Shown: piece by piece, positions 1-64,000 of the stretch | How positions within the stretch are numbered: position 1 is the stretch's first letter | Layout of the letters: each line of letters opens with the position of its first letter | NCBI RefSeq assembly: GCF_003001995.1 | Contig: NZ_PVNB01000009.1 | Coordinates: forward strand, 1 to 64,000 | Reading direction: 5' to 3' | Source of the DNA: Orenia metallireducens | GTDB lineage: Bacteria > Bacillota > Halanaerobiia > Halobacteroidales > Halobacteroidaceae | DNA: 64,000 nucleotides | Notes under the pieces: generated by a model | The model's database searches: none | What the model was told of the DNA's origin: nothing | The model's input: only the letters and a program-made list of their open reading frames with translations | Program-made: the position numbers and the translations under genes

Positions 1-233
1 AAGCAAGTGAAAGACTTTTGTAGAGGCTTATTGCCTAGTAACTCGCTATCCATCTTGCTTGCTTAACTTTATTATAACAAACTTTTAGGTAAGAGTAACT
101 CGGAAAAAAGCTGATAAGCTTTTCCGAAAAAGGTTTTAATAATTTTGCTTACTTTTAAAGTAAAAAAGTGTTGCAATAATTCCATTAAACGATATTTTAT
201 CAAAATTTAATAAAAACAGGAGATGAGTTAAAG
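1..233. other. Leading intergenic region with one hairpin
   Basis: No gene is seen here. A stem-loop at 100-127 (TCGGAAAA.AGCT / AGCTTTTCCGA arms) could terminate a gene lying left of the window. The first 62 bases have AAGCAAG at the left and CTTGCTT at the right with a small GGC-TTATT-GCC hairpin between, so the end of a structured RNA is possible but unproven. Confidence 0.4.
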
Positions 234-686
234 GTGCCATATGTAGAAGAGAATATTATGATAGAGAGTACAAGGGATAAAATCTATGAATTGGTTAAGG
301 ACATGGAGTCCTATCCTAAATTTATGCCCGATGTACTTAAGGTAGAGGTAGTAGAGAGGAATAATCACACAACTGTTACAAGATGGGTAACTGATATTGA
401 AGGAAGAAAGCTATGCTGGACAGAAAGAGATTACTTTAATGATGATGAGTATCAGATTATCTATAAACAGTTAAGTGGAGATTTAAAGAAGTTTGAAGGT
501 GAGTGGAGATTAGAAGCTACTAATCAAGGAACAGAGGTTACCTTAACGGTAGACTTTGAATTTGGGATTCCGATGTTAGCTCCCTTGCTAAATCCAATTC
601 TAAAGAAGAAGGTCAGTCAAAATACTATCAATATGTTGACTGCTATTAAGGAGAAAGTAGAGGATGGAGTGGAGAAAATAAGCTGA
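234..686 (+). CDS. SRPBCC (START-like) ligand-binding protein
   Basis: A 150-residue protein that matches the SRPBCC/START fold, in the polyketide cyclase and RatA/COQ10 branch, by its overall pattern. It begins with VEENIMIESTRDKIYELVKD, has the MESYPKFMPDV helix and loop near residues 25-35, antiparallel strands through residue 115, and a long C-terminal helix (residues 120-145). Members bind small hydrophobic ligands in a deep pocket; the ligand here cannot be read from the sequence. The start is GTG, 9 bases after AGGAGAT at 218-224. No signal peptide or membrane segment is seen, so it is probably cytoplasmic. It stands alone, with a terminator right after it. Confidence 0.8.
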   Translation: MPYVEENIMIESTRDKIYELVKDMESYPKFMPDVLKVEVVERNNHTTVTRWVTDIEGRKLCWTERDYFNDDEYQIIYKQLSGDLKKFEGEWRLEATNQGTEVTLTVDFEFGIPMLAPLLNPILKKKVSQNTINMLTAIKEKVEDGVEKIS

Positions 687-709
687 TATAGAAGTAAATA
701 CTATATTAT

Positions 710-756
710 TAAGAGAACTTCCTTGGCTAGTTATATTGCTATGGGGGTTCTTTTTT
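710..756 (+). terminator. Terminator after the SRPBCC gene
   Basis: AAGAGAACTTCC pairs imperfectly with GGGGGTTCTT across a loop, followed by a run of seven T. Confidence 0.6.
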
Positions 757-783
757 TATTATTAATTAATGGTCACTTAAAAC

Positions 784-879
784 TATACTATCGTATAACT
801 TTTGAGATAAAACTTCATAAAGTTTATACTATAGTATAGTCATAAGTGAAAATAGAGCAAAAATTTGTACTATCGTACA
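784..879 (+). promoter_or_regulatory. Promoter with three equally spaced palindromic operators
   Basis: Three 14-bp palindromes lie at 784-797 (TATACTATCGTATA), 825-838 (TATACTATAGTATA, a perfect palindrome) and 866-879 (TGTACTATCGTACA). Their starts are exactly 41 bp apart. A promoter fits the array: -35 TTGAGA at 802-807, a 17-bp spacer, and -10 TATACT at 825-830, so the -10 is the left half of the middle palindrome. This looks like a repressor-controlled promoter driving the double-glycine gene at 975. The regulator is not identified and no DNA-binding protein is encoded next to it. Confidence 0.75.
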
Positions 880-974
880 GTATACAAATAGAAACAATTA
901 TGGTAATATATGATTAGTGCTTCTCGAGGAGTAAAATGTTAATTATATAATTTAAAAGAAAAGGGTGAAAAACT

Positions 975-1286
975 GTGAGAAAATTAAAGTATGTGGAATT
1001 AGAAAATGATGAGTCTATGATGATTAATGGTGGTAATAATGAACTTCATCTAACTTACGAAAGAGAAGATATGGAAGATATGGGTGGCGAGAAAAACGAG
1101 AAGGCTGGTGTTACATTCACACACGAGAATGAGGATGGTAGTAAAGTGGGTATAGGAGTTGAACACAGGAGTGATGAAAATGATAGGATTAAGGCGACAT
1201 ATTCCAAAGGAGGGTTTAAGGCTGAAGCAGCAGCAGATGAAGATGGTAATTGGGCTACAAGAATTATGCATACGATATCTTTTTAG
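975..1286 (+). CDS. Double-glycine leader secreted polypeptide
   Basis: A 103-residue protein whose first 20 residues look like a double-glycine leader: charged start, L9, E8/E10/E13, I17 at -4 and G19-G20 at the cleavage point. Such leaders are cut and exported by C39-peptidase ABC transporters, and one is encoded at 7102-9309. The predicted cargo (residues 21-103) is not bacteriocin-like. It is polar and acidic, has no Cys, and alternates polar and nonpolar residues in short strands (VGIGVEHR, IKATYSKGGFKAEAA, WATRIMHTISF), ending in Phe. The start is GTG after AAGGGTG at 961-967. The promoter at 784-879 and the hairpin at 1339-1370 flank it. Class II microcin-like toxin, signal or matrix protein are all possible; function unknown. 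The leader call is moderate because S14 sits where a hydrophobic residue is usual. Confidence 0.65.
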   Translation: MRKLKYVELENDESMMINGGNNELHLTYEREDMEDMGGEKNEKAGVTFTHENEDGSKVGIGVEHRSDENDRIKATYSKGGFKAEAAADEDGNWATRIMHTISF

Positions 1287-1338
1287 TTTGTATTTAGAGT
1301 AAGCGGGAAGATATATTCATATATTTCATACAAATTAT

Positions 1339-1370
1339 CAACAAGTAGGATGAAATCATCCTACTTGTTG
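1339..1370 (+). promoter_or_regulatory. Intercistronic hairpin between leader-peptide gene and ankyrin gene
   Basis: A perfect 15-bp stem (CAACAAGTAGGATGA / TCATCCTACTTGTTG) with a 2-base loop and no T-run. It could stabilise the upstream mRNA or dampen read-through into the ankyrin gene rather than end transcription outright. Confidence 0.6.
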
Positions 1371-1415
1371 GCTTTGAGTATATAATTAAAAATTATAAAA
1401 GAGAGGAACTTTAAC

Positions 1416-3773
1416 ATGAGAAAAAATTATAAGCAATTAGTAATCATATTATTATTTTTATTATTAACAGGTTGCCAATCAGCCAAGGAGGAAATGCTTG
1501 AAACTGCTCATCCTAACTGGAGCAAAAGTGAAATTAAAAGGGCTATCTTGATGTATGAAAATCACCCTGACTGGTCTGAAAAGAAGATAGAGTTGCTGGT
1601 TAAGCATCCCAATGCCTTCACTGATTTTGTGAATTTTTGCCAAGAAGCAAGCTTTGAAGAGATAAAGATAGCAGTGAATAATGGAGCAGATGTAAATGCA
1701 AAAAGGGATGATGGTGGAACTGCATTAATGATAGCATCTAATGAAGGAAATTTAGAAGTAGCAAAATTTTTAATAAAACAAGGAGCTAAAGTTAATGCTA
1801 CAACAAATAAAGGTCATACAGCATTGATGTTAGCCGCTCAAGAAGGAAGTCTAGAAATAGCACAATCATTAATAGAAGCAGGAGCGGATGTTAATGCTAG
1901 CAATGATGACAGTCTAACAGCATTAATGGCAGCAACTCAGAGAGGAAATTTAGAAGTAGCCAAATTATTAGTAGAAGCAGGAGCAGATGTAAATGCAAAA
2001 AGTGCTGCTGATGGTGGAACTGCTTTAATGTTAGCAGCATATAAAGAAAATATAAAAGTAGCAGAATTTTTAGTAAAAGAAGGAGCAGATGTTAATGTTA
2101 GCGAGAAGGATGGTCTAACTGCTTTAATGGTAGCAGCACATAAAGGAAATATAGAATTAGCAAAATTTTTAGTAAAAGAAGGAGCTAAGGTTAATGTTAG
2201 AAAAAATGATGGTAAAACGGCATTAATAGCAGCAGCTTATAAGGGGAACTTAGAAGTATCTAAATTATTAATAAAAGCAGGAGCAGATGTAAATGCTACA
2301 GATAAAGAGGGATGGACAGCATTAATGTCAGCAGCTCAGGGCGGAAGTTTAGAAGTAGCCAAATTATTGATAGAAGCAGCAACAGATGTTAATGTTAGTG
2401 AGAAGGATGGTCTAACTGCATTAATGGAAGCAGTTGATAAAGGAAATATAGAAGTAGCTAAATTATTGATAGAAATGGGAGCAAATATTAATGCAAAAAA
2501 AGACAGTGGCGATACAGCATTAATGTTAGCCGCTCAAGAAGGGAGTTTAGAAATAGCAGAATTATTAATAGAAGCAGGAGCAGATGTAAATGCTAGAACA
2601 AATGATGGTATAACGGCATTAATGCTAGCATCTAATAAGGGAAATTTAAAAATAGTAAAATTATTAATAGAAGCAGGAGCAGATATAAATGCTACAGATG
2701 GAGAGGGCTGGACAGCATTAATGTCAGCAGTTGATCAAGAAAATATAGAAGTAGCTAAATTATTGATAGAAATGGGAGCAGATGTTAATGTAAAAAGAGC
2801 TGATGGTGGAACTGCTTTAATGTTAGCAGCTAAAGAGGGGAACTTAGAAGTAGTCAAATTAATGGTAAAAGCAGGAGTAGATGTTAATGCTAGAACAAAT
2901 GATGGTATAACGGCATTAATGCAAGCATCTAATAAGGGAAATTTAAAAATAGTAAAATTATTAGTAGAAGCAGGAGCAGATATAAATGCTACAATGAAAG
3001 ATGGATGGACAGCATTAATGGAAGCAAGCAAAGAGGGGAACTTAGAAGTAGCCAAATTTTTGGTAAAAGCAGGAGCAGATATAAATGCTATAATGAAAAA
3101 TGGACGGACAGCACTAATAGAAGTAGCTGATAAGGGGAATTTAGAAATAGTAAAGTTTTTAGTGGCAGAGGGAGCAGATGTTAATGCTATAATGAAAAAT
3201 GGATGGACAGCATTAATGGAAGCATCTCATGGAGGTAATTTAGAAATAGCTAAGTTACTAGTAAAATCAGGAGCAGATGTTAATGCCAAAAGAGATGATG
3301 GTGTAACTGCATTAATGTTAGCAGCTTATAGCCGAAATATAGAAGTATCCAAATTATTAGTAAACAAAGGAGCAGATGTTAATGTTGCAGATAAAGATGG
3401 CTGGACAGCATTAATGTCGGCAACACAGGGAGGAAGCTTAGAAATAGTAAAGCTTATGATAGAAGCAGGAGCAGATGTTAATGGTAGTGAAAAGGATGGT
3501 ATAACTGCTTTAATGGGGGCAGCATATGATGGAAATTTAGAAGTAGCTAAATTTTTAGTGGAAAAAGGAGCAGATGTCAATGCTAAAAATAATGAAGGTG
3601 GAACAGCTATAATGGCAGCAGCATATAATGGGAAGCCAGAGTTGCTAGAATTTTTAATAAAAGCAGGGGCAGATGTAAATGCCACTAAAGATGATGGCAC
3701 TACTGCTCTAGATTTAGCAGAGAAGATGAAAAACTCTGAGGCTATCAAAATATTAAAGCAATATATTGAGTGA
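1416..3773 (+). CDS. Ankyrin-repeat lipoprotein, about 20 repeats
   Basis: A 785-residue lipoprotein. Residues 1-20 form a lipoprotein signal peptide ending in the lipobox LLTGC, with C20 as the lipidated residue. Residues 33-65 hold two related helical units (HPNWSKSEIKRAI and HPDWSEKKIELLV). From about residue 76 to the end run roughly 20 ankyrin repeats of 33 residues (repeat 4 has 34), consensus GADVNAKxxDGxTALMxAA then GNLEVAKLLIEAG, and a C-terminal cap. Ankyrin arrays bind proteins; the partner is unknown. It should be anchored outside the cytoplasmic membrane, or on an outer membrane if the host is diderm. The ATG follows GAGAGGAAC. It shares strand and setting with the double-glycine gene and could be an immunity, receptor or assembly factor; that is inference. 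The repeats are also very similar as DNA. Confidence 0.9.
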   Translation: MRKNYKQLVIILLFLLLTGCQSAKEEMLETAHPNWSKSEIKRAILMYENHPDWSEKKIELLVKHPNAFTDFVNFCQEASFEEIKIAVNNGADVNAKRDDGGTALMIASNEGNLEVAKFLIKQGAKVNATTNKGHTALMLAAQEGSLEIAQSLIEAGADVNASNDDSLTALMAATQRGNLEVAKLLVEAGADVNAKSAADGGTALMLAAYKENIKVAEFLVKEGADVNVSEKDGLTALMVAAHKGNIELAKFLVKEGAKVNVRKNDGKTALIAAAYKGNLEVSKLLIKAGADVNATDKEGWTALMSAAQGGSLEVAKLLIEAATDVNVSEKDGLTALMEAVDKGNIEVAKLLIEMGANINAKKDSGDTALMLAAQEGSLEIAELLIEAGADVNARTNDGITALMLASNKGNLKIVKLLIEAGADINATDGEGWTALMSAVDQENIEVAKLLIEMGADVNVKRADGGTALMLAAKEGNLEVVKLMVKAGVDVNARTNDGITALMQASNKGNLKIVKLLVEAGADINATMKDGWTALMEASKEGNLEVAKFLVKAGADINAIMKNGRTALIEVADKGNLEIVKFLVAEGADVNAIMKNGWTALMEASHGGNLEIAKLLVKSGADVNAKRDDGVTALMLAAYSRNIEVSKLLVNKGADVNVADKDGWTALMSATQGGSLEIVKLMIEAGADVNGSEKDGITALMGAAYDGNLEVAKFLVEKGADVNAKNNEGGTAIMAAAYNGKPELLEFLIKAGADVNATKDDGTTALDLAEKMKNSEAIKILKQYIE

Positions 3774-3784
3774 TTGAGCTAGAT

Positions 3785-3832
3785 AATGTAAAAATTATCA
3801 CAATAGATAGATATTGTGATAATTTTTACATT
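3785..3832. terminator. Long perfect hairpin after the ankyrin gene
   Basis: Twenty-base arms at 3785-3804 and 3813-3832 are perfect reverse complements around an 8-base loop. The right arm carries TTTTT, so it probably acts as a terminator despite lacking a following T-run. Confidence 0.65.
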
Positions 3833-3837
3833 AGTAT

Positions 3838-4266
3838 ACAGTTAACAGTTGACGGTAGTTTACATGAATTTAGACACGTAGGGACAGTTAAGGTCTGTAA
3901 AACCTAAGAAAATTTTTATTTGAACAAAGCAAAAATTGAGCTGAAACTTAGAGCTTTATTAAATTTCAAATAAAGAATCTTATTAATGACAATAGTTAGT
4001 ACTCCGATTGCTAGGTGAGTGGGCTCTGCCACGAAGAGTCTGTTCTTTAGACTCCTAGGTATATTTTCTTTTTGATTAGATTTATCACGAAGGGTTCCCT
4101 ACAGGTTTTTTAATAAAAAACCTTCCGTAATAAATTTAAGAATGAACCCTTAGGTTTGGTTACTTTTTCATCAAGGACGCCCCATGGGAAGTAGTCTTGG
4201 GCTGAAAATGTAACTCGCCATTTAGGCTAAACTATATTTTTCCATTATTTTTTATAATGAGGAGAA
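3838..4266 (+). other. Structured non-coding leader before the transglutaminase gene
   Basis: No open frame is convincing. Several hairpins can be drawn: GAGTCT/AGACTC at 4037-4055, GGTTTTTTA/TAAAAAACC near 4104-4122, and an outer pairing TTTATCACGAAGG / CCTTCCGTAATAAA around it. The TTTATCACG(A/G)AGGGTT motif recurs in repeats at 15.8-16.1 kb and 54.4 kb. The GC-richer block at 4170-4225 (GGACGCCCC ... CTTGGGCT) could be a structured RNA element, but I match it to no known riboswitch. Confidence 0.4.
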
Positions 4267-4272
4267 TTGATT

Positions 4273-6409
4273 ATGTATAAAAACACAAAGATAGTTCTAT
4301 TAATATTAGTGATTCTAATTTTTTTATCTATACATATCGAAGCTAAGAAAAATAATGAATTTAAATTAAACTATCTACTTAAAATAGGTAAACAAACATA
4401 TGGATTTCAGAGATTCGAGATGAATTGTATAATTAATAAGGATGATGAAATAGAATGGATTGTTAGCGGGGAAGAGATATATTTTCTAAGACAGAAAATG
4501 TCAGGGGGAGATTATGTTATAACAGAATACAAAACTAAAATTAAAGCAAGGTTAGCTTCTGATTTTACTCTGCTTGACTATCGGTCAAATACCTTAGAAA
4601 ATGATAAGTTATCTGAGTGCATTCATATGTATTTTAATCAAAATAGTTATATGATCAATATTGTAAATAGAAAAAAAGATAAGAAAAAAGAGCAGGTAAT
4701 TAAGGTAGATAAACCATGTTACTTATATAAGACTTGGATCATTGATAGTTTAGTTCAAAATAACTTGTTAAAAGAAGATAAAGAACTTAAATTTATCAGA
4801 GAAAATTCTATAAATAAATATCTACTTAATTCATTTTATTTAAAAAGATTAACAGTTAAAGATAAGACTAATTTAATATTTCTGGTTAGTGGACAAGGAG
4901 ATAAGATTTTTATTGATAATATTCATAACAGATTAGCAAAAATGTTCTTTAAAGAAAGCAAAGTAACTGTAACTTCAGGAAATATCCATAAAGACAAGAT
5001 TAAAGCATTAGATGTAACTAAATTTTCTATAATTCCAAGTAATGTTTTATTTTTGTATAAGAATAAGTTATCTAGATTAAATTTAAAAGTTAAAATGCCC
5101 TTTGAGGTTGATGATAATAATTACCTTAATTCAACAAGACAATCTTTTAAGGGAAGAGCAGATGAAAAAGGATTTTATGGAGAATTAATTATAAATGCTA
5201 AAGAGTATATTTCAAGCAAAAATATACCTTTTCCATTAAATAAAGTTTGGCAAGGGAATCTTAAACAATATCTTAATTCTACTCCTAATATCGAAGTTAA
5301 TTCTTTAGAAATTAGAAATAAGGCTAAAGAAATAACTGAAGAAATTACAACTACTTGGAATGCATCTAAAGCAATTGCTAAATGGGTATATAAAAATATT
5401 AAATACAAAGATACTCAAGAATTAACAGCTTTAGAAACCTTAAGGAAAGGGTATGGTTTATGTGCTGAAAAAGCATTATTAGTAGTTGCTTTATGTCGTG
5501 CAGTTAATATACCAGCTCGTGTTATACGTGGATTTTCGTATGATCTAAAATATAATGCATTTGTATCCCATGCTTGGATTGAAGTTTATCTTGGTAAAGA
5601 TGGTTGGATACCTTTAGACCCTACTCAAGGGCAGTTCGAGTTTGTAGATGCATCTCATATCGCTTATTTGTTCAATACTGGTAATGGATATATATATAAT
5701 TTTGATAAAGTTCCCGAAATAAAGGTGTTAAATTACTCTCCTGCAAGTGCAGTAGTAGTAAATAGAAAGATAAATTTTTCTGTAGTAGGTGATTTTAATA
5801 AAACTAGAAGTTATATTGTAAAGCAAGATAGTCAAGAAATTGGCAGTTATAAGTCAAAGTTAATTAGAAAGAATAATAAGCCTATATTATTAGAAGAATT
5901 TAATAATAATGAAAAAAATCCTATAAAACTAAATTAGTTTTTAACCAGGCTGGTTATGCTGAGGGTTATACTAAAATTTATCAATTTAAAAGGAAAGATT
6001 ATCTTTTTAATATTAATTATGGAAAAGAAATTAAACTTAAATATAGTGTAGGAAATAATCATGGAAGTAAAGAATTTACTTCAATTGGTGAAGGTATTAT
6101 TCAGATTGATAAAGATTGGTACTCTCAATTGAGTTTGTTATTAGCAAGTATTATAAAAAAATTATCAAATGAAAGTACAAAAGTAAGTACAGTTTTTTTG
6201 TTGAGCTAAATAATGTTGGTGGTAACTTTAATTTTACAAATATGAAATTTGAATTAGTTCCTTCTAAAATAGAATTTGAGAATAAATTTGTAGCAGGGTG
6301 GATTTGTTATTTTGATAATAGAAATGTAAAAGTATATATTACAGACAATGGTTTAATGACTAAGTTTCAAATTGTTAGCAGTAATTTAGTAGTAGAACTA
6401 CAAAAATAG
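4273..6409 (+). pseudogene. Secreted transglutaminase-like protein, two frameshifts
   Basis: The first open part (4273-5937, 554 residues) has an N-terminal signal segment and a transglutaminase-like core with all three catalytic residues: C397 in YGLCAEKA, H433 in SHAWIEVYL and D449 in PLDPTQG. Such enzymes cut or cross-link peptide bonds, often on wall or envelope proteins. Coding does not end at the TAG at 5935. The next frame continues for about 90 residues to 6209, then a third frame runs to TAG at 6407. One base added to the A7 run at 5912-5918 and one to the T7 run at 6193-6199 would restore a 712-residue protein. Both lesions are single-base losses in homopolymers, so sequencing error, recent decay or phase variation are all possible. 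ATG 4273 is preferred over TTG 4267 because GAGGAG (4259-4264) then has normal spacing. Confidence 0.75.
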
Positions 6410-6419
6410 AATGATTTAT

Positions 6420-6441
6420 ATATTTTAAAATTTTAAAATAT
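6420..6441. terminator. 22-bp perfect AT palindrome after the transglutaminase gene
   Basis: ATATTTTAAAA/TTTTAAAATAT is a perfect palindrome ten bases after the restored stop codon. It may act as a weak terminator or lie in the left end of the neighbouring IS200 remnant. Confidence 0.4.
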
Positions 6442-6481
6442 TGTAATAAATCACATGCTATTTATCAAAGAGATGATTAGT

Positions 6482-6894
6482 ATGGTTGACTATAAGAAAA
6501 AAAGTCATGCGATATATGATATAAAGTATAATTTAGCATGGTAACAAAATATAGATACAAGGTTCTTAGTAAAAATATATCAATGAGATTAAGACAATTA
6601 ATAAGACAAAGTTGTGAAGGTAGAAATATTAAAGTAGTTCGAGAAAGCATAGGAAGAGACCATACATTAATATCATGTCTTCCAAGTAAAATAGTTTAAT
6701 ATTTAAAGGGAAGGTCATCAAGATTGATACAGGAAGAATTTCCATATTTAAAAAAGAAATATTAGGGACAGCATTTTTGAGCAAGAGAATATTTTTGTGT
6801 AACAGTAGGAAGTGTAACTGAAGAAACTATAAAGAATTATATTGAAAATCAAGGATTAGAGAATATAGATGATATATTCAAAATAGAAGAATGA
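6482..6894 (+). pseudogene. tnpA: IS200-type TnpA transposase remnant
   Basis: Reading through the lesions gives a recognisable IS200/IS605 Y1 transposase: MVDYKKKSHAIYDIKYNLAW, then TKYRYKVLSKNI, YLKGRSSRLIQEEF, KKKY-GQHF-AREYF and a C-terminal YIENQ with the usual catalytic Tyr. The damage is extensive: a frameshift near 6540, a deletion in the DHxHLLV region that removes the metal-binding HUH histidine pair, a stop in SKIV-YLKGR, and two Trp codons turned to stops (before GQHF and before ARE). It cannot make active enzyme. It sits between the transglutaminase and exporter genes and marks the island as mobile-element territory. The ends were not mapped; the palindromic stretch at 6940-6995 may be part of the right end. 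Confidence 0.85.
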
Positions 6895-7101
6895 GTATAG
6901 TCATTAGTTTATAGATAGCTTTATTTATAGTCCATTAGCGAGATTTGGGCTAAATGCGATTTTTAGGCGGTAGCCGTTAAATTTATCCATGGATTAATAC
7001 CAATAAAAGCTTAAAAATGAACTAAATAATAACTTTAAAATTTATAATCACCAAATATGCTGTCGGACTAAATTAATTATTAAATTAATGGGTGATGAAC
7101 A
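6895..7101 (+). other. Spacer between IS200 remnant and exporter
   Basis: No gene seen. The stretch near 6935-6995 is more GC-rich and structured than its surroundings (GGGCTAAATGCGA ... GGCGGTAGCCG) and may be the right end of the IS200 remnant. GGGTGAT at 7090-7096 serves the exporter start. Confidence 0.4.
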
Positions 7102-9309
7102 ATGAGATTATATAAAAATATTGTTAGAAAATTTAAAAAGTACATATGCATCAAACAACATGATACAACTGATTGTGGAGCAGCTTGTTTAGCCATGATT
7201 GCAAAATATTATGGCTTAAAGATTCCTATTACTAAAATCAGAGAAGCAGCTTGTACAGACAAACAAGGAACTAATATTTTAGGAATGATTAAGGCTGCAG
7301 ATGAACTAGGTTTTAAGGCTAAAGGAGTTAGGGTTGAGCCTAAAGCATTGAAAAATGAATTTACTCTTCCTGCAGTAGCTCATGTAATAATAGATAGCCT
7401 ACTGCATTATGTAGTAATTTATGAAATAACTGAAGAGGATGTAGTAATAGCCGATCCAGCTAAAGGAATAGAAGTTTATAGTTTAGAAGATTTTTATGAA
7501 ATTTGGTCAGGAGTATTAATTTTAATAACACCGGATCAACGCTTTAAAAAAGGTGATGAAACTATAGGATTATTTGAACGTTTTTCACCTATTTTATTCG
7601 CCCATAAAAAGTTAATAATAGAGATATTTTTAGCTTGTATGCTCTATACAGGATTAAGTTTAGCAGGGACTTTTTACTTTAAATTTTTAATTGACGACAT
7701 TTTAGGGAATGGTTTAAAGAATACATTAAATATTTTTACATTAGGAGTATTATCATTAAAAATATTTAATATTTTCCTCAATGCATTTCGAAGTCATTTG
7801 TTACTTTATTTAAGTAATAAAATGAATATCTCTTTGATTATGAATTATTATAAGCATGTGCTAAATTTACCACTTTCTTTTTTTGATTCCAGAAAGGTAG
7901 GAGAGATACTATCAAGATTGACTGATGCTGGAATGATTCGTTCAGCCATTTCTAATGCTACTTTTACAGTTTTGATTGATAGTCTTTTAGTTATCTTTGG
8001 AGGTATTATTTTATACCTTCAAAATGGAAAACTTTTTCTATTAACTCTGCTCCATCTGCCTATTTATGTTACTCTTATCTTTATTTTTAGTAAATACTTC
8101 CGTAAGATTCATAGAAGAAGAATGGAAGAGAGTGCAGAATTAAATTCTTATTTAGTGGAATCGATCTCTGGTGCTGCTACCATTAAAGCATTTAATGCGG
8201 AGTTTAATGCTAATTTAGAAACAGAAAAAAGATTTATTAAGAGGGTTAAGACTGGGTTTAAGGCTAGTATAGCTAGCAATATACAAGGTGTTTTACATGG
8301 TATTTTAGGTACTTGTAGTAGTTTATTAATTTTATGGGTTGGGTCTTCAGAAGTGATAAAAGGAAATTTGAGTATTGGGCAGTTAATGACGTTTAATGCT
8401 TTAGTGGGCAATTTTTTAGGACCACTTAAAAGTTTAATCGGCTTACAACCAATGTTACAAAAAGCTATTGTAGCTGGAGATAGACTTGGAGAAATTTTAG
8501 ATTTAGAGAGTGAGATAGATGATGAAAATAGGAAATTGATTAAAGATAAATTTCAAGGAAATATTAAAATAAAAAAACTTGATTTTAAGTATGGAACTAG
8601 GGAAAAAGTATTAAAGAATATCAATTTAGATATAAAATCTGGAGAAAAAATAGCTTTAGTAGGAGAGAGCGGTTCTGGGAAGACAACCCTTGCCAAATTA
8701 TTATTAAAATACTATTTACCAGAAAAAGGGGATATATTTATTGACGATTACAATATAAAGGATATAAGTTTAGATAGTTTAAGAGGAAGGATTGGTTATA
8801 TACCTCAAGATGTATTCTTATTTAGTGGTACAGTAAGGGAGAATATAGCTTTTGGATTAAAAGATGTCAGTATGGAAGATATAGTAGATGCTGCCCAAAA
8901 AGCACAAGCTCATCAGTTTATAAATAAGTTGCCTTTAAGATATGAAACTAAGATAGGAGAAAGAGGATCAGATTTATCAGGAGGACAAAGGCAGAGGATT
9001 GCTATTGCTAGAGCTATTTTAAGAAATCCTGATATTTTAATTCTTGATGAAGCAACGAGTAATTTGGACACTACAACTGAAAGGGCAATACATAAGACTA
9101 TTAATGAAGTAAGTAGAGGAATTACTACAATAATTATAGCACATCGTTTAAGTACTATAAAAAGTTGTGATAAGATTGTTGTTTTAGAAGATGGTAAGGT
9201 GCTAGAACAAGGTAATCATTATGATTTAATCAAAGAAAGAGGTAAATATTATAAATTATGGGAAGGGCAAACTCTAGAAGGAACTGAATCAGTTGAGGCT
9301 GTATCATGA
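7102..9309 (+). CDS. C39-peptidase ABC exporter (PCAT)
   Basis: A 735-residue transporter that cuts double-glycine leaders and exports the cargo with ATP. Residues 14-140 are a C39 peptidase with the full catalytic set: C25 in TTDCGAACL, H102 in LLHYVVIYE and D118 in VIADPAKG. Residues 165-450 are the six-helix ABC membrane domain. Residues 480-720 are the nucleotide-binding domain: Walker A GESGSGKTT near 521, signature LSGGQRQR near 625, Walker B ILILDEATS and the H-loop IIIAHRLST. The length fits half-transporters that work as homodimers. The likely substrate is the protein at 975-1286, the only double-glycine leader found nearby. No HlyD-type adaptor or outer-membrane channel is encoded beside it, which matters if the host is diderm. 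Confidence 0.93.
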   Translation: MRLYKNIVRKFKKYICIKQHDTTDCGAACLAMIAKYYGLKIPITKIREAACTDKQGTNILGMIKAADELGFKAKGVRVEPKALKNEFTLPAVAHVIIDSLLHYVVIYEITEEDVVIADPAKGIEVYSLEDFYEIWSGVLILITPDQRFKKGDETIGLFERFSPILFAHKKLIIEIFLACMLYTGLSLAGTFYFKFLIDDILGNGLKNTLNIFTLGVLSLKIFNIFLNAFRSHLLLYLSNKMNISLIMNYYKHVLNLPLSFFDSRKVGEILSRLTDAGMIRSAISNATFTVLIDSLLVIFGGIILYLQNGKLFLLTLLHLPIYVTLIFIFSKYFRKIHRRRMEESAELNSYLVESISGAATIKAFNAEFNANLETEKRFIKRVKTGFKASIASNIQGVLHGILGTCSSLLILWVGSSEVIKGNLSIGQLMTFNALVGNFLGPLKSLIGLQPMLQKAIVAGDRLGEILDLESEIDDENRKLIKDKFQGNIKIKKLDFKYGTREKVLKNINLDIKSGEKIALVGESGSGKTTLAKLLLKYYLPEKGDIFIDDYNIKDISLDSLRGRIGYIPQDVFLFSGTVRENIAFGLKDVSMEDIVDAAQKAQAHQFINKLPLRYETKIGERGSDLSGGQRQRIAIARAILRNPDILILDEATSNLDTTTERAIHKTINEVSRGITTIIIAHRLSTIKSCDKIVVLEDGKVLEQGNHYDLIKERGKYYKLWEGQTLEGTESVEAVS

Positions 9310-9418
9310 GTTTAAAGATGATTAATTCTTAGGGAATGTAAATATTAGAGATAGAAGCTGATTTTTAAAGCAATTTATAAAAAGCAGACAATTGGATAAA
9401 AAATAATGTACATTTAAT

Positions 9419-9456
9419 AGATGGTTTCTGAATTCTATAGAGCCATCTTTTTTTAT
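9419..9456 (+). terminator. Terminator after the exporter
   Basis: AGATGGTTTCT pairs with AGAGCCATCT across a short loop and is followed by a T-run. Confidence 0.75.
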
Positions 9457-9590
9457 TTTTACTAATACAATTTGTTATTATGATTATCTACATATCAGAA
9501 TGAACAAATCAATAAATGTAAAAAATATCAATATAATTATCTTTAGCCAATCATAACTATAAATATAACAGGATATTAGGGAGTGGTATT

Positions 9591-10025
9591 GTGAATTTAG
9601 AAGAGAAAATTAGATTTCTTGAATTTGCTTATGCAGGTGCTCTAGTTGACTCTCTACTTCGTTTTAGTAGGGAAGGAATTTTAGAAGAGGTAACTGATAA
9701 GAGAAGAAAGGAGCAGATTTTATTTGGAGCTCAGAAGGCAAAAAATTTTGGAGCAAAGAGTCCTAAAGAGGTCTTTACTAAAATTTCAGAGCTATTTAAT
9801 TATACTCTCTGGGAAATCAAAGAAGATGAGAAAGGATTTTTGGCAGAGGCTAACAGTTGTAAGTTAGCTGCTATGGCTAAGAAGGTAGGAGCACAGCCGC
9901 CCTGTAATATTTATTGCTTAGACCCAATAGAAGGGATGTTAATTGCTTTAAATCATGAACATCAAATAGAGGTAGAAGAGACTTTGTGGGAAGGTAAGAG
10001 TTGTAGAGTAAAGGTCAGCGAGTAA
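9591..10025 (+). CDS. ATC-hydrolase-like family protein
   Basis: A 144-residue protein resembling the L-2-amino-thiazoline-4-carboxylate hydrolase family. Recognition rests on the C-terminal half: CKLAAMAKKVGA, then PPCNIYCLDPIEGML with two Cys that could take part in catalysis or metal binding, then the closing strands VEETLWEGKSCRVKV. The N-terminal half is helical. Many members of this family are not true ATC hydrolases, so the substrate is unknown. The start is GTG after TAGGGAG. It lies 68 bases upstream of trkA on the same strand without an obvious terminator, so it may be co-transcribed, though nothing links the functions. Confidence 0.65.
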   Translation: MNLEEKIRFLEFAYAGALVDSLLRFSREGILEEVTDKRRKEQILFGAQKAKNFGAKSPKEVFTKISELFNYTLWEIKEDEKGFLAEANSCKLAAMAKKVGAQPPCNIYCLDPIEGMLIALNHEHQIEVEETLWEGKSCRVKVSE

Positions 10026-10092
10026 TTGGTTATTTTCTCTCTTTATCTAGCATAAATTGATAGTAGTAATAACTTAGAAGGGATAGATTATT

Positions 10093-11454
10093 ATGAAAGA
10101 GGTAGTAACTAAGCTTAAGAGAGCAACTACTGGCCTTGCTAATTCTAATAAACAGATAATTATTATTGGAGGAAATGAAGTTAGTGTACAGCTTGCCGAA
10201 CCCTTGATTAAAACAGGGGGGGATATAGTGGTGATTGAAGAGGATGACCATTATTTAAAGCAGATTCAAGAGAGGGTGGATGTCTTAGCTTTGAAGGGAA
10301 AAGGGACAGATGTATCACTGTTAAAGGAGGTTATTACAGATAAGACTAACCTCTTGATTGCGATTACTGATAATGATTATGAGAATTTATTGGCAGGAAT
10401 TTATGCTAAGAGTTTGGGGATTGCCAAGGTAGTTGTGCAAGTTAAAGAACTAAGAAACTTAGATTATAAGATACAGCATCAAGATTTTAAATTAGATTTG
10501 GTGGTCAATCCTTTTGCAAAAGTGATTAAAAGAATTAAAGGTTTAATCAGACCAGGAATGGAGCTAGAGATTGATAACTTTATGGATAAGCGAGTACAGA
10601 TATCGAAATTCAATATCTCCCACCAAAGTAGCTTTGCTTATAATAATCTAGAGAATCTGAAACTACCTGAGGACTCATTGATATTGGCTATTTTGAGAAA
10701 AGGAAGGGTGATTATCCCTAAGGGAAGGGATAAGATTTATCCTGGAGATACAGTCTTTATTATCTGTCAGAAGGGTTTTAAGGGTAAACTAGCACAACTT
10801 GTTAGCTATCATTCTAATGATAAAGAGAAGATAGTATTAGTTGGAGGTGGAGAGATAAATTATCAGTTGGCAGAGCACTTTTCAAAAAATTCTGTAGTGA
10901 CTATCGTTGAAGAGGATAGAAGAAGATGTGAAGAGCTGGCTGAAAACTTGGTTGATACATTGATATTGGAGGGGAGAGGGACTGATATAGATTTATTAAA
11001 GGAGGAGGGTGTAGCTAAATCAGATGCTTTTATAGCAGCAGGAGAGAGTGACGAGGCCAATATGTTAATGGCTAATCTGGCTAAGAAGTTAGGAGTGAAG
11101 AATTCGATTGCAGTGGTAAAGGATATTAACTATACATATTTAACAGATCTCTCAGATATAGATCATATTATCAGCCCTTCAGCCAGTGTAGTAGATACCA
11201 TTCTAGATTATTTCTATCAGGGACAAGTTGGAAATAATACAATCTTTGAAGGGCAAGTGAATATATCAGAGATCACAGTTAAGAAATCTACCAAGCTTGC
11301 TAATTTAGAGTTACCCTCTGACTTAATTGTAGCTTTAATCAAAAGGGATAAGAGTGCAATTATCCCTAGAGGAGAGAGTAGACTAGAGCGTGGTGATAAG
11401 CTGGTGGTATTGTCTTTGGCTGCTAAAGGTGATATTAAGGAGTATTTTAAATAA
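10093..11454 (+). CDS. trkA: TrkA, K+ uptake regulatory subunit
   Basis: A 453-residue cytoplasmic protein with the duplicated TrkA layout: RCK-N (residues 20-140), RCK-C (150-230), RCK-N (245-370), RCK-C (380-453). It binds NAD(H) or nucleotides and gates the TrkH channel made by the next gene. The acidic residues closing the second strand are present (IVVIEEDD and VTIVEEDR). The glycine loops are unusual: IIGGNEVS and VGGGEIN in place of GxGxxG, so the third glycine is lost in both halves. There is a 17-residue N-terminal extension before the first strand. The ATG follows GAAGGGA. K+ uptake through Trk is a main route for osmotic balance in salt-adapted bacteria. Confidence 0.93.
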   Translation: MKEVVTKLKRATTGLANSNKQIIIIGGNEVSVQLAEPLIKTGGDIVVIEEDDHYLKQIQERVDVLALKGKGTDVSLLKEVITDKTNLLIAITDNDYENLLAGIYAKSLGIAKVVVQVKELRNLDYKIQHQDFKLDLVVNPFAKVIKRIKGLIRPGMELEIDNFMDKRVQISKFNISHQSSFAYNNLENLKLPEDSLILAILRKGRVIIPKGRDKIYPGDTVFIICQKGFKGKLAQLVSYHSNDKEKIVLVGGGEINYQLAEHFSKNSVVTIVEEDRRRCEELAENLVDTLILEGRGTDIDLLKEEGVAKSDAFIAAGESDEANMLMANLAKKLGVKNSIAVVKDINYTYLTDLSDIDHIISPSASVVDTILDYFYQGQVGNNTIFEGQVNISEITVKKSTKLANLELPSDLIVALIKRDKSAIIPRGESRLERGDKLVVLSLAAKGDIKEYFK

Positions 11455-11560
11455 TGTTTTATTGCTTAGTAACAATTTACAGGTAATGAATAACTAGTAG
11501 AATTTTTTCTTGTTACTGGTCACTCGTTACTTGTTACTTTTTTTATTGGGGGGTGATTAA
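11455..11560. repeat. Palindromic GTAAC-word repeat between trkA and trkH
   Basis: The right arm contains TTGTTACTGGTCACTCG and TTACTTGTTAC, the reverse complement of the GTAACGAGTAAC words seen at 19.13 kb and 25.8 kb. The left part (TTAGTAACAATTTACAGGTAA) can pair with it loosely. This is one member of a dispersed family. Confidence 0.55.
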
Positions 11561-13000
11561 ATGAGATTAAAGATTGTTTTTAATATGCTAGGAACTCTGT
11601 TAATATTTATTGGAGTTAGTATGTTGGTACCTATCTTAGTGGCTTTATATTATAAAGAGGTCGATGGAGTAGCCTTTATTGTGACTATGGGCTTTACAAT
11701 CAGTGTTGGGCGAATTTTAAGCAGAGCAACAGAGAGTGATGAAGAGATTAGGCATCGAGAGGGATTTGCAGTTGTTACTTTAGGCTGGATAGCTATCTCT
11801 ATCTTTGGCGCAATCCCATTTATGTTAGCAGGAGTCTTTGATAACTTTGTCGATGCTTTTTTTGAGAGTGTTAGTGGTTTTACTACTACAGGGGCAACGG
11901 TGATTATGTCCTTAGAGAGTTTATCCCATACAATTCTATTTTGGAGAAGCTGGATGCATTGGTTAGGTGGGATGGGGATAATTGTGATGTCTATTGCTAT
12001 CTTACCAGAGTTGGCTGGTTCGATGCAATTATTTAAAGCAGAGGCTCCTGGACCAGTGCATGATAGGCTAAAACCTAGAATCAGAGAGACAGCCAAGACC
12101 TTATGGGTAGTATATCTAGTGATTACTACTGTACAGACTATCTTATTGGTAATGAATGACATGCCCTTTTTTGATGCGATAATTCACTCCTTTGGGACTA
12201 TTTCCAGTGGTGGCTTCTCTTCTAGAACTTTGAGTGTTAAGGCTTATAATAGTACAGTAATAGAATGGATTATGGCTGTATTCATGTTCTTAGCAGGGGT
12301 CAATCTGACCTTGCATTATCAATTCTTAACTGGTAACTTTAAGTCCATATTTAAAGATAAGGAGTTGAGGTTTTATACCTGTATAGTAGTATCTGCTATT
12401 ATCTTAATTACTATCAATTTGAGGTTTCAGGTCTATCGTTCATTGGCTGAATCCTTAAATTATGCTGCTTTTCAGGTTACTTCAATTATCAGTACTGCAG
12501 GATTTGCTACAGTAGATTATGATATTTGGCCACCCTTCTCTAGGGGGATATTGCTTATCCTGATGTTTATCGGTGGTTGTGCTGGCTCAACGGCTGGTGG
12601 GATTAAGGTAATTAGAATCTATGCTCTGATGAAGAAAGGCTTTCAAGAGTTATATAAGCTAATTCATCCTCGAGCAGTTACTTCCTTGAAGATAGGAAAT
12701 CGGGCTGTATCTGAAGAGGTATCTACCAGTATTTTAGGTTTCTTTTTTTTATATGTGATTGTATTTGTTATTTCAACGGTGATTTTGACCTCCTTTGGAA
12801 TAGATTTAATCAGTTCAATTTCAGCAGTGGCGGCAACCTTGGGCAATATTGGGCCAGGTTTAGGATTGATTGGACCCTTGAATACCTATGTTCCTCTACC
12901 GATAGTCTGTAAATTATTATTAAGCTTTTGTATGATTTTAGGAAGATTAGAGATATATACTGTTTTGGTATTCTTACTATCAGGATTTTGGAGAAAATAA
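11561..13000 (+). CDS. trkH: TrkH, K+ transporter membrane subunit
   Basis: A 479-residue integral membrane protein of the TrkH/KtrB family, with about ten hydrophobic helices and four pore-loop repeats. Selectivity-loop glycines are seen in SGFTTTGATV (near residue 105), GTISSGGFSSR (near 215), ISTAGFAT (near 310) and ATLGNIGPGLG (near 425). With TrkA it takes up K+ using the membrane potential or ion gradients. The ATG follows GGGGGTGAT. It is in an operon with trkA, separated by a 106-base palindromic repeat. Confidence 0.95.
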   Translation: MRLKIVFNMLGTLLIFIGVSMLVPILVALYYKEVDGVAFIVTMGFTISVGRILSRATESDEEIRHREGFAVVTLGWIAISIFGAIPFMLAGVFDNFVDAFFESVSGFTTTGATVIMSLESLSHTILFWRSWMHWLGGMGIIVMSIAILPELAGSMQLFKAEAPGPVHDRLKPRIRETAKTLWVVYLVITTVQTILLVMNDMPFFDAIIHSFGTISSGGFSSRTLSVKAYNSTVIEWIMAVFMFLAGVNLTLHYQFLTGNFKSIFKDKELRFYTCIVVSAIILITINLRFQVYRSLAESLNYAAFQVTSIISTAGFATVDYDIWPPFSRGILLILMFIGGCAGSTAGGIKVIRIYALMKKGFQELYKLIHPRAVTSLKIGNRAVSEEVSTSILGFFFLYVIVFVISTVILTSFGIDLISSISAVAATLGNIGPGLGLIGPLNTYVPLPIVCKLLLSFCMILGRLEIYTVLVFLLSGFWRK

Positions 13001-13042
13001 CCTTATTTTTATTAGATGCTAAGTATAATTTGTGTACTTATA

Positions 13043-13067
13043 GGGAACGTTCTGTAGTTCCCTTTTT
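13043..13067 (+). terminator. Terminator after trkH
   Basis: GGGAAC pairs with GTTCCC around an 8-base loop and is followed by five T. Confidence 0.75.
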
Positions 13068-13140
13068 AACATCTCATAATAAAATTAAGTAATTGGTATA
13101 GAATAAATCTTAGAACCTTATTATAAAAGGATGATAAACT

Positions 13141-13620
13141 ATGACTATTGTAGAAGGATTAATTCAATATGGTTCAATCTCATTGGCAATTATAGCTTTA
13201 ATCTGGAAGAGAGATGGGATGAAGAAGTATGTCCCTGTTGGCTTGTTTGCTAGTTTTTATGCTGATATTTGGTGTTATATTGCTATTTACTTTAATTTAT
13301 GGGGATATCATCATAAGATCTTACCTTTAATAAGGGATATCTCTGTACCTGTAAATGTGATTGTGGTACCAATAATGGCGATGTTTTGGGTTAGATATTG
13401 TCCACTAAAGTTTAAAGAGAAGTTGCTATGGGCATTTACTTGGACAAGCGTGCTAACTGTAGTAGAGGTTTTGATAGAGAGAAGGACAAGTATATTAGCT
13501 TATCATGGTTCATACCACTGGTATCACTCCTATATATTATGGTTTTTTACTTGGTTTATCTGGTTAGGTTTTCATTTATGGCTAAATGATTGGAAGAGGG
13601 AGTTTGATAGTATCTTTTAA
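13141..13620 (+). CDS. CBO0543-type membrane protein
   Basis: A 159-residue membrane protein with four or five hydrophobic helices. It resembles the CBO0543 family common in spore-forming Firmicutes: the Trp- and Tyr-rich C-terminal part (YHGSYHWYHSYILWFFTWF) and the LFASFYADIWCY segment fit. No catalytic or transport motif is visible and the function of the family is unknown. It has its own upstream gap after the trkH terminator and lies 85 bases before the two-component genes on the same strand. Confidence 0.6.
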   Translation: MTIVEGLIQYGSISLAIIALIWKRDGMKKYVPVGLFASFYADIWCYIAIYFNLWGYHHKILPLIRDISVPVNVIVVPIMAMFWVRYCPLKFKEKLLWAFTWTSVLTVVEVLIERRTSILAYHGSYHWYHSYILWFFTWFIWLGFHLWLNDWKREFDSIF

Positions 13621-13705
13621 AAAGTCCTTTTGCCAAAAAGCTATGCCTTGTATATAATAAACTTAAATATAATAAATGGAAACCATGTAGTATAGGGGGA
13701 TACAT

Positions 13706-14398
13706 ATGCAAAATAAGATTTTAGTAGTTGATGATGATAAAAATTTATGTAGATTGATGGAGATTTATTTAAAGAAAGAAGAGTACAAGGTGATTATAGC
13801 CAATGATGGGCAAGAGGCTATTAATAAATTTTATGAGGAGAATCCTCAGTTACTCATTCTAGATATAATGTTACCTAAGATGAATGGCTGGGAGGTATGT
13901 AATGAGATTAGAAAGGAATCTAATGTTCCTATTTTAATGTTAACGGCAAAAGGGGAGAAGGATGATAAGTTAAAGGGGCTAGAGATAGGTGCTGATGATT
14001 ATGTAACTAAGCCCTTTGATCCTGATGAGTTGGTAGCAAGGGTAAAAGCAATCTTAAGAAGGGTTGGAGATATAAGTAAAGGTAAAGAGCTAATAGCCTA
14101 TCCTAACTTAAAGATTGATAATAAGAGGCATTTAGTTACCCTGAAGGGAGAAGTGTTAGAGCTGGCTCCAAAGGAGTATGATCTACTCTATTTTTTAGCC
14201 AAGCATGAGAAGCAGGTCTTTAGTAGAGAGCAGTTGCTAGATAGAGTATGGGGATTTGACTTTATCGGTGATATTAGGACTGTAGATACCCACATCAAAA
14301 GATTAAGAAAGAAGGTTGATGAACAGCTAGAAGATTATAAGTATTTTCATACAGTATGGGGGGTAGGCTACAAATTTGAAACTGTTAAGGAGCATTGA
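13706..14398 (+). CDS. OmpR/PhoB-type response regulator
   Basis: A 230-residue regulator. The receiver domain (residues 1-118) has the acidic pair D9-D10, phospho-acceptor D53 in LILDIMLPK, T80 in MLTAKGE and K102 in VTKPFDPDE. The winged-helix DNA-binding domain (residues 130-225) has the typical LAPKEYDLLYFLA, FSREQLLDRVWG and RTVDTHIKRLRKKV segments. It is the partner of the overlapping histidine kinase. Target genes are unknown; htrA downstream is a candidate because envelope proteases are often under such systems. Confidence 0.94.
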   Translation: MQNKILVVDDDKNLCRLMEIYLKKEEYKVIIANDGQEAINKFYEENPQLLILDIMLPKMNGWEVCNEIRKESNVPILMLTAKGEKDDKLKGLEIGADDYVTKPFDPDELVARVKAILRRVGDISKGKELIAYPNLKIDNKRHLVTLKGEVLELAPKEYDLLYFLAKHEKQVFSREQLLDRVWGFDFIGDIRTVDTHIKRLRKKVDEQLEDYKYFHTVWGVGYKFETVKEH

Positions 14399-15818
14399 TA
14401 CCATATCTGGAAAGTTAATGATTAGATTTACTATAATTATTTTGGTAACACTATTTATTTTAGCGATATCACTATCCTATCTCTTTCAAAACTATTATTA
14501 TGGGAGTACTGAAAAGAAGTTTATAGATCAAGGTAATAAGATAGCTGCGTTATTACAGCGCTCCCTTTATGAAGGAAATTATGATGAGACTCTCTTTTTT
14601 TTGAGGGATTCACAGCGTTTTTTTGAAGGAAATGTCTGGATAGTTGACTCTAAAGGGCTTATTTTAGTAACCACACAACAGAAGGAATTACAGGGTGTTA
14701 GATTAAATAAGAATGAGGTTAAACAGGTATTTCAAGGGAAGATAGTTAAGAAGAGAGGCTTTTCTTATTATTTTGGAGAGCCTGTATTATTTGTGGCAGT
14801 ACCTATTAATTTTGCCAATAAGGTGGTCGGGGCGGTCTTTGTCTACTCCCCCTTAGCAGGAATCGGTTCCACTTTAAATGATTTGAGAAGGCTAGTATTA
14901 TATGCTGCTTTGATAGCTATTATTTTGACTTTGATTTTGAGTTTTACCTTATCTAAGAGCTTTTCACGACCATTAAAAAGGATGCAAAAGATTTCTCTTA
15001 ATATGGCTCATGGTGATTTTGATGAGAGGGTAGTAATTGAGTCTGAGGATGAAGTTGGTCAATTGGCCCAATCTTTTAATTATCTAGCCGATAAATTACA
15101 GGAGACTATAGCTTCACTTCAGGAAAAAGAAGAGCAGCAGCGGAGGTTTGTAGCTGATGTTTCTCATGAATTAAGGACCCCTTTAACCTCGATACAGGGG
15201 TTTGTCAAGGCATTAAGAGATGGAGTATATGAAAGTGAGCAGGACAAGGAGGAGTATTACCAGATTATTCTATCAGAGGTAAAGCGGTTGATTAGACTAG
15301 TAAATGATCTATTGGATTTATCCCAAATAGAGTTAGGGCAGATTAAGATGGAGATGGAGATTTTAGATTTAAAGGGGATAATCAAGAACTCAATTAGAAA
15401 TTTAATGCCTAAGATTAAAGATAAGGAGTTAAGAATAGTGATTGAGCTAGCAGATGATCTGCCTTTGGTTTTTGCAGATAGGGATAGAATTGAGCAGGTC
15501 TTGATTAATCTGATCAGTAATGCTATCGATTTTACTCCACAGGGTGAGACGATAAAGGTAATCTCTAAAAGAGAAGATGATGAGGTTCTTGTGATGATTA
15601 AGGATACGGGACCAGGAATTCCAGTAGAAGAGCTAAATAATATTTGGAATAGATTTCACAAGGTTGATAAGGCTAGGACTAGAGATAGAGGTGGGACTGG
15701 TTTAGGATTATCTATTGTTAGAGAGATTATTCGCCATCATCAAGGTGAGGTCTGGGTAGAAAGTGAGCTTGGCAAAGGATCTACTTTTATCTTTAGCTTA
15801 CTAGTAGCAGATAAATAA
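14376..15818 (+). CDS. Membrane sensor histidine kinase
   Basis: A kinase of about 480 residues. Two membrane helices (residues 15-38 and 172-192) frame an extracytoplasmic sensor of about 130 residues with a PAS-like feel. A HAMP domain follows (193-245), then the dimerisation domain with H264 in DVSHELRTPL, then the ATPase domain with NLISNAIDFTP, DTGPGIP and GGTGLGLSIV. It should phosphorylate the regulator at 13706. The start is uncertain. TTG 14376 overlaps the regulator by 23 bases, an AAGGAG at 14387-14392 lies inside, and the first in-frame ATG is at 14418, too far from it. Coding style before ATG 14418 (SIDTISGKLM) is kinase-like, so an early start is favoured. Overlap implies translational coupling. 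Confidence 0.93.
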   Translation: MKLLRSIDTISGKLMIRFTIIILVTLFILAISLSYLFQNYYYGSTEKKFIDQGNKIAALLQRSLYEGNYDETLFFLRDSQRFFEGNVWIVDSKGLILVTTQQKELQGVRLNKNEVKQVFQGKIVKKRGFSYYFGEPVLFVAVPINFANKVVGAVFVYSPLAGIGSTLNDLRRLVLYAALIAIILTLILSFTLSKSFSRPLKRMQKISLNMAHGDFDERVVIESEDEVGQLAQSFNYLADKLQETIASLQEKEEQQRRFVADVSHELRTPLTSIQGFVKALRDGVYESEQDKEEYYQIILSEVKRLIRLVNDLLDLSQIELGQIKMEMEILDLKGIIKNSIRNLMPKIKDKELRIVIELADDLPLVFADRDRIEQVLINLISNAIDFTPQGETIKVISKREDDEVLVMIKDTGPGIPVEELNNIWNRFHKVDKARTRDRGGTGLGLSIVREIIRHHQGEVWVESELGKGSTFIFSLLVADK

Positions 15819-16145
15819 AGTTTCATTTTTTTGAGAAACTTTATTATCACGGAGAGTTTCTTGAAACTCGAAGGGGGAAATTTTCGAAATTTAGCCTATT
15901 AATTTTTGTTATATTCTTAATTTAGGTATGTTAGGAATAAATAAAGTTTCATTTTTTGAGAAACTTTATTATCACGGAGAGTTTCTTGAAACTCGAAGGG
16001 GGAAATTTTCGAAATTTAGCCTATTAATTTTTGTTATATTCTTAATTTAGGTATGTTAGGAATAAATAAAGTTTCATTTTTTGAGAAACTTTATTATCAC
16101 GGAGAGTTTCTTGAAACTCGAAGGGGGAAATTTTCGAAATTTAAC
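15813..16145. repeat. Three tandem copies of a 125-bp hairpin-rich repeat
   Basis: Copies start at 15813, 15939 and 16064. The first is 126 bp (one extra T), the second 125 bp, and the third stops after about 80 bp. Each holds three nested hairpins: AATAAAGTTTC/GAAACTTTATT around a T-run, GAGTTTC-TT-GAAACTC, and AAATTT around TTCG. The first copy begins at the kinase stop codon and should act as its terminator. The 400-base gap up to htrA otherwise holds only the htrA leader, with a TATAAT at 16186-16191. Confidence 0.9.
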
Positions 16146-16219
16146 TTTTTTTACCTTATGTCATAATTTCGTAAAAACTTGCCTTTATAATATAATCAAA
16201 AGGTAAGGAGGGAATTAAG

Positions 16220-17332
16220 ATGAAACAGACTAAAAAGAGTATATTGTTTTATACTGGGTTATTTTTAATTGGTATTTTAATAGGAAGTGTAGTACTTAAT
16301 GATTCTACAGCAAGTGCTTTTTGGAATGATAACAAGCAGGAAGATAATTCTCAAAAAGCTACTATAAATAAGATTGTTGTTCCTCAAGAAGAGGCTGTTA
16401 AGAGGGCAGTTAAGCAGGTAGGTCCTGCTGTAGTCAGTATTGTGACCAGAGATGTTGAAATTGTACGGGACTTCTTTTACAATCCAGTTCCTCAAGAGAA
16501 GGAGGGACTTGGTTCTGGTGTAATTATCGATAAAGAAGGGTATATCCTAACAAATAATCATGTGATTGATGGTGCTGATAAGATTAAGGTCTTACTCTCT
16601 GATGGTCGTAAATTCTCAGCAGAGGTGGTAGGTGCAGACCCTAGAAATGACTTAGCTGTAGTTAAGATTGAGGGTGAAGATTTACCAGTAGCCCATTTGG
16701 GAGATTCTGATAAGCTAGTAGCAGGGCAGTTGACTATTGCTATTGGTAGCCCTTATGGTATAGAGTTTAGTAATACAGTCACAACTGGTGTAGTCAGTGC
16801 TTTAGGTAGAGAGATTAGAGCAGGAAAGCATGGGATTTTAGAGAATTTAATCCAGACAGATGCTTCAATCAATCCTGGCAATAGTGGAGGGCCTTTATTG
16901 GATAGTCAAGGTAAGGTAGTAGGAATCAATACAGCAATCATTGGTGATGCCCAAGGTATTGGTTTTGCTATTCCTATCAATCAAGCCAAAGAGATTATCG
17001 ATGATTTAATCAAATATGGTAAGGTTAAAAGACCATGGCTTGGTATCTATGGTACTAAATTGACTGATGAGATTATCAATTATTATAGTTTACCAGTAGC
17101 GCAAGGGGTCTTAATTGCTAGGGTAATTATGGATAGTCCTGCTGATAAAGCTGGTTTATCCCATAATGATATCATTGTTGAAGCAGATCACCAGAAGATT
17201 GGTGATATGAGTGACTTAAAAGAGATAATCAATAAAAAGGGAATAGGTGCTAAATTGGAGTTATTGATTATGGATAATGATAAGAACTTAAAACCTGTTA
17301 CCGTTACTTTAGAAGAGTTGAAGACGGAATAA
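16220..17332 (+). CDS. htrA: HtrA/DegP-type serine protease
   Basis: A 370-residue envelope protease. An N-terminal membrane anchor spans residues 7-26. The trypsin-like domain (60-255) has the complete triad: H114 in TNNHVIDG, D144 in RNDLAVVKI and S222 in NPGNSGGPL. One PDZ domain (270-365) follows, beginning at WLGIYGT. These proteases degrade or refold damaged proteins outside the cytoplasmic membrane. The length fits single-PDZ HtrA proteins. The ATG follows AAGGAGGGAA. It sits downstream of an envelope-type two-component pair, but the repeat array between suggests separate transcription. Confidence 0.95.
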   Translation: MKQTKKSILFYTGLFLIGILIGSVVLNDSTASAFWNDNKQEDNSQKATINKIVVPQEEAVKRAVKQVGPAVVSIVTRDVEIVRDFFYNPVPQEKEGLGSGVIIDKEGYILTNNHVIDGADKIKVLLSDGRKFSAEVVGADPRNDLAVVKIEGEDLPVAHLGDSDKLVAGQLTIAIGSPYGIEFSNTVTTGVVSALGREIRAGKHGILENLIQTDASINPGNSGGPLLDSQGKVVGINTAIIGDAQGIGFAIPINQAKEIIDDLIKYGKVKRPWLGIYGTKLTDEIINYYSLPVAQGVLIARVIMDSPADKAGLSHNDIIVEADHQKIGDMSDLKEIINKKGIGAKLELLIMDNDKNLKPVTVTLEELKTE

Positions 17333-17364
17333 TAATTTTATTGGAGATAAGTTTAAACTTAATT

Positions 17365-17404
17365 GAAGAGGTTCCTTCTACTTAAGAAGGGGCTTCTTTT
17401 ATTT
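17365..17404 (+). terminator. Terminator after htrA
   Basis: GAGGTTCCTTCT pairs with AGAAGGGGCTTC (one or two G-T pairs) around a short loop, followed by T-rich sequence. Confidence 0.75.
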
Positions 17405-17433
17405 TTATAAAGCTTTATAAGGGGTGAGTTATT

Positions 17434-18105
17434 TTGGATGAAGATATAGCATTAATTATACCAGCTTATAATGAGGTAGAGACGATTGGAGAAGTGATAG
17501 AAGTAGCACAGAAGAGTAATTTATTTAATGAGATAGTTGTAGTCAGTGATGGTTCAGAGGATGGTACTGCTAAAAAGGCATTAGAGTATGATGTTAAGAC
17601 TATCGCTTTACCAAAAAACTTAGGAAAGGGAGCAGCTATGACTATTGGGATGAAGAATACACTTTCAGAAATAATACTATTTTTAGATGCTGATCTTGTT
17701 AGCTTAAGAGAAGAGCATATTAAAAATTTACTTACACCGCTTATAGAAGGAAGGGCTGATATGAGCTGTGGTCTATTCTCAGGAGGGAGAGAGAATACCG
17801 ATTTTGCTCAAAGATTGACTCCATATCTGACAGGACAGAGAGCTTTGAGAAGAGGTTTGGTCAATTCTTATGAAGAATTAAGGGACTCTAAATTTGGGGC
17901 TGAACTGTATTTAACCAAATTGGCTATAGAACAAGAGCTAAAGGTAGAAAAGGTCTTTTTAGAAGGGTTAACCCATAGAATGAAGGAGGAGAAGAGAGGC
18001 TTTATTAAGGGGATAATCTCCCGTTTAAAGATGTATTGGGAGGTCTTTGAATATTTTAAGAGAAATAATTTAAGTTATCATAGTCTGAGCTCTACTATAA
18101 AATAA
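17434..18105 (+). CDS. Family 2 glycosyltransferase
   Basis: A 223-residue cytoplasmic glycosyltransferase of the GT-A fold, family 2. The nucleotide-binding start IIPAYNEVETIGEVI (residues 7-21), VVVSDGSEDGT (34-44) and the metal-binding LFLDADLV (near residue 85) are all present. The acceptor side is short, so the product cannot be named; single-domain enzymes like this may act on lipids or make glycerate-type glycosides. The start is TTG, 6 bases after GGGGTGAG, and gives the correct N-terminus right before the first strand. It is a single-gene unit ending in a terminator shared with murB. Confidence 0.85.
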   Translation: MDEDIALIIPAYNEVETIGEVIEVAQKSNLFNEIVVVSDGSEDGTAKKALEYDVKTIALPKNLGKGAAMTIGMKNTLSEIILFLDADLVSLREEHIKNLLTPLIEGRADMSCGLFSGGRENTDFAQRLTPYLTGQRALRRGLVNSYEELRDSKFGAELYLTKLAIEQELKVEKVFLEGLTHRMKEEKRGFIKGIISRLKMYWEVFEYFKRNNLSYHSLSSTIK

Positions 18106-18136
18106 ATGGGGAGGCTAAAGCCTCCCCATTTATTTT
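18101..18136. terminator. Shared bidirectional terminator
   Basis: AATAAATGGGGAGGCT pairs perfectly with AGCCTCCCCATTTATT around two bases. It ends both the glycosyltransferase gene and the converging murB, and overlaps the murB stop codon. Confidence 0.9.
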
Positions 18137-19047
18137 ATAAACTCTCCAATAAATCTTGGTTCTACCTCTAATTTGACACCATTTTTCTGATAGATTTCAT
18201 CTTGAACTAATTTGATTAAATTCTTAACATCTTCTGCACTAGCATTACCAAGATTTACAATAAAGCCTGCATGCTTTTTAGAGACTTCGGCTTCACCAAC
18301 TCTAGTTCCTTTGAGTCCAGCCTCATCAATTAATGCACTAGCATAGTAGTTTTCTGGTCTTTTAAAGATACTACCTGCACTGGGCATCTCCATGGGCTGT
18401 TTGGTCCAGCGCTTATCGGTCAAATCATCTATTTTGGCTTTAATCTCTTTTTTATTTCCGTAGTCTAGAGAGATTCTTGCTTCAACAGCAATCAATGGTT
18501 CATCCTGTAAGATACTATGGCGATAAGATAGTTTTAGCTCTTCTTTAGATAGGGTGAGCTCTTCTCCCTGATAACTTAAACATCTTACCTCTGTGATCAC
18601 ATCTTCAATCATGCCACCATAAGCACCAGCATTCATATAAATTGCTCCACCTAAGCTACCTGGGATACCACTAGCAAACTCTAAACCTGTTAGACCTACT
18701 TCTAAAGCCTTATCAGATACATCTGCTAGAAGTATCCCTGTTTCTGAAATTATCTCTTTTCCTTCTACTTTAATATGGTTTAGCTTTTCAGTATTAATAA
18801 CTATCCCTCTAAATCCTCTATCACCAACTATGACATTACTACCCTTTCCTAGGATAAAGAAAGGGATATCTATATCCTGGATAGTGATAAGTACCTCTTT
18901 TAACTCTTTAATACTATTAGGTATTACCAGTATATCGGCAGGTCCACCTATTTTAAAGGTAGTATACTCTTTTAGTGGTTCATCAAATTTCACATTAAAG
19001 CCACAAATATCTTTAAGTTTATCCTTAAGCTTTTCATTTATAAACAT
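18130..19047 (-). CDS. murB: MurB, UDP-N-acetylenolpyruvoylglucosamine reductase
   Basis: A 305-residue FAD enzyme that reduces UDP-GlcNAc-enolpyruvate to UDP-MurNAc in peptidoglycan precursor synthesis. FAD-binding segments are FKIGGPADIL, FILGKGSNVIV and SGIPGSLGGAIYMNAGAYGG. The catalytic serine region is PSAGSIFKRP and the closing Glu is in EVEPRFIGE. It belongs to the shorter type common in Firmicutes. The frame is open to a TTG at 19068, but AAGGAGG lies over that codon. ATG 19047, 11 bases after AAGGAGG, is the better start. Confidence 0.96.
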   Translation of the reverse strand: MFINEKLKDKLKDICGFNVKFDEPLKEYTTFKIGGPADILVIPNSIKELKEVLITIQDIDIPFFILGKGSNVIVGDRGFRGIVINTEKLNHIKVEGKEIISETGILLADVSDKALEVGLTGLEFASGIPGSLGGAIYMNAGAYGGMIEDVITEVRCLSYQGEELTLSKEELKLSYRHSILQDEPLIAVEARISLDYGNKKEIKAKIDDLTDKRWTKQPMEMPSAGSIFKRPENYYASALIDEAGLKGTRVGEAEVSKKHAGFIVNLGNASAEDVKNLIKLVQDEIYQKNGVKLEVEPRFIGEFIK

Positions 19048-19772
19048 AGGAATAAAAACCTCCTTCAAAAGTTAATCAAGAGATAGTCATCCAACTTTAA
19101 AAAGAAATTTAGATTAATGTTAGGTTGGATGACAGTAACGAGTAACGAGTAACAAGTCAAAAGATTAAAATATTATAAGTTTCAATTGGACATTTATAAT
19201 CAACTAAATTGAGAATCAATTGAGCTTTAAAACAATACATCTATTTTATCATATTTCTTTTCTATAACCAAATATTCCAAAAAGAATAGTATTATTAATA
19301 GAGATGCTCTAGGATATCTGTTTATGTTTAAAATGATAGATTATGTGAGTTGAATTTTAATTAAGATTAAGTTTAAGTAAACCAGAAAGTATAGCTCTGA
19401 TGTTATACTTAGGCTTAATCTTAAAGCGTTGGAATTTATTTGGGTTTATATATATTATCTCGCTAAGGTAGTGTAGGTATTCTAGTACTTTTAGTTTAAA
19501 ATCTGGTTTATTGATAATCTTGAATTTATTCTTATAAAATCAGTTAATACAAATAATGTTCGATAAAAGTTATTAAGATATTGATAAAAAAATTTAAATA
19601 TGATATCTTAAAGGTTAAACAGGAGATTTATAGCCACTCTTCTAATTTTTTAGATATCTTCTGTTAAATATTCTTTTAGTATAAAATCTCAGATGAATGA
19701 ACAAGATATATTTGATTTTGCAAATATGATTTCATAAATTTTAACTGTAATTTCATTCAATGGGGTGAGAAG
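19048..19772. other. Long intergenic region with two dispersed repeats
   Basis: No gene is seen. At 19086-19133 the arms GTCATCCAAC and GTTGGATGAC are inverted. They run into GTAACGAGTAACGAGTAAC words and a 32-base stretch (19156-19187) repeated exactly at 25824-25855. At 19362-19423 the arms AAGATTAAGTTTAAGTAA and TTATACTTAGGCTTAATC form an imperfect palindrome of a second family. The rest, to the CDF gene, is AT-rich without visible structure. Confidence 0.6.
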
Positions 19773-20672
19773 ATGAAAGCTGAAAATAGATATAACTTAA
19801 GTAAAAGGGTCAGTGTTGTTGGACTGATAGTAAATATTGCCTTAGCAATTGCTAAAATTATAGTGGGATTTCTATTTAGAAGTAAGGCTTTAGTTGCTGA
19901 TGGTTTTCATTCAGTATCTGACATTGCTTCTACACTGGTAGTGATGTTTAGCATGAAGATTTCTGAGCTTCCTCCAGATAAAGAGCATCCCTATGGTCAT
20001 GGGAAGGCTGAGTCTATTGGGACAAAAATATTGGGTATTATTTTAATCTTAACAGGTTTTGGCTTAGCCAAGGGGGCACTAGAAAACATTTTTTCAGCAG
20101 AGATTGCTATACCAGGTAAGTTGGTTCTATGGGTAGCTATACTTTCAATAATATCCAAGGAATTGCTGTATAGATATACTATAAAGGTAGGAAGGATGAT
20201 TGATAGTAAAGCTATCATGGCTGATGCCCACCACCACAGATCAGATGCTTTCTCTTCTATAGCTGCTTTAATTGGGGCAGGTGGGGCTCTTTTGGGTTAT
20301 CCAGTTCTAGATCCTTTAGCTGGATTGGTAGTAGCATTATTTATTATCAAGTTAGGCTTTGAAGTATTGCTTGATGCTATTGATGAATTGATGGATGCTG
20401 TTCCTAGTCAGGATAAGATGGAAGAGATAAAGGATCAAATTGAGAGCTTGGACAATATTATTGATATTGGTGATATTAAATTAAGGTCTTATGGTCCGCG
20501 TTTTTTTGTAGATTTAGAGGTGGTAGTAGCAGATGATTTGACCGTTGTAGAAGGACATAAGGTGGCTGTTAAAGTCAGGGATAAGATTAAAGAGTTGCAT
20601 CCTAGTGTTGAAGAGGTACTTGTACATATTGACCCTGAAAGTGTTTATAAAGGTAGCAATAACTCTGGATAA
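19773..20672 (+). CDS. Cation diffusion facilitator metal exporter
   Basis: A 299-residue membrane protein of the CDF family, which exports Zn2+, Fe2+, Mn2+ or similar ions in exchange for protons. Six membrane helices fill residues 10-210. Metal-site motifs are present in helix 2 (ADGFHSVSDIAST, residues 47-59) and helix 5 (ADAHHHRSDAFSS). The cytoplasmic C-terminal domain (215-290) ends in the usual HPSVEEVLVHIDPE. The HSVSD...HHRSD pattern does not settle the metal. The ATG follows GGGGTGAG at normal spacing. It is a single-gene unit. Confidence 0.94.
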   Translation: MKAENRYNLSKRVSVVGLIVNIALAIAKIIVGFLFRSKALVADGFHSVSDIASTLVVMFSMKISELPPDKEHPYGHGKAESIGTKILGIILILTGFGLAKGALENIFSAEIAIPGKLVLWVAILSIISKELLYRYTIKVGRMIDSKAIMADAHHHRSDAFSSIAALIGAGGALLGYPVLDPLAGLVVALFIIKLGFEVLLDAIDELMDAVPSQDKMEEIKDQIESLDNIIDIGDIKLRSYGPRFFVDLEVVVADDLTVVEGHKVAVKVRDKIKELHPSVEEVLVHIDPESVYKGSNNSG

Positions 20673-20811
20673 TAATAGATATAAGATTTAAAATAACTTA
20701 TTATCTTAGCATTAAAACTGATATAATATACTCATTAACCGAATACCATCCACATTAAGCAAAGTAAGTTATTAAAAGAACTAAAATTATTGATAGGAGT
20801 AGGTAAAATTA

Positions 20812-22389
20812 ATGGAATTGATAAGTAGAGATAAACTTATACTTTTATTAATTACAATTATGCTAGTTTTAGCTGGATGTAAGGATTCTTTAGTTATAGA
20901 AGATTTTCTAATTGGCTCTGAATTCTATAATAAGGCTGGCTATTTTATAGGAAATACCAAAGTAGATTTTACTGTCAAGTTGGCTGAAGATCTGTTGGTT
21001 GAAGGTTTTGAACAGGATGTGGTCTATCAATGGTCTTGTAATGGGGGAGAGATAATATCTAAAGATAAAAATACGATTACTTATCTGACCCCACAGATAC
21101 CAGGTGATTATTATATTAATGTCAGGGTAATTAATAATAGGGATAAGGACGAAGAAATTAACTATAAATTTCCCTTTGCTGTTAGAGGAAATTATCCTGA
21201 TAAGGTCTTTTTAAAAGAGGTGGAAAATAAGTCTGTAGAATCAGGTGTTCAAATTAGCTGGTCGCCTTATCCTAAGGATGACTTTTATGCTTATAAAATT
21301 CTGCGAAGTAATAATCTTTATATAGATAATAAGTTAGAGGTTATTGCAGAAATAGAGAACCCCAGGTCAACCTCCTATGTTGATTATGAAGTTGCAAGTG
21401 ATCAACATTATACCTATCAAATTATGGTAATCAATCGATTGGGTTATTTCTCTTTAAGTAATGAAAGAATAATTAAAACTTGGTCAACAGGGACTAAAGA
21501 GATTTCAATTGAAGAGAATTTGGTAGATATCATCAAGGATCCTATTAGATCTAGATTTTATATCAGCAATAAGAGTCAAGAGCAGTTATTGGTTTTAGAT
21601 AGTCAAAGAGAAGAGATAATCAAAAGAGTACAATTGGATATTATCCCTAATAAGTTGCTGTTGAGTAGAGATAATAATTCTATCTTCTCTTTCTCTCCAG
21701 AGAGTAAAGAGCTAGTAGAGATTGACCTACTTACTTGGCAGATTCATAAATATAATTTTGATGAGAAGATAATGGACATAGCTATAAATGAAGACTACCT
21801 TTATTTAAGCCTTAAGGGAGAGTATAATCTCTTAAAGTTTAATATCAAAGAGAAGAAGATTGAAAATAAAATTAAGTTAAGTAGGAAAGGGAGATTGCTC
21901 TCTGGAGAGAGGATAGCCTTTATCAGGGATAAATATCTATTAATAGATGATAGTTTTGGTGATGTTTTAATTTATTCTTTAGACAATTTATCTCAGCCTA
22001 TTAGTAATTTGGGTATTTTGTCTATTAAGAAATTTATTTTAGCTAAGCTATCAGAAGAAGAGTTGCTTTATATAATCGGTGAATATCCCGATTATGTCAA
22101 GGTTATTGGGATAGATGAGGATTTTAATCAAAATTTCAAAGAAGTCCTTAGTACAGCTTCATATCCTAGAGATTTTGTATTAGATAATCAGAATGGTTTG
22201 TTATTTATAGTCTGTGATGATAAGAGTATCTGTACCTTCTCTACTAAAGATAATACCCTTGTAGATAAAATATCATTAAAGAATTATATATATCGGATAG
22301 ATTTAGATATTGAGAATAAGCAGATTTACTTACTTACATCATCAAGTGAATTAACAAAAAATAACATAGTTGTCATTGATTATGAATAA
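20812..22389 (+). CDS. Lipoprotein with Ig-like, FN3-like and propeller-like parts
   Basis: A 525-residue predicted lipoprotein. The N-terminus is a lipoprotein signal with lipobox LAGC at about residue 22. Residues 40-125 look like an Ig or PKD-type domain (VVYQWSCNGGEI, PGDYYINVRVINN). Residues 135-220 look like fibronectin type III (VQISWSPYPKDDFYAYKILR, YTYQIMVINRLGYFSLS). From 230 to the end, repeated short strands such as QEQLLVLDSQREEIIKRV and LLFIVCDDKS suggest a beta-propeller. No catalytic motif is seen. It probably sits on the envelope and binds proteins or polysaccharide. The ATG follows ATAGGAGTAGG. Function unknown. Confidence 0.8.
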   Translation: MELISRDKLILLLITIMLVLAGCKDSLVIEDFLIGSEFYNKAGYFIGNTKVDFTVKLAEDLLVEGFEQDVVYQWSCNGGEIISKDKNTITYLTPQIPGDYYINVRVINNRDKDEEINYKFPFAVRGNYPDKVFLKEVENKSVESGVQISWSPYPKDDFYAYKILRSNNLYIDNKLEVIAEIENPRSTSYVDYEVASDQHYTYQIMVINRLGYFSLSNERIIKTWSTGTKEISIEENLVDIIKDPIRSRFYISNKSQEQLLVLDSQREEIIKRVQLDIIPNKLLLSRDNNSIFSFSPESKELVEIDLLTWQIHKYNFDEKIMDIAINEDYLYLSLKGEYNLLKFNIKEKKIENKIKLSRKGRLLSGERIAFIRDKYLLIDDSFGDVLIYSLDNLSQPISNLGILSIKKFILAKLSEEELLYIIGEYPDYVKVIGIDEDFNQNFKEVLSTASYPRDFVLDNQNGLLFIVCDDKSICTFSTKDNTLVDKISLKNYIYRIDLDIENKQIYLLTSSSELTKNNIVVIDYE

Positions 22390-22708
22390 CATAAGACTAG
22401 GATAATTAACTATTGCTTACCCCTTACCCAATTGTCAATGTTGTTCAATTTTAGAGTGAAATTTAAATGTGTCGTTATATAGAGTGCGATAATTTGAGTC
22501 TAAGTATAAGACTAAGTTTGAGTAAAACATATAGCCTTAATGCTTTTCTTAGACTTATACTTAATCTTAAAATGTCACAATATCTCATTGGGTTTCATTT
22601 TAGAGTTATTTATCTTATTAGCTGTTAGTTATAATTTATTAAATACATGTATACTTTGTAGCAAGGAAATAACTATTATTTATAGAATTAAGGTTAAGAG
22701 GTGAAATA
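22390..22708. other. Intergenic region with a large palindromic repeat
   Basis: The arms at 22484-22530 and 22545-22586 form an imperfect palindrome built from TAAGTATAAGACTAAG-type words. The outer ends are GTGCGATAATTT and AAAATGTCACAATATC. It belongs to the same family as 19362-19423 and 45411-45513. No gene is seen apart from the leader of the next small gene. Confidence 0.6.
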
Positions 22709-22927
22709 ATGGACGAAGAATTAGTTAAACTATTAATTGGAATAGCTGTTATAATTATCAGTATAATTGTCTTGTATATTCGCAGTGGTAGTAAAAAATC
22801 TTTATATGAGTTTGTACTGTCTTCTTTAATGAAGTTTTGGGATAGGCTAGTTAAGTTATTAGTGGTAGTAGCAGTTATTTGGTTTGGTGTTAGAGTAGTA
22901 GCTCATTTATTAAGGAGGATATTATAG
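22709..22927 (+). CDS. Small two-helix membrane protein
   Basis: A 72-residue protein with two hydrophobic helices: residues 7-24 (LLIGIAVIIISIIVLYI) and 48-68 (LLVVVAVIWFGVRVVAHLL). Between them is a basic linker with KKS. I do not recognise a family. The ATG follows AAGAGGTGAAATA, and the gene abuts recU with GGAGG inside its own last codons serving the recU start, so the two are very likely co-translated. Confidence 0.7.
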   Translation: MDEELVKLLIGIAVIIISIIVLYIRSGSKKSLYEFVLSSLMKFWDRLVKLLVVVAVIWFGVRVVAHLLRRIL

Positions 22928-23458
22928 GTGTATTATGGTAGTCGTGGACAATTATTAGAGGAGATGATTGAAGAATCTAATCAACAATATTCACTACAAC
23001 AGATGGGAGTAATTCAGAAGATACCTACTCCAGTTAAAGTCTTAAATATTGATTCAAGGACGGGAAAGATTAAGAATGGTTTTTACGAGAAGAAATCTAC
23101 AGTTGATTATATTGGTGTATTTAAAGGAGTTCCAATCGCTTTTGATGCTAAAGAGACAAATGTTGATACTAGGTTAGATTTAAGTAATGTTAAAGAACAT
23201 CAATATTATTTTTTGAAGAATTGGGTTGAGAATGGCGGTGTAGGATTTTTGATTATCCATTTTGCAAATTTAAATGAGAGTTATTATCTTCCTTTTGAGT
23301 TATTAGATGAATACTGGACTAAGATGTTAGCTGGAGGGCGTAAGAGTATTCCTTATAAGAAAATTGTGCAAGAAAGTTATCAGATAGGGAGTAGAGGATT
23401 GATTTTTTTAGATTATTTAAGGGCTGTAGAAGAGTATCTAACTGCTAAAGAGGGTTAG
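22928..23458 (+). CDS. recU: RecU Holliday junction resolvase
   Basis: A 176-residue endonuclease that cuts four-way DNA junctions during recombination repair and chromosome segregation. The conserved start RGQLLEEMIEESNQQY (residues 6-21) and the active-site part STVDYIGVFKGVPIAFDAKET (residues 57-77) are present, carrying the expected D, E/D and K residues, followed by the basic LSNVKEHQYYFLKNW segment. The start is GTG directly after the previous stop, 9 bases from GGAGG. It is slightly shorter than the B. subtilis type (about 200 residues), lacking part of the N-terminal arm. It is normally linked to a penicillin-binding protein gene, which is absent here. Confidence 0.93.
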   Translation: MYYGSRGQLLEEMIEESNQQYSLQQMGVIQKIPTPVKVLNIDSRTGKIKNGFYEKKSTVDYIGVFKGVPIAFDAKETNVDTRLDLSNVKEHQYYFLKNWVENGGVGFLIIHFANLNESYYLPFELLDEYWTKMLAGGRKSIPYKKIVQESYQIGSRGLIFLDYLRAVEEYLTAKEG

Positions 23459-23617
23459 AATAGAAGGATTATTGATTAAATCTATTTATAATCTTGATTT
23501 TTTCAATTAGGTGTAATAAAATATATATGGTTGTCCAAAAATAATTAAGTAAAATAACTTGTACAATTTAGAATATAATAACTATATTATGTGTAGAGGA
23601 TTTTAGGAGGGATAAAG

Positions 23618-23980
23618 ATGGGAAAGAAAATATTAATTACTGATGATGCGAACTTTATGAGAACGATGCTTGCTAAGATAGTTGAGGAGAATGGTTATGA
23701 AGTAGTAGGAACTGCAGAGAATGGAGAGGTGGCAATTCAAAAATATAAAGAATTAAAGCCTGATTTGGTAACTATGGATATCACTATGCCTGGCATGGAT
23801 GGTATTGAAGCTACTAAGGGTATTATGGCAGTAGATCCAAATGCTAAGATTGTAGTATGTAGTGCTATGGGGCAAAAACCTATGGTGTTAGAAGCTATTG
23901 AAGCTGGAGCAAAGGACTTTATAGTAAAGCCTATTAAGCCAGAAAAAGTTAAAGAGACTTTGGCTAAATTAATAGGTTAA
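23618..23980 (+). CDS. cheY: CheY-type single-domain response regulator
   Basis: A 120-residue receiver domain without an output domain. Phosphorylation residues are intact: D9-D10, D54 in TMDITMPGMDG, S82 in VVCSAMGQ and K104 in FIVKPIKP. The CSAMGQ segment is typical of Firmicute CheY, which switches flagellar rotation when phosphorylated by CheA. The ATG follows AGGAGGGATAAAG. No other chemotaxis gene lies in the window, so the role in motility is inferred from the family. Confidence 0.9.
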   Translation: MGKKILITDDANFMRTMLAKIVEENGYEVVGTAENGEVAIQKYKELKPDLVTMDITMPGMDGIEATKGIMAVDPNAKIVVCSAMGQKPMVLEAIEAGAKDFIVKPIKPEKVKETLAKLIG

Positions 23981-24059
23981 TCAATCTCATTTTCTTCGAT
24001 TTTTCCAATTAATAAAGGATTTATTCTAAAGTTATATTCTTAAAAAGATATAAATTTAT

Positions 24060-24353
24060 TTAATTGAGAACATGGGTTACTAAACCCTATTTGTGTAAAA
24101 TATTCAGGTTATCGTAATACCAATGTATTCCCAGAATAGCATACCTACAGGTCTATCAACCTTTCGTGCAAGACCAGATGCTATGAGGGATAATGGGTTT
24201 GTGGACAGCCCCTAGTGAATAAGGTAATCTACACTTGTAGAGGAAACTTAAACTACAAACTTCACTAAAAAGCTACTAGTAATATACTTTTTTTGAGTAT
24301 ATAAAGTATAGCGAAGCTCCATCTAAATTTTTAATTTAGGTGGTGAGGTTCAC
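24060..24353 (+). mobile_element. Orphan IS200/IS605-type end with omega-RNA-like structure
   Basis: The right part resembles an IS605-family right end: GCGAAGCTCC at 24311-24320, a hairpin CTAAATTTTTAATTTAG with flanking ATC/GGT pairs, then GTGAGGTTCAC ending at 24353. In this family the right end is also the 3' end of the TnpB guide RNA. The 200 bases before it are GC-richer than the region and structured (GGTTTGTGGACAGCCCC, CTACACTTGTAGAGG), as expected for an omega-RNA scaffold. A GGGTT-ACTA-AACCC hairpin near 24074 may mark a left end. No tnpA or tnpB is present. The element is therefore non-autonomous or decayed, with sequence after 24353 as the would-be guide. Confidence 0.6.
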
Positions 24354-24381
24354 GAGATATCTCTAGATATAATCTTATTAG

Positions 24382-24417
24382 AAAAACCAGTTAATCTTTA
24401 AAGGTTAACTGGTTTTT
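24382..24417 (+). terminator. Terminator downstream of cheY and the IS605-like end
   Basis: AAAAACCAGTTAATC pairs with GGTTAACTGGTTTTT around a short loop, with T-runs on the outside. It may be the original cheY terminator, pushed away by the inserted element. Confidence 0.8.
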
Positions 24418-24953
24418 ATGTCTGTATTGTAAATTTTAAAGATAGTAAGTAACAGACTTAATATATTCAGATTAATCGTGTTCTATAATTAAATAAGTGG
24501 AATATAGTTGTTAAATTTTAATTTAAATGCATAAATTAACCGAGATAACTTAATCATAATAATGAACTTTCTTTGATAAGCACTTTGAAAATAATACTCT
24601 AAAGACTGAGTTAATTCTCTTATTATATATTTGCAATTAATAGTATTAGTAGCATTAGTTTTCACTTTACCTTTAATATATTTAGTATAAAGATTAAATT
24701 AAGTGGATAATGTATAGTTAGATTAATTAATTTTTAAAGATGATATGTAATTTGTTTTCATTAATGTCTTTATTAAAGTTACTATTTTATATCTTTTAAT
24801 TATATGTGATATAAAATTTTTTGATGATAAAAAGGGATATATACTTATTTATCGAAAGTCATAATTAAGGAGGGGAATCTTTAGCTTTATCTAATATAAG
24901 TTACGACTTTGTCAAAAATAATTAATTTTTAATAGTAGGGGGAATTTTAATTT
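24418..24953. other. AT-rich intergenic region
   Basis: No gene, repeat or clear structure is seen in these 536 bases. AAGGAGGGGAATC at 24867-24879 resembles a ribosome binding site, but the frame after it is short and closes at once. Confidence 0.5.
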
Positions 24954-25241
24954 ATGCCTAATAGTGATTTAAAAGCAATCAAGGTAGTTGTTAAGGGAAG
25001 GATTCAAGGGGTAGGTTATAGAGCTAACACTCATAAGAAAGCTACTCAGTTAGGTATTACTGGATACATACGCAGCGTTCAGGGTAGAGAAATAGAACTT
25101 GTTGCAGAAGGAAAGGAAGAGGCTTTAGAAGAATTGATAGAATTCTTAGAGGAAGGACCTTCTGGTGCGGAGATTGAAGCATGTGAAGTTGAATGGATAG
25201 AAGCAACCGATGAATTTATCAGGTTCTCTATTAAGTATTAA
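24954..25241 (+). CDS. Acylphosphatase-fold protein lacking the catalytic Asn
   Basis: A 95-residue protein that aligns along its whole length with acylphosphatases, which hydrolyse acyl phosphates. The phosphate loop GRIQGVGYR (residues 15-23) keeps catalytic R23. The catalytic Asn expected after GYIR is Ser at residue 41 (GYIRS). The rest of the fold (IELVAEGKEEALEELIEFLEEGP) is intact, and a normal ending FSIKY is present. Loss of Asn sharply lowers activity in studied enzymes, so this may be a weak enzyme or a binding protein. The ATG has a modest GGGGGAATT ahead of it. The next gene follows after 18 bases. Confidence 0.88.
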   Translation: MPNSDLKAIKVVVKGRIQGVGYRANTHKKATQLGITGYIRSVQGREIELVAEGKEEALEELIEFLEEGPSGAEIEACEVEWIEATDEFIRFSIKY

Positions 25242-25259
25242 GAGATAGAGGTGATAATA

Positions 25260-25571
25260 ATGGGGCTTTTTTCAAAGATAAAGAAGCTTTTTTTATTTAA
25301 TGATACTGGAACTAGTAAAGATTTAATTGATATACATGTAAGGTGTAACAAATGTGGAGAGCAGATTGATTCTTATTTCAGAAAAAATTATGATTTGCAG
25401 AGTAATTATGGAGCAGGAGACTGGGCTTACTTAATTGATAAAAATTTGGTCTGTCCAGGGTGCTATCAGAGTATTACTATGAGAGTAGAGTTTGATAAGC
25501 GGCTTAATAGTATTAATAGTGAATTAGCTGGTGGAGAATTTATTATTGATGAGGATAGTTCTCAAAATTAA
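25260..25571 (+). CDS. Small zinc-ribbon protein
   Basis: A 103-residue protein with two CxxC pairs (CNKC near residue 31 and CPGC near residue 66), which should bind one zinc ion. The N-terminus MGLFSKIKKLFLF could lie along a membrane. No family is firmly recognised. GTG 25251 is possible, but it lies within the GAGGTGAT ribosome binding site of ATG 25260, so ATG is chosen. It is probably in one transcript with the acylphosphatase gene. Confidence 0.7.
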   Translation: MGLFSKIKKLFLFNDTGTSKDLIDIHVRCNKCGEQIDSYFRKNYDLQSNYGAGDWAYLIDKNLVCPGCYQSITMRVEFDKRLNSINSELAGGEFIIDEDSSQN

Positions 25572-26034
25572 TATTGCTAAGCTTTAAATTTTCAATTATA
25601 TCGCAGAACAAGCCCTTATATCAGGGAGTTAGTGATTGGCTATTGCTGATAGGTAGTAGTTGATGAAGCTCTCTGATATAATGAATTTTTTGTACATAAT
25701 TTACTTAAAAATGGTTTATTCATAGTTGCTTTTGCTTTAAAAATTAGTATATGGGACTTACTAAATGAATAATATCTACTAAGCTGTTTTAATTTTAATA
25801 ACAGTGACAAGTAACAAGTTAAGGTCAAAAGATTAAAATATTATAAGTTTCAATTTAGGATAATTTTATATAAAACTTTGTACAATTTTTATTAATTTAA
25901 TAAAAGCATTAACTATCAAGAGGTTATATCTAGTTTAATAAGACTATCATAATAATGTATTATATCTTAAAAAATTATAAGGTTATCGAAATAAATTTTA
26001 ATCTTGTTGGAAAATGATTTTGGGAGGATACAAT
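25572..26034. other. Intergenic region with GTAAC-word repeat
   Basis: ATATCAGGGAG near 25619 and CTCTCTGATAT near 25670 are inverted. From 25800 come GTGACAAGTAACAAG words and then a 32-base stretch (25824-25855) identical to 19156-19187. No gene is seen. Confidence 0.6.
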
Positions 26035-26562
26035 ATGAATGTGGCTAATCTTTTAACACTCAGTCGAATTATACTACTGCCTTTTTTTATCATCTTCTTT
26101 TTCAGCAGCTATGAAAATAATTTTATGATTGCGGGAGTAATCTTTACAATCTCTGGATTGACAGATTTATTTGATGGCTATGTGGCTAGAAAGTATAATC
26201 AAGTCTCCCATTTAGGAAGGTTATTAGATCCTTTAGCAGATAAATTAACTATGATCTCTGTATTTATTGTTCTGGCGATTAATAATTCTATTCATATATG
26301 GGTTATATTAGTTATTTTAATTAGAGAAATTATTATATTAATTGGCTCATTTATAGTATATTTTAATAGTGATGATATCATCAGTCCAAGTAAGTTGGGT
26401 AAATCAGCTACTTTCTTATTGTATATAACGGCTGCTGCTTACATCTTAGATTTAGCTTTATTCAAGTTTGCTCTATTTATAGCCCTTCCCTTGACAATTA
26501 TATCTGGGGTCAGTTATTGTCGTGAAGCCTATAAATTCTTATTTAAAGGTAAGAAGGTCTAA
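26035..26562 (+). CDS. pgsA: CDP-diacylglycerol-glycerol-3-phosphate phosphatidyltransferase
   Basis: A 175-residue membrane enzyme that makes phosphatidylglycerol phosphate, the first step to phosphatidylglycerol and cardiolipin. The CDP-alcohol motif is complete: DLFDGYVARKYNQVSHLGRLLDPLADK spans it, with its three essential Asp, two Gly and Arg in order (near residues 50-76). The N-terminus MNVANLLTLSRIILLPFF and about five hydrophobic helices are typical. A frame opening at ATG 26014 is rejected because GGGAGG (26022-26027) lies inside it, 7 bases before ATG 26035. It is a single-gene unit. Confidence 0.93.
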   Translation: MNVANLLTLSRIILLPFFIIFFFSSYENNFMIAGVIFTISGLTDLFDGYVARKYNQVSHLGRLLDPLADKLTMISVFIVLAINNSIHIWVILVILIREIIILIGSFIVYFNSDDIISPSKLGKSATFLLYITAAAYILDLALFKFALFIALPLTIISGVSYCREAYKFLFKGKKV

Positions 26563-26672
26563 TTATTTAGTTTAGTACATAAGTCTTAATTTGAATGTTT
26601 TGAATCAAAGGAAATAATTATAATAGTTTTTTTATATTTTTCCCTTGATTCAACTTGTTATGATTTTTTAAT

Positions 26673-27111
26673 TTATTGGGCAAAGATATGATTGCCTATT
26701 TGGTTGACCACTGGTCTATTATAGATCCAAGGAGAGGTAGTTTTAAGAGGATTATAATAGAACAGAGCCCCATTGCTAGGATCAATCCCATTGATAGCTG
26801 AGAGGGCTGCTTTAGAGGCTTCAGCGTTGGGTTCTAATTGGAACTGACCATCGTTAATAGCAGTAAAAGCCAAAGGTTGATAGATGACTTCTGAAATGGT
26901 ATTGGGAAAATCCTTACTTTTAACCCTGTTAAGAACTACAGCTCCTACAGCAACCTTTCCAGCAAAGGGTTCTCCTCTAGCTTCAGCATGGATTATTTTG
27001 GCTAGTAGATAAATTTCATCTGGGCTTATAGAGTGTCTTATAGAATTTTGAGCTAAAACTGGACTAATAAAGATGACTAAAATTAAGGGGATAATAGATA
27101 CTGTTTTTCAT
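26673..27111 (-). pseudogene. SleB/CwlJ-type cell-wall hydrolase, frameshifted at the start
   Basis: Reading the minus strand from about 27100 gives a hydrophobic secretion signal ending VLAQNS. It is followed by a Hydrolase_2 domain: the Glu-containing IIHAEARGEPFAGKVAVGAV, LNRVKSKDFPNTISEVIYQ and a C-terminal part from AFTAINDGQF to NHIFAQ. Members cleave spore cortex peptidoglycan during germination. The reading frame has no usable start: ATG 27111 leads out of frame through an A5 run (27104-27108), and ATG 27116 meets TGA at codon 3. With A4 instead of A5 the ATG at 27111 would give an intact protein of 145 residues. GAGGTGAT lies at normal distance. This is a fresh frameshift or a sequencing error. 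Confidence 0.75.
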
Positions 27112-27313
27112 CTCATTGTTTATCACCTCGAATAGAGTTTTAGCTATATTTTATTATTAATTATTATAATATTTATGAAGGTAAAGTATACTAAGAATAA
27201 ATTAAATTAATAATTAAATTTACTTGTTATGACAAATTTCAGCTAGAATGAATCTCTATGATTTTAGAAACTTTCAAGTCCATCTACTAAACTCTTTGAA
27301 GGGAGAGTCTGAT

Positions 27314-27697
27314 ATGAATGAGTTACAATCTGCTTTAGAGCAGGAGGTCTATGCAGTAGTAGGTGCATCCAATAATAAAGACAAATATGGCTATAAGGTA
27401 TTTAAATTTTTAGAGAATCATAATATTAAAGTTTATCCAATTAACCCTAATGCTTCACAGATAGAAGGGACAAACTGTTATGGTAAGTTATCAGAACTAC
27501 CAGAAAAGATTGATGTGGTTGTTACAGTTGTACCACCTCAAATTAGCAAAAAGATAGCAGAAGAGGCTGGTGCTTTAGAAATAGAGTACCTTTGGATGCA
27601 ACCAGGTTCAGAATTTGAAAATGCAGAGCTATATTGTGAAAAATTAGGGTTAAAGTGTATTGTCAATGAATGTATTATGGTAGAGATGAGAGGTTAA
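27314..27697 (+). CDS. CoA-binding domain protein (YccU-like)
   Basis: A 127-residue cytoplasmic protein that is a single Rossmann-like CoA-binding domain. Signature segments are YAVVGASNNKDKYGYKVFKFL (residues 10-30), VYPINPNA, VVTVVPP and YLWMQPGSE near residue 93. The C-terminal C-I-V-N-E-C segment with conserved Cys is also typical. Its biochemical role is unsettled. The frame is open back to 27248, but AAGGGAGAG at 27299-27307 places the start at ATG 27314. It faces away from the damaged hydrolase gene. Confidence 0.88.
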   Translation: MNELQSALEQEVYAVVGASNNKDKYGYKVFKFLENHNIKVYPINPNASQIEGTNCYGKLSELPEKIDVVVTVVPPQISKKIAEEAGALEIEYLWMQPGSEFENAELYCEKLGLKCIVNECIMVEMRG

Positions 27698-27801
27698 AAA
27701 CTATCTTTCTAGCATCTGTTAGTCTATATTTGTTAAGTTTGCTTACTCATATTAAATTTTAAATACAGAATCAATCAAATATTTAAAGGGAGGTTTTTTT
27801 A

Positions 27802-28140
27802 ATGAAAACTAAGACTTGGCAGCCATTTAGTGAGATTAATACTTTACGCAATAAGATTAATTTATTTGCCGATGAAAGTAGAATTGAATATAGTAAAATG
27901 GCAGACCCTACAGTAGATATCTATGAAGAAGGAAAGAGTTTAATTGCTAGAATTAGCCTTGGAAATGTTGATATAGATACTGTCGAAATTTCAATAAGTG
28001 CAGAAAGTATAATTATTAATTCTACAGATAGAGATACTGTAATTAAAAGCCTTTCTTTGCCAGTTAAAGTTGATAATAATCAGGCTGACATTAGACTAGA
28101 GGAGGGAATGGCTAAGATATCCATTCCTATAGTTCAATGA
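27802..28140 (+). CDS. Hsp20-like alpha-crystallin domain protein
   Basis: A 112-residue protein with the beta-sandwich pattern of small heat-shock proteins. The opening PTVDIYEEGKSLIARISLG (residues 35-53), the middle strands VEISISAESIIINS and the closing SLPVKVD...EGMAKISIPI fit the family. The usual A-x-x-x-n-GvL motif near the C-terminus is reduced to EEGMAKISIPI, and the I-x-I tail is missing, so oligomer formation may be altered. The family holds unfolding proteins in solution without ATP. The ATG follows GGGAGG. Confidence 0.8.
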   Translation: MKTKTWQPFSEINTLRNKINLFADESRIEYSKMADPTVDIYEEGKSLIARISLGNVDIDTVEISISAESIIINSTDRDTVIKSLSLPVKVDNNQADIRLEEGMAKISIPIVQ

Positions 28141-28328
28141 TAAGTTTAAAATAGAATATTTAATCAATTTAGTCAAGTATACTCGTATGCTTGACTCTTT
28201 TTGTTAAATTTACTATAAATCGGTTCTTGGATAATTTTTTCACTTTCAAGGTATATAAAATGGCAGTAGATATAAAATAATTAAAAAACTGTGCCATCTT
28301 TTAAGTCAATGATATAGGAGGCAACTTA

Positions 28329-29153
28329 ATGGAAAATAACAACGACCAAGTAGATTTTGAGGAGATTGATTTAAGAGAATATATCGGAATAATATTAAAA
28401 AGAAGGAGTCTGATTATAGGACTGCTTATTTTGGCAATGCTAGTAGGGGTTATATTAAATTTATTGATAGAACTTGTTTATCAATCTGAGACCATAGTTA
28501 AATTAAGCAACTCAAGTGGAAAATATTCTAATATGAATTATGCTAAGCAGAAGATTAAGAATGTAAATTATATAAAAGAGATAACTAAGGAGCTTAATTT
28601 ATCATATAACTTAGACAAGCTTAATAAGCTTAGAGAGAATAATTTGGAAGTTGATAAGTTGGAAGATGATGTATTAGCTATATCCTTTAAGAGTAATGAC
28701 CCTCAAAAAGCAAAGCAGATACTTAGTGGTATAATAGATTTTTTTAAGCAAGAGAGCCTTAGAAATTTTGAAAGATTAAAAGAAGAGAAACTAGACTATT
28801 TAGAAGCTATTAATGAAGAAATTTCCAAGTTAGAAGAAGATTTAAAAGAGAGTAATAAAGCGGTTACAGAACTTAAAAATTTAGAGATGTCTGTAGGAGA
28901 TAAGGCTATTATCAGTAATAATCTAAAGGATAGATGGAGTAATATGCAGGAGATAAAGATATCTTTAATTAACAAAAAGCAAGAGGTTATTGCTCAAATT
29001 AATAATATGGAAGGTTTAGAGGTGATTAATGCACCTATCGTCTCTAAAAATCCAATCAGACCAAATAAATTATTAAATTTAGCAATCAGTATACTATTAG
29101 GATTACTTATAGGAACTTTTATGGCTTTCTTTTTAGAATTTTTAGAGAGATAA
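28329..29153 (+). CDS. Wzz-type polysaccharide chain-length protein
   Basis: A 274-residue membrane protein with the Wzz layout. A helix lies at residues 27-49 after the DLREYIGIILKRR entry, followed by an extracytoplasmic part with a long coiled-coil stretch (140-215, rich in E, K, L), and a second helix at 249-270 preceded by the proline-rich PIVSKNPIRPNK. Such proteins control chain length in exported polysaccharides. No polymerase, tyrosine kinase or glycosyltransferase lies beside it, so the polysaccharide is unknown. The ATG follows AGGAGG. Confidence 0.88.
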   Translation: MENNNDQVDFEEIDLREYIGIILKRRSLIIGLLILAMLVGVILNLLIELVYQSETIVKLSNSSGKYSNMNYAKQKIKNVNYIKEITKELNLSYNLDKLNKLRENNLEVDKLEDDVLAISFKSNDPQKAKQILSGIIDFFKQESLRNFERLKEEKLDYLEAINEEISKLEEDLKESNKAVTELKNLEMSVGDKAIISNNLKDRWSNMQEIKISLINKKQEVIAQINNMEGLEVINAPIVSKNPIRPNKLLNLAISILLGLLIGTFMAFFLEFLER

Positions 29154-29232
29154 TTTTAATTATAAAATCAATTATTGCTAGAAAATGAGATTAAATATAA
29201 ACAGTATAGTACTTAATAAAAGGAGAGTAATC

Positions 29233-31629
29233 ATGTCTTTTTTACCTAACATTCTTTATCAGAACTTGAAGAGATATTTTGGATATAATGATTTTAGACC
29301 TAGGCAGAAAGAGGTATTGAGATATTTATTTGCTGGTAATGATTTAGTAGCTATCTTACCAACAGGAAGTGGTAAATCTCTCTGTTATCAGCTGCCTGCA
29401 ACTTGCTTATCAGGTCTAGTGGTAGTCGTTTCTCCTCTGATCTCTTTAATGAAGGATCAGGTAGATAGTTTGAGATCTAGAGGTATTGGAGCAACTTATA
29501 TTAATAGCTCGCTAAATTGGTCTAAGCAGCAAAAGAGGTTAAAAGGGATTGTACAAGGGGCTTATAATATTATCTATATTGCCCCAGAACGCTTCGAATC
29601 TGATTTATTTTTAGAGAAGCTAAGCAAGGTTGAAGTTGCGTTATTTGCTGTTGATGAGGCCCATTGTATCTCGGAGTGGGGGCATGACTTTAGACCAAGT
29701 TATCTAAAGTTAGCAGAAGTAAGAAAGAAGTTAGGTAATCCTAGATTGATTGCTTTAACAGCTACTGCTACCCCTGAGGTTAGAGAGGATATCATTAAGG
29801 GGTTGGATTTGAAGGATTTTAAGCTATTGATCAAGGGTTTTGAGCGGAGAAACCTCTATTTGGAAGTAAAGATGGTAGAGAATGAACTTAGAAAAAAGGA
29901 AGAGCTCTTGCAGATATTGACTTATAATTCACTTCCTGCAATTGTCTATGTGGGAACTAGAAGTAGAGTTGAAGAGATAATAGCTTTTTTAGAAGATAAA
30001 TTTTCAGTAATAGGGTATCATGGAGGGATGAATCCCTATGAAAGAAGGAAAGCTCAAGATTCTTTTATGGCGGGAAACTATGATATCGTTATAGCCACAA
30101 ATGCTTTTGGGATGGGAGTTGATAAGTCGGATATCAGGTTAGTAGTCCATTATGAACTGCCTGGTACTTTAGAGGCTTACTATCAAGAGATTGGTAGGGC
30201 AGGTAGGGATGGCTTTGCTAGTAAGTGTATCCTTCTTTATCAACGGGAAGATAGTGATTTAAGGGAGTTTTTTATTGATAGTGACTATCCTCCAAAGGAT
30301 ATAGTAGAAGAGGTCTATTCTTTCTTGCTATCTAAAGACCAAGATGAAGTAGAGCTTGACTTGAATCAACTTTATCTTCAATTAAGAAGTTTACCTAGTA
30401 GATTAACCCTTGAAGCTTCCTTAAGATTATTAAGAAAAGAAGGTTATTTAAAGAGGATTTCTAGTAAGAGCCAGGAGGCAACTTATCAGATTTTGAAGCG
30501 GGTAGAGCCTAGAGAGCTAGAGATAGATTATCTCAAGCTAGAATCTCTTAAAGAGAATAAGTACCAAAAATTAGTTGAGTTAAAGGGATATATAGGTACA
30601 AAAGAGTGTCGCCACCAATATGTACTCAATTATTTTGGTGATGAAGAGCTCTTAAACTACTGTCCAGGCTGTGATAATTGTGATGAGCTTAATCAAACTA
30701 GAGTTATAACTAAGGAGTTAGGCGTTTTAGTGCAGAAAATCTTAAGTTGTGTGATTAAGCTTGGCGGTAGATTTGGAGTTACTACTGTAGCCAAGGTATT
30801 AATAGGCTCTAAATCTAAAAAACTATTAGGACGGGGCTTAGATAAGGTATCTACCTATGGAATCGTTGATAATTTTAGTTATGAAGAGATTATTAAGATA
30901 ACTGAAGAGCTAGTTGAGGCTAAATACCTTAAGAAGAATAAAGGAAGATACCCTACAGTTCAAATTACTAAAGCAGGTTATAAGATTCTACACCAACCCT
31001 ATAACTTAGATTGGAACTTAGTTAGAGAGGATCAAGAGATAAATAATCTAACTAATCAAGCTAGAATCAAGTTATTAAAAAGATTGAAGGATTTAAGAGC
31101 TACTCTTTCTAAAGAATTTAATCAAGCACCTTTTATTATTGCCCATGATAAGACTTTAGAGGAGTTAGTAAAGAGGATACCTAGCAATCGAGCAGAGATG
31201 TTAAAGGTTAAAGGTTTTGGGGAGGTTACTTATAGAAGGTATGGTGAGCCTTTCTTAAGAGTTATTAAAGAATTCTTAGAAGCTGAACCGAAGTTAGAGA
31301 GGATAGAGACTCCTATTTATTTAGATGGTACCTATGAGCAGACTTTTAATCTATATCAAGCTGGATTATCCTTAGAAGAGATTGCAGAAGAGAGAGGGTT
31401 AGCAGTTGGTACAGTTATAGATCATCTATCAAAATTAATAGAGTCGGGAGCAGAGATTGATATTAAAAGATTTATCTCTGCTATTCAGCTAGAAGAGATA
31501 AGAGCAGCTATTGCTAAAGTTGGGTATAGTTCTTTAAAGGTGGTTAAAGAAGCAGTTGATGAAGAGATTGACTATAATAAGATTAGGCTAGTGGTTGCTA
31601 GCTACAAGAAGGAGTTTATGAGCAATTAG
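29233..31629 (+). CDS. recQ: RecQ ATP-dependent DNA helicase
   Basis: A 798-residue helicase of the RecQ family, acting in recombination and fork repair. The superfamily 2 motor covers residues 15-340: LPTGSGKSLCYQLPA, VSPLISLMKDQV, DEAHCISEWGHDFRP, ALTATATP, ATNAFGMGVDK and QEIGRAGRDG. A zinc module follows with C-R-H-Q-Y and CPGCDNC near residues 455-485. Then come a winged-helix RQC domain (500-600), an HRDC domain (620-690) and a C-terminal helix-turn-helix-like tail (700-798, SLEEIAEERGLAVGTVIDHL). The frame is open back to 29185, but AAAAGGAGAG sits just before ATG 29233. Confidence 0.96.
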   Translation: MSFLPNILYQNLKRYFGYNDFRPRQKEVLRYLFAGNDLVAILPTGSGKSLCYQLPATCLSGLVVVVSPLISLMKDQVDSLRSRGIGATYINSSLNWSKQQKRLKGIVQGAYNIIYIAPERFESDLFLEKLSKVEVALFAVDEAHCISEWGHDFRPSYLKLAEVRKKLGNPRLIALTATATPEVREDIIKGLDLKDFKLLIKGFERRNLYLEVKMVENELRKKEELLQILTYNSLPAIVYVGTRSRVEEIIAFLEDKFSVIGYHGGMNPYERRKAQDSFMAGNYDIVIATNAFGMGVDKSDIRLVVHYELPGTLEAYYQEIGRAGRDGFASKCILLYQREDSDLREFFIDSDYPPKDIVEEVYSFLLSKDQDEVELDLNQLYLQLRSLPSRLTLEASLRLLRKEGYLKRISSKSQEATYQILKRVEPRELEIDYLKLESLKENKYQKLVELKGYIGTKECRHQYVLNYFGDEELLNYCPGCDNCDELNQTRVITKELGVLVQKILSCVIKLGGRFGVTTVAKVLIGSKSKKLLGRGLDKVSTYGIVDNFSYEEIIKITEELVEAKYLKKNKGRYPTVQITKAGYKILHQPYNLDWNLVREDQEINNLTNQARIKLLKRLKDLRATLSKEFNQAPFIIAHDKTLEELVKRIPSNRAEMLKVKGFGEVTYRRYGEPFLRVIKEFLEAEPKLERIETPIYLDGTYEQTFNLYQAGLSLEEIAEERGLAVGTVIDHLSKLIESGAEIDIKRFISAIQLEEIRAAIAKVGYSSLKVVKEAVDEEIDYNKIRLVVASYKKEFMSN

Positions 31630-31665
31630 ATTGTAATCCTTATAATTAAATTTAATTAAAGTAAT

Positions 31666-31696
31666 AAGCCAGTTACTCTTTGGAGTAGCTGGCTTT
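31666..31696 (+). terminator. Terminator after recQ
   Basis: AAGCCAGTTACTC pairs with GAGTAGCTGGCTT (one mismatch) around four bases, followed by T. Confidence 0.8.
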
Positions 31697-31839
31697 TGTG
31701 TATGATTAATAAGATATTTTAACAACCTCTAAAGCTAATCTAACTGGTCTCTCTTAGCAATTACCATTATTTAAGCTCATATTTCTCTTTGACCTAGAGT
31801 ATACATATACTAATCAAATAAGAGATATGGGTGATTACT

Positions 31840-32112
31840 ATGTTTTTTATAAAGGATAGGATTGTCCTGGGTATGTCGATGATTAGATTTATTTCAGGGA
31901 TGATTGAGTTTACAGCAGCACTATTGATGTTTAAATTCAATTCAAGGGAGACTGCCTTTCAAATCAACTCTTTTTTAGCGTTGGTAGGTCCTACAGTAAT
32001 GATTTTAGTTACTAGTTTAGGGCTAATAGGGCTAGCAGGTAAATTTTCCTTGTTACAGATGGGAGTTATTATTGTGGGAGTTACATTGATATTTATAGGA
32101 ATGAAATTGTAG
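31840..32112 (+). CDS. YqhV-like DUF2619 membrane protein
   Basis: A 90-residue membrane protein with three hydrophobic helices, matching the DUF2619 (B. subtilis YqhV) pattern: IRFISGMIEFTAALLMFKFN, then FLALVGPTVMILVTSLGLIGLA. In Bacillus such a gene lies by the spoIII operon and members are linked to sporulation, though no activity is known. GTG 31831 overlaps the GGGTGAT ribosome binding site, so ATG 31840 is chosen. It lies 50 bases before comA on the same strand and is probably co-transcribed. Confidence 0.85.
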   Translation: MFFIKDRIVLGMSMIRFISGMIEFTAALLMFKFNSRETAFQINSFLALVGPTVMILVTSLGLIGLAGKFSLLQMGVIIVGVTLIFIGMKL

Positions 32113-32162
32113 ATTATAGTTAAATAATTAACCAATAAAATAATGTGTAAAGGTGTGATAGA

Positions 32163-33002
32163 ATGGATAAAAATTTTAATAATGGGTGGAATTTAGATAT
32201 AGAGTTTCCCTTGGTTGGCAGAGAAGAAAAGCCAAGAAGAAATGGCTTGACCATGGTATTAGACAAAGGGTTAGGTCTATATGAGAGCGAGGATTTATTA
32301 GAGATTGCATCAGAATATATAGATTTTTTAAAATTGAGTTTTGGTACTTCGGCATTATATCCTAAGGATTTATTGAAGAAAAAGATAGAATTAGTTAAAG
32401 ATTATGGAGTTGAGATATATCCAGGAGGTACCTTTTTAGAGGTAGCAATTATCCAGAATAAATGGGAAGAGTACTTATATAAAGCTAAAGAGTTAGGTTT
32501 TAATGCAATTGAGGTATCTGATGGGACTATTGATTTGCCTTTTGATTTAAGGAGTAGCATTATTAAAAAAGCTAGAAAGCTTGAATTTACGGTCTTTGCT
32601 GAAATTGGAAAGAAGGATAAAGATGAAGAGTTTGAGGTCAGTCAGATGATTAAGCAATTAAAGATGGATATAGCTGATGGAGCTGATAAGGTGATCGTTG
32701 AAGCTAGAGAATCTGGTAAAGGGGTATCTATCTATAATGAAAGTGGAGAGGCTGATGAGTTTAAATTGCAGAGGTTATTATTAGATAGTCCCCATCCTAC
32801 TGATATTATTTGGGAAGCACCTTTAAAGAAGCAGCAGGTATACTTTATTAATGTCTTAGGGAATAATGTTAATCTGGGAAATATTGATACTCGTGATATC
32901 TTGGCTTTAGAGTCTCTGCGTACAGGTTTACGGGGAGATACCTTTAAGAAGACTTTAAATTTAGATAGCCCTGATAAAACGGTTATAGAGATTGATGTCT
33001 GA
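32163..33002 (+). CDS. comA: ComA, phosphosulfolactate synthase
   Basis: A 279-residue TIM-barrel enzyme that adds sulfite to phosphoenolpyruvate to form (2R)-phosphosulfolactate. Family segments are RRNGLTMVLDKGLGLYESED (near 25-44), FLKLSFGTSALYP (58-70), EIYPGGTFLEVA (84-95), IEVSDGTIDLP (112-122), FAEIGKKDK (139-147), and the C-terminal ESLRTGLRGDTF. In methanogens it begins coenzyme M synthesis; in spore-forming bacilli a relative leads to 3-sulfolactate stored in spores. With comB beside it and no coenzyme M genes in view, the spore role is more likely here. Confidence 0.93.
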   Translation: MDKNFNNGWNLDIEFPLVGREEKPRRNGLTMVLDKGLGLYESEDLLEIASEYIDFLKLSFGTSALYPKDLLKKKIELVKDYGVEIYPGGTFLEVAIIQNKWEEYLYKAKELGFNAIEVSDGTIDLPFDLRSSIIKKARKLEFTVFAEIGKKDKDEEFEVSQMIKQLKMDIADGADKVIVEARESGKGVSIYNESGEADEFKLQRLLLDSPHPTDIIWEAPLKKQQVYFINVLGNNVNLGNIDTRDILALESLRTGLRGDTFKKTLNLDSPDKTVIEIDV

Positions 33003-33235
33003 TAACTTTACTAGATTGACTTCTTGTGATAGTATAAAAGTTAATATAATATACAGAGAGATTGCGTAATTTGTTCTTTGGTGGTTTGGTAGTTAGGGGT
33101 TAGATCGTTAGGCGTAACCCCACCCACCAGACTACCTACCCAGCTCCTATGAGTTGGAAAAGATAACTCTACGTGTAAACCATACCGGAACTGTCGCATA
33201 TACTACTTAGTATAGGAAAAATGGAGGGTTAATCG
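33003..33235. repeat. Palindromic GGTAG-word element before comB
   Basis: The span 33059-33202 starts GAGATTGCG and ends AACTGTCGCATATAC. Between are GGTGGTTTGGTAGTTAGG, a GGGGTTA/TAACCCC hairpin and CCCACCCACCAGACTACC, which pairs with the first. It belongs to the same family as 41076-41180. GGAGGG at 33223-33228 serves comB. A regulatory leader cannot be ruled out. Confidence 0.6.
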
Positions 33236-33943
33236 ATGAAAATAGATGTGATATTCTCTGCAGATAGGATTAAAGAAGCTGATGTGAGGGGAAAAACAGC
33301 AGTAGTCATTGATACCTTACGGGCAACAAGTACTATTGTAACTTCTTTGGCTAATGGTGCTAAGGAGGTTATTCCAGTAGTTAGTATTGAAGAAGCTAAG
33401 AGATTGAAAAGAAGTTTAGGAGAAGAAACTCTAGTTGCTGGTGAGCGGGGAGGGGTTAAGATTGAAGAGTTTGATTTAGGTAACTCTCCAAGGGCGTATA
33501 GCCAAGAGGTAGTGCTGAATAAAACTGTTATCTTAACCACTACTAATGGGACCAAATGCTTTGCTAGATTAGAAGGTGCTCAAGAGGTATTGGTTCTTTC
33601 GTTGCTAAATTTAGAAGCTGTTAATGATTATCTACAGGAGAAAGAAGATATTGTATTCTGCTGTGCAGGAACTCATGGAGAGTTTGCTTTAGATGATTTT
33701 GCTACTGCTGGTAAGATCATTGTTAGGTTGTTTGCGAATAAAGAGGTTAAGTTAAGTGATAGAGCCTTGGTAGCTTATCAGTTATATTTGCAGAATAAAG
33801 AAAATTTCTTGAGTTTGATTAAAGGCTCTAAAAGTGGACAGAATTTAATTTCTTTGGGTAAAGAGGATGATATTGATTATATAGTAGAAGATCAGGAGTT
33901 TGAAGTAGTACCTACTTATTGTGAAGGAAAGATAAGAGTTTAA
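33236..33943 (+). CDS. comB: ComB, 2-phosphosulfolactate phosphatase
   Basis: A 235-residue Mg2+-dependent phosphatase that removes phosphate from phosphosulfolactate to give sulfolactate, the step after ComA. Family segments are AVVIDTLRATSTIVTSLANG (residues 21-40), LVAGERGG, FDLGNSP, VILTTTNGTKCF and the C-terminal CCAGTHGEFALDDFATAGK. Length is normal. The ATG follows GGAGGG. It shares strand with comA, separated by a palindromic element, so it may have its own promoter or be expressed by read-through. Confidence 0.94.
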   Translation: MKIDVIFSADRIKEADVRGKTAVVIDTLRATSTIVTSLANGAKEVIPVVSIEEAKRLKRSLGEETLVAGERGGVKIEEFDLGNSPRAYSQEVVLNKTVILTTTNGTKCFARLEGAQEVLVLSLLNLEAVNDYLQEKEDIVFCCAGTHGEFALDDFATAGKIIVRLFANKEVKLSDRALVAYQLYLQNKENFLSLIKGSKSGQNLISLGKEDDIDYIVEDQEFEVVPTYCEGKIRV

Positions 33944-33952
33944 TAGATTACT

Positions 33953-33978
33953 AAAAAGATGGCTTAAGCCATCTTTTT
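33953..33978. terminator. Terminator after comB
   Basis: AAAAAGATGGCTTAAGCCATCTTTTT is centred on a perfect palindrome with T-runs on both sides. Confidence 0.9.
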
Positions 33979-34130
33979 ACAATTTATGAGTAATATATTT
34001 TATAGATATTATTATACTTAATCTTAAACTGCTTTGCTCTAATTTAAAATCGTATAAGATTGGATGCTATTCTATTTCTCCTTTAACCTACATAAAATTT
34101 TATTAAGTAGGAGTTAAGGGAGTTGATTGG

Positions 34131-34589
34131 GTGAACACAAGTTATATCTTTCTTCTGATAATCTTTAGTATAGGTCTGCTATCTAAATCTGATCTATTGG
34201 TATTAGCAAGTATAGTGTTGTTTATTTTGAAGCTGATTAGATTTGATAATTTTTTAGTTATCTTAGATAATTTCGGGATAAAGATAGGTTTATTGTTCTT
34301 ATTACTGTCAGTAATGGTTCCTTTAGTCGATGGTAGTATATCTTTAGTGGAGATAATAAAGAGTTATAAATCTATTATAGCAGTATTTGCTTTAGTCAGT
34401 GGCTTATTAGCAACCAAAGTTGTTGGAATGGGGATTATTCTCTTAGAACGGGAGCCTGAGTTGATAGTAGGGATGTTATTAGGTTCGATAATTGGGATAG
34501 TCTTTTTTAATGGTGTTCCAACAGGACCATTATTAGCAGCAGGCTTAACTGCTATCTTTTATCAGTTATATTCTTTATTATTTAATTAA
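34131..34589 (+). CDS. DUF441 membrane protein
   Basis: A 152-residue membrane protein with four hydrophobic helices, matching the DUF441 family of Firmicutes. Family marks are GIKIGLLFLLLSVMVPLVDG (residues 49-68), the long stretch ending LVSGLLATKVVGMGI, and GMLLGSIIGIVFFNGVPTGPLLAAG near the end. No transport or catalytic activity is known. The start is GTG, placed after a loose AAGGGAG at 34116-34122. A 54-residue small gene follows 17 bases later. Confidence 0.88.
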   Translation: MNTSYIFLLIIFSIGLLSKSDLLVLASIVLFILKLIRFDNFLVILDNFGIKIGLLFLLLSVMVPLVDGSISLVEIIKSYKSIIAVFALVSGLLATKVVGMGIILLEREPELIVGMLLGSIIGIVFFNGVPTGPLLAAGLTAIFYQLYSLLFN

Positions 34590-34606
34590 AGGAGAGGTGA
34601 GGATAA

Positions 34607-34771
34607 ATGGGTTGGATATTTCTTATTTTATTGCTTATCTTCTTATGGCTAATAAAGAAACATCCTAGTAGTTCAAATTTTAAGATTTTTGATAACTATA
34701 GTTATTATATAAGTAAGTATTTAGATGTGAATAAGAGAGATAATGACAAGAAAAAAGACCAAGATAATTAA
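34607..34771 (+). CDS. Small single-helix membrane protein, 54 residues
   Basis: A short gene with a strong ribosome binding site (AAAGGAGAGGTGAGG) ending 5 bases before ATG. The product has one N-terminal hydrophobic helix (GWIFLILLLIFLWLI, residues 2-16), a KKHPSSS turn, a Tyr-rich middle (YSYYISKYLD) and a highly charged tail (KKKDQDN). No family is recognised. It is likely co-transcribed with the DUF441 gene, and its stop lies within the terminator shared with the MFS gene. Confidence 0.6.
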   Translation: MGWIFLILLLIFLWLIKKHPSSSNFKIFDNYSYYISKYLDVNKRDNDKKKDQDN

Positions 34772-34787
34772 TTATCTTGGTCTTTTG
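34752..34787. terminator. Shared bidirectional terminator
   Basis: AAAAGACCAAGATAATT pairs perfectly with AATTATCTTGGTCTTTT. It ends the small gene at 34607 and the converging MFS gene, overlapping both stop codons. Confidence 0.9.
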
Positions 34788-35982
34788 CTAATAATATCTC
34801 TTCTTTAAGAAAGATATAAGTTAGAATTGATACTACTAGGGCTATTGCTGAGGCTGTTAGAAACATCACTGTTTTGCTGATTTCATAGAGCAAGCTAAAA
34901 ACTGGAGGACCAGCAGCTACACCTAAAAAACGGACACTACCATAAATTGAGGTGACGCCTCCTCTTTGTCCACTTCCAGCAGCACTAGTAACTAGGGTAT
35001 TTAAAGCAGGTAATACTATTCCGTTTCCTACTCCTAATAAAGCCAGTAAGACCAAGTAAAGGGTTAAACCATCTAAAAAGGGTAAGATGGCCAATGAGAT
35101 ACAATCTATTAATAGTCCCAGTGACATTACCTTCTTAAATCCTTTGCCTTTCTTTTTAAGGTAAGCTCCTGAGAGATAAGAGCTAGTAGACATTAGTAGG
35201 ATAGGAAGGGAGATTAGAAGTCCTTTCTTTAATCCTTTGATATGGTATTTTGTTTCAAGTACATCAGAGATATGGGATAATACTCCAAAAAGTAGAAAAA
35301 GTACTGTTACCCCAGCTAATAAGCTAAAGAATAAAGAAGCCCCTTTTTCACTAAAAATCTTTTTAATATCATTTACATAATCCTTTAATTTCTGTTCTTT
35401 AGTATTAGTTTCTGGTTCTTTAATGATAAAGAAGAAGGCAATGGTAATAGGAACAGCTAATAAAGCATAGGAGAAGAAGATAGCATACCAGGAGATTAAG
35501 GCTACTGCTGCTCCTAATAAAGGGCTCATAACCTTTCCTAGCCCATTTGCTGCTTCAACGGTTCCTAAAGCCGAACTACGTTCATTTGATTGGAATACAT
35601 CTCCAACTAATGCTATTACGATAGGATAAGTACCAGCAGCTCCTATTCCTTGTATGATTCTTCCTACCAGAACTAGATAATATCCCTTTTCCTTTAACAT
35701 GATAGCAGCTACCCCTGAAATTACACCACCAATTCCATAGGTAATTAGAGAGGGAATAATAATTTTTTTACGCCCATATCTATCTGAAAGATATCCTAAT
35801 AAAGGGATAGCCAGACCAGCTGAGGCTGAAAAGAGAGTAATCATAAGTCCAACTTGAAATTGATTGATATTTAATGCAGACTTTATCTTAGGAAATTCAG
35901 GGATAAGCATAGAGTTTCCTAAGACCATTAAGAAGGGGACTGTAGCAAAGACAGCAATCATTATTTTAGAATCTTTCTTCAT
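34768..35982 (-). CDS. MFS drug-efflux-type transporter
   Basis: A 404-residue member of the major facilitator superfamily with 12 hydrophobic helices. The loop between helices 2 and 3 carries motif A (GYLSDRYGRKKIIIPS, residues 63-78), and helix 5 has GLGKVMSPLLGA, the motif C region of drug:H+ antiporters. It most resembles the TetA/Bcr-type 12-helix exporters; the substrate cannot be told. The ATG follows GGGAGGAATAAAG. No regulator gene is adjacent. Confidence 0.9.
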   Translation of the reverse strand: MKKDSKIMIAVFATVPFLMVLGNSMLIPEFPKIKSALNINQFQVGLMITLFSASAGLAIPLLGYLSDRYGRKKIIIPSLITYGIGGVISGVAAIMLKEKGYYLVLVGRIIQGIGAAGTYPIVIALVGDVFQSNERSSALGTVEAANGLGKVMSPLLGAAVALISWYAIFFSYALLAVPITIAFFFIIKEPETNTKEQKLKDYVNDIKKIFSEKGASLFFSLLAGVTVLFLLFGVLSHISDVLETKYHIKGLKKGLLISLPILLMSTSSYLSGAYLKKKGKGFKKVMSLGLLIDCISLAILPFLDGLTLYLVLLALLGVGNGIVLPALNTLVTSAAGSGQRGGVTSIYGSVRFLGVAAGPPVFSLLYEISKTVMFLTASAIALVVSILTYIFLKEEILLAKDQDN

Positions 35983-36476
35983 TTAACTTTATTCCTCCCA
36001 ATTGTTATTTTTATCTAATGAGAAGATAATTGATTGATACTCTTCTTAGTCTGAACAGTTAGAGAAGTTTTTATGTTAAGATAAAGTAGATAAAATAATT
36101 GGAAATATACTTAGAGTTATCCTTAATCTTAAACTGTCATAATATCTCTATTAACTTCTATGCCGAACTCATATATCAATAGCCAGAATAAAATAAATCT
36201 ATAATATGGGAATATATTAAAAATAAAGAGGATTATTAGATAATAAATAGAAATATAATAAATGATTTAATGGATCTTTAATTTCTAATTTATTTTAAAT
36301 TACCTTTTATTCACATACTAAATTTAACATAATATATACTAGCAGCACAGTGATTAATAAGAGTAAAAACTATAGAGATTATCTTAAAGCTGAAAATTTA
36401 TGATTAAATCTATTCAAGCTATCAAGCAAATTGTTTATAAAATAGCGAAGATAGTTTCATGGAAGGGAGGCAGATG
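35983..36476. other. Intergenic region with one repeat arm
   Basis: 36106-36148 carries ATACTTAGAGTTATCC-TTAATCTTAAACTGTCATAATATCTC, the right arm of the TAAGTATAAG-word repeat family. The left arm is weak (GTTAAGATAAAGTAGA at 36075). The remaining 300 bases to the DUF4178 gene are AT-rich without visible features. Confidence 0.5.
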
Positions 36477-37007
36477 ATGGGATTTTTTGATTTTTTAAAA
36501 TCTAAGCCAAAGAATAATAATAAGGTTGTAGCTAGAAATCCATTGAATTTGCAGGTAGGGGATATTGTAGAATATGATTTAGCAGAGTATAAGGTTATAG
36601 GTAAGTTGATTTATGAGGAGGGAGGATATTTATGGTATGATTATCACCTCTTTGATGGTCAGAAGCACCTGTGGTTAGGTGCTGAAGATGATGATGAGTT
36701 AGAGATAGGACTGTATAAGAAGTTGGATGTAAATCATCAGCTCTATGTTCAGCTACAGAATGAGACTCCTAAAAAGTTGACTTATGAAGGTAAAGAGTAT
36801 ACTTTAATTGAAGGTGGTAAGGCCAATATTAGAGCAGAAGGAAGAGTAGGAGCTAAGACTGGTCAAAGAGTTCAATATTGGGACTATGAAGCCAGTGATG
36901 GTAGTGAAATATCTGTGGAGAGATGGGGCAATGAATTAGAGATTAGTATAGGACAAGAGGTTAAAGAGAGTTTATTAGAGTATTATCCAGGGGTAAGTAA
37001 TGAGTAA
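36477..37007 (+). CDS. DUF4178 domain protein
   Basis: A 176-residue cytoplasmic protein. After a basic N-terminal MGFFDFLKSKPKNNNK comes a beta-rich DUF4178 domain from about residue 25: LQVGDIVEYDLAEYKVIGKL, EGGYLWYDYHLFD, WLGAEDDDELEIGLYKKL and GQRVQYWDYEASDGSEISVERWG. The domain recurs beside PspA-like, DUF4247 and spermidine-synthase-like genes in many bacteria (from memory), as here. Activity unknown. Starts at 36459, 36474 and 36477 are in frame; AAGGGAGG at 36463-36470 favours ATG 36477. pspA follows after 61 bases. Confidence 0.82.
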   Translation: MGFFDFLKSKPKNNNKVVARNPLNLQVGDIVEYDLAEYKVIGKLIYEEGGYLWYDYHLFDGQKHLWLGAEDDDELEIGLYKKLDVNHQLYVQLQNETPKKLTYEGKEYTLIEGGKANIRAEGRVGAKTGQRVQYWDYEASDGSEISVERWGNELEISIGQEVKESLLEYYPGVSNE

Positions 37008-37068
37008 AGTATTAGCATAAGTATAAGTCTAATTTAAACTGATACAAAAATACAGGAGGGATTGAATA

Positions 37069-37761
37069 ATGGGTATCTTTGATCGTATTAAAACTGTAAT
37101 GAGTGGTAAGGCCAATGAAGCTATCGATAAGTGGGAAGATAAGAATATTGAAGTTGTTGTTAAAGAGGAGATTCGCAAGATGAAAGATGAGTATCGTCAA
37201 GCCAAAGTAGCTGTTAATAAATCGATCACTTTGGTAAAAGAGGTAGAGGCTAAAAGGGATGAAGCCAAAGAGGAGATGGAGCACTGGAATGAGCGAGCTA
37301 AACAGGCCTTAGAAGGCAATAAGGAGGATTTGGCACGTAAGGCTTTAGAGAAGAAGCAAGCAGCTGAAAAGAATTATAATAAGTATAAAGAGCAAGCAGA
37401 AGCTAGAAGAAAGACTGCTAATTTACATAAGAGAAAGCTTGACGAATTGAAAAAGAAGGTTGAAGAGGCAGAGGATAAGCAGGATGAATTGATTGCTGAA
37501 GCTGAGAATGCAAAGTCTACTACAGAAATCAATGAGACTTTAAGTGGACTTGGCAAGTACTCTGCTGCGGATGATTTAGACAGATTATCATCCAAGGTTG
37601 ATAAGATGAAAGCTAGGGCAGAGGCAAGTAATGAGTTATATGATGAGCTAGAAAAGGATGATTTAGAAGCAGAGTTTGAAAAATTAAATGATAATGATTC
37701 AGTAGATGATGAATTAGCGAAGTTAAAAGCTGAAATGGGTAAGGAAGATAGCAATAAGTAG
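37069..37761 (+). CDS. pspA: PspA/IM30 family membrane-stress protein
   Basis: A 230-residue protein predicted almost wholly helical, with the PspA opening MGIFDRIKTVMSGKANEAIDK and long heptad-rich coiled coils (residues 25-150, rich in E, K, A). The C-terminal part (165-230) is acidic. PspA and its relatives assemble on damaged cytoplasmic membranes and form ESCRT-III-like rods or rings that limit proton leak. The ATG follows AGGAGGG. Its neighbours (DUF4178, DUF4247-like, spermidine synthase, K+ channel) form a recurring PspA-associated set. Confidence 0.92.
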   Translation: MGIFDRIKTVMSGKANEAIDKWEDKNIEVVVKEEIRKMKDEYRQAKVAVNKSITLVKEVEAKRDEAKEEMEHWNERAKQALEGNKEDLARKALEKKQAAEKNYNKYKEQAEARRKTANLHKRKLDELKKKVEEAEDKQDELIAEAENAKSTTEINETLSGLGKYSAADDLDRLSSKVDKMKARAEASNELYDELEKDDLEAEFEKLNDNDSVDDELAKLKAEMGKEDSNK

Positions 37762-37778
37762 ATTAAAAATATAGATTT

Positions 37779-37820
37779 ATGATAAAATAAGGCCTCTTAA
37801 ATGGGGCTTTATTTTATCAT
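37779..37820 (+). terminator. Terminator after pspA
   Basis: ATGATAAAATAAGGCC pairs with GGCTTTATTTTATCAT (one mismatch) around a 10-base loop. It splits the cluster into DUF4178-pspA and the following three genes, unless it is read through. Confidence 0.75.
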
Positions 37821-37822
37821 AG

Positions 37823-37928
37823 CTTTTTACTTTGGTATTTAGGTAGTTTGGGGGAGAGGTAGTTAGTAAAAAATTCTAACCATCCAACCACCCATCCACC
37901 CACTTAACTTCGAAACTGTTGTGAGTAC
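37823..37928. repeat. GGTAG-word palindromic element
   Basis: TTTGGTATTTAGGTAGTTTGG and GAGAGGTAGTTAG face CTAACCATCCAACC and CACCCATCCACCCAC. The right end CGAAACTGTTGTGAG matches the AAACTGTCG-type end of the other members. Confidence 0.6.
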
Positions 37929-37952
37929 TGATTATTTGAAGGGAGATATAAT

Positions 37953-38381
37953 ATGTTTAATGAATCCTTTACTATTGGAATTATTATGTTGATCGTTATG
38001 GTTATAATTGGGGTTGCCCTTTTTCCTAGTGCATCAATTGCTAAAAAAATTGATGAGAAGTTTAAATTAAAGGGTAGGGAGAATGATGTGTTAATCTATC
38101 AATCACCTCATAATTTAGCAAGTACTTCTAGCAAGATCAGTAACTTGAAAAGACCTCGAGATATTAAGGGTTCTGACAATAATAGATTTCTATTATATGA
38201 GAATTATATTGTTGTATTAAAGCCTAGGGGATTGAATAATACCGATATTGAGGTAATGAGACATAGTAGAGCCTATAATCGCTATCGAGGTCCAATAGTA
38301 AATTATTGGGGTGGTACTATTCGTAATGGTAGTATTGGACGTTCTTCCTCAAGAGGTGGAGGTTTTGGCTTTGGGAAATAA
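37953..38381 (+). CDS. Membrane protein, DUF4247-like
   Basis: A 142-residue protein with one N-terminal membrane helix (residues 8-29) and a mostly soluble remainder. The C-terminus is distinctive: RYRGPIVNYWGGTIRNGS, then a Gly/Ser/Arg-rich tail SSSRGGGFGFGK. That ending recalls DUF4247 proteins, which travel with PspA and DUF4178, so the assignment rests on tail and context. Function unknown. The ATG follows GAAGGGAGA. The spermidine-synthase gene follows after 42 bases. Confidence 0.55.
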   Translation: MFNESFTIGIIMLIVMVIIGVALFPSASIAKKIDEKFKLKGRENDVLIYQSPHNLASTSSKISNLKRPRDIKGSDNNRFLLYENYIVVLKPRGLNNTDIEVMRHSRAYNRYRGPIVNYWGGTIRNGSIGRSSSRGGGFGFGK

Positions 38382-38423
38382 AAAATTAATATAAACTGTA
38401 AACTTATTGGCAGGGGTGTAGTT

Positions 38424-39959
38424 ATGGCTAGAGAAAAGAATTTAGAAGAGATTAAGATAATAGCTCCATTAATGTTCTGTGCTTTTTTTGTATCAATTTC
38501 TGGAATTACTTATCAATTAATTATTGGGGGTATATCATCCTACTTACTAGGTAATAGTGTCTATCAATTTTCGATAACTATTGGATTGTTTATGACAGCT
38601 TTAGGAATCGGTTCATTATTTTCAAAGTATATCGAGAAGGATTTAATGAGTAAATTTATGTTAGTAGAGACCTTATTAGGTTTGGTTGGTGGAATTACTG
38701 GTGTGATATTATTCTATAGTTATGCTATTTCGGAGCTGTATATAGTGATAATGTTCTTATTGATTATTGCTATTGGTTCATTAACTGGTTTAGAGCTACC
38801 AATATTGACTAGAATTATAGAGGACTATGAGGATTTGAAGATTACTTTGGCTAATGTTTTATCGGCTGATTATATCGGTGGATTGATTGGGTCTTTGTTA
38901 TTTCCTATTATTCTCTTGCCAAACTTTGGTTTTATTGAGACTAGCTATATTATGGGGATCTTAAATTTAGTCGTGGCTGGGATAGTTTATCTTAAATATA
39001 GAAAACGGATGAGGCTTGATAAATTTATTGGAGTATTTTTAGTCTTAATATTGATTCTTTTAACTATTGGAATCAGTACCGTTAAGAGCACTGAAGATTA
39101 TATAGAACAGAAGTTATATCAAGATAAGGTGGTCTATTCTAAGCAGAGTAAATACCAGAAGATTGTAATAACTAAAGATAAAAATGATGTTAGATTATTT
39201 TTAAATGGTAATATACAGTTCTCTTCTAGGGATGAATATCGCTATCATGAGTCCTTAGTTCATCCTGCGATGAGTCTTTTAAAGAAAAGAAGCAGAATTT
39301 TGATTTTGGGTGGTGGAGATGGCTTAGCAGTTAGGGAGCTGTTGAAGTATCCAGAGATTAAAGAGATTGATCTAGTAGATTTAGATAAGAGTATGACTGA
39401 CTTAGGAGAAAATTCTAAATATCTATTGAAGCTCAACCACGGCTCTTTAGCCGATAAGAGGGTTAAAATTTATAATCAAGATGCTTATCAGTACTTAGAG
39501 GAGACTAATAAGAGTTATAATCTAGTAATAGTTGATCTACCAGATCCCAATGACGAGAGTTTGAACAAGCTTTATACAGTCAACTTCTATCGGATGATAT
39601 ATGCTCATTTGAACAATCAAGGGATAGTTGTTGTCCAGTCTACCTCACCTTACTTTGCTAGCAGGGCTTTTTGGATGATTCATCATAGTATTAACAAAGC
39701 AGGCTTTTACACTAAACCTTATCATGCTTACTTAGCTTCCTTTGGAGAGTGGGGCTTTAATTTAGGGACTAAGGGCTTTGAATTCGAAGTGGAAGACTTA
39801 AAAGTAGATGTAGATACAAGGTTTTTAACTACAGAGATGTTAGTAAGTCTATTCTATTTTGGAGAGGATATATTAAAGGTTAAAGAAGAGGTAGGGGCCA
39901 ATACTTTGACTAGACCATCATTGATTCGAGAGTATAATCGAGCTTGGGAGGATTATTGA
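38424..39959 (+). CDS. Membrane-fused spermidine synthase-like protein
   Basis: A 511-residue protein with an N-terminal membrane part (residues 12-215, six or seven helices) joined to a polyamine aminopropyltransferase domain (225-500). The transferase half has the SAM-type Rossmann motif ILILGGGDGLAVREL, the acidic LVDLDKSM, YNQDAYQYL and VIVDLPDPND, which are expected in spermidine synthases. Soluble enzymes move an aminopropyl group to putrescine; the membrane-fused forms are less studied and may act on other amines. Location beside PspA and a K+ channel suggests a role in membrane stress. The gene after it starts 18 bases downstream. Confidence 0.9.
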   Translation: MAREKNLEEIKIIAPLMFCAFFVSISGITYQLIIGGISSYLLGNSVYQFSITIGLFMTALGIGSLFSKYIEKDLMSKFMLVETLLGLVGGITGVILFYSYAISELYIVIMFLLIIAIGSLTGLELPILTRIIEDYEDLKITLANVLSADYIGGLIGSLLFPIILLPNFGFIETSYIMGILNLVVAGIVYLKYRKRMRLDKFIGVFLVLILILLTIGISTVKSTEDYIEQKLYQDKVVYSKQSKYQKIVITKDKNDVRLFLNGNIQFSSRDEYRYHESLVHPAMSLLKKRSRILILGGGDGLAVRELLKYPEIKEIDLVDLDKSMTDLGENSKYLLKLNHGSLADKRVKIYNQDAYQYLEETNKSYNLVIVDLPDPNDESLNKLYTVNFYRMIYAHLNNQGIVVVQSTSPYFASRAFWMIHHSINKAGFYTKPYHAYLASFGEWGFNLGTKGFEFEVEDLKVDVDTRFLTTEMLVSLFYFGEDILKVKEEVGANTLTRPSLIREYNRAWEDY

Positions 39960-39977
39960 TAAGGAGGATATTTTAGG

Positions 39978-40994
39978 ATGTTTAATGTTTTGGTTAAGTA
40001 TTTTGAAAAATTTAAATTTAAATTAGATCGTCATACCTTTCATTGGCTGATATTTATTGCGATACTTATTTTAGTATCAAGTGCTCTGTTGATTATGCTA
40101 GTAGAGCCTGATGAACAGTTTAGTAATTTTATAGATGCTTTATGGTGGGCGATTGTAACCGCTACTACTGTAGGCTATGGTGATAAATATGCGGTTACTT
40201 TATTGGGGCGGATTATATCTATTATAGTGATGTTGTTAGGGATAGGAATTGTTGGAGGGATTACAGCAAAATTGGCTGATATCTTTATTGAATTTAAGAG
40301 AAGAAGGGAGTTAGGTGAAGTGGAGGCTGAATATACTGGACATATAGTAATCTGTGGTTGGAGTAGCAAGGCTAAGGAGATAATCAATCAGATTTTAAAT
40401 GAAGATCTTGAGAGAAAGCAGATAGTCTTAGTTGCTGATATTGAGCGAGACCCTTTTTTAGATAATGATCTGATACACTTTGTCCGTGGAGATATTACAA
40501 GAGAAGAGGTTCTTAAAAGGGCAGGTGTACAAAGGGCTAAAAGTGCAATTGTTTTAAATGCTGATGAAAACGATGCTACTACTGTGCTGACAGTACTGAC
40601 TATTGAAACGCTCAATCCTGATATTTATACCATAGCAGAGATTAGTAGTAGTGAGAACAAGATTCATTTAAAAAACGCCAATGTTGATGAGATAATAGTC
40701 AACAATCAGATTAATAGTCAATTAATGGTACGGTCAGCTTTATATCAAGGAACCTCTCAAGTTATCAGTGAATTATTATCAAATGAGAGTGGTAATGAAA
40801 TTTATATCTTTACAGCTGATAATAAGGATATAGGAAATAATTTCTTAGATGTATTTACTAAATATAAACGAGAAGATGATATAATCCTATTGGGGATTAA
40901 ACGAGAAGATCAGATTATCACCAATCCAGCTAATGATGAAAAGATACAAGCAGGTGATAAGTACTTTTATATTGCTAAGACTAAAGCCAAATAG
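39978..40994 (+). CDS. Two-helix K+ channel with RCK domain
   Basis: A 338-residue channel subunit. Two membrane helices (residues 24-42 and 75-97) bracket a pore loop with the K+ filter TTVGYGD (near residue 66). A cytoplasmic RCK/TrkA-N domain follows (residues 115-240: HIVICGWSSKAKEII, IVLVADIE, FVRGDITREEVLKRA) and then a C-terminal RCK-C part. This is the MthK/KtrAB-like layout gated by a cytosolic ligand. The first Gly motif reads CGWSSK in place of GxGxxG. The ATG follows AAGGAGG at 11 bases. It is the last gene of the PspA-associated cluster, with a terminator right after it. Confidence 0.92.
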   Translation: MFNVLVKYFEKFKFKLDRHTFHWLIFIAILILVSSALLIMLVEPDEQFSNFIDALWWAIVTATTVGYGDKYAVTLLGRIISIIVMLLGIGIVGGITAKLADIFIEFKRRRELGEVEAEYTGHIVICGWSSKAKEIINQILNEDLERKQIVLVADIERDPFLDNDLIHFVRGDITREEVLKRAGVQRAKSAIVLNADENDATTVLTVLTIETLNPDIYTIAEISSSENKIHLKNANVDEIIVNNQINSQLMVRSALYQGTSQVISELLSNESGNEIYIFTADNKDIGNNFLDVFTKYKREDDIILLGIKREDQIITNPANDEKIQAGDKYFYIAKTKAK

Positions 40995-41002
40995 GATTTA
41001 TC

Positions 41003-41030
41003 AAAGAAGCCTGAGGGCTTCTTTTTCTTT
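41003..41030 (+). terminator. Terminator after the K+ channel gene
   Basis: GAAGCC pairs with GGCTTC (AAAGAAGCC ... GGGCTTCTTT) around a short loop and is followed by a T-rich run. Confidence 0.8.
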
Positions 41031-41332
41031 TGATGGGATATTTTATTATGTTATTTTAGAATAGAGTTTAATGGGGATATTGCGACAGTTTCGGTATTAG
41101 GTAGGCAGGTGGTTTGGTGGATAGGTTAAACCTAACTACCTAATTACCCAACTACCAAAACGCAAAGTGTCCCATTATCATTCTTTAACCTCACAATTAA
41201 CTTTTACTCTAAAGTTGGAGTTTTGTATCGAATTATATCCTTATTTTTATATTTATATTCAATTAATTTCAAATATGATTATCAAAATTGGCATTGCTAA
41301 AATATACTATTAGCAGAAAGGAGGGAAAGAGG
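41031..41332. repeat. GGTAG-word palindromic element (41076-41180) in a gene-free gap
   Basis: 41076-41180 is a clear member of the palindromic family. The left end GATATTGCGACAGTTT faces AAAGTGTCCCATTATC. The inner arms are GGTAGGCAGGTGG...GGATAGGTT and AACCTAACTACC...CCCAACTACC. The rest of the gap holds the leader of the protease gene, with AAAGGAGGG at 41318-41326. Confidence 0.75.
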
Positions 41333-43720
41333 ATGGATGAATATAGATTAGATATTGAAAGTTTGAAGAATAGATGTACTTTAGAGGGGATTGACTTTGA
41401 AACAACAGCAGATGTTGAAGCAGCTAAAGAGATTATTGGACAAAAGGAAGCTGTTAAGGCGATAAATTTTGGTCTAGATATCAATCATCCTGGATATAAT
41501 ATCTTTGTTGTTAACTTTTCAGGTTGTAAGGAGTTAGAATATATTAAAGCACTTGTTACTAAGAAGGCTCAACAGGAAGAGGGTTCCGCAGATTGGTGTT
41601 ATGTCTATAACTTCTCTAATCCAAGTAAACCTAAATATTTAAAGTTATCAGCAGGATTAGGAAGAGAGTTTAAAAGGGATGTGGAAGAGTTTATAGATAA
41701 TATAGAGGTTGATATTGGAGAGTTATTTGCTGGAGAAGAGTATATTAAGCAGAAAAGAGAGATAAAGAGTAAATATCAAGAGGTAAGTACTGCTTTATTT
41801 AATACAGTTAAAGAGAAGGTAAAGGAGGCTGGTTATCTTTTAGAGAGGGAGCAAGAGGGTTTTGCCATTATTCCTATTAAAGATGATGGAGATCCGATGA
41901 AAGAAGAAGAGTATAAGAATTTATCAAAAGAAGAGCAGAGTGAAATAGAAGAGGATACAAGAAGGATTCAAGAGTTATTAGATCAAGCCTTTACTAAAAT
42001 TGATAAATGGAATGAAGAGTTTAGTGAAGAGCTTGAGAAGTTAGATTATCAACTGGCCAAGAAGGTTATAGATATATATTTAGATGAGTTGATCAAAAAT
42101 TATTCTGACTTTGATAAAGTAGTAGATTATTTAGATAAAGTAAGAGAGGATATACTACATAATTTAGATGATTTTAAAGCAAATGAGGAACCAAGTAATT
42201 CATTATTATTTCTTGCAGAGGATAATAGTAAAGACTACACTACCAAGTATGAGGTCAACCTTTTAGTAGATAACAGTGAAATCGAGGGAAGTCCAGTGAT
42301 TGTAGAGAGTAACCCCACTTATTATAATTTAAATGGTAGAGTTGAGTATAGTAACAAGTCTGGAGAATTGGCTACAGACTTTACCCATATTAGACCAGGT
42401 TCTTTGCAGCAAGCTAATGGTGGATATCTGATTTTGGAGGCCAAAGATCTCTTAACTAACTTTAAGTCATGGCAGTTAATTAAGAGGGTTTTAAAGTCTA
42501 GAAGGTTGAAGATGGAGAATATAGGTGAAGAGTTTGATAAGATTCCCTTGGCAACTCTAGAGCCTCAGCCAATTCCTATCGATGTTAAAATTGTTATTAT
42601 TGGAGATATAGAGCTATATTATCTACTTTATCAATATGATGAAGAGTTTAAAGAGCTATTTAAGGTAAAGGCTGACTTTAAAAGGGAGATGGAGCTAAGT
42701 AGAGAGAGTACCTATCAGATAGTCCAATTTATTAGTCGTGAGTGCCAAGAGAATGATTTTTTACACCTTAATCGCCAGGCTGTAGCTAAGATAATCGAGT
42801 ATCTCTCCCGGAGAGTAGATAGTCAGAAGAAGGTCACTACTAAATTTACAATTGTAACTGATCTATTATGTGAGGCAGATGAATGGGCTAAGCTAAAGGG
42901 AAAAGATATAATTGATAAAGAGGAAATAGAGCAGAGTATAGTAGAACGAATTAAGCGTTGCTCTAATTATGAAGAGCGGGTACAAGAATTGTATCGTAAG
43001 CATAAGTTGTTAATTGAAAGTGAAGGCTGGAAGGTAGGTCAGATCAACGGTTTATCGGTATTGGATTTAGGAGAATACTCCTTTGGCAAGCCTGTTAAGA
43101 TTACAGCATCGGTCTATAAAGGTAATCGTGGAGTAGTTAATATTGAAAGAGAGACGAAGATGAGTGGTAAGATTCATAATAAAGGATTATTAATTTTAAC
43201 TGCTTATCTAGGTGAGAAGTTTGCTCAAGAGGTACCTCTATCCCTATCAGCTAGTCTCTGCTTTGAACAGCTTTATTCTGGAATAGATGGTGATAGTGCC
43301 TCAAGTACTGAATTATATGTCCTATTATCAGCTCTTGCAGAGGTCCCAATCAATCAGGGAATAGCTGTGACTGGTTCTATTAATCAAAAAGGGGGGATTC
43401 AACCAATTGGTGGTGTTAATGAGAAGATAGAAGGGTTCTTTAAGCTATGTGAAAGTAGGGGGTTAACGGGTCAACAAGGTGTAATGATTCCAATCCAGAA
43501 TGTTGAAGATTTAATGCTTTCTGATGAGGTGATAGCGGCAGTAGAAAAAGAGGAGTTTCATATCTATGCAATCAGTCATGTAGAAGAGGGAATTGAGATT
43601 CTAACGGGTAAAGAGTCAGGTTCCCTTCAGGAGAATGGAAGATATCCTAAAGGAAGTATCAATTATTTAGTTCAAGATAAGATCAATAAATGGTCAGAGC
43701 AGAATAATCAAGAAGAATAA
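41333..43720 (+). CDS. Lon-family (AAA_32 type) protease with damaged P-loop
   Basis: A 795-residue protein of the Lon-like family with an AAA_32-type N-terminal part. The C-terminal Lon S16 protease has its dyad: S655 in DGDSASSTE and K698 in GGVNEKIEG. The ATPase half (residues 1-520) is recognisable: IIGQKEAVKAINFGLDI and GYNIFVVNFSG. However, the Walker A site, usually GxxGTGKT, reads NFSGCKEL, and the Walker B line is GGYLILEAKDLL. A long helical insertion lies at 120-270. ATP-driven unfolding may therefore be lost or changed. The frame is open to TTG 41288, but AAAGGAGGG sits just before ATG 41333. It may act as a peptidase on unfolded substrates. Confidence 0.88.
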   Translation: MDEYRLDIESLKNRCTLEGIDFETTADVEAAKEIIGQKEAVKAINFGLDINHPGYNIFVVNFSGCKELEYIKALVTKKAQQEEGSADWCYVYNFSNPSKPKYLKLSAGLGREFKRDVEEFIDNIEVDIGELFAGEEYIKQKREIKSKYQEVSTALFNTVKEKVKEAGYLLEREQEGFAIIPIKDDGDPMKEEEYKNLSKEEQSEIEEDTRRIQELLDQAFTKIDKWNEEFSEELEKLDYQLAKKVIDIYLDELIKNYSDFDKVVDYLDKVREDILHNLDDFKANEEPSNSLLFLAEDNSKDYTTKYEVNLLVDNSEIEGSPVIVESNPTYYNLNGRVEYSNKSGELATDFTHIRPGSLQQANGGYLILEAKDLLTNFKSWQLIKRVLKSRRLKMENIGEEFDKIPLATLEPQPIPIDVKIVIIGDIELYYLLYQYDEEFKELFKVKADFKREMELSRESTYQIVQFISRECQENDFLHLNRQAVAKIIEYLSRRVDSQKKVTTKFTIVTDLLCEADEWAKLKGKDIIDKEEIEQSIVERIKRCSNYEERVQELYRKHKLLIESEGWKVGQINGLSVLDLGEYSFGKPVKITASVYKGNRGVVNIERETKMSGKIHNKGLLILTAYLGEKFAQEVPLSLSASLCFEQLYSGIDGDSASSTELYVLLSALAEVPINQGIAVTGSINQKGGIQPIGGVNEKIEGFFKLCESRGLTGQQGVMIPIQNVEDLMLSDEVIAAVEKEEFHIYAISHVEEGIEILTGKESGSLQENGRYPKGSINYLVQDKINKWSEQNNQEE

Positions 43721-44056
43721 TTTAAAGAAATTATGGTTATTTAAAGATTGTGGATAATTCATAATAACTAAAAATAAAAAAGAAAAGCTTTATTAGCCAC
43801 GAATTAACACAGATGAAATACGAATTAAAAGATTATAAACAAAATGTTTTTGAATTTATTCGTGTGGATTCAGTCCAAGATTATTTTCTCGTGGAAACTC
43901 ACTACTTTGGACGTGGGGGATTCGTGGCAAAAAACTCTTTTAAATTATTTTTTAAGACTCTGTTTATAGAAGAGTGGCTGAACTTGTACCAAAGGTTTGG
44001 CTATTTAAACCTGTAGACAGGACAACCTATTTTCATTATTCTTTTTAGCCATTAAG
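43721..44056. repeat. CACGAAT-word palindromic element
   Basis: From 43790 to 43940, TTAGCCACGAATTAACAC at the left pairs with GGATTCGTGGCAAAAAA at the right. In between are ACGAATTAAAAG and TTTATTCGTGTGG, and CTCGTGGAAAC. An open frame at 43813-44016 (67 codons) runs through the palindrome and is judged spurious. An AGGTTT/AAACCT hairpin at 43995-44014 may end transcripts. Confidence 0.65.
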
Positions 44057-44503
44057 TTAAGAGTTTATCTTTTTTTGAAATTCTTTATGATATCTAGCTC
44101 CTGCCCCTACAATAGCTATAGCAAAGGCGATAGCACCAGCTATCATCAAGGTATTAATTCCCTTCTCTAAACCTTTGATATATTCACCTTGAAGAATAAA
44201 AAGCATGGTATTATAGGCAGGTACTCCAGGTACTAGAGGAATAATTCCAGCGATAACAAAGATAGTAACAGGCATTTTCATAATCCTAGCAAATAGCTCA
44301 CTACAAATTCCCACAATAACAGATGATATAAAGGAAGCAATAATGACATTATAAGAGGTTAGCTGTTCAAGGATGATAAAGCTACCCCAACAGATAGTGC
44401 CAGTTAAGCCTAATAGCCATAAGCTCTTTTTTGGTGCTTGGAAGATAGAGCCAAAGGTTATTACTATGATAAAAGCAGCTAATAATTCTAATAAAATATT
44501 CAC
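44057..44503 (-). CDS. ThrE-type exporter, small subunit (DUF3815)
   Basis: A 148-residue membrane protein with about five hydrophobic helices, matching the ThrE C-terminal half encoded separately (ThrE_2/DUF3815). Marks are ITFGSIFQAPKKSLWLLGLTGTICW (near residue 16) and FVIAGIIPLVPGVPAYNTMLFI (near 82). With the neighbouring subunit it should export threonine and serine. The start is GTG, and its first base is the last base of the upstream TAG stop, so the two genes are translationally coupled. Confidence 0.9.
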   Translation of the reverse strand: MNILLELLAAFIIVITFGSIFQAPKKSLWLLGLTGTICWGSFIILEQLTSYNVIIASFISSVIVGICSELFARIMKMPVTIFVIAGIIPLVPGVPAYNTMLFILQGEYIKGLEKGINTLMIAGAIAFAIAIVGAGARYHKEFQKKINS

Positions 44504-45258
44504 TAATAAAGCACCCCCAAGGAGATAGCTGCTCCTACAGCTAAGCTGATAGCAATTAAGGTTGCCTCAATCCCTCTACTAGTAGCTGAAATAAGGTCTC
44601 CACTGATTGCATCACGGATAGAGTTGGTCAAAGCAACTCCTGGAACAAAAGGCAAGATTGCACTGACTGTGATTATGCCAAGATTATCGCCTAAGCCATG
44701 TTTATAACAGAATAATGAGATAAATCCTCCAATAAATCCTGCCACTATTTCTGGAATGAAGTTGATATCCCCTAAAAAGCCCATCTTCTTAATTACAATT
44801 TGGGCACCTAAGCTAGCTAGGATTGTAGGAATTATATTGATATAGTTTGCTCTCATTAGGATAACATTCATAGAGACCCCAAAAGAGATAAATAGTAGTC
44901 CAAACTTTAATTTTGTTTTAGGCTTTCCTTCATTAATAGCTCTTAATTCAGCCATTGCTGCTTGATAGCTTAGAACTTTTTTCTGTAAATTTCTTGAGAA
45001 GTTATTGACTTGACTGATTTTAGTTAAATTTATTCTTCTTTTATGTATTCTTTTAACTATTGTCTCTGAACTACCATCACCATCATCAATTGAGATAAAG
45101 ATACCAGTTGGTGTTACTAGACTATCTACATATTTTATCCCATAGGCATAACAGATACGATTCATGGTATCTTCAGTCCTATAGATCTCTCCACCATTAC
45201 TGAGAATGATATCTCCTGCATAAGCAGCGATATTTAATATCTGCTTTGGTGTAATCAT
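44503..45258 (-). CDS. ThrE-type exporter, large subunit (DUF1212)
   Basis: A 251-residue protein with a soluble N-terminal part followed by about five membrane helices. The soluble part carries the ThrE signature GEIYRTEDTMNRICYAYG (residues 24-41) and the TPTGIFISIDDGDG segment. A second mark is AILPFVPGVALTNSIRDAISGDL near residue 205. Together with DUF3815 it makes the split form of threonine/serine exporter. The ATG follows GAGGGGTG. Other possible substrates are small amino acids or dipeptides. Confidence 0.92.
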   Translation of the reverse strand: MITPKQILNIAAYAGDIILSNGGEIYRTEDTMNRICYAYGIKYVDSLVTPTGIFISIDDGDGSSETIVKRIHKRRINLTKISQVNNFSRNLQKKVLSYQAAMAELRAINEGKPKTKLKFGLLFISFGVSMNVILMRANYINIIPTILASLGAQIVIKKMGFLGDINFIPEIVAGFIGGFISLFCYKHGLGDNLGIITVSAILPFVPGVALTNSIRDAISGDLISATSRGIEATLIAISLAVGAAISLGVLY

Positions 45259-45410
45259 TTTAACACCCCTCTTAATTAAAATAAGCCTTCTCTATTGTAA
45301 CATAAGTTGAGGTGAAATTTAAAGTTAAGTTTTGATTTTGGTTTTTGTATTTGATATGTATGAGTTGGTTTTAGAGAATATTATGTATTGATAGAGAGTA
45401 TCTTAATTGG

Positions 45411-45513
45411 GTATATTAAGATACTTAAATTTGAGTTTAAGTAAAGCATTAAAACAATGTTTTTATACTTTACTCAATCTTAAGTATAATCTTAGACTTA
45501 AAATGTTATAATA
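45411..45513. repeat. TAAGTATAAG-word palindromic repeat
   Basis: The left arm (TATTAAGATACTTAAATTTG, TTTAAGTAAAGCAT) faces the right arm (ATACTTTACTCAATC, TTAAGTATAATC, TTAGACTTAAAATG). The end AAAATGTTATAATA parallels AAAATGTCACAATATC at 22.58 kb. Confidence 0.6.
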
Positions 45514-45540
45514 AAAAAATCGCCAAAGGGCGATTTTTTA
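45514..45540. terminator. Terminator of the first UPF0180 gene
   Basis: AAAAAATCGCC-AAA-GGGCGATTTTTT is a strong symmetric hairpin with T-runs on both strands, overlapping the stop of the minus-strand gene. Confidence 0.9.
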
Positions 45541-45780
45541 AACCAATCTATTCTTGAGTTCATTTTTGACTTCTTCTGCTGAAAGTCCTTTAGCGTTGAT
45601 AATTTGGGCTTTGCTTTGGATATCAGACATATTCATCATATTATTGTCTGCTCCTGTAACTATAATTGCATCAACATTCTTCATAGTATTGTTATTTAAA
45701 TCAGCTACTTCAAACCCATCTTTCATTAATGATTCTCTGATATTTGATAAAGAACCTTCTACTGCAATTTTACCTTTCAT
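45538..45780 (-). CDS. UPF0180 (YkuS-like) protein, copy 1
   Basis: An 80-residue cytoplasmic protein matching the UPF0180 family (B. subtilis YkuS): KIAVEGSLSNIRESLMKDGF, then DAIIVTGADNNMMNM and INAKGLSAEEVKNEL. Function is unknown, though the family is confined mainly to spore-forming Firmicutes. The ATG follows GGGGTGAACTTAT. A second copy lies upstream at 45921-46172. The two differ in most positions, so the duplication is old. Confidence 0.88.
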   Translation of the reverse strand: MKGKIAVEGSLSNIRESLMKDGFEVADLNNNTMKNVDAIIVTGADNNMMNMSDIQSKAQIINAKGLSAEEVKNELKNRLV

Positions 45781-45893
45781 ATAAGTTCACCCCTATAATT
45801 GATGTTTTTTATTGTTTCTTAAAATTTGTTCCTTTAATATTTTGGCTTTAAGTTATTAATAAAATACCTTGATTTTTATAATAATTATTACTA

Positions 45894-45921
45894 AAAAACC
45901 GCCTGATCAGGCGGTTTTTTC
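45894..45921. terminator. Terminator of the second UPF0180 gene
   Basis: AAAACCGCCTGATCAGGCGGTTTT is a perfect palindrome with T-runs on both strands. Confidence 0.9.
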
Positions 45922-46172
45922 TACATCAATCCAGATAATCCATTTTCAATCATATTCTTTATCTCTTCAGCAGAATGGCCTTGACCATTGATTATTGGAG
46001 TAGCAATCTCTCTTGCCTCCATTAAATTAGAATCTTCTCCATTGGTAATCACTGCTGAAACTTCTCCCAGATTATTGGCATTCAAGTCATCAATCTCATA
46101 ACCATATAGGTGAAGGTGTTTTTTTAGATTGGATAAGCTCCCATCTACTGCAATTCTACGATTGATATCCAT
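45921..46172 (-). CDS. UPF0180 (YkuS-like) protein, copy 2
   Basis: An 83-residue paralogue of the neighbouring gene. It keeps the same order of segments: RIAVDGSLSNLKKHLHLYGY, SAVITNGEDSNLMEA, and INGQGHSAEEIKNMIENGL. The copies have separate terminators and probably separate promoters, so their expression can differ. No catalytic motif is seen. The ATG follows AAAGGCGGT on the minus strand. Confidence 0.85.
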   Translation of the reverse strand: MDINRRIAVDGSLSNLKKHLHLYGYEIDDLNANNLGEVSAVITNGEDSNLMEAREIATPIINGQGHSAEEIKNMIENGLSGLM

Positions 46173-46422
46173 TATTTAATTACCGCCTTTCTTGTTAAGA
46201 GTTTTGTTATAGATTCTTTTATTATTTTGGCTTTAACTCCAATATAAAATACATGAATTTTTGGTATTTATTTTATTTAGGATATCATGTTAACTTGAAG
46301 TGAGGTTTGAGATAAAAATTATAAAGTAGGAATATTTTATCTATATCAACTAATATAATAGTATAAGCATTTATATATTGAGGTATAGGTTTGAACTGAA
46401 GTACCCTAAGGAGGGAGTAAAG

Positions 46423-48351
46423 ATGAATCAATCAGTTGATTTTAAGAGTTTGATTCAAAGAAGTAAAGAAGGGAAGAGAAGAGAAAGATTCAAAGGGAGT
46501 TTCTTAGATTATTTAGAAGTACTTCATCAGAACCCACAAATTGTCAAATTATCCCATAAAAGAATCTATGATATGGTCATGTCTAAAGGGGTTGAAGTGA
46601 TTAAGACTGACGAAGATCCTGTACTTCGTAGAATATATGGACATGATACAATAAAAAAATATAAGTTTTTTAAAGATTTTTATGGTATAGAGAAGGTTAT
46701 TATGAAGATAGTACGTTATTTAAAGTCTGCAGCAATGCAAGGGGAGGAATCTAGACAAGTTTTATATTTTGTTGGGCCAGTAGGGTCAGGGAAATCCTCT
46801 ATAGTCGAGCTATTAAAGAGAAGATTAGAGGAGTTAGCACCAATCTATGTTCTTGAAGACTGTCCTATGCGTGAAGAACCTCTTCATTTAATTCCTAAAA
46901 ATCTACGCTCTGAGTTTGAAGAGCTATTAGGGGTAGAGATAGAGGGAGAGTTATGTCCCCATTGTCAGTATAGATTAGAAAATGAGTTTGATGGTGATTT
47001 TGAGAAGTTTCCAGTGCTAACAGAAGAGTTTTCTATTCTGTCTAGAAAAGGGGTTGGGGTAGTTCCGCCAGTAGATCCAAATAACCAAGATACTTCAGTT
47101 TTGATTGGCTCTGTAGATATTTCTAAATTGGATTTATATGCAGAGGATGATCCAAGGGTATTCTCCTTAAATGGTGCTTTTAATGTAGGAAATAGAGGGT
47201 TAGTAGAGTTTATTGAGGTCTTTAAGAATGATGTTGAATATCTACATTCGATGATTACTGCTACTCAAGAAAAGGCTATCCCTTCTCCAGGAAAAGGTGC
47301 TATGATCTATTTTGATGGTTTAATCATTGCCCATTCCAATGAAGCAGAATGGAATAAGTTTAAATCTGATCATACCAATGAAGCTATTTTAGATAGGATT
47401 GTTAGAGTTAAAATACCCTATTGCTTGAAACTAAGTGAAGAAGAGAAGATCTACCAAAAGCTTTTAAATTCAAGTAAATTCGATGCCCATATGGCACCAC
47501 ATACTATTAAAGTGGCAGCTATGTTTGCTATTTTAAGTAGATTAGGTCCTTCAAATAAGGTTGATCCGATTACTAAGTTAAAGCTTTATAATGGTGAGGA
47601 GATAGTAGAGCAAGGAAGTACTAAGAAAGTAGATGTTATGGAGTTAAAAGAGGAAGCTTCAGGAGAGGGTATGGAAGGAATGTCACCTCGTTTTATTAGC
47701 AAATGTTTAGATGATTGTTTATCTGAGGCTGAGGATAATTGTATTAGTCCATTATCAGTTTTAGAGGCCTTAATTAAAGCTGTTAAGGAATTAACAATCA
47801 GTGAAGATGATAAAAAGAGATATCTAGAGTTTTTACATGATGATATCAAAAAAGAGTACAACAAACTTTTAGAAAAAGAGGTTACCAAAGCCTTTATTGT
47901 GGGGTATAAAGAGCAGGCTGAACAGTTATTTAATAATTATCTAGATCATGCTGAGGCCTTTGTGAATAAGACGAAGATCAAGGATCTTAATACTGGAGAA
48001 GAGTTGGAAGCAGATGAAGAGTTTTTGAAGTCAATTGAAGAACAGATTGGAATCTCTGGTACTTCTGCTAAAGGATTTAGACAAGATGTGACAGCATATA
48101 TGTTTGCTTTGATGAGAAAAGGCGCCAAGATAGACTATGATAGTTATGAGCCATTAAAAGAGGCCATAGAGAAGAAATTAATTGCTTCTGTTAAAGAATT
48201 ATCTAGAATCATAACTCAGGCTAAAGTAAGGGATAAAGAGCAAAGAGAGAAATATGATGCTATGGTAGAAGAGATGAAGAGAAATGGTTATTGTGATCAT
48301 TGTTGTAATGTGATCTTAAAGTATGCTGCCAATAACCTCTGGAAAGATTAA
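46423..48351 (+). CDS. prkA: PrkA family AAA+ serine protein kinase
   Basis: A 642-residue protein of the PrkA family. An AAA+ ATPase (residues 60-370) has Walker A GPVGSGKSS and a region EFIEVFKND for the B side. A zinc-like CPHC motif lies near residue 185, and a C-terminal helical and winged domain resembling a protein kinase fold ends in GYCDHCCNVIL. PrkA has been reported to phosphorylate proteins and to affect sporulation in Bacillus; whether it is kinase, ATPase or protease is still debated. The frame is open back to 46378, but CTAAGGAGGG precedes ATG 46423. It is the first gene of the prkA-yhbH-spoVR operon, and its stop overlaps the next ribosome binding site. Confidence 0.95.
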   Translation: MNQSVDFKSLIQRSKEGKRRERFKGSFLDYLEVLHQNPQIVKLSHKRIYDMVMSKGVEVIKTDEDPVLRRIYGHDTIKKYKFFKDFYGIEKVIMKIVRYLKSAAMQGEESRQVLYFVGPVGSGKSSIVELLKRRLEELAPIYVLEDCPMREEPLHLIPKNLRSEFEELLGVEIEGELCPHCQYRLENEFDGDFEKFPVLTEEFSILSRKGVGVVPPVDPNNQDTSVLIGSVDISKLDLYAEDDPRVFSLNGAFNVGNRGLVEFIEVFKNDVEYLHSMITATQEKAIPSPGKGAMIYFDGLIIAHSNEAEWNKFKSDHTNEAILDRIVRVKIPYCLKLSEEEKIYQKLLNSSKFDAHMAPHTIKVAAMFAILSRLGPSNKVDPITKLKLYNGEEIVEQGSTKKVDVMELKEEASGEGMEGMSPRFISKCLDDCLSEAEDNCISPLSVLEALIKAVKELTISEDDKKRYLEFLHDDIKKEYNKLLEKEVTKAFIVGYKEQAEQLFNNYLDHAEAFVNKTKIKDLNTGEELEADEEFLKSIEEQIGISGTSAKGFRQDVTAYMFALMRKGAKIDYDSYEPLKEAIEKKLIASVKELSRIITQAKVRDKEQREKYDAMVEEMKRNGYCDHCCNVILKYAANNLWKD

Positions 48352-48362
48352 GGAGGGCTATA

Positions 48363-49523
48363 ATGGCTATATTTAGAGAGTACAGAAATACTGGTAAAGA
48401 CCGCTCTGCTGAGGATCGTAGGCGACACCGTGAATTAGTAGAAGAGAGCATCAAAAAAAATATTGGTGATATTATTGCCGAAGAGAGTATTATTGGTAAG
48501 AGTAAAGATAAGAAGATAAAGATACCCATTAAGGGGTTAAAAGAATACCGGTTTATGCATGGCAAGAATCAATCAGGGGTTGCTACAGGAACAGGTGAGG
48601 AAAAAAGAGGGGATAAGATTCCTAAGCCAAAGCAAGGTCAACAGGGTAGAGGAAATGGAGATAAGGCTGGAAATCAAGAAGGAGAAGATATCTATGAGAC
48701 TGAGATTACCATAGAAGATTTAGTCCAGTATCTTTTTGAAGATTTAGATTTACCTTATATGGAGAGAAAGAAGTTATCTCAGATAGAGACAGAAAGTAGC
48801 TTTAAGAAGAAAGGGTATAAAAAGAAAGGTATTCAGCCCAGGTTGGCTAAAAAAAGGACTATGATTGAAAGGATTAAGAGAAAGAAGGCCTATATTAGAG
48901 CTAAAGGTGAGATTGATGAAGATGAGAGGTTTCCTTTTCATAATGAAGATATCCGCTATTATCGAATTAAAGAAGAGCCACGTGAAGAGTCTAATGCAGT
49001 TGTTATCTGTATCATGGATACTTCTGGTTCGATGAATCAAACTAAAAAATATTTAGCAAGGAGCTTTTATTTCTTACTCTATCAATTTATTCAAATGAAG
49101 TATCAAAATGTTGAAGTTGTCTTTGTAGCCCATACTATGACAGCAAAAGAGGTAAGTGAGGATGACTTCTTCCATAAAGGAGAGTCAGGCGGAACTTTTA
49201 TCAGTAGTGGTTATGAGAAGGCTTTGGAGATTATTGAACAACGTTATGATTCATCTCACTGGAATATCTACTCTTTTCACTGTAGTGATGGAGACAATTG
49301 GAGTGAAGATAATCAAAGGGCTTTAGAGTATGCACAACAGCTTTGTGATATATGTAATCTCTTTGGTTATGGCGAGATAAAGCCCAATTCGACTAGAAGT
49401 ATAATCAAATCTCTTTACTCTAACAATATTGAAAATGAAAATATGGCTTTAGTTACAATTTCTAAAAAGGAAGATATCTGGCCTTCTTTTAAAGAGATGC
49501 TAGAAAGTGATAAAGAAGGGTAG
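48363..49523 (+). CDS. yhbH: YhbH/YeaH (DUF444) protein
   Basis: A 386-residue protein of the DUF444 family. The N-terminal third is basic and partly disordered (residues 1-100, rich in K, R, G, Q). A von Willebrand factor A-like domain begins near residue 210 with the metal-site motif VICIMDTSGSMNQ, and continues to SFHCSDGDNWSED and ICNLFGYGEI. Genes of this family travel with prkA and spoVR in Firmicutes and proteobacteria and are needed for stress survival or sporulation. AAGGAGG lies 8 bases before ATG. Confidence 0.94.
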   Translation: MAIFREYRNTGKDRSAEDRRRHRELVEESIKKNIGDIIAEESIIGKSKDKKIKIPIKGLKEYRFMHGKNQSGVATGTGEEKRGDKIPKPKQGQQGRGNGDKAGNQEGEDIYETEITIEDLVQYLFEDLDLPYMERKKLSQIETESSFKKKGYKKKGIQPRLAKKRTMIERIKRKKAYIRAKGEIDEDERFPFHNEDIRYYRIKEEPREESNAVVICIMDTSGSMNQTKKYLARSFYFLLYQFIQMKYQNVEVVFVAHTMTAKEVSEDDFFHKGESGGTFISSGYEKALEIIEQRYDSSHWNIYSFHCSDGDNWSEDNQRALEYAQQLCDICNLFGYGEIKPNSTRSIIKSLYSNNIENENMALVTISKKEDIWPSFKEMLESDKEG

Positions 49524-49532
49524 GTAATAAGA

Positions 49533-50915
49533 ATGGACTATAGTATTAATGAGCTGATTGAGTGGAATAAAAAGATAGAAGAGGTGGTTAAGAAGGTAGG
49601 ATTGGATTATTATCCTCAAGAATTTGAAATCTGCTCCTTTGAAGATATGATTGCTTATGAAGCTTATAGTGGTATGCCTGCACATTATCCTCATTGGAGC
49701 TATGGTAAGGCTTATGAGAAGACTAGAACCTTTTATAAGTACAATCTAACGGGGTTACCCTATGAGATGGTAATTAATTCTAATCCTTGTTTGGCTTATC
49801 TAATGAAAGATAACTCTCTTTTGTTACAGATTTTGACTATGGCTCATGTTTATGGTCATAATGATTTTTTTAAGAATAATCGACTATTTAAAGAGGGGAC
49901 TAATGCAGATTATACATTGGCGATGTTTAAAAATCATGCCAATCGAATTAGGGAGTATATCTCAAATCCAGGAATTGGTTATAAGAAGGTTGAAAGAATC
50001 TTAGATACAGCCCATGCCTTAAAACTACAGACCTCTAGGGTGATTAATGAGAAGAAATTAAGTAGAGCAGAGCAGATTGAGCGTATCAAAGAAGAATATC
50101 AGCAGCCAAAATTAAAGGAGTTTCAATTATTAGAAGAAGATAAGTCTAAGCAATTACCTGATTTAACCAAGATTCCTTTAGAGCCTGAGGAGGATCTATT
50201 AACTTTCTTCATTGAATATAGTGATTTAGAAGGCTGGGAGAAGGATGTCTTACAGATAGTAGTTGATGAAACAAATTATTTTATTCCTCAAATTGAAACT
50301 AAAATTATGAATGAAGGTTGGGCTAGCTTCTGGCATTATCAGATTTTGCAGAGCTTAGATATTCCTCAGGGGTTACATTTAGAATTTATTAAGAGGCATA
50401 ATCAAGTGATTTCTCCTGCCAAGGGGGGAATTAACCCCTACCATGTTGGTTATAAAATCTTTAATGATATTAAGAAAAAGTATCCTGATCAACCAGAAAA
50501 AATCTTTGAAGCTAGAGAGTTAGAAAGGGATGAATCCTTTATTAGAAAGTATCTCAGCTTTGATTTAATTCAAGAGCTTAATCTACTAAAATATGATGAA
50601 AAAGGAGATTATTACGTTATTTCAGAAGTAGCTGATGAAGATGGTTGGAAAGAGATTAGAAATAATCTAGCTAGTTCAGTTGGCATGAATAAAATCCCAG
50701 TAATCAAAGTAGTTGAAGCATCTAAAAAGGAACATACTTTACATTTAAAGCATGAATATTTGGGAGATGAGCTAGAGATGAATTATGCTAAAGAGACTTT
50801 GAAGTATATAGCAAATATCTGGGAAGGTCCAGTTTATTTGGATACTGTGATTAAAGATAAGCCTAAGAGGATAATTTGTAATGAAGACAAAGAGGTAGAG
50901 TTAGAAGACATCTAA
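49533..50915 (+). CDS. spoVR: SpoVR family protein
   Basis: A 460-residue protein of the SpoVR family. Family segments are YPQEFEICSFEDMIAYEAYSGMP, HWSYGKAYEKTRTFYKYN, ILTMAHVYGHNDFFKNN, NYFIPQIETKIMNEGWASFWH and NPYHVGYKIFNDI. Conserved His and Glu residues (AHVYGH, NEGWASFWH) could bind a metal. In Bacillus subtilis spoVR mutants make defective cortex; the activity remains unknown. The start lies 10 bases after the yhbH stop, so it is the third gene of the prkA operon. A terminator follows. Confidence 0.95.
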   Translation: MDYSINELIEWNKKIEEVVKKVGLDYYPQEFEICSFEDMIAYEAYSGMPAHYPHWSYGKAYEKTRTFYKYNLTGLPYEMVINSNPCLAYLMKDNSLLLQILTMAHVYGHNDFFKNNRLFKEGTNADYTLAMFKNHANRIREYISNPGIGYKKVERILDTAHALKLQTSRVINEKKLSRAEQIERIKEEYQQPKLKEFQLLEEDKSKQLPDLTKIPLEPEEDLLTFFIEYSDLEGWEKDVLQIVVDETNYFIPQIETKIMNEGWASFWHYQILQSLDIPQGLHLEFIKRHNQVISPAKGGINPYHVGYKIFNDIKKKYPDQPEKIFEARELERDESFIRKYLSFDLIQELNLLKYDEKGDYYVISEVADEDGWKEIRNNLASSVGMNKIPVIKVVEASKKEHTLHLKHEYLGDELEMNYAKETLKYIANIWEGPVYLDTVIKDKPKRIICNEDKEVELEDI

Positions 50916-50939
50916 GATAAGGTTATCTGTTTTGAAAAG

Positions 50940-50977
50940 AAGAATCCTTGAATAATTCAAGGATTCTTCTTTTTTTA
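50940..50977 (+). terminator. Terminator of the prkA-yhbH-spoVR operon
   Basis: AAGAATCCTTGAAT pairs with ATTCAAGGATTCTT and is followed by a run of T. Confidence 0.9.
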
Positions 50978-51351
50978 TCTTAAAATTCAGAAATTAAAGA
51001 TTAATACTTTTAAGTTCTATTTAATATAATATAGATAAGGCTTTAACCTTTTGAACATTAAGGATGAGCTTATTATTTTAGTTTCTTTATAATTGATATA
51101 TTTGCTATGATTTTATTAAAAATTACAATCTAATCAAGATATAGAGGCGTAAATTTAAAATAAAACTTTAGATAGATAATACGACATTTTTCTTACTTTG
51201 GTAGTTAGGAAAAACCTAACCATTCAACCACCTAATTCCCAAACTGTCAATGTATCAATTGAGTTTTATTTTAAATAAGTATAATAAAGCACTTATTGTT
51301 TAACTCATTTTTTCAATGGCAGTGTCTTAAATGTAGAGGAGGGAATCCCTT
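50978..51351. other. Intergenic region with a GGTAG-word element
   Basis: 51175-51256 starts GATAATACGACATTTT and ends CCAAACTGTCAATGTATC. The inner arms are TTTGGTAGTTAGG-AAAAA-CCTAACC and ACCACCTAATTCCC. The rest is AT-rich. GAGGAGGG at 51337-51344 serves the next gene. Confidence 0.6.
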
Positions 51352-52779
51352 GTGAGTATTTCGCATAAAGCATTAAAAACAGAGATAACAAGTGATTTAA
51401 ATATAAGCACTAATATTTATCAAGTATTGTTTGAAAGGACTGCCACTGCTATGTTAATCAGTGATGAGAATAATCGTATATTCTTAGTAAATAGAGAGTT
51501 AGAAAATTTGACGGGTTATACCCAAGCTGAATTAGAAGAAAAGATAGGGCTACAAGACTTTCTTGATAAAGAAGACCTAGAAAGAATTAACTACTACTAT
51601 AAACAGCGTAGAAAAGGTGATGATATCCCTAATAGCTATGAGGTTAAAATCATTGATAAATTGGGGATAGAAAGAACTGCTTTATTGCAAATTAACTTAA
51701 TTAGTGGTGGTAAAAGGAGTATAATCTCATTGGTAGATATTACAGAGCGTAAGAAGTTAGAGGAGAGAATGATCTATTTAGGGTATCATGATGATTTAAC
51801 AGGGCTTTACAATCGCTATTATTATGAAGAGATGATTATAAAGTTAGATAGAAAAGATAAGTTCCCTTTGAGTATAATCATTGCCGATAGTAACTGTTTA
51901 AAGATGGTCAATGATACCTTTGGGCATGAGGAGGGAGATAGAGTTATACAGATTATAGCTGATATTTTACAGGATAATACTAGAGAAGGTGATGTTGTAG
52001 CCCGTTGGGGTGGTGATGAATTTGGTATCTTATTACCAAACACTTCTTTTAAAAGTGCCAATAAAATTGTTGAGAGAATCAGATTATCATGTAGAGAGTG
52101 GAACAAAGGGTTAATAACTCCTAGTATTGCTTTAGGGGTAGCTACCAAGACAGATTCTAATCAATGCCTCAAAAAAATAATTAATATAGCTGAAAATAGA
52201 ATGTATAATGATAAGTTAAAGAATAAAAGGAGTATAGATAACTCATTGATACTCTCTTTAGAGAGGTCTTTGTTAAGTAGAAATCATGAAATCCGCAGGC
52301 ATATTAGTAGAGTAAGAGTTTTAGCTTTAAAGTTTGGCAAGGTTTTAAAGCTATCGCTAGAAGAGCAGAAGAGGCTTTCTCTATTGGCTCGTTTACATGA
52401 TATTGGCAAATTAGGGTTGCCAGAGAGGGTAGTTAAGCTAGGTAATACTTTGGCTGTTGAAGAGCTAAAGGAGCTTAAAAGGCATTGTGAGATTGGTTAT
52501 CGAGCTGTTAAGAACTTTCAAGAGTTATTACCTATTGCTAACTCTATTTTATTCCACCATGAACGTTGGGATGGGAGAGGATATCCTCAGGGTTTGCAGG
52601 GAAAAGAGATACCTCTTTTAGCAAGGATTATCAGTATAATAGATTTCTATGAGATGATGACTAGAGATTATCAGAAGGGATTATCTCAGCAAGAAGCTTT
52701 AGAAGAGCTAAAGAAGGAGAGAGGAAAGTGCTTTGATCCAGAGTTGGTAGATGAATTTATTAATAGTGACATATTTTAA
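51352..52779 (+). CDS. PAS-GGDEF-HD-GYP cyclic-di-GMP protein
   Basis: A 475-residue protein with three domains. A PAS sensor covers residues 22-140. A GGDEF diguanylate cyclase covers 145-305 with intact RWGGDEFG and an inhibitory RxxD site (REGD) exactly five residues before it. An HD-GYP phosphodiesterase covers 310-475, with LHDIGK, HHERWDGRGYP and IIDFYEM. It could both make and break c-di-GMP, with the PAS domain choosing. No membrane segment is present. The start is GTG after GAGGAGGGAA. It is a single-gene unit closed by a hairpin. Confidence 0.93.
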   Translation: MSISHKALKTEITSDLNISTNIYQVLFERTATAMLISDENNRIFLVNRELENLTGYTQAELEEKIGLQDFLDKEDLERINYYYKQRRKGDDIPNSYEVKIIDKLGIERTALLQINLISGGKRSIISLVDITERKKLEERMIYLGYHDDLTGLYNRYYYEEMIIKLDRKDKFPLSIIIADSNCLKMVNDTFGHEEGDRVIQIIADILQDNTREGDVVARWGGDEFGILLPNTSFKSANKIVERIRLSCREWNKGLITPSIALGVATKTDSNQCLKKIINIAENRMYNDKLKNKRSIDNSLILSLERSLLSRNHEIRRHISRVRVLALKFGKVLKLSLEEQKRLSLLARLHDIGKLGLPERVVKLGNTLAVEELKELKRHCEIGYRAVKNFQELLPIANSILFHHERWDGRGYPQGLQGKEIPLLARIISIIDFYEMMTRDYQKGLSQQEALEELKKERGKCFDPELVDEFINSDIF

Positions 52780-52812
52780 GAGAGCAACCTTGCTATTTAT
52801 AAGTTGCTCTCT
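52779..52812 (+). terminator. Hairpin after the GGDEF/HD-GYP gene
   Basis: AGAGAGCAAC pairs with GTTGCTCTCT around a 14-base loop. It lies between converging genes and probably ends transcription. Confidence 0.7.
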
Positions 52813-52856
52813 CTTAGTTAAGCTATTTATTTGAACTAAATTAAATAACTTAAGCT

Positions 52857-54158
52857 TTAAAGCTCCCCTAACAGGTAATCAATAAACTGTTGGGCTGTTC
52901 TACCTGAGCGTCCATTATTCCACATTTCCCACTGAATTGCTCTTTCTTTTAGCTCTTCTACAGGTAAAGTAATGTTATTCTGCTTAGCTAGTTCCTTAAC
53001 TATCCTTAGATAACCCTTCTGTTGTGGTGATTCATAGGAGATGGTGATGCCAAAACGACTAGCTAGAGATATCTTCTCTTGAATTGCATCAGAGAGATGA
53101 ATCTCCCCACTCTCTTGGTCGCGATCACTCCATTTCTCTTTAATTAAGTGTCTGCGGTTTGAAGTTGCATAAAATAAGACATTATTTGGTTTTACTTCTA
53201 CTCCACCTTCAATGATTGCTTTCATATATTTATAATCTGTTTCAAAATCCTCAAAGGAGAGGTCATCCATAAAGATAATAAAGTATAGCCCTCGATCTTT
53301 AAGTACCTCTAATATCTTTGGTAGTTCCTTCATCTGATATTTGGCAAGTTCAATCAAACGTAATCCTTCTGTAGCATATCGATTCAGTAGAGCTTTAATT
53401 GATGAAGATTTACCAGTACCACTGTCTCCATAGAGAAGTACATTATTAGCAGGTTTATTCTTTAAAAAGGCTTCGGTATTTTTAATCAGCTTCTCCTTTT
53501 GATTCTCATAACCTATTAATTCTGCAAAGGTAATTGGATCACTATTTTTAATACCTATCAAAGAGCTCTCCTCCCATCTAAAAGCTTTATAGTAAGCTAA
53601 TTTACCAGCCCCAAAGTCACGATAATAGCTGCTAAGCTTCTTTAGTAGATTCTCTACAGAGCTAACATTGTTAAAATCCTGCTTTAACTCTGCTAGTCTC
53701 TTCTGATAATGATTTTGATATTCTTCATTAGAGTTTGAAGGGGAGAAGGCAGTAATAAAGCTCTCCTCTTCAACCTTTAGAAGTCGACCAAGATGGTTGA
53801 GATTGAAGCTATGTATTTCTGTTAGAATCTGTAGGTCATTAAGAGCCAATTGATAGATACTTCCCTGTAAATTCTTGTCCCGTTCACAAGCAAGGCTAAA
53901 AGAATTCTTATCTTTAATGATTAAATTCAAGAGATAGTTCTGCCAAAGACCATTCTGATAGCCTTCTCTCTCTCCAATTTCAATTAATTCAGCTAAGATA
54001 TCATAGTAATCTCTCTGTAGTGCTTCTATAGTAGCTTCTTTTTTGAGCTTTGAAATTAAATTTCTTACCTTTTGAAGTAGCTTGTCTGCTAAAATTCCTC
54101 GATAAATCAGCAGCTTATTTAACTTTGAAAAAGAATCAATTATTGCTAGACTATCCAT
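52857..54158 (-). CDS. DUF815 AAA+ ATPase
   Basis: A 433-residue ATPase of the DUF815 family. The N-terminal 200 residues are helical. The AAA+ core has Walker A LLYGDSGTGKSSSIKALL (near residue 244) and Walker B YFIIFMDDLSFED (near 290), a sensor stretch NNVLFYATSNRRHL, and a conserved WSDRDQESGEIHLSDAIQEKISL segment. The tail ends in NGRSGRTAQQFIDYL. Members are widespread but of unknown function. The ATG is not preceded by a strong Shine-Dalgarno beyond GGAGGGATAAGC on the minus strand. Confidence 0.9.
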   Translation of the reverse strand: MDSLAIIDSFSKLNKLLIYRGILADKLLQKVRNLISKLKKEATIEALQRDYYDILAELIEIGEREGYQNGLWQNYLLNLIIKDKNSFSLACERDKNLQGSIYQLALNDLQILTEIHSFNLNHLGRLLKVEEESFITAFSPSNSNEEYQNHYQKRLAELKQDFNNVSSVENLLKKLSSYYRDFGAGKLAYYKAFRWEESSLIGIKNSDPITFAELIGYENQKEKLIKNTEAFLKNKPANNVLLYGDSGTGKSSSIKALLNRYATEGLRLIELAKYQMKELPKILEVLKDRGLYFIIFMDDLSFEDFETDYKYMKAIIEGGVEVKPNNVLFYATSNRRHLIKEKWSDRDQESGEIHLSDAIQEKISLASRFGITISYESPQQKGYLRIVKELAKQNNITLPVEELKERAIQWEMWNNGRSGRTAQQFIDYLLGEL

Positions 54159-54548
54159 CTGCTTATCCCTCCATGAATGATTTTCTAGTTGCTAATTATT
54201 TCGACATCAAGTTCAATAGACCTTTAAATCTATTCTATCAATTATTATAGTCAGATTTCTGCTAATATAGAAATTAATATAATAGAAAGATATTGTGACA
54301 CTTTTTAATAGCCACTAGCTACTGGCTACTAGCCTCTAGCTTTATAAGTTCTTAGCTAATAGCAGATTTATCACGGAGGGTTTATGATTTTCAAACCCGT
54401 AGGAGAGGCTAGAAGCTAGTAGCTAAAGTGTCGCAATATCCCCCATTAAGGGATAGAATAATATTAATTTGCTAAAAATAAATTTATCAGATATAATATT
54501 TAGTAAGTCGAAATATTATAATATAGAAATAAAATGGGGTGTACAGTA
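54159..54548. repeat. Large composite palindrome (54289-54440)
   Basis: The cleanest member of the palindromic family: the left end GATATTGTGACACTTT faces AAAGTGTCGCAATATC at the right. The inner arms are AGCCACTAGCTACTGGC and GCTAGAAGCTAGTAGC. Nested inside, 54365-54400 carries TTTATCACGGAGGGTTT...AAACCCGTAGG, related to the 125-bp repeats at 15.8 kb. The remainder holds the MarR gene leader. Confidence 0.8.
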
Positions 54549-54998
54549 ATGGAGATATTAGAGCAAACTAAGGATTTGGATCATCTTTTTAAAAATATCA
54601 GTAAATTTATTATATTATTTACTAAAAAGGAAGCCATTGAATTAGGGTTGACTGTACCACGCTTTAAGGTATTATGGCTAATTGATAAATTAGCCCCTGT
54701 AAATATGACAAGGTTAAAGGAAGATGCTTATATGGCTAATAGTACCTTGACAGTAATAGTTGATGCTTTGGTAGCAGATGACCTAGTGAAAAGACATAGA
54801 GATAGTGCTGATAGAAGGGTAGTTTTACTAGAAGTAACTAAGCAAGGTAAAGAGAAATTAAGTCAGATATTGGAGCTTAGACAGAAGTTCTTACAAGAAT
54901 GCCTAAATAAGCTTAAGCTTGATGAGCAGCATAAATTGATTGCTTTGTTGACTCCAGTTTTAGGTTATATGGAGGATTATTTTGAATCCTATGATTAA
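54549..54998 (+). CDS. MarR family transcription regulator
   Basis: A 149-residue winged-helix regulator. Segments typical of MarR are LTVPRFKVLWLIDKLAPVNMTRL (helix and first part of the DNA domain), MANSTLTVIVDALVADDLVKRHRDSADRRVVLLEVT (recognition helix and wing), and dimer helices at both ends. MarR proteins often repress an adjacent transporter, and here a MATE exporter follows 17 bases downstream. ATG 54534 opens the frame, but GGGGTG lies inside, so ATG 54549 is chosen. The palindrome before it is not an obvious MarR operator. Confidence 0.9.
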   Translation: MEILEQTKDLDHLFKNISKFIILFTKKEAIELGLTVPRFKVLWLIDKLAPVNMTRLKEDAYMANSTLTVIVDALVADDLVKRHRDSADRRVVLLEVTKQGKEKLSQILELRQKFLQECLNKLKLDEQHKLIALLTPVLGYMEDYFESYD

Positions 54999-55015
54999 AT
55001 AGAAGGGTGGATATT

Positions 55016-56413
55016 ATGGTTGATTTAGCAGAGAATAAGACGCCAAGGGAGATTAGAAGAAGTATCTTTAATTTAGCTTGGCCAGCAGTATTAAGAATGT
55101 TTTTACAGAGTATAGTAGGTGTAATAGATGTTATTATGATAGGTAGCTTAGGTGCTACAGCTATTGCAGCTGTAGATATGAGTAATAGATTGATTATGGT
55201 GATTATAGGGGCGATGACAGCCTTGACTATAGGAGCTACTGCCTTAGTAGCACAGTCTATTGGGGCTAAAGATAAGAAAAAAGCCAATAAGATAATGGCC
55301 AATTCATTGGTCACTGGGGTATTTTTAGCGATAATTCTAGCTATCTTAGGTGTAGTATTCTCCAGTGACTTCTTAAAAGCAATGATGGTATTGATGGAGG
55401 AAGTTGATAATAATGTCTTAACTCAAGGTAGTATCTATTTGAAGATTGTCTTTGCTTCAATGGTCTTTGGCCTACCGATGATGATTATCAATGCTGTTTT
55501 ACAAGGTATTGGTGATATGAAGACACCCCTTTATATTATGTTGATTACTAATGTTTGCAATACAGTCTTTAACTATCTATTAATCTTTGGAATAGGGGTT
55601 TTTCCTGAATTAGGAGTAGCAGGTGCTGCTTTAGGAACGGCATTTTCTAGGGTAGTTGGAACGATTATTGGCTTTAGTATTCTAGTTAAGGGTAAGACAG
55701 ATATGAAGTTAAGTTTGGATAAAGCTACTTTAAAACTAGAAAGAGATATAATCAAGGATATCTTTGGGATTGGAGTTCCTGCTGCTATAGAGCAATTAGT
55801 TAGACAGAGTAGTCAGATTGTCTATACTCTTTTAGTAGCTGGTTTAGGAACTATCACTATTGCAGCTAATGCGATAGTGATGAATGCACAGATGGTTCCA
55901 ATCATGATTGGTTTTGGTTTCTCTACTGCAGCTACCACTTTAGTTGGTCAGAGCTTAGGGGCAGATAAGAAGGATTTGGCCAAAAAGTATGGAAGAGAAA
56001 CGGCTTATTTATCAATGTTATTGATGATTGTGATTTCAATTCCAATGTTTATCTGGGTAGATGCAATTATTGGCTTATTTACTAGTAATCCTGAGGTAAT
56101 TACTCTAGTTAAGCCAGTCTTAAAAATAATGATATTTATCCAACCAATATTCAGTATAATGATGGTGTTGACAGGTGCTTTAAGGGGAGCTGGTGATACT
56201 AAATGGACGATGTATATTGCTGTAATAGGTAATTGGATGACAAGGTTAGCTTTAAGTCTAGTATTGGGCTATTCACTAGGTTATGGGTTATTAGGATTTT
56301 GGCTGGCAATGGGAATAGATGTCTTAGTAAGAACAGGGTTGATTATCTGGAGATATAGTTCAGATAGATGGCAGGATTTGCAGAGAGTCAAAGCTAATAG
56401 GAAGGTAGCTTGA
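55016..56413 (+). CDS. MATE family multidrug exporter
   Basis: A 465-residue membrane protein with 12 hydrophobic helices and the two-fold MATE symmetry. Marks are SIFNLAWPAVLRMFLQS (helix 1), GATALVAQSIGAKDKKKANK, GAALGTAFSRVVG, then the second half's FGIGVPAAIEQLVRQ, AATTLVGQSLGADKKDLAKK and GALRGAGDTKWTM. It exports drugs or cationic compounds against Na+ or H+. GTG 55007 is in frame, but AGAAGGG overlaps it, so ATG 55016 is used. It is co-transcribed with the MarR gene. Confidence 0.94.
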   Translation: MVDLAENKTPREIRRSIFNLAWPAVLRMFLQSIVGVIDVIMIGSLGATAIAAVDMSNRLIMVIIGAMTALTIGATALVAQSIGAKDKKKANKIMANSLVTGVFLAIILAILGVVFSSDFLKAMMVLMEEVDNNVLTQGSIYLKIVFASMVFGLPMMIINAVLQGIGDMKTPLYIMLITNVCNTVFNYLLIFGIGVFPELGVAGAALGTAFSRVVGTIIGFSILVKGKTDMKLSLDKATLKLERDIIKDIFGIGVPAAIEQLVRQSSQIVYTLLVAGLGTITIAANAIVMNAQMVPIMIGFGFSTAATTLVGQSLGADKKDLAKKYGRETAYLSMLLMIVISIPMFIWVDAIIGLFTSNPEVITLVKPVLKIMIFIQPIFSIMMVLTGALRGAGDTKWTMYIAVIGNWMTRLALSLVLGYSLGYGLLGFWLAMGIDVLVRTGLIIWRYSSDRWQDLQRVKANRKVA

Positions 56414-56446
56414 TTAAAATATTATTTAAAAGAAGGTGCTAATGAG

Positions 56447-56662
56447 ATGTCTTTAATTCTAGTGATATCAATTATTCTACTCTTAGCTTTATCTAATCAT
56501 AATCTAAAAGATAGAGAAGAGCCAAAAGATAACCAAGATTATATTATAATGGAAAGCAGTAACTTTGCCTATAAGGCTTATTCTTCTGATGACTATATTG
56601 AAGATGATGATTGGGATTTAGTCAATTCAATAGCTATAGAGTATGAAGAGGTCAAAAACTGA
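56447..56662 (+). CDS. Small hypothetical membrane-anchored protein
   Basis: A 71-residue protein with a short N-terminal hydrophobic helix (residues 2-15) and an acidic soluble remainder (YSSDDYIEDDDWDLV). No family is recognised. The ATG lies 8 bases after AGAAGGTG, and it follows the MATE stop by 34 bases, so it may be co-transcribed with the efflux genes. Confidence 0.55.
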   Translation: MSLILVISIILLLALSNHNLKDREEPKDNQDYIIMESSNFAYKAYSSDDYIEDDDWDLVNSIAIEYEEVKN

Positions 56663-56865
56663 GCTAATTATATATTTATCTTCAAATATTTTTCTAGAAA
56701 AAGAAGGAAAAAATCGTAATTTGTAGAATTATAAATAAATAATTGCTATACTCAGTTGATAGGTGAAATGTGTATTTAATAAGCAATCAGTATAATTGGT
56801 TAGTAATTGATATAACTCTACACTATATACTTTCAACTACAAACTTATATTTTGGGGTGATGAGG

Positions 56866-56973
56866 GTGAGTGAAGAAGTTAAAGAGGAAGAATATAATTT
56901 TGAAGAGGATGTAGAGATGGCTGTTAATGAGATTATGGGGATCTTATTTCCAGAGGATAAGGAAGAGCGTTAG
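56866..56973 (+). CDS. Very small acidic protein, 35 residues
   Basis: A 35-codon gene with GTG start after GGGGTGAT at 56854-56861. The product is highly acidic and helical (EEYNFEEDVEMAVNEIMGIL). A longer reading from 56770 is possible, but the part before GTG 56866 is not protein-like and lies ahead of the ribosome binding site. ATG 56860 is an alternative start. It is followed by a strong terminator, which supports a real transcript. No function can be given. Confidence 0.45.
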   Translation: MSEEVKEEEYNFEEDVEMAVNEIMGILFPEDKEER

Positions 56974-56997
56974 AGTTTATAGTCTAGTTTTGTAATT

Positions 56998-57026
56998 AGA
57001 GAGTTCTTAGCGAACTCTCTTTTTTA
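56998..57026 (+). terminator. Terminator after the small acidic gene
   Basis: GAGAGTTC-TTAGC-GAACTCTC followed by six T. Confidence 0.9.
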
Positions 57027-57073
57027 TGGTTAATGAAAAATATATTCTGTATAAGTTGGAGCGAACTACAATT

Positions 57074-58315
57074 TTAAACTTGATTTTCTTCCTTCGCTCT
57101 TCTTTTCTCCTCTCTAATCTCTATAAACTTATCTCTAGCCATTTCCTTGTAGCTTCGTTTGATTTGATGGTTACGAATTAGGGTATCCAATAAAGGTAAG
57201 GCCTCATCTTTTAAGCCATGCTTATAAAATAAGAAGGATAATAAAAGTGTTATTTTATTATTTTTACTATTTGACAGCTTGCTGTGATGTTCTTTAAAAT
57301 AAAATTCACGTAAATTCTCCATTGCTTTAAACGAGGCCTTTTTAGCCAACTCTTCTTCATCTACATCTTCATAGAGCCAACTTAATTTTAACCATAAATA
57401 AGCAAATTTCTCTTTGCTTGAACCCATCAAATTATAGGACTCAATAGCTAGATAATAAGCATCAAAGACTTCATTTAGCTTTCTGGGGTTACTATAAGTA
57501 GGTTGATAGTTATCTCCTAAGATGCTCTGTACTTTAGCTTTAAACTCTTCTTTGATCTTTCTCTTTCGACTAGTGGTGAGGTCAAAAAAGTCGTCCTTGC
57601 TAGCTGTATAAAAGCATTTAGGGCATATCCAAATTTTATACCAGTCTGGTCTAAAGTGCTTATAAATTGGTCTTAAATCATCTCTTGTCTCCTTAAGGCG
57701 CAAACGAGAATTACGTATTTCTTTAACTTCTATCCTTGTAGAGCAGATTGGACAGTTGACGCTCTTATCATAAAGATAATACTCAAAATCCTCTCCAGCA
57801 ACCTCTAAATATTTACAATGGCCATCAAGATAGAAGTTAGAAAAGCTGTCTATCTCTTCTTTTACTATTTTTTCATCTGTAGTATCTTGACTATTGCTTT
57901 CTTCCTTAGAAGAACTAATTAGGTCTGTAAATTCAATTATTGGTCTCTGTAAGAGGTCAATTTTAGAACAAAGAGAAGTAATGATCTTTTCATTTAAAAT
58001 AGTCTGTTTACTGAGTAATTGCCTAAAGTTTTCTGAAGAAAATTCAATTAAGATACTATCCTCATAGGCAGTTGCTCTAGAAGAATACTCTTTTGCCCCT
58101 AACAATGCCAATTCACCTAAAATATCTTCACTACTAAGGCGAGCAACCTCTTTTTCTTTCTTATGTTGATCTTGTATAAAAACTCTAATTAGCCCTTTAA
58201 TGATTAGATAAACCTTAGCTGCACTGTCACCATAGCTAAAAATATCTTCACCAGCAGTTTTTTGTTGATAATCTCCATATTTAGATAATAAAGTATATAG
58301 TGAACAATTATTCAT
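57074..58315 (-). CDS. Cyclic-nucleotide-binding and DUF2225 protein
   Basis: A 413-residue protein joining two domains. Residues 10-120 are a cNMP-binding (CRP N-terminal type) fold: EDIFSYGDSAAKVYLIIKG, ILGELALLG, SRATAYEDSILIEFS. There is no CRP DNA-binding helix after it. Residues 165-400 are DUF2225, with two CxxC pairs that should bind zinc (CPICSTRIEV and CPKCFYTA) and C-terminal TPR-like helices (LAIESYNLMG to MARDKFIEIREE). The cargo nucleotide is unknown, since the residues that contact phosphate are not clearly kept (GELALLGAKEYSSRA). It may sense a signal and act through protein contacts. It has its own terminator on the minus strand side. Confidence 0.85.
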   Translation of the reverse strand: MNNCSLYTLLSKYGDYQQKTAGEDIFSYGDSAAKVYLIIKGLIRVFIQDQHKKEKEVARLSSEDILGELALLGAKEYSSRATAYEDSILIEFSSENFRQLLSKQTILNEKIITSLCSKIDLLQRPIIEFTDLISSSKEESNSQDTTDEKIVKEEIDSFSNFYLDGHCKYLEVAGEDFEYYLYDKSVNCPICSTRIEVKEIRNSRLRLKETRDDLRPIYKHFRPDWYKIWICPKCFYTASKDDFFDLTTSRKRKIKEEFKAKVQSILGDNYQPTYSNPRKLNEVFDAYYLAIESYNLMGSSKEKFAYLWLKLSWLYEDVDEEELAKKASFKAMENLREFYFKEHHSKLSNSKNNKITLLLSFLFYKHGLKDEALPLLDTLIRNHQIKRSYKEMARDKFIEIREEKRRAKEENQV

Positions 58316-59001
58316 AAAGCCATCTATCCCTTCTAAATTTTAATAATAATTTCATAACTGTATTTTTAATTAATAAATTTTTCTCTTGTTTTAATTTTCT
58401 TATCAACTATATTGACAAGGAGAGCTGAGAAATCCAATATAATAATATCATAGAACTTTGTGATATACTAGAGTTGCTAGTTATTAAGTTAAATGACAGT
58501 AACAAACGATGAGTGAAGAGCAATGAGAAAAAATAAAAACACAAGATTATTATAGAGTTCGCTTTAGCCTTGGAAAGCTATATTACTTTTCTATTTTAAT
58601 TAAGGAAATATAAGGTCATTTATTTTGACAATTGATCTTATCTATAGTAATCTAGATAGGTGATTCGAAATTTGCTTAAATTTATAGCTCCTTAATTATA
58701 AACTCAAATTTAATGGGATATGTTATACTTTGGTTATTAGACTGGTAATCGGTGGTCTTATATTTAAAATACTAAATAATTTAATGTTATAGAGATTATG
58801 CTAAGTTTTAGGAAGGAGATTAAAGTTATAATCAATAACATTACTAAGGAGATAAGATTAGAGATAATTGGTCCCAAGTAGATAGGATTGAGGAAATAAA
58901 TACATAAAGATATTGGGAATTTAGATGGTAGAATTTCAGATTAAGTAGAGGAACTTAAGGGTGGCGGCTAGAATAATTATGTAGATGAGGTGATAGTTAC
59001 T
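58316..59001. other. Intergenic region with GTAAC-word remnant
   Basis: 58494-58535 has ATGACAGTAACAAACGATGAGTGAAGAGCAATGAG, a degenerate member of the GTAAC-word repeats. From 58808 to 58980 a frame broken by several stops (KEIRLEIIG..., KDIGNLDGRISD-VEELKGGG) may be a dead short gene. GAGGTGAT at 58988-58995 serves the next gene. Confidence 0.4.
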
Positions 59002-59286
59002 ATGGTAGTGGGATTATGTACAATAGAGTTAAGAATCCCGATGAGCCATTCTCTCAAGAATAAACGGGGAGTACTGAAGAGTTTGATTAATCGAATTAAA
59101 AACCGATTCAATGTATCTATTGCAGAAGTTGCTCATCATGATGATTGGAAATTAGCAACTGTGGGAATAGTAACAATAAGTAATAATACTATCTATGTAC
59201 AGCAACTATTAAATAAAGTAATAGAATATATAGAGGATAACTATTTAGATGTTCAACTATTTAATTATACTATAGAGTTTCTCTAA
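59002..59286 (+). CDS. DUF503 (YlxP-like) protein
   Basis: A 94-residue protein of the DUF503 family (B. subtilis YlxP). Family segments are VGLCTIELRIPMSHSLKNKRGVLKSLINRIKNRFNVSIAEV and the HHDDWKLATVGIVTI stretch. Small, alpha-beta, probably nucleic-acid associated; the usual place is beside rbfA and truB in the nusA operon, which is not the case here. GTG 58990 overlaps the ribosome binding site, so ATG 59002 is chosen. Confidence 0.88.
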   Translation: MVVGLCTIELRIPMSHSLKNKRGVLKSLINRIKNRFNVSIAEVAHHDDWKLATVGIVTISNNTIYVQQLLNKVIEYIEDNYLDVQLFNYTIEFL

Positions 59287-59390
59287 GGGATCTATTGGTA
59301 AACATTAAGAAGTCTGGGTAGAAGTATATCTCTATCCTAATGCTTTTAATATAGGAGTTATTAATAAGTTTTTATAAGGAGGAAATAATT

Positions 59391-60131
59391 ATGGCTAAAG
59401 AAGCTACAATTTATCATCTGTATCATAGTGGGGTGGCAATTAAGACGGCAGATCACTTTCTAATCTTTGATTATTATAATGATACTCCTAATAAGGGGAA
59501 CAGAAATATCGTAAATGGTGTAATAACTAATGATATTCTTAAACGGGAGGATAATATTATCGTCTTTGTAACTCATAATCACCATGATCACTTTAATCCA
59601 ATTATTTTTGACTGGGAGAAGTTAAATTCTGATATTACCTATATCCTAAGTGATGATGTTGAAGCTGAAGAAGAGGATAATCGCTATACTATGACTAAGT
59701 ATCAAGAGATTAACTGGGAGAATGACATTTATATTAAGGCCTATGGTAGTACTGACCAAGGATTATCTTATTATGTAGAGGTAGATGGACTTAAGATCTT
59801 TCACGCAGGTGATCTAAGCTGGTGGGACTGGAAGAGATTCACTGAAGAAGAGAGAAAGACAGAAGAGGAAGATTATAAAGAAGAGATTGAAAAGTTAACA
59901 GAAAAAGAGGTCGATTTGGCCTTTGTACCTGTTGACCCTCGATTAGAGGAGAGTTATTATTTAGGTGGGAGATACTTTGCTGAAACAATTAAACCACAGA
60001 TGATAGTACCTATTCATTTTACTCACAAGTATGATATTACTAAGAAGTTTGCCCAAGAGCTTAAAGACTTACAAGTAGATGGGGCGATCATTGAACGGCG
60101 TGGTGAGAAGATTAAATTTAGAAAGTATTAA
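59391..60131 (+). CDS. MBL-fold metallo-hydrolase
   Basis: A 246-residue protein of the metallo-beta-lactamase fold. The metal motif is THNHHDHF (HxHxDH, near residues 62-69). A further Asp is in FHAGDLSWWDW and a His is in PIHFTHKYD near residue 206. The N-terminal YHLYHSGVAIKTADHFLIFDYY strand pattern is typical of the subgroup lacking a C-terminal extension. Substrate unknown. The ATG follows AAGGAGGAAATAA, and a perfect terminator follows the gene. Confidence 0.9.
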   Translation: MAKEATIYHLYHSGVAIKTADHFLIFDYYNDTPNKGNRNIVNGVITNDILKREDNIIVFVTHNHHDHFNPIIFDWEKLNSDITYILSDDVEAEEEDNRYTMTKYQEINWENDIYIKAYGSTDQGLSYYVEVDGLKIFHAGDLSWWDWKRFTEEERKTEEEDYKEEIEKLTEKEVDLAFVPVDPRLEESYYLGGRYFAETIKPQMIVPIHFTHKYDITKKFAQELKDLQVDGAIIERRGEKIKFRKY

Positions 60132-60162
60132 AAAGAAGCTAACATATAATGTTATAATTTTT

Positions 60163-60192
60163 AAACCAGACAGAATTCTGTCTGGTTTTTTG
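60163..60192 (+). terminator. Terminator after the MBL gene
   Basis: AAACCAGACAGAATTCTGTCTGGTTT is a perfect palindrome followed by T. Confidence 0.92.
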
Positions 60193-60391
60193 TTTTAATT
60201 AGAAGAAGTTAATTACAGTTTGACGCCAGTATAAAATTAAATATATCTAAAGTTTATTTCAAATTATCTATATTAAAGTTCTGTTTTAATTAATATTATA
60301 GTTACCTTGTAATAATTCCCATTGATAAATCACACCTTAACTAACTATAAATATAATATTATATATTATTTTTTAATAAAGAGGTGATATT

Positions 60392-60937
60392 GTGGGAGAA
60401 TATGATAAAGATAAGAGTAAGCTGCAGCAGGTTCCACCAAATACAAAGGCTTATCAAATCAGAAAAGGTGATACACTCTATTCATTGGCACAGCGTTTTA
60501 ATACGACAGTAGCTGCAATTATCTCTGCTAACCCTAAGATAGACTCCGATAATTTACAAGTGGGAGATAAAATATTTATACCATTACAAAGAGATTATCC
60601 ATCTTGCCCAGAAGGAAACTACTATACTATTAAGGCAGGAGACAGCTTTTATACTATAGCAGATAGATTTAATATAGCAGTAGTTGATTTGCAGGAAGCC
60701 AATCCCTATGTTGAAGCTAATAATCTCAAAGTTGGTGAAGTAATCTGCATTCCTCTAGCTACTCCACCGGTAAAATGTCCTCAAGGCTCAATTCTTTATA
60801 TAGTAAAAAAGGGAGATACTCTTTACTCTATATCTAAAAAGTATAAGATCTCAGTAGCCAAATTAAAAGATGCTAATCCAAAAATTAATCCTGAACAATT
60901 ATTGATTGGTCAGAAGATATGTATCCCAGCTAATTAA
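60392..60937 (+). CDS. Triple LysM-domain protein
   Basis: A 181-residue protein made almost wholly of three LysM peptidoglycan-binding modules: residues 20-65 (YQIRKGDTLYSLAQRFNT), 77-122 (YYTIKAGDSFYTIADRFN) and 135-180 (LYIVKKGDTLYSISKKYK). Each ends in an (I/V)(F/C)IP strand, and two Cys-containing linkers (YPSCPEG, VKCPQG) join them. No signal peptide is seen. In spore-formers, such proteins are made in the mother cell and attach to the spore cortex or coat (SafA-like), which would explain the missing signal. The start is GTG after GAGGTGAT. A hairpin follows at 60974. Confidence 0.92.
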   Translation: MGEYDKDKSKLQQVPPNTKAYQIRKGDTLYSLAQRFNTTVAAIISANPKIDSDNLQVGDKIFIPLQRDYPSCPEGNYYTIKAGDSFYTIADRFNIAVVDLQEANPYVEANNLKVGEVICIPLATPPVKCPQGSILYIVKKGDTLYSISKKYKISVAKLKDANPKINPEQLLIGQKICIPAN

Positions 60938-60971
60938 GGTTAGAAAGCTAAATTAAATTTAAGGTGAATTC

Positions 60972-60998
60972 TTGCCAGTCTAAGGGGCTGGCTTTTTA
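60972..60998 (+). terminator. Terminator after the LysM gene
   Basis: GCCAG pairs with CTGGC (TTGCCAG ... CTGGCTTTTTA) around a 9-base loop and is followed by T. Confidence 0.7.
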
Positions 60999-61114
60999 TA
61001 TGAGAAGTTTATTAAAAACACGTACATTTATACTTGATTTTATTATTTTTATTAGTTTATTTTCTAAGATGATAGTGTTTCTTTTATGATTTACGTATCT
61101 TAGTCGAATTTTGT

Positions 61115-61143
61115 TTGATTTTTCCCTTGATATCAAGTATAAT
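61115..61143 (+). promoter_or_regulatory. Predicted promoter of the glutamate synthase gene
   Basis: -35 TTGATT at 61115-61120, a 17-base spacer and -10 TATAAT at 61138-61143 form a near-consensus sigma-A promoter. A CTTGATATCAAG palindrome in the spacer (61126-61137) could be an operator. The leader to ATG is about 100 bases. Confidence 0.65.
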
Positions 61144-61248
61144 AATAGAACAAGATTTTTTATTATGAAATTATTTTTCATATTGTGAAAACTTAGAGTC
61201 GTAAATAATGTAAAATTATTAATAATAGGTAGTAGAGGAGGAGTAGAG

Positions 61249-64000
61249 ATGATTACAAGAAGAAATATGCCTTCACCAGAGGGATTATATTATCCTGAGT
61301 TTGAGAGGGATAATTGTGGTGTTGGATTTATTACCAAAATAGATGGTGAAAAGAGCCATAAGGTAGTAGAGAAGGGACTAGAGATTTTAGAGAGATTAGA
61401 GCACAGAGGAGCAGTAGGAGCAGACCCAGCGACTGGAGACGGTGCTGGTATTTTAATGCAATTACCTGATGAATTTTTAAGAGCAAAGGCAGCAGAAGAA
61501 GGATTTGAACTACCAATAGTAGGTGACTATGGGGTAGGGATGATCTTTTTACCACGTAAATTAGATGAGAGTTTATTGGCTGAAGGAATTATTGAGAGTA
61601 TTATTCAAGAGGAAGGACAAGAGGTATTAGGGTGGCGTGATGTACCAGTTGTGGCTGATGCAATCGGTGAAACAGCGGCTAGTACTTTACCGGTGATTAA
61701 GCAGGTATTTGTTAAAAAGGCTGAAAACTTGGATAATTTTGAATTGAAATTATATATTATTAGAAAGAGAATTGAAAAGGCTATCGAAGAGAGTGAGATT
61801 AAGAACGCTGAACTATTCAGTATTCCTAGTTTTTCTAGTAGAGTTTTAGTATATAAGGGACTAATCTTACCAGAACAGATGAAAAAGTTTTACTTAGATT
61901 TAGAGGACAAGAGTCTAAAATCGGCTATTGCTTTAGTACATCAACGTTTCAGTACTAATACATTCCCATCTTGGGATTTGGCACAACCTTTTAGATATCT
62001 AGCACATAATGGTGAGATCAATACTTTGACAGGAAACCATAACTGGATGATTGCTAGAGAGCCGGATTTAGCTTGTGATGCGATAGGGGATGACATAAGT
62101 AAGCTATTCCCAATCACTGATTTAAGAGATAGTGACTCGGCTAACTTAGACCATGCTTTTGAATTATTAGTAGCTTCTGGAATGAGTTTAATTGAGGCTA
62201 TGACTATGCTAGTTCCTGAGCCATGGGAGAAGAATCAATTTTTAAAAGAAGAGGTTAGAGATTATTATGAATATAATGCTGGCTTAATGGAACCATGGGA
62301 TGGTCCAGCAGCTATTGCCTTTACTGATGGGGTACAGATGGGTGCTACCTTGGATCGTAATGGTTTAAGACCAGCTAGATATACAGTTACTAAAGATGGG
62401 TATGTGATCTTGGCTTCAGAGGTAGGAACATTAGAGATTGACCCTGCTAATATTGCAGAAAGCCGTAGATTACAGCCAGGTAAGATGCTGTTAATTGATA
62501 CAGAAGAGGGTAAAATCTACTCTGACGAAGAGATTAAAGAGAAGGTTAGTACAGCTAAACCTTATGGAGAGTGGTTAAAGAATAATAAGAAGTTTTTAAA
62601 GGACTTAACTGGAAGTGTGGAGTGTCACAGTGAAGATTTTGGTACTTTAATTACTAGGTTAAAGAGCTTTGGTTATAGTCGAGAAGATTTAAGTGTAATC
62701 ATTGGACCTATGGCTGAGAATAAGAAAGAAGCAATTGGTTCTATGGGTAATGATGAGCCGTTAGCTGTTCTATCTAATCGTGCTAAGTCATTATTTGATT
62801 ACTTTAAACAGTTATTTGCACAGGTAACAAATCCACCAATTGATCCGATTCGTGAAGAGATAGTTATGTCTTTAAAGACTAATATTGGAGTTAAAGGTAA
62901 TGTTTTAGAAAAGACTGAAGATAAAGCTAAAACTATTGAATTAGAATCTCCAATCTTAAGTAATGTAGATTTAGATAAGATTACTCATTTAAATGATGAA
63001 GACTTTAGATCTAAGGTTATTCCTATGGTCTTTGATCCTCAAGCAGAGAATGGTTTGGAGAAAGGATTAAATCGATTATTTAAGTATGCTAAAGAGAGTA
63101 TTGAAGCTGGAAATAATATCTTAGTGTTAAGTGATCGTAAGGTTGATGACTTTAATGCCCCAATCCCAGCTTTATTAGCAACTTCTGCTTTACACAATTA
63201 TCTAATCAAAGAAGGTAAGAGAAATGGTGTAGATATTATTGTAGAGACTGGAGAGGCTAGAGAAGTAATGCATTTTGCCTTATTAATTGGTTATGGTGCT
63301 TTAGCAGTTAATCCGTATTTAGCTCTAGAGAGTATCTCTTATATGAATGATAAAGAGCTTTATTTATCTTCTGGAGATGAAGAAATTAAAGCAGAACGTA
63401 AGAAGGCTTATGTAAAAGCTATTAATAAAGGTTTATTAAAGATTATGTCTAAGATGGGTATCTCTACAATTCAAAGTTATCGTGGGGCACAGATCTTTGA
63501 GGCTGTTGGCTTAAGTCAAGAGTTTATTGATAGATTCTTCCCAGGAACTACTTCTAGAATTGAAGGTATTGGACTTGAGGTTTTAGAGCAAGAGGTTCTT
63601 AGTAATCACAAGAAAGCCTTTAAAGATATTAGAAGTAATAATGATGAGTTGTTAGAGAATGAAGGTAAATATAAGTGGCGCCCTAAAGGTGAAAAACATC
63701 TATTCAGTCCAGAGGCTATCGCTACGTTACAGCATGCTGCTAAAGTAAATGACTATGATATCTATAAAGAGTATGCTGAAATGATCAATAATCAAGCTAA
63801 TAACTTATCTACAATTAGAGGTCTCTTTAAGTTCAAAAATCAGAACCCAATTCCAATTGAAGAGGTAGAGAGTGTTGAAGAGATTAGAAAACGTTTTGTA
63901 ACAGGGGCTATGTCCTATGGTTCTATTTCTAAAGAAGCCCATGAAACTATCGCTAAAGCTATGAATGCTATTGGTGGTATGTCCAACTCTGGAGAGGGTG
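61249..64000 (+). CDS. gltB: Glutamate synthase large subunit, 5' part
   Basis: The first 917 codons of a protein that normally has about 1500. It transfers the amide nitrogen of glutamine to 2-oxoglutarate, giving two glutamates. The glutaminase domain starts at C23 in RDNCGVGF, the nucleophile exposed after a short propeptide is removed, followed by LERLEHRGAVGADPATGDGAG. RFSTNTFPSWDLAQPFR, the QP...NGEIN block and the large central domain follow (about 430-790). The FMN domain has begun by the edge (FVTGAMSYGSISKEAHETIA). No frameshift is seen. The ATG follows GAGGAGGAG. The remaining third, with the Fe-S cluster residues, lies beyond the window, so NADPH- or ferredoxin-type cannot be decided. 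Confidence 0.97.
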   Translation, partial: MITRRNMPSPEGLYYPEFERDNCGVGFITKIDGEKSHKVVEKGLEILERLEHRGAVGADPATGDGAGILMQLPDEFLRAKAAEEGFELPIVGDYGVGMIFLPRKLDESLLAEGIIESIIQEEGQEVLGWRDVPVVADAIGETAASTLPVIKQVFVKKAENLDNFELKLYIIRKRIEKAIEESEIKNAELFSIPSFSSRVLVYKGLILPEQMKKFYLDLEDKSLKSAIALVHQRFSTNTFPSWDLAQPFRYLAHNGEINTLTGNHNWMIAREPDLACDAIGDDISKLFPITDLRDSDSANLDHAFELLVASGMSLIEAMTMLVPEPWEKNQFLKEEVRDYYEYNAGLMEPWDGPAAIAFTDGVQMGATLDRNGLRPARYTVTKDGYVILASEVGTLEIDPANIAESRRLQPGKMLLIDTEEGKIYSDEEIKEKVSTAKPYGEWLKNNKKFLKDLTGSVECHSEDFGTLITRLKSFGYSREDLSVIIGPMAENKKEAIGSMGNDEPLAVLSNRAKSLFDYFKQLFAQVTNPPIDPIREEIVMSLKTNIGVKGNVLEKTEDKAKTIELESPILSNVDLDKITHLNDEDFRSKVIPMVFDPQAENGLEKGLNRLFKYAKESIEAGNNILVLSDRKVDDFNAPIPALLATSALHNYLIKEGKRNGVDIIVETGEAREVMHFALLIGYGALAVNPYLALESISYMNDKELYLSSGDEEIKAERKKAYVKAINKGLLKIMSKMGISTIQSYRGAQIFEAVGLSQEFIDRFFPGTTSRIEGIGLEVLEQEVLSNHKKAFKDIRSNNDELLENEGKYKWRPKGEKHLFSPEAIATLQHAAKVNDYDIYKEYAEMINNQANNLSTIRGLFKFKNQNPIPIEEVESVEEIRKRFVTGAMSYGSISKEAHETIAKAMNAIGGMSNSGEG

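Follow-up and report, generated by a model that had tools for sequence, protein, structure and literature searches.

The window, a 64,000-nt stretch of Orenia metallireducens contig NZ_PVNB01000009.1, belongs to a draft assembly of 4.10 Mb in 95 contigs that is 99.96% complete. The stretch studied here has as neighbours RecU, a CheY-like response regulator (23618-23980) and an acylphosphatase (24954-25241), and no transposase or nuclease gene was found between these neighbours, including a tnpA or tnpB next to the right end. An earlier note, made from the sequence alone, had read positions 24060-24353 as an IS200/IS605 right end with an omegaRNA and without TnpB, and this reading is supported. 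The right end is where it had been placed, with GTTCAC ending at 24353 and GCGAAGCTCC together with a CTAAAT/ATTTAG hairpin at 24312-24345; the bases before it are structured, as had been claimed, the 316-nt stretch having a predicted fold of -75.3 kcal/mol when compared to a shuffled mean of -63.9 kcal/mol (z -2.06); and the absence of an adjacent tnpA or tnpB holds at the locus. Two points had to be corrected. Similarity to the family described below begins at about 24079 and not at 24060, and the statement that no tnpA or tnpB is present is too broad: a decayed IS200-like Y1 transposase with four internal stops, the single Pfam Y1_Tnp match in the genome, occupies 6523-6852 (+) of the window, and the genome encodes two TnpBs from other subfamilies at other loci. 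No other structured-RNA model for the region was obtained from Rfam, which gave no match to the window at gathering scores. The features of the locus are listed in Table 1.

Table 1. Features of the element remnant and its right flank, in window coordinates.
Feature	Position	Strand	Basis
3' remnant of the truncated 5' RNA module of the family (5' strand of first stem and promoter missing)	24079..24111	+	83% identity to C4 module and linker
Linker with variable hairpin, stem ATAGCAT 24136-24142 / ATGCTAT 24178-24184	24112..24185	+	Sequence; alignment of copies
Last nine codons and stop of lost tnpB (RDNGFVDSP*)	24186..24215	+	Comparison with TnpB C-termini ARDNGFVDNP
OmegaRNA scaffold, 36/37 consensus pairs kept	24186..24353	+	Covarying alignment A1, per-row pairing, model R2, tnpB-adjacent position in relatives
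IS200/IS605 right-end hairpin and terminal GTTCAC	24313..24353	+	Conserved across dozens of right ends from related genomes
Would-be guide (flanking host sequence)	24354..24373	+	Homologous flank of congener G001 restarts here
Intrinsic-terminator-like palindrome (host, outside the element)	24382..24417	+	Inverted repeat; conserved in element-free G001

Related genomes carry sequences of ~70% identity to 24186-24353 immediately after the TNB domain in TnpB genes of ~409-437 codons (about 423), whose proteins display the C-terminal motif given in Table 1. In the window, 24186-24215 reads AGG GAT AAT GGG TTT GTG GAC AGC CCC TAG, so that the end of the lost tnpB is still legible. Among the 37 pairs of an alignment of 19 scaffolds (A1), 21 have both sides changed; the window scaffold loses only one of the 37 and differs on both sides at seven from the commonest pair in the TnpB-linked rows. 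RNA model R2, which had the window copy in its training set, scores the window scaffold at 183.8 bits. The segment 24186-24353 is thus a TnpB-type omegaRNA scaffold ending in an IS200/IS605 right end, for which there are no data on transcription or TnpB binding.

Upstream of the scaffold, the linker hairpin varies in length and sequence among the aligned copies, and the linker resembles in part the 3' coding region of tnpB. A reading of 24079-24140 as a frameshifted tnpB 3' end was rejected: ~24120-24140 does align with tnpB, while the earlier portion is the end of a separate RNA module. Separately, the variable hairpin of the window contains at 24144-24168 a palindrome, CCTACnnGT...CTTTCGTG (CTTCGTG in others), of which none is expected by chance within the window; it recurs, in both orientations, in the loops of other omegaRNA elements (L146, L147, L155, L160, L164, L165, L190 and L193), and might conceivably be a tiny repeat that inserts into RNA loops.

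The sequence recurs at C4 and C5 of the same genome and, at up to 97% identity, in other genomes, which rules out chance. C4:172328-172568 (-) is a complete copy with a left end and a scaffold 90% identical to that of the window, and C5:75199-75307 (+) is a decayed copy (81% identity). The similarity of the window to the C4-type leader begins mid-leader (24079), the left-end hairpin, the promoter and the rest of the leader being missing, and RNA model R1 gives the truncated module 22.2 bits (E 0.18) versus 87 bits for the C4 copy. The corresponding intergenic region of the congener G001 is free of the element: homology to the window extends as far as ~24067, breaks off over ~80 unrelated bases and resumes at ~24354, and the downstream terminator is conserved. 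Given the mid-leader start of the similarity and the positions at which the G001 flanks match, the left end, the promoter and half of the 5' module were most likely lost in a deletion that also removed some flank. As the left end is absent, the window copy should not move, and it is most likely a left-truncated, immobile and probably inert copy.

No cognate TnpB for the window scaffold was found in the genome, within the completeness of this draft; the only two TnpBs, both at C4, have other 3' ends. Because of this absence, the window copy is regarded as an orphan scaffold and not as a working omegaRNA. Both TnpB loci have features of their own. Directly upstream of the 364-aa TnpB, in the place of tnpA and behind a left-end-like hairpin, stands a 43-aa ribbon-helix-helix (CopG-like) gene (L010 3304-3435 (+)); the 379-aa TnpB (L009 3000-4800) has intron-like structured sequence on either side, and its locus could be an IStron, a possibility judged only by eye.

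An alternative is that the window copy has been adopted by the host, being made from the cheY-like transcript and put to regulatory use by a TnpB- or TldR-like protein. In favour of this, it lies on the same strand as the response-regulator gene, its scaffold is intact and a terminator stands 28 nt past the scaffold. Any transcript of this copy would start from the cheY-like gene, and it is possible, but not shown, that such transcription reaches the scaffold. Against it, the genome has no cognate TnpB or TldR, neither a TldR or other TnpB-like protein near the locus nor a matching target was found, a search for a second target of the guide (24354 on) gave none above the control pattern, and the same locus is empty in G001. 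We therefore consider host adoption very unlikely. Of the three origins that the earlier note had left open, a decayed element holds for the window copy, which lost its left end; a non-autonomous element mobilised in trans evidently holds for the family; and a guide RNA kept after loss of its nuclease holds in part, the scaffold being structurally intact but in a genome without a cognate nuclease.

The complete relatives are ~350-490 bp long and comprise a left end, a promoter, a 53-84-nt RNA module, an omegaRNA and a right end, with 110-230 nt of scaffold retained. The C4 copy, G019c, G019d and G007a all possess a left-end hairpin as well as a promoter-like site and a 5' leader, and fit the criteria of non-autonomous IS200/IS605 elements (PATEs), the window copy being a remnant without left end. 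Promoter-like sites read TTGATA-17-TATAAT (type F), TTGAAC-17-TATAAT (B), TTGAAA-16-TATAAT (D2) and TTCAAA-17-TATAAT (A); in the remaining types the promoter match is not above shuffles, in a comparison that leaves out the L152 row. A shorter type A derivative, G019b (L046 2227-2460 (-), genome G019), has neither module nor promoter, its left-end hairpin adjoining the scaffold directly, and its scaffold is 97% identical to that of the window. L152 and L162, both of type F, occupy different sites and show 100% identity along 393 bp. Insertions of type F lie behind TTA and those of type E behind a GTTAT-like sequence, with variable right flanks; one type E copy (L165) sits in an apparent chemotaxis receptor gene, named by eye.

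A TnpB profile search found no TnpB in the 68 module loci (a few of them overlapping), while all three positive controls were recovered. Among the listed genome hits, the nearest TnpB and module are 3.8 kb apart. The exception is L194 in G007:C2, where the module is matched weakly (35 bits) at ~570 bp past a decayed TnpB, in what looks like a distinct element that has an omegaRNA copy of its own. For the stand-alone copies of several genomes, that of the window included, no cognate TnpB was seen.

When the complete C4 element was used as query, ~60 nt inside it matched alone in other genomes, near a promoter-like site and in elements whose remaining parts are quite different. This module has two stems: AGTGAATAT..GGAGTT, then a variable 7-bp stem with loop CTAAnCCT (longer in some types), then GTAAAATATTCAAGG. 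In an alignment of 14 sequences, pairing holds in 98.2% of pair cells, and cells changed on both sides number 30, as against 8.2 in shuffles. The doubly changed cells number 79 (20.9 in shuffles) across 33 sequences and 78 (22.4 in shuffles) across 30 hits from Clostridiaceae, of which almost none had entered the building of the model; in this last set the first stem covaries too. The last two alignments (A3 and A4) were fitted to the structure of the model, which favours pairing. Frequent G-U variants point to a sense RNA, and Rfam searches with intact relatives at E up to 1 gave no relevant match, no Rfam family fitting the module. A pseudoknot between the loop CCU and a 3' AGG was considered and has no clear support, with one compensated pair and two breaks. 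A motif GCGA(T/A)AACCAAGC was also observed; in L147, L169 and L245 it sits within the module, where it occupies an enlarged apical loop, and in L240, L241, L244 and L259 it sits in a separate hairpin downstream of the module.

Within the class to which the window genome belongs, model R1 detected 46 modules, spread over 14 of the 59 genomes, and model R3 detected 36 modules in 11 of 206 genomes of Clostridiaceae, the family of Clostridium polyendosporum. Intact relatives occur across halophilic anaerobes and in some clostridia; G011 is rich in intact elements, with 12 copies. Hits of a pattern scan across ~85,000 species were confined to Natroniella, Halanaerobium, Halonatronum, a Halanaerobiaceae MAG and Clostridium polyendosporum; both the scan and the models miss divergent forms. 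No module was found in viral contigs, and neither plasmids searched with two intact elements nor phages searched with one gave a match. By similarity, the sequences that follow the module form at least seven classes, besides singletons, and these omegaRNA classes each match TnpB loci or stand alone. Class A, that of the window and also of the Clostridiaceae loci L231 and L251, matches the 423-codon TnpBs; class B matches TnpBs of roughly 362-375 codons, class C the 364-codon TnpB of the window genome, class D L207 and L204, class E L194-L196 and L198, class F the 433-codon TnpBs of G011 (at 89-95%), and the clostridial class G the TnpB loci L222 and L229. In L250 and L254 a tblastn match to the last 41 TnpB residues stands directly behind the module.

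One rival explanation is that these elements are plain deletion derivatives (PATEs or MITEs), in which the scaffold persists since TnpA needs the right end and the copies are recent, the RNA having no role. It is favoured by the existence of PATEs in the same IS605 group (PMC7290912), by G019b and by the lack of a cognate TnpB in the window genome. However, within elements that lack TnpB the module shows RNA covariation, and unrelated omegaRNA classes have it in common, several types have promoter-like sites ahead of it, and TnpA should need the end hairpins only, yet the long scaffold is kept. We regard this explanation as unlikely.

Our main reading is instead that the stretch derives from a non-autonomous IS200/IS605-type element that produces nothing but a guide RNA, and that this copy has lost its left part and no longer moves; we consider this likely (probability about 0.78), in the absence of expression, binding or transposition data. 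The structure, the composition, the absence of TnpA and TnpB, the recent copies and the shared module are shown; the steps that follow are inferred. In an intact element, transcription would start from its own promoter and the host sequence past the right end would become the guide. TnpA encoded elsewhere would move the elements, as suggested by recent copies without tnpA. A TnpB from elsewhere, where a cognate exists (e.g. for type F in G011 and type B in G035 and G058), would probably load the RNA and, by analogy with TnpB elements, cut the re-formed empty site, which may help copies persist. The module, in place of the tnpB body, would probably ensure that the 5' end of the RNA is stable or properly processed; a dedicated 5' structure is plausible because a stand-alone RNA lacks the tnpB mRNA whose processing yields the 5' ends of TnpB-encoded omegaRNAs (PMC10278001).

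Another possible, though less likely, role for the module is antitermination, i.e. that it allows polymerase to read through the right-end hairpin into the flanking guide. The module stands close behind the promoter in several types and is independent of omegaRNA class, and right ends are hairpins that polymerase must pass; against this, there is no direct evidence, and TnpB-bearing elements pass the same right ends without a module.

Altogether, the guide-only element remains the likely reading, supported by the tnpB-adjacent homology, the covarying scaffold, complete and identical copies, the element-free congener, a module that covaries in each of two independent sets and precedes at least seven omegaRNA classes, and the absence of TnpB from the module loci. 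Against it stand promoter matches that exceed shuffles only in some types, the missing cognate TnpBs, the structure-fitted A3 and A4 and the L194 hit, which do not overturn this judgement. A bolder reading, towards which we lean only slightly, is that of a transposon class with a guide RNA as sole product, in Halanaerobiales-type bacteria and Clostridiaceae, where a shared 5' module passed between omegaRNA lineages would make the 3' end of any TnpB element of IS200/IS605 type a guide-RNA gene in its own right, with TnpA for movement and TnpB for retention acting in trans. If true, TnpB nucleases would be exploited by guide-only elements, each insertion bringing its own target, which could explain the persistence of nuclease-free IS605 derivatives. 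The module would then be a signal marking free-standing omegaRNA genes, hence a handle for finding more, and a possible aid to guide-RNA expression separate from the tnpB mRNA.

The omegaRNA of TnpB is processed from the 3' end of the tnpB mRNA (PMC10278001, PMC8612924). As in these systems, the scaffold described here overlaps the tnpB 3' end and stops at the right end, and the flank is the guide; in contrast, intact relatives have a promoter and an RNA module where tnpB would be, with no tnpB upstream. TldR guide RNAs (PMC13418256) are likewise guides of TnpB descent used outside the normal element, but they accompany a TnpB-like protein and targets, neither of which was found for the window copy. 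Geobacillus PATEs and stand-alone IscB omegaRNAs (Meers 2023, Altae-Tran 2021) are reported to be guide RNAs or element ends without an adjoining nuclease gene, and no 5' RNA module is known to be shared among them. In the open-access literature searched, we came across no account of omegaRNA elements that lack TnpB, are promoter-driven and carry a common 5' RNA module. A PATE-like IS605 element of Halanaerobium hydrogeniformans (~271 nt, one copy) has left and right ends, lacks tnpA and keeps the last 58 nt of tnpB (PMC7290912); it belongs to the same right-end group and bacterial order as the window family. Its description predates the knowledge that right ends encode guide RNA and mentions no promoter or 5' module, and model R1 found no module in G029, which we take to be H. 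hydrogeniformans, an identity that is inferred. PATEs are known, one of them in the same IS605 group, whereas the shared promoter and 5' RNA module of this family are apparently undescribed, and the window copy is a broken member of it.
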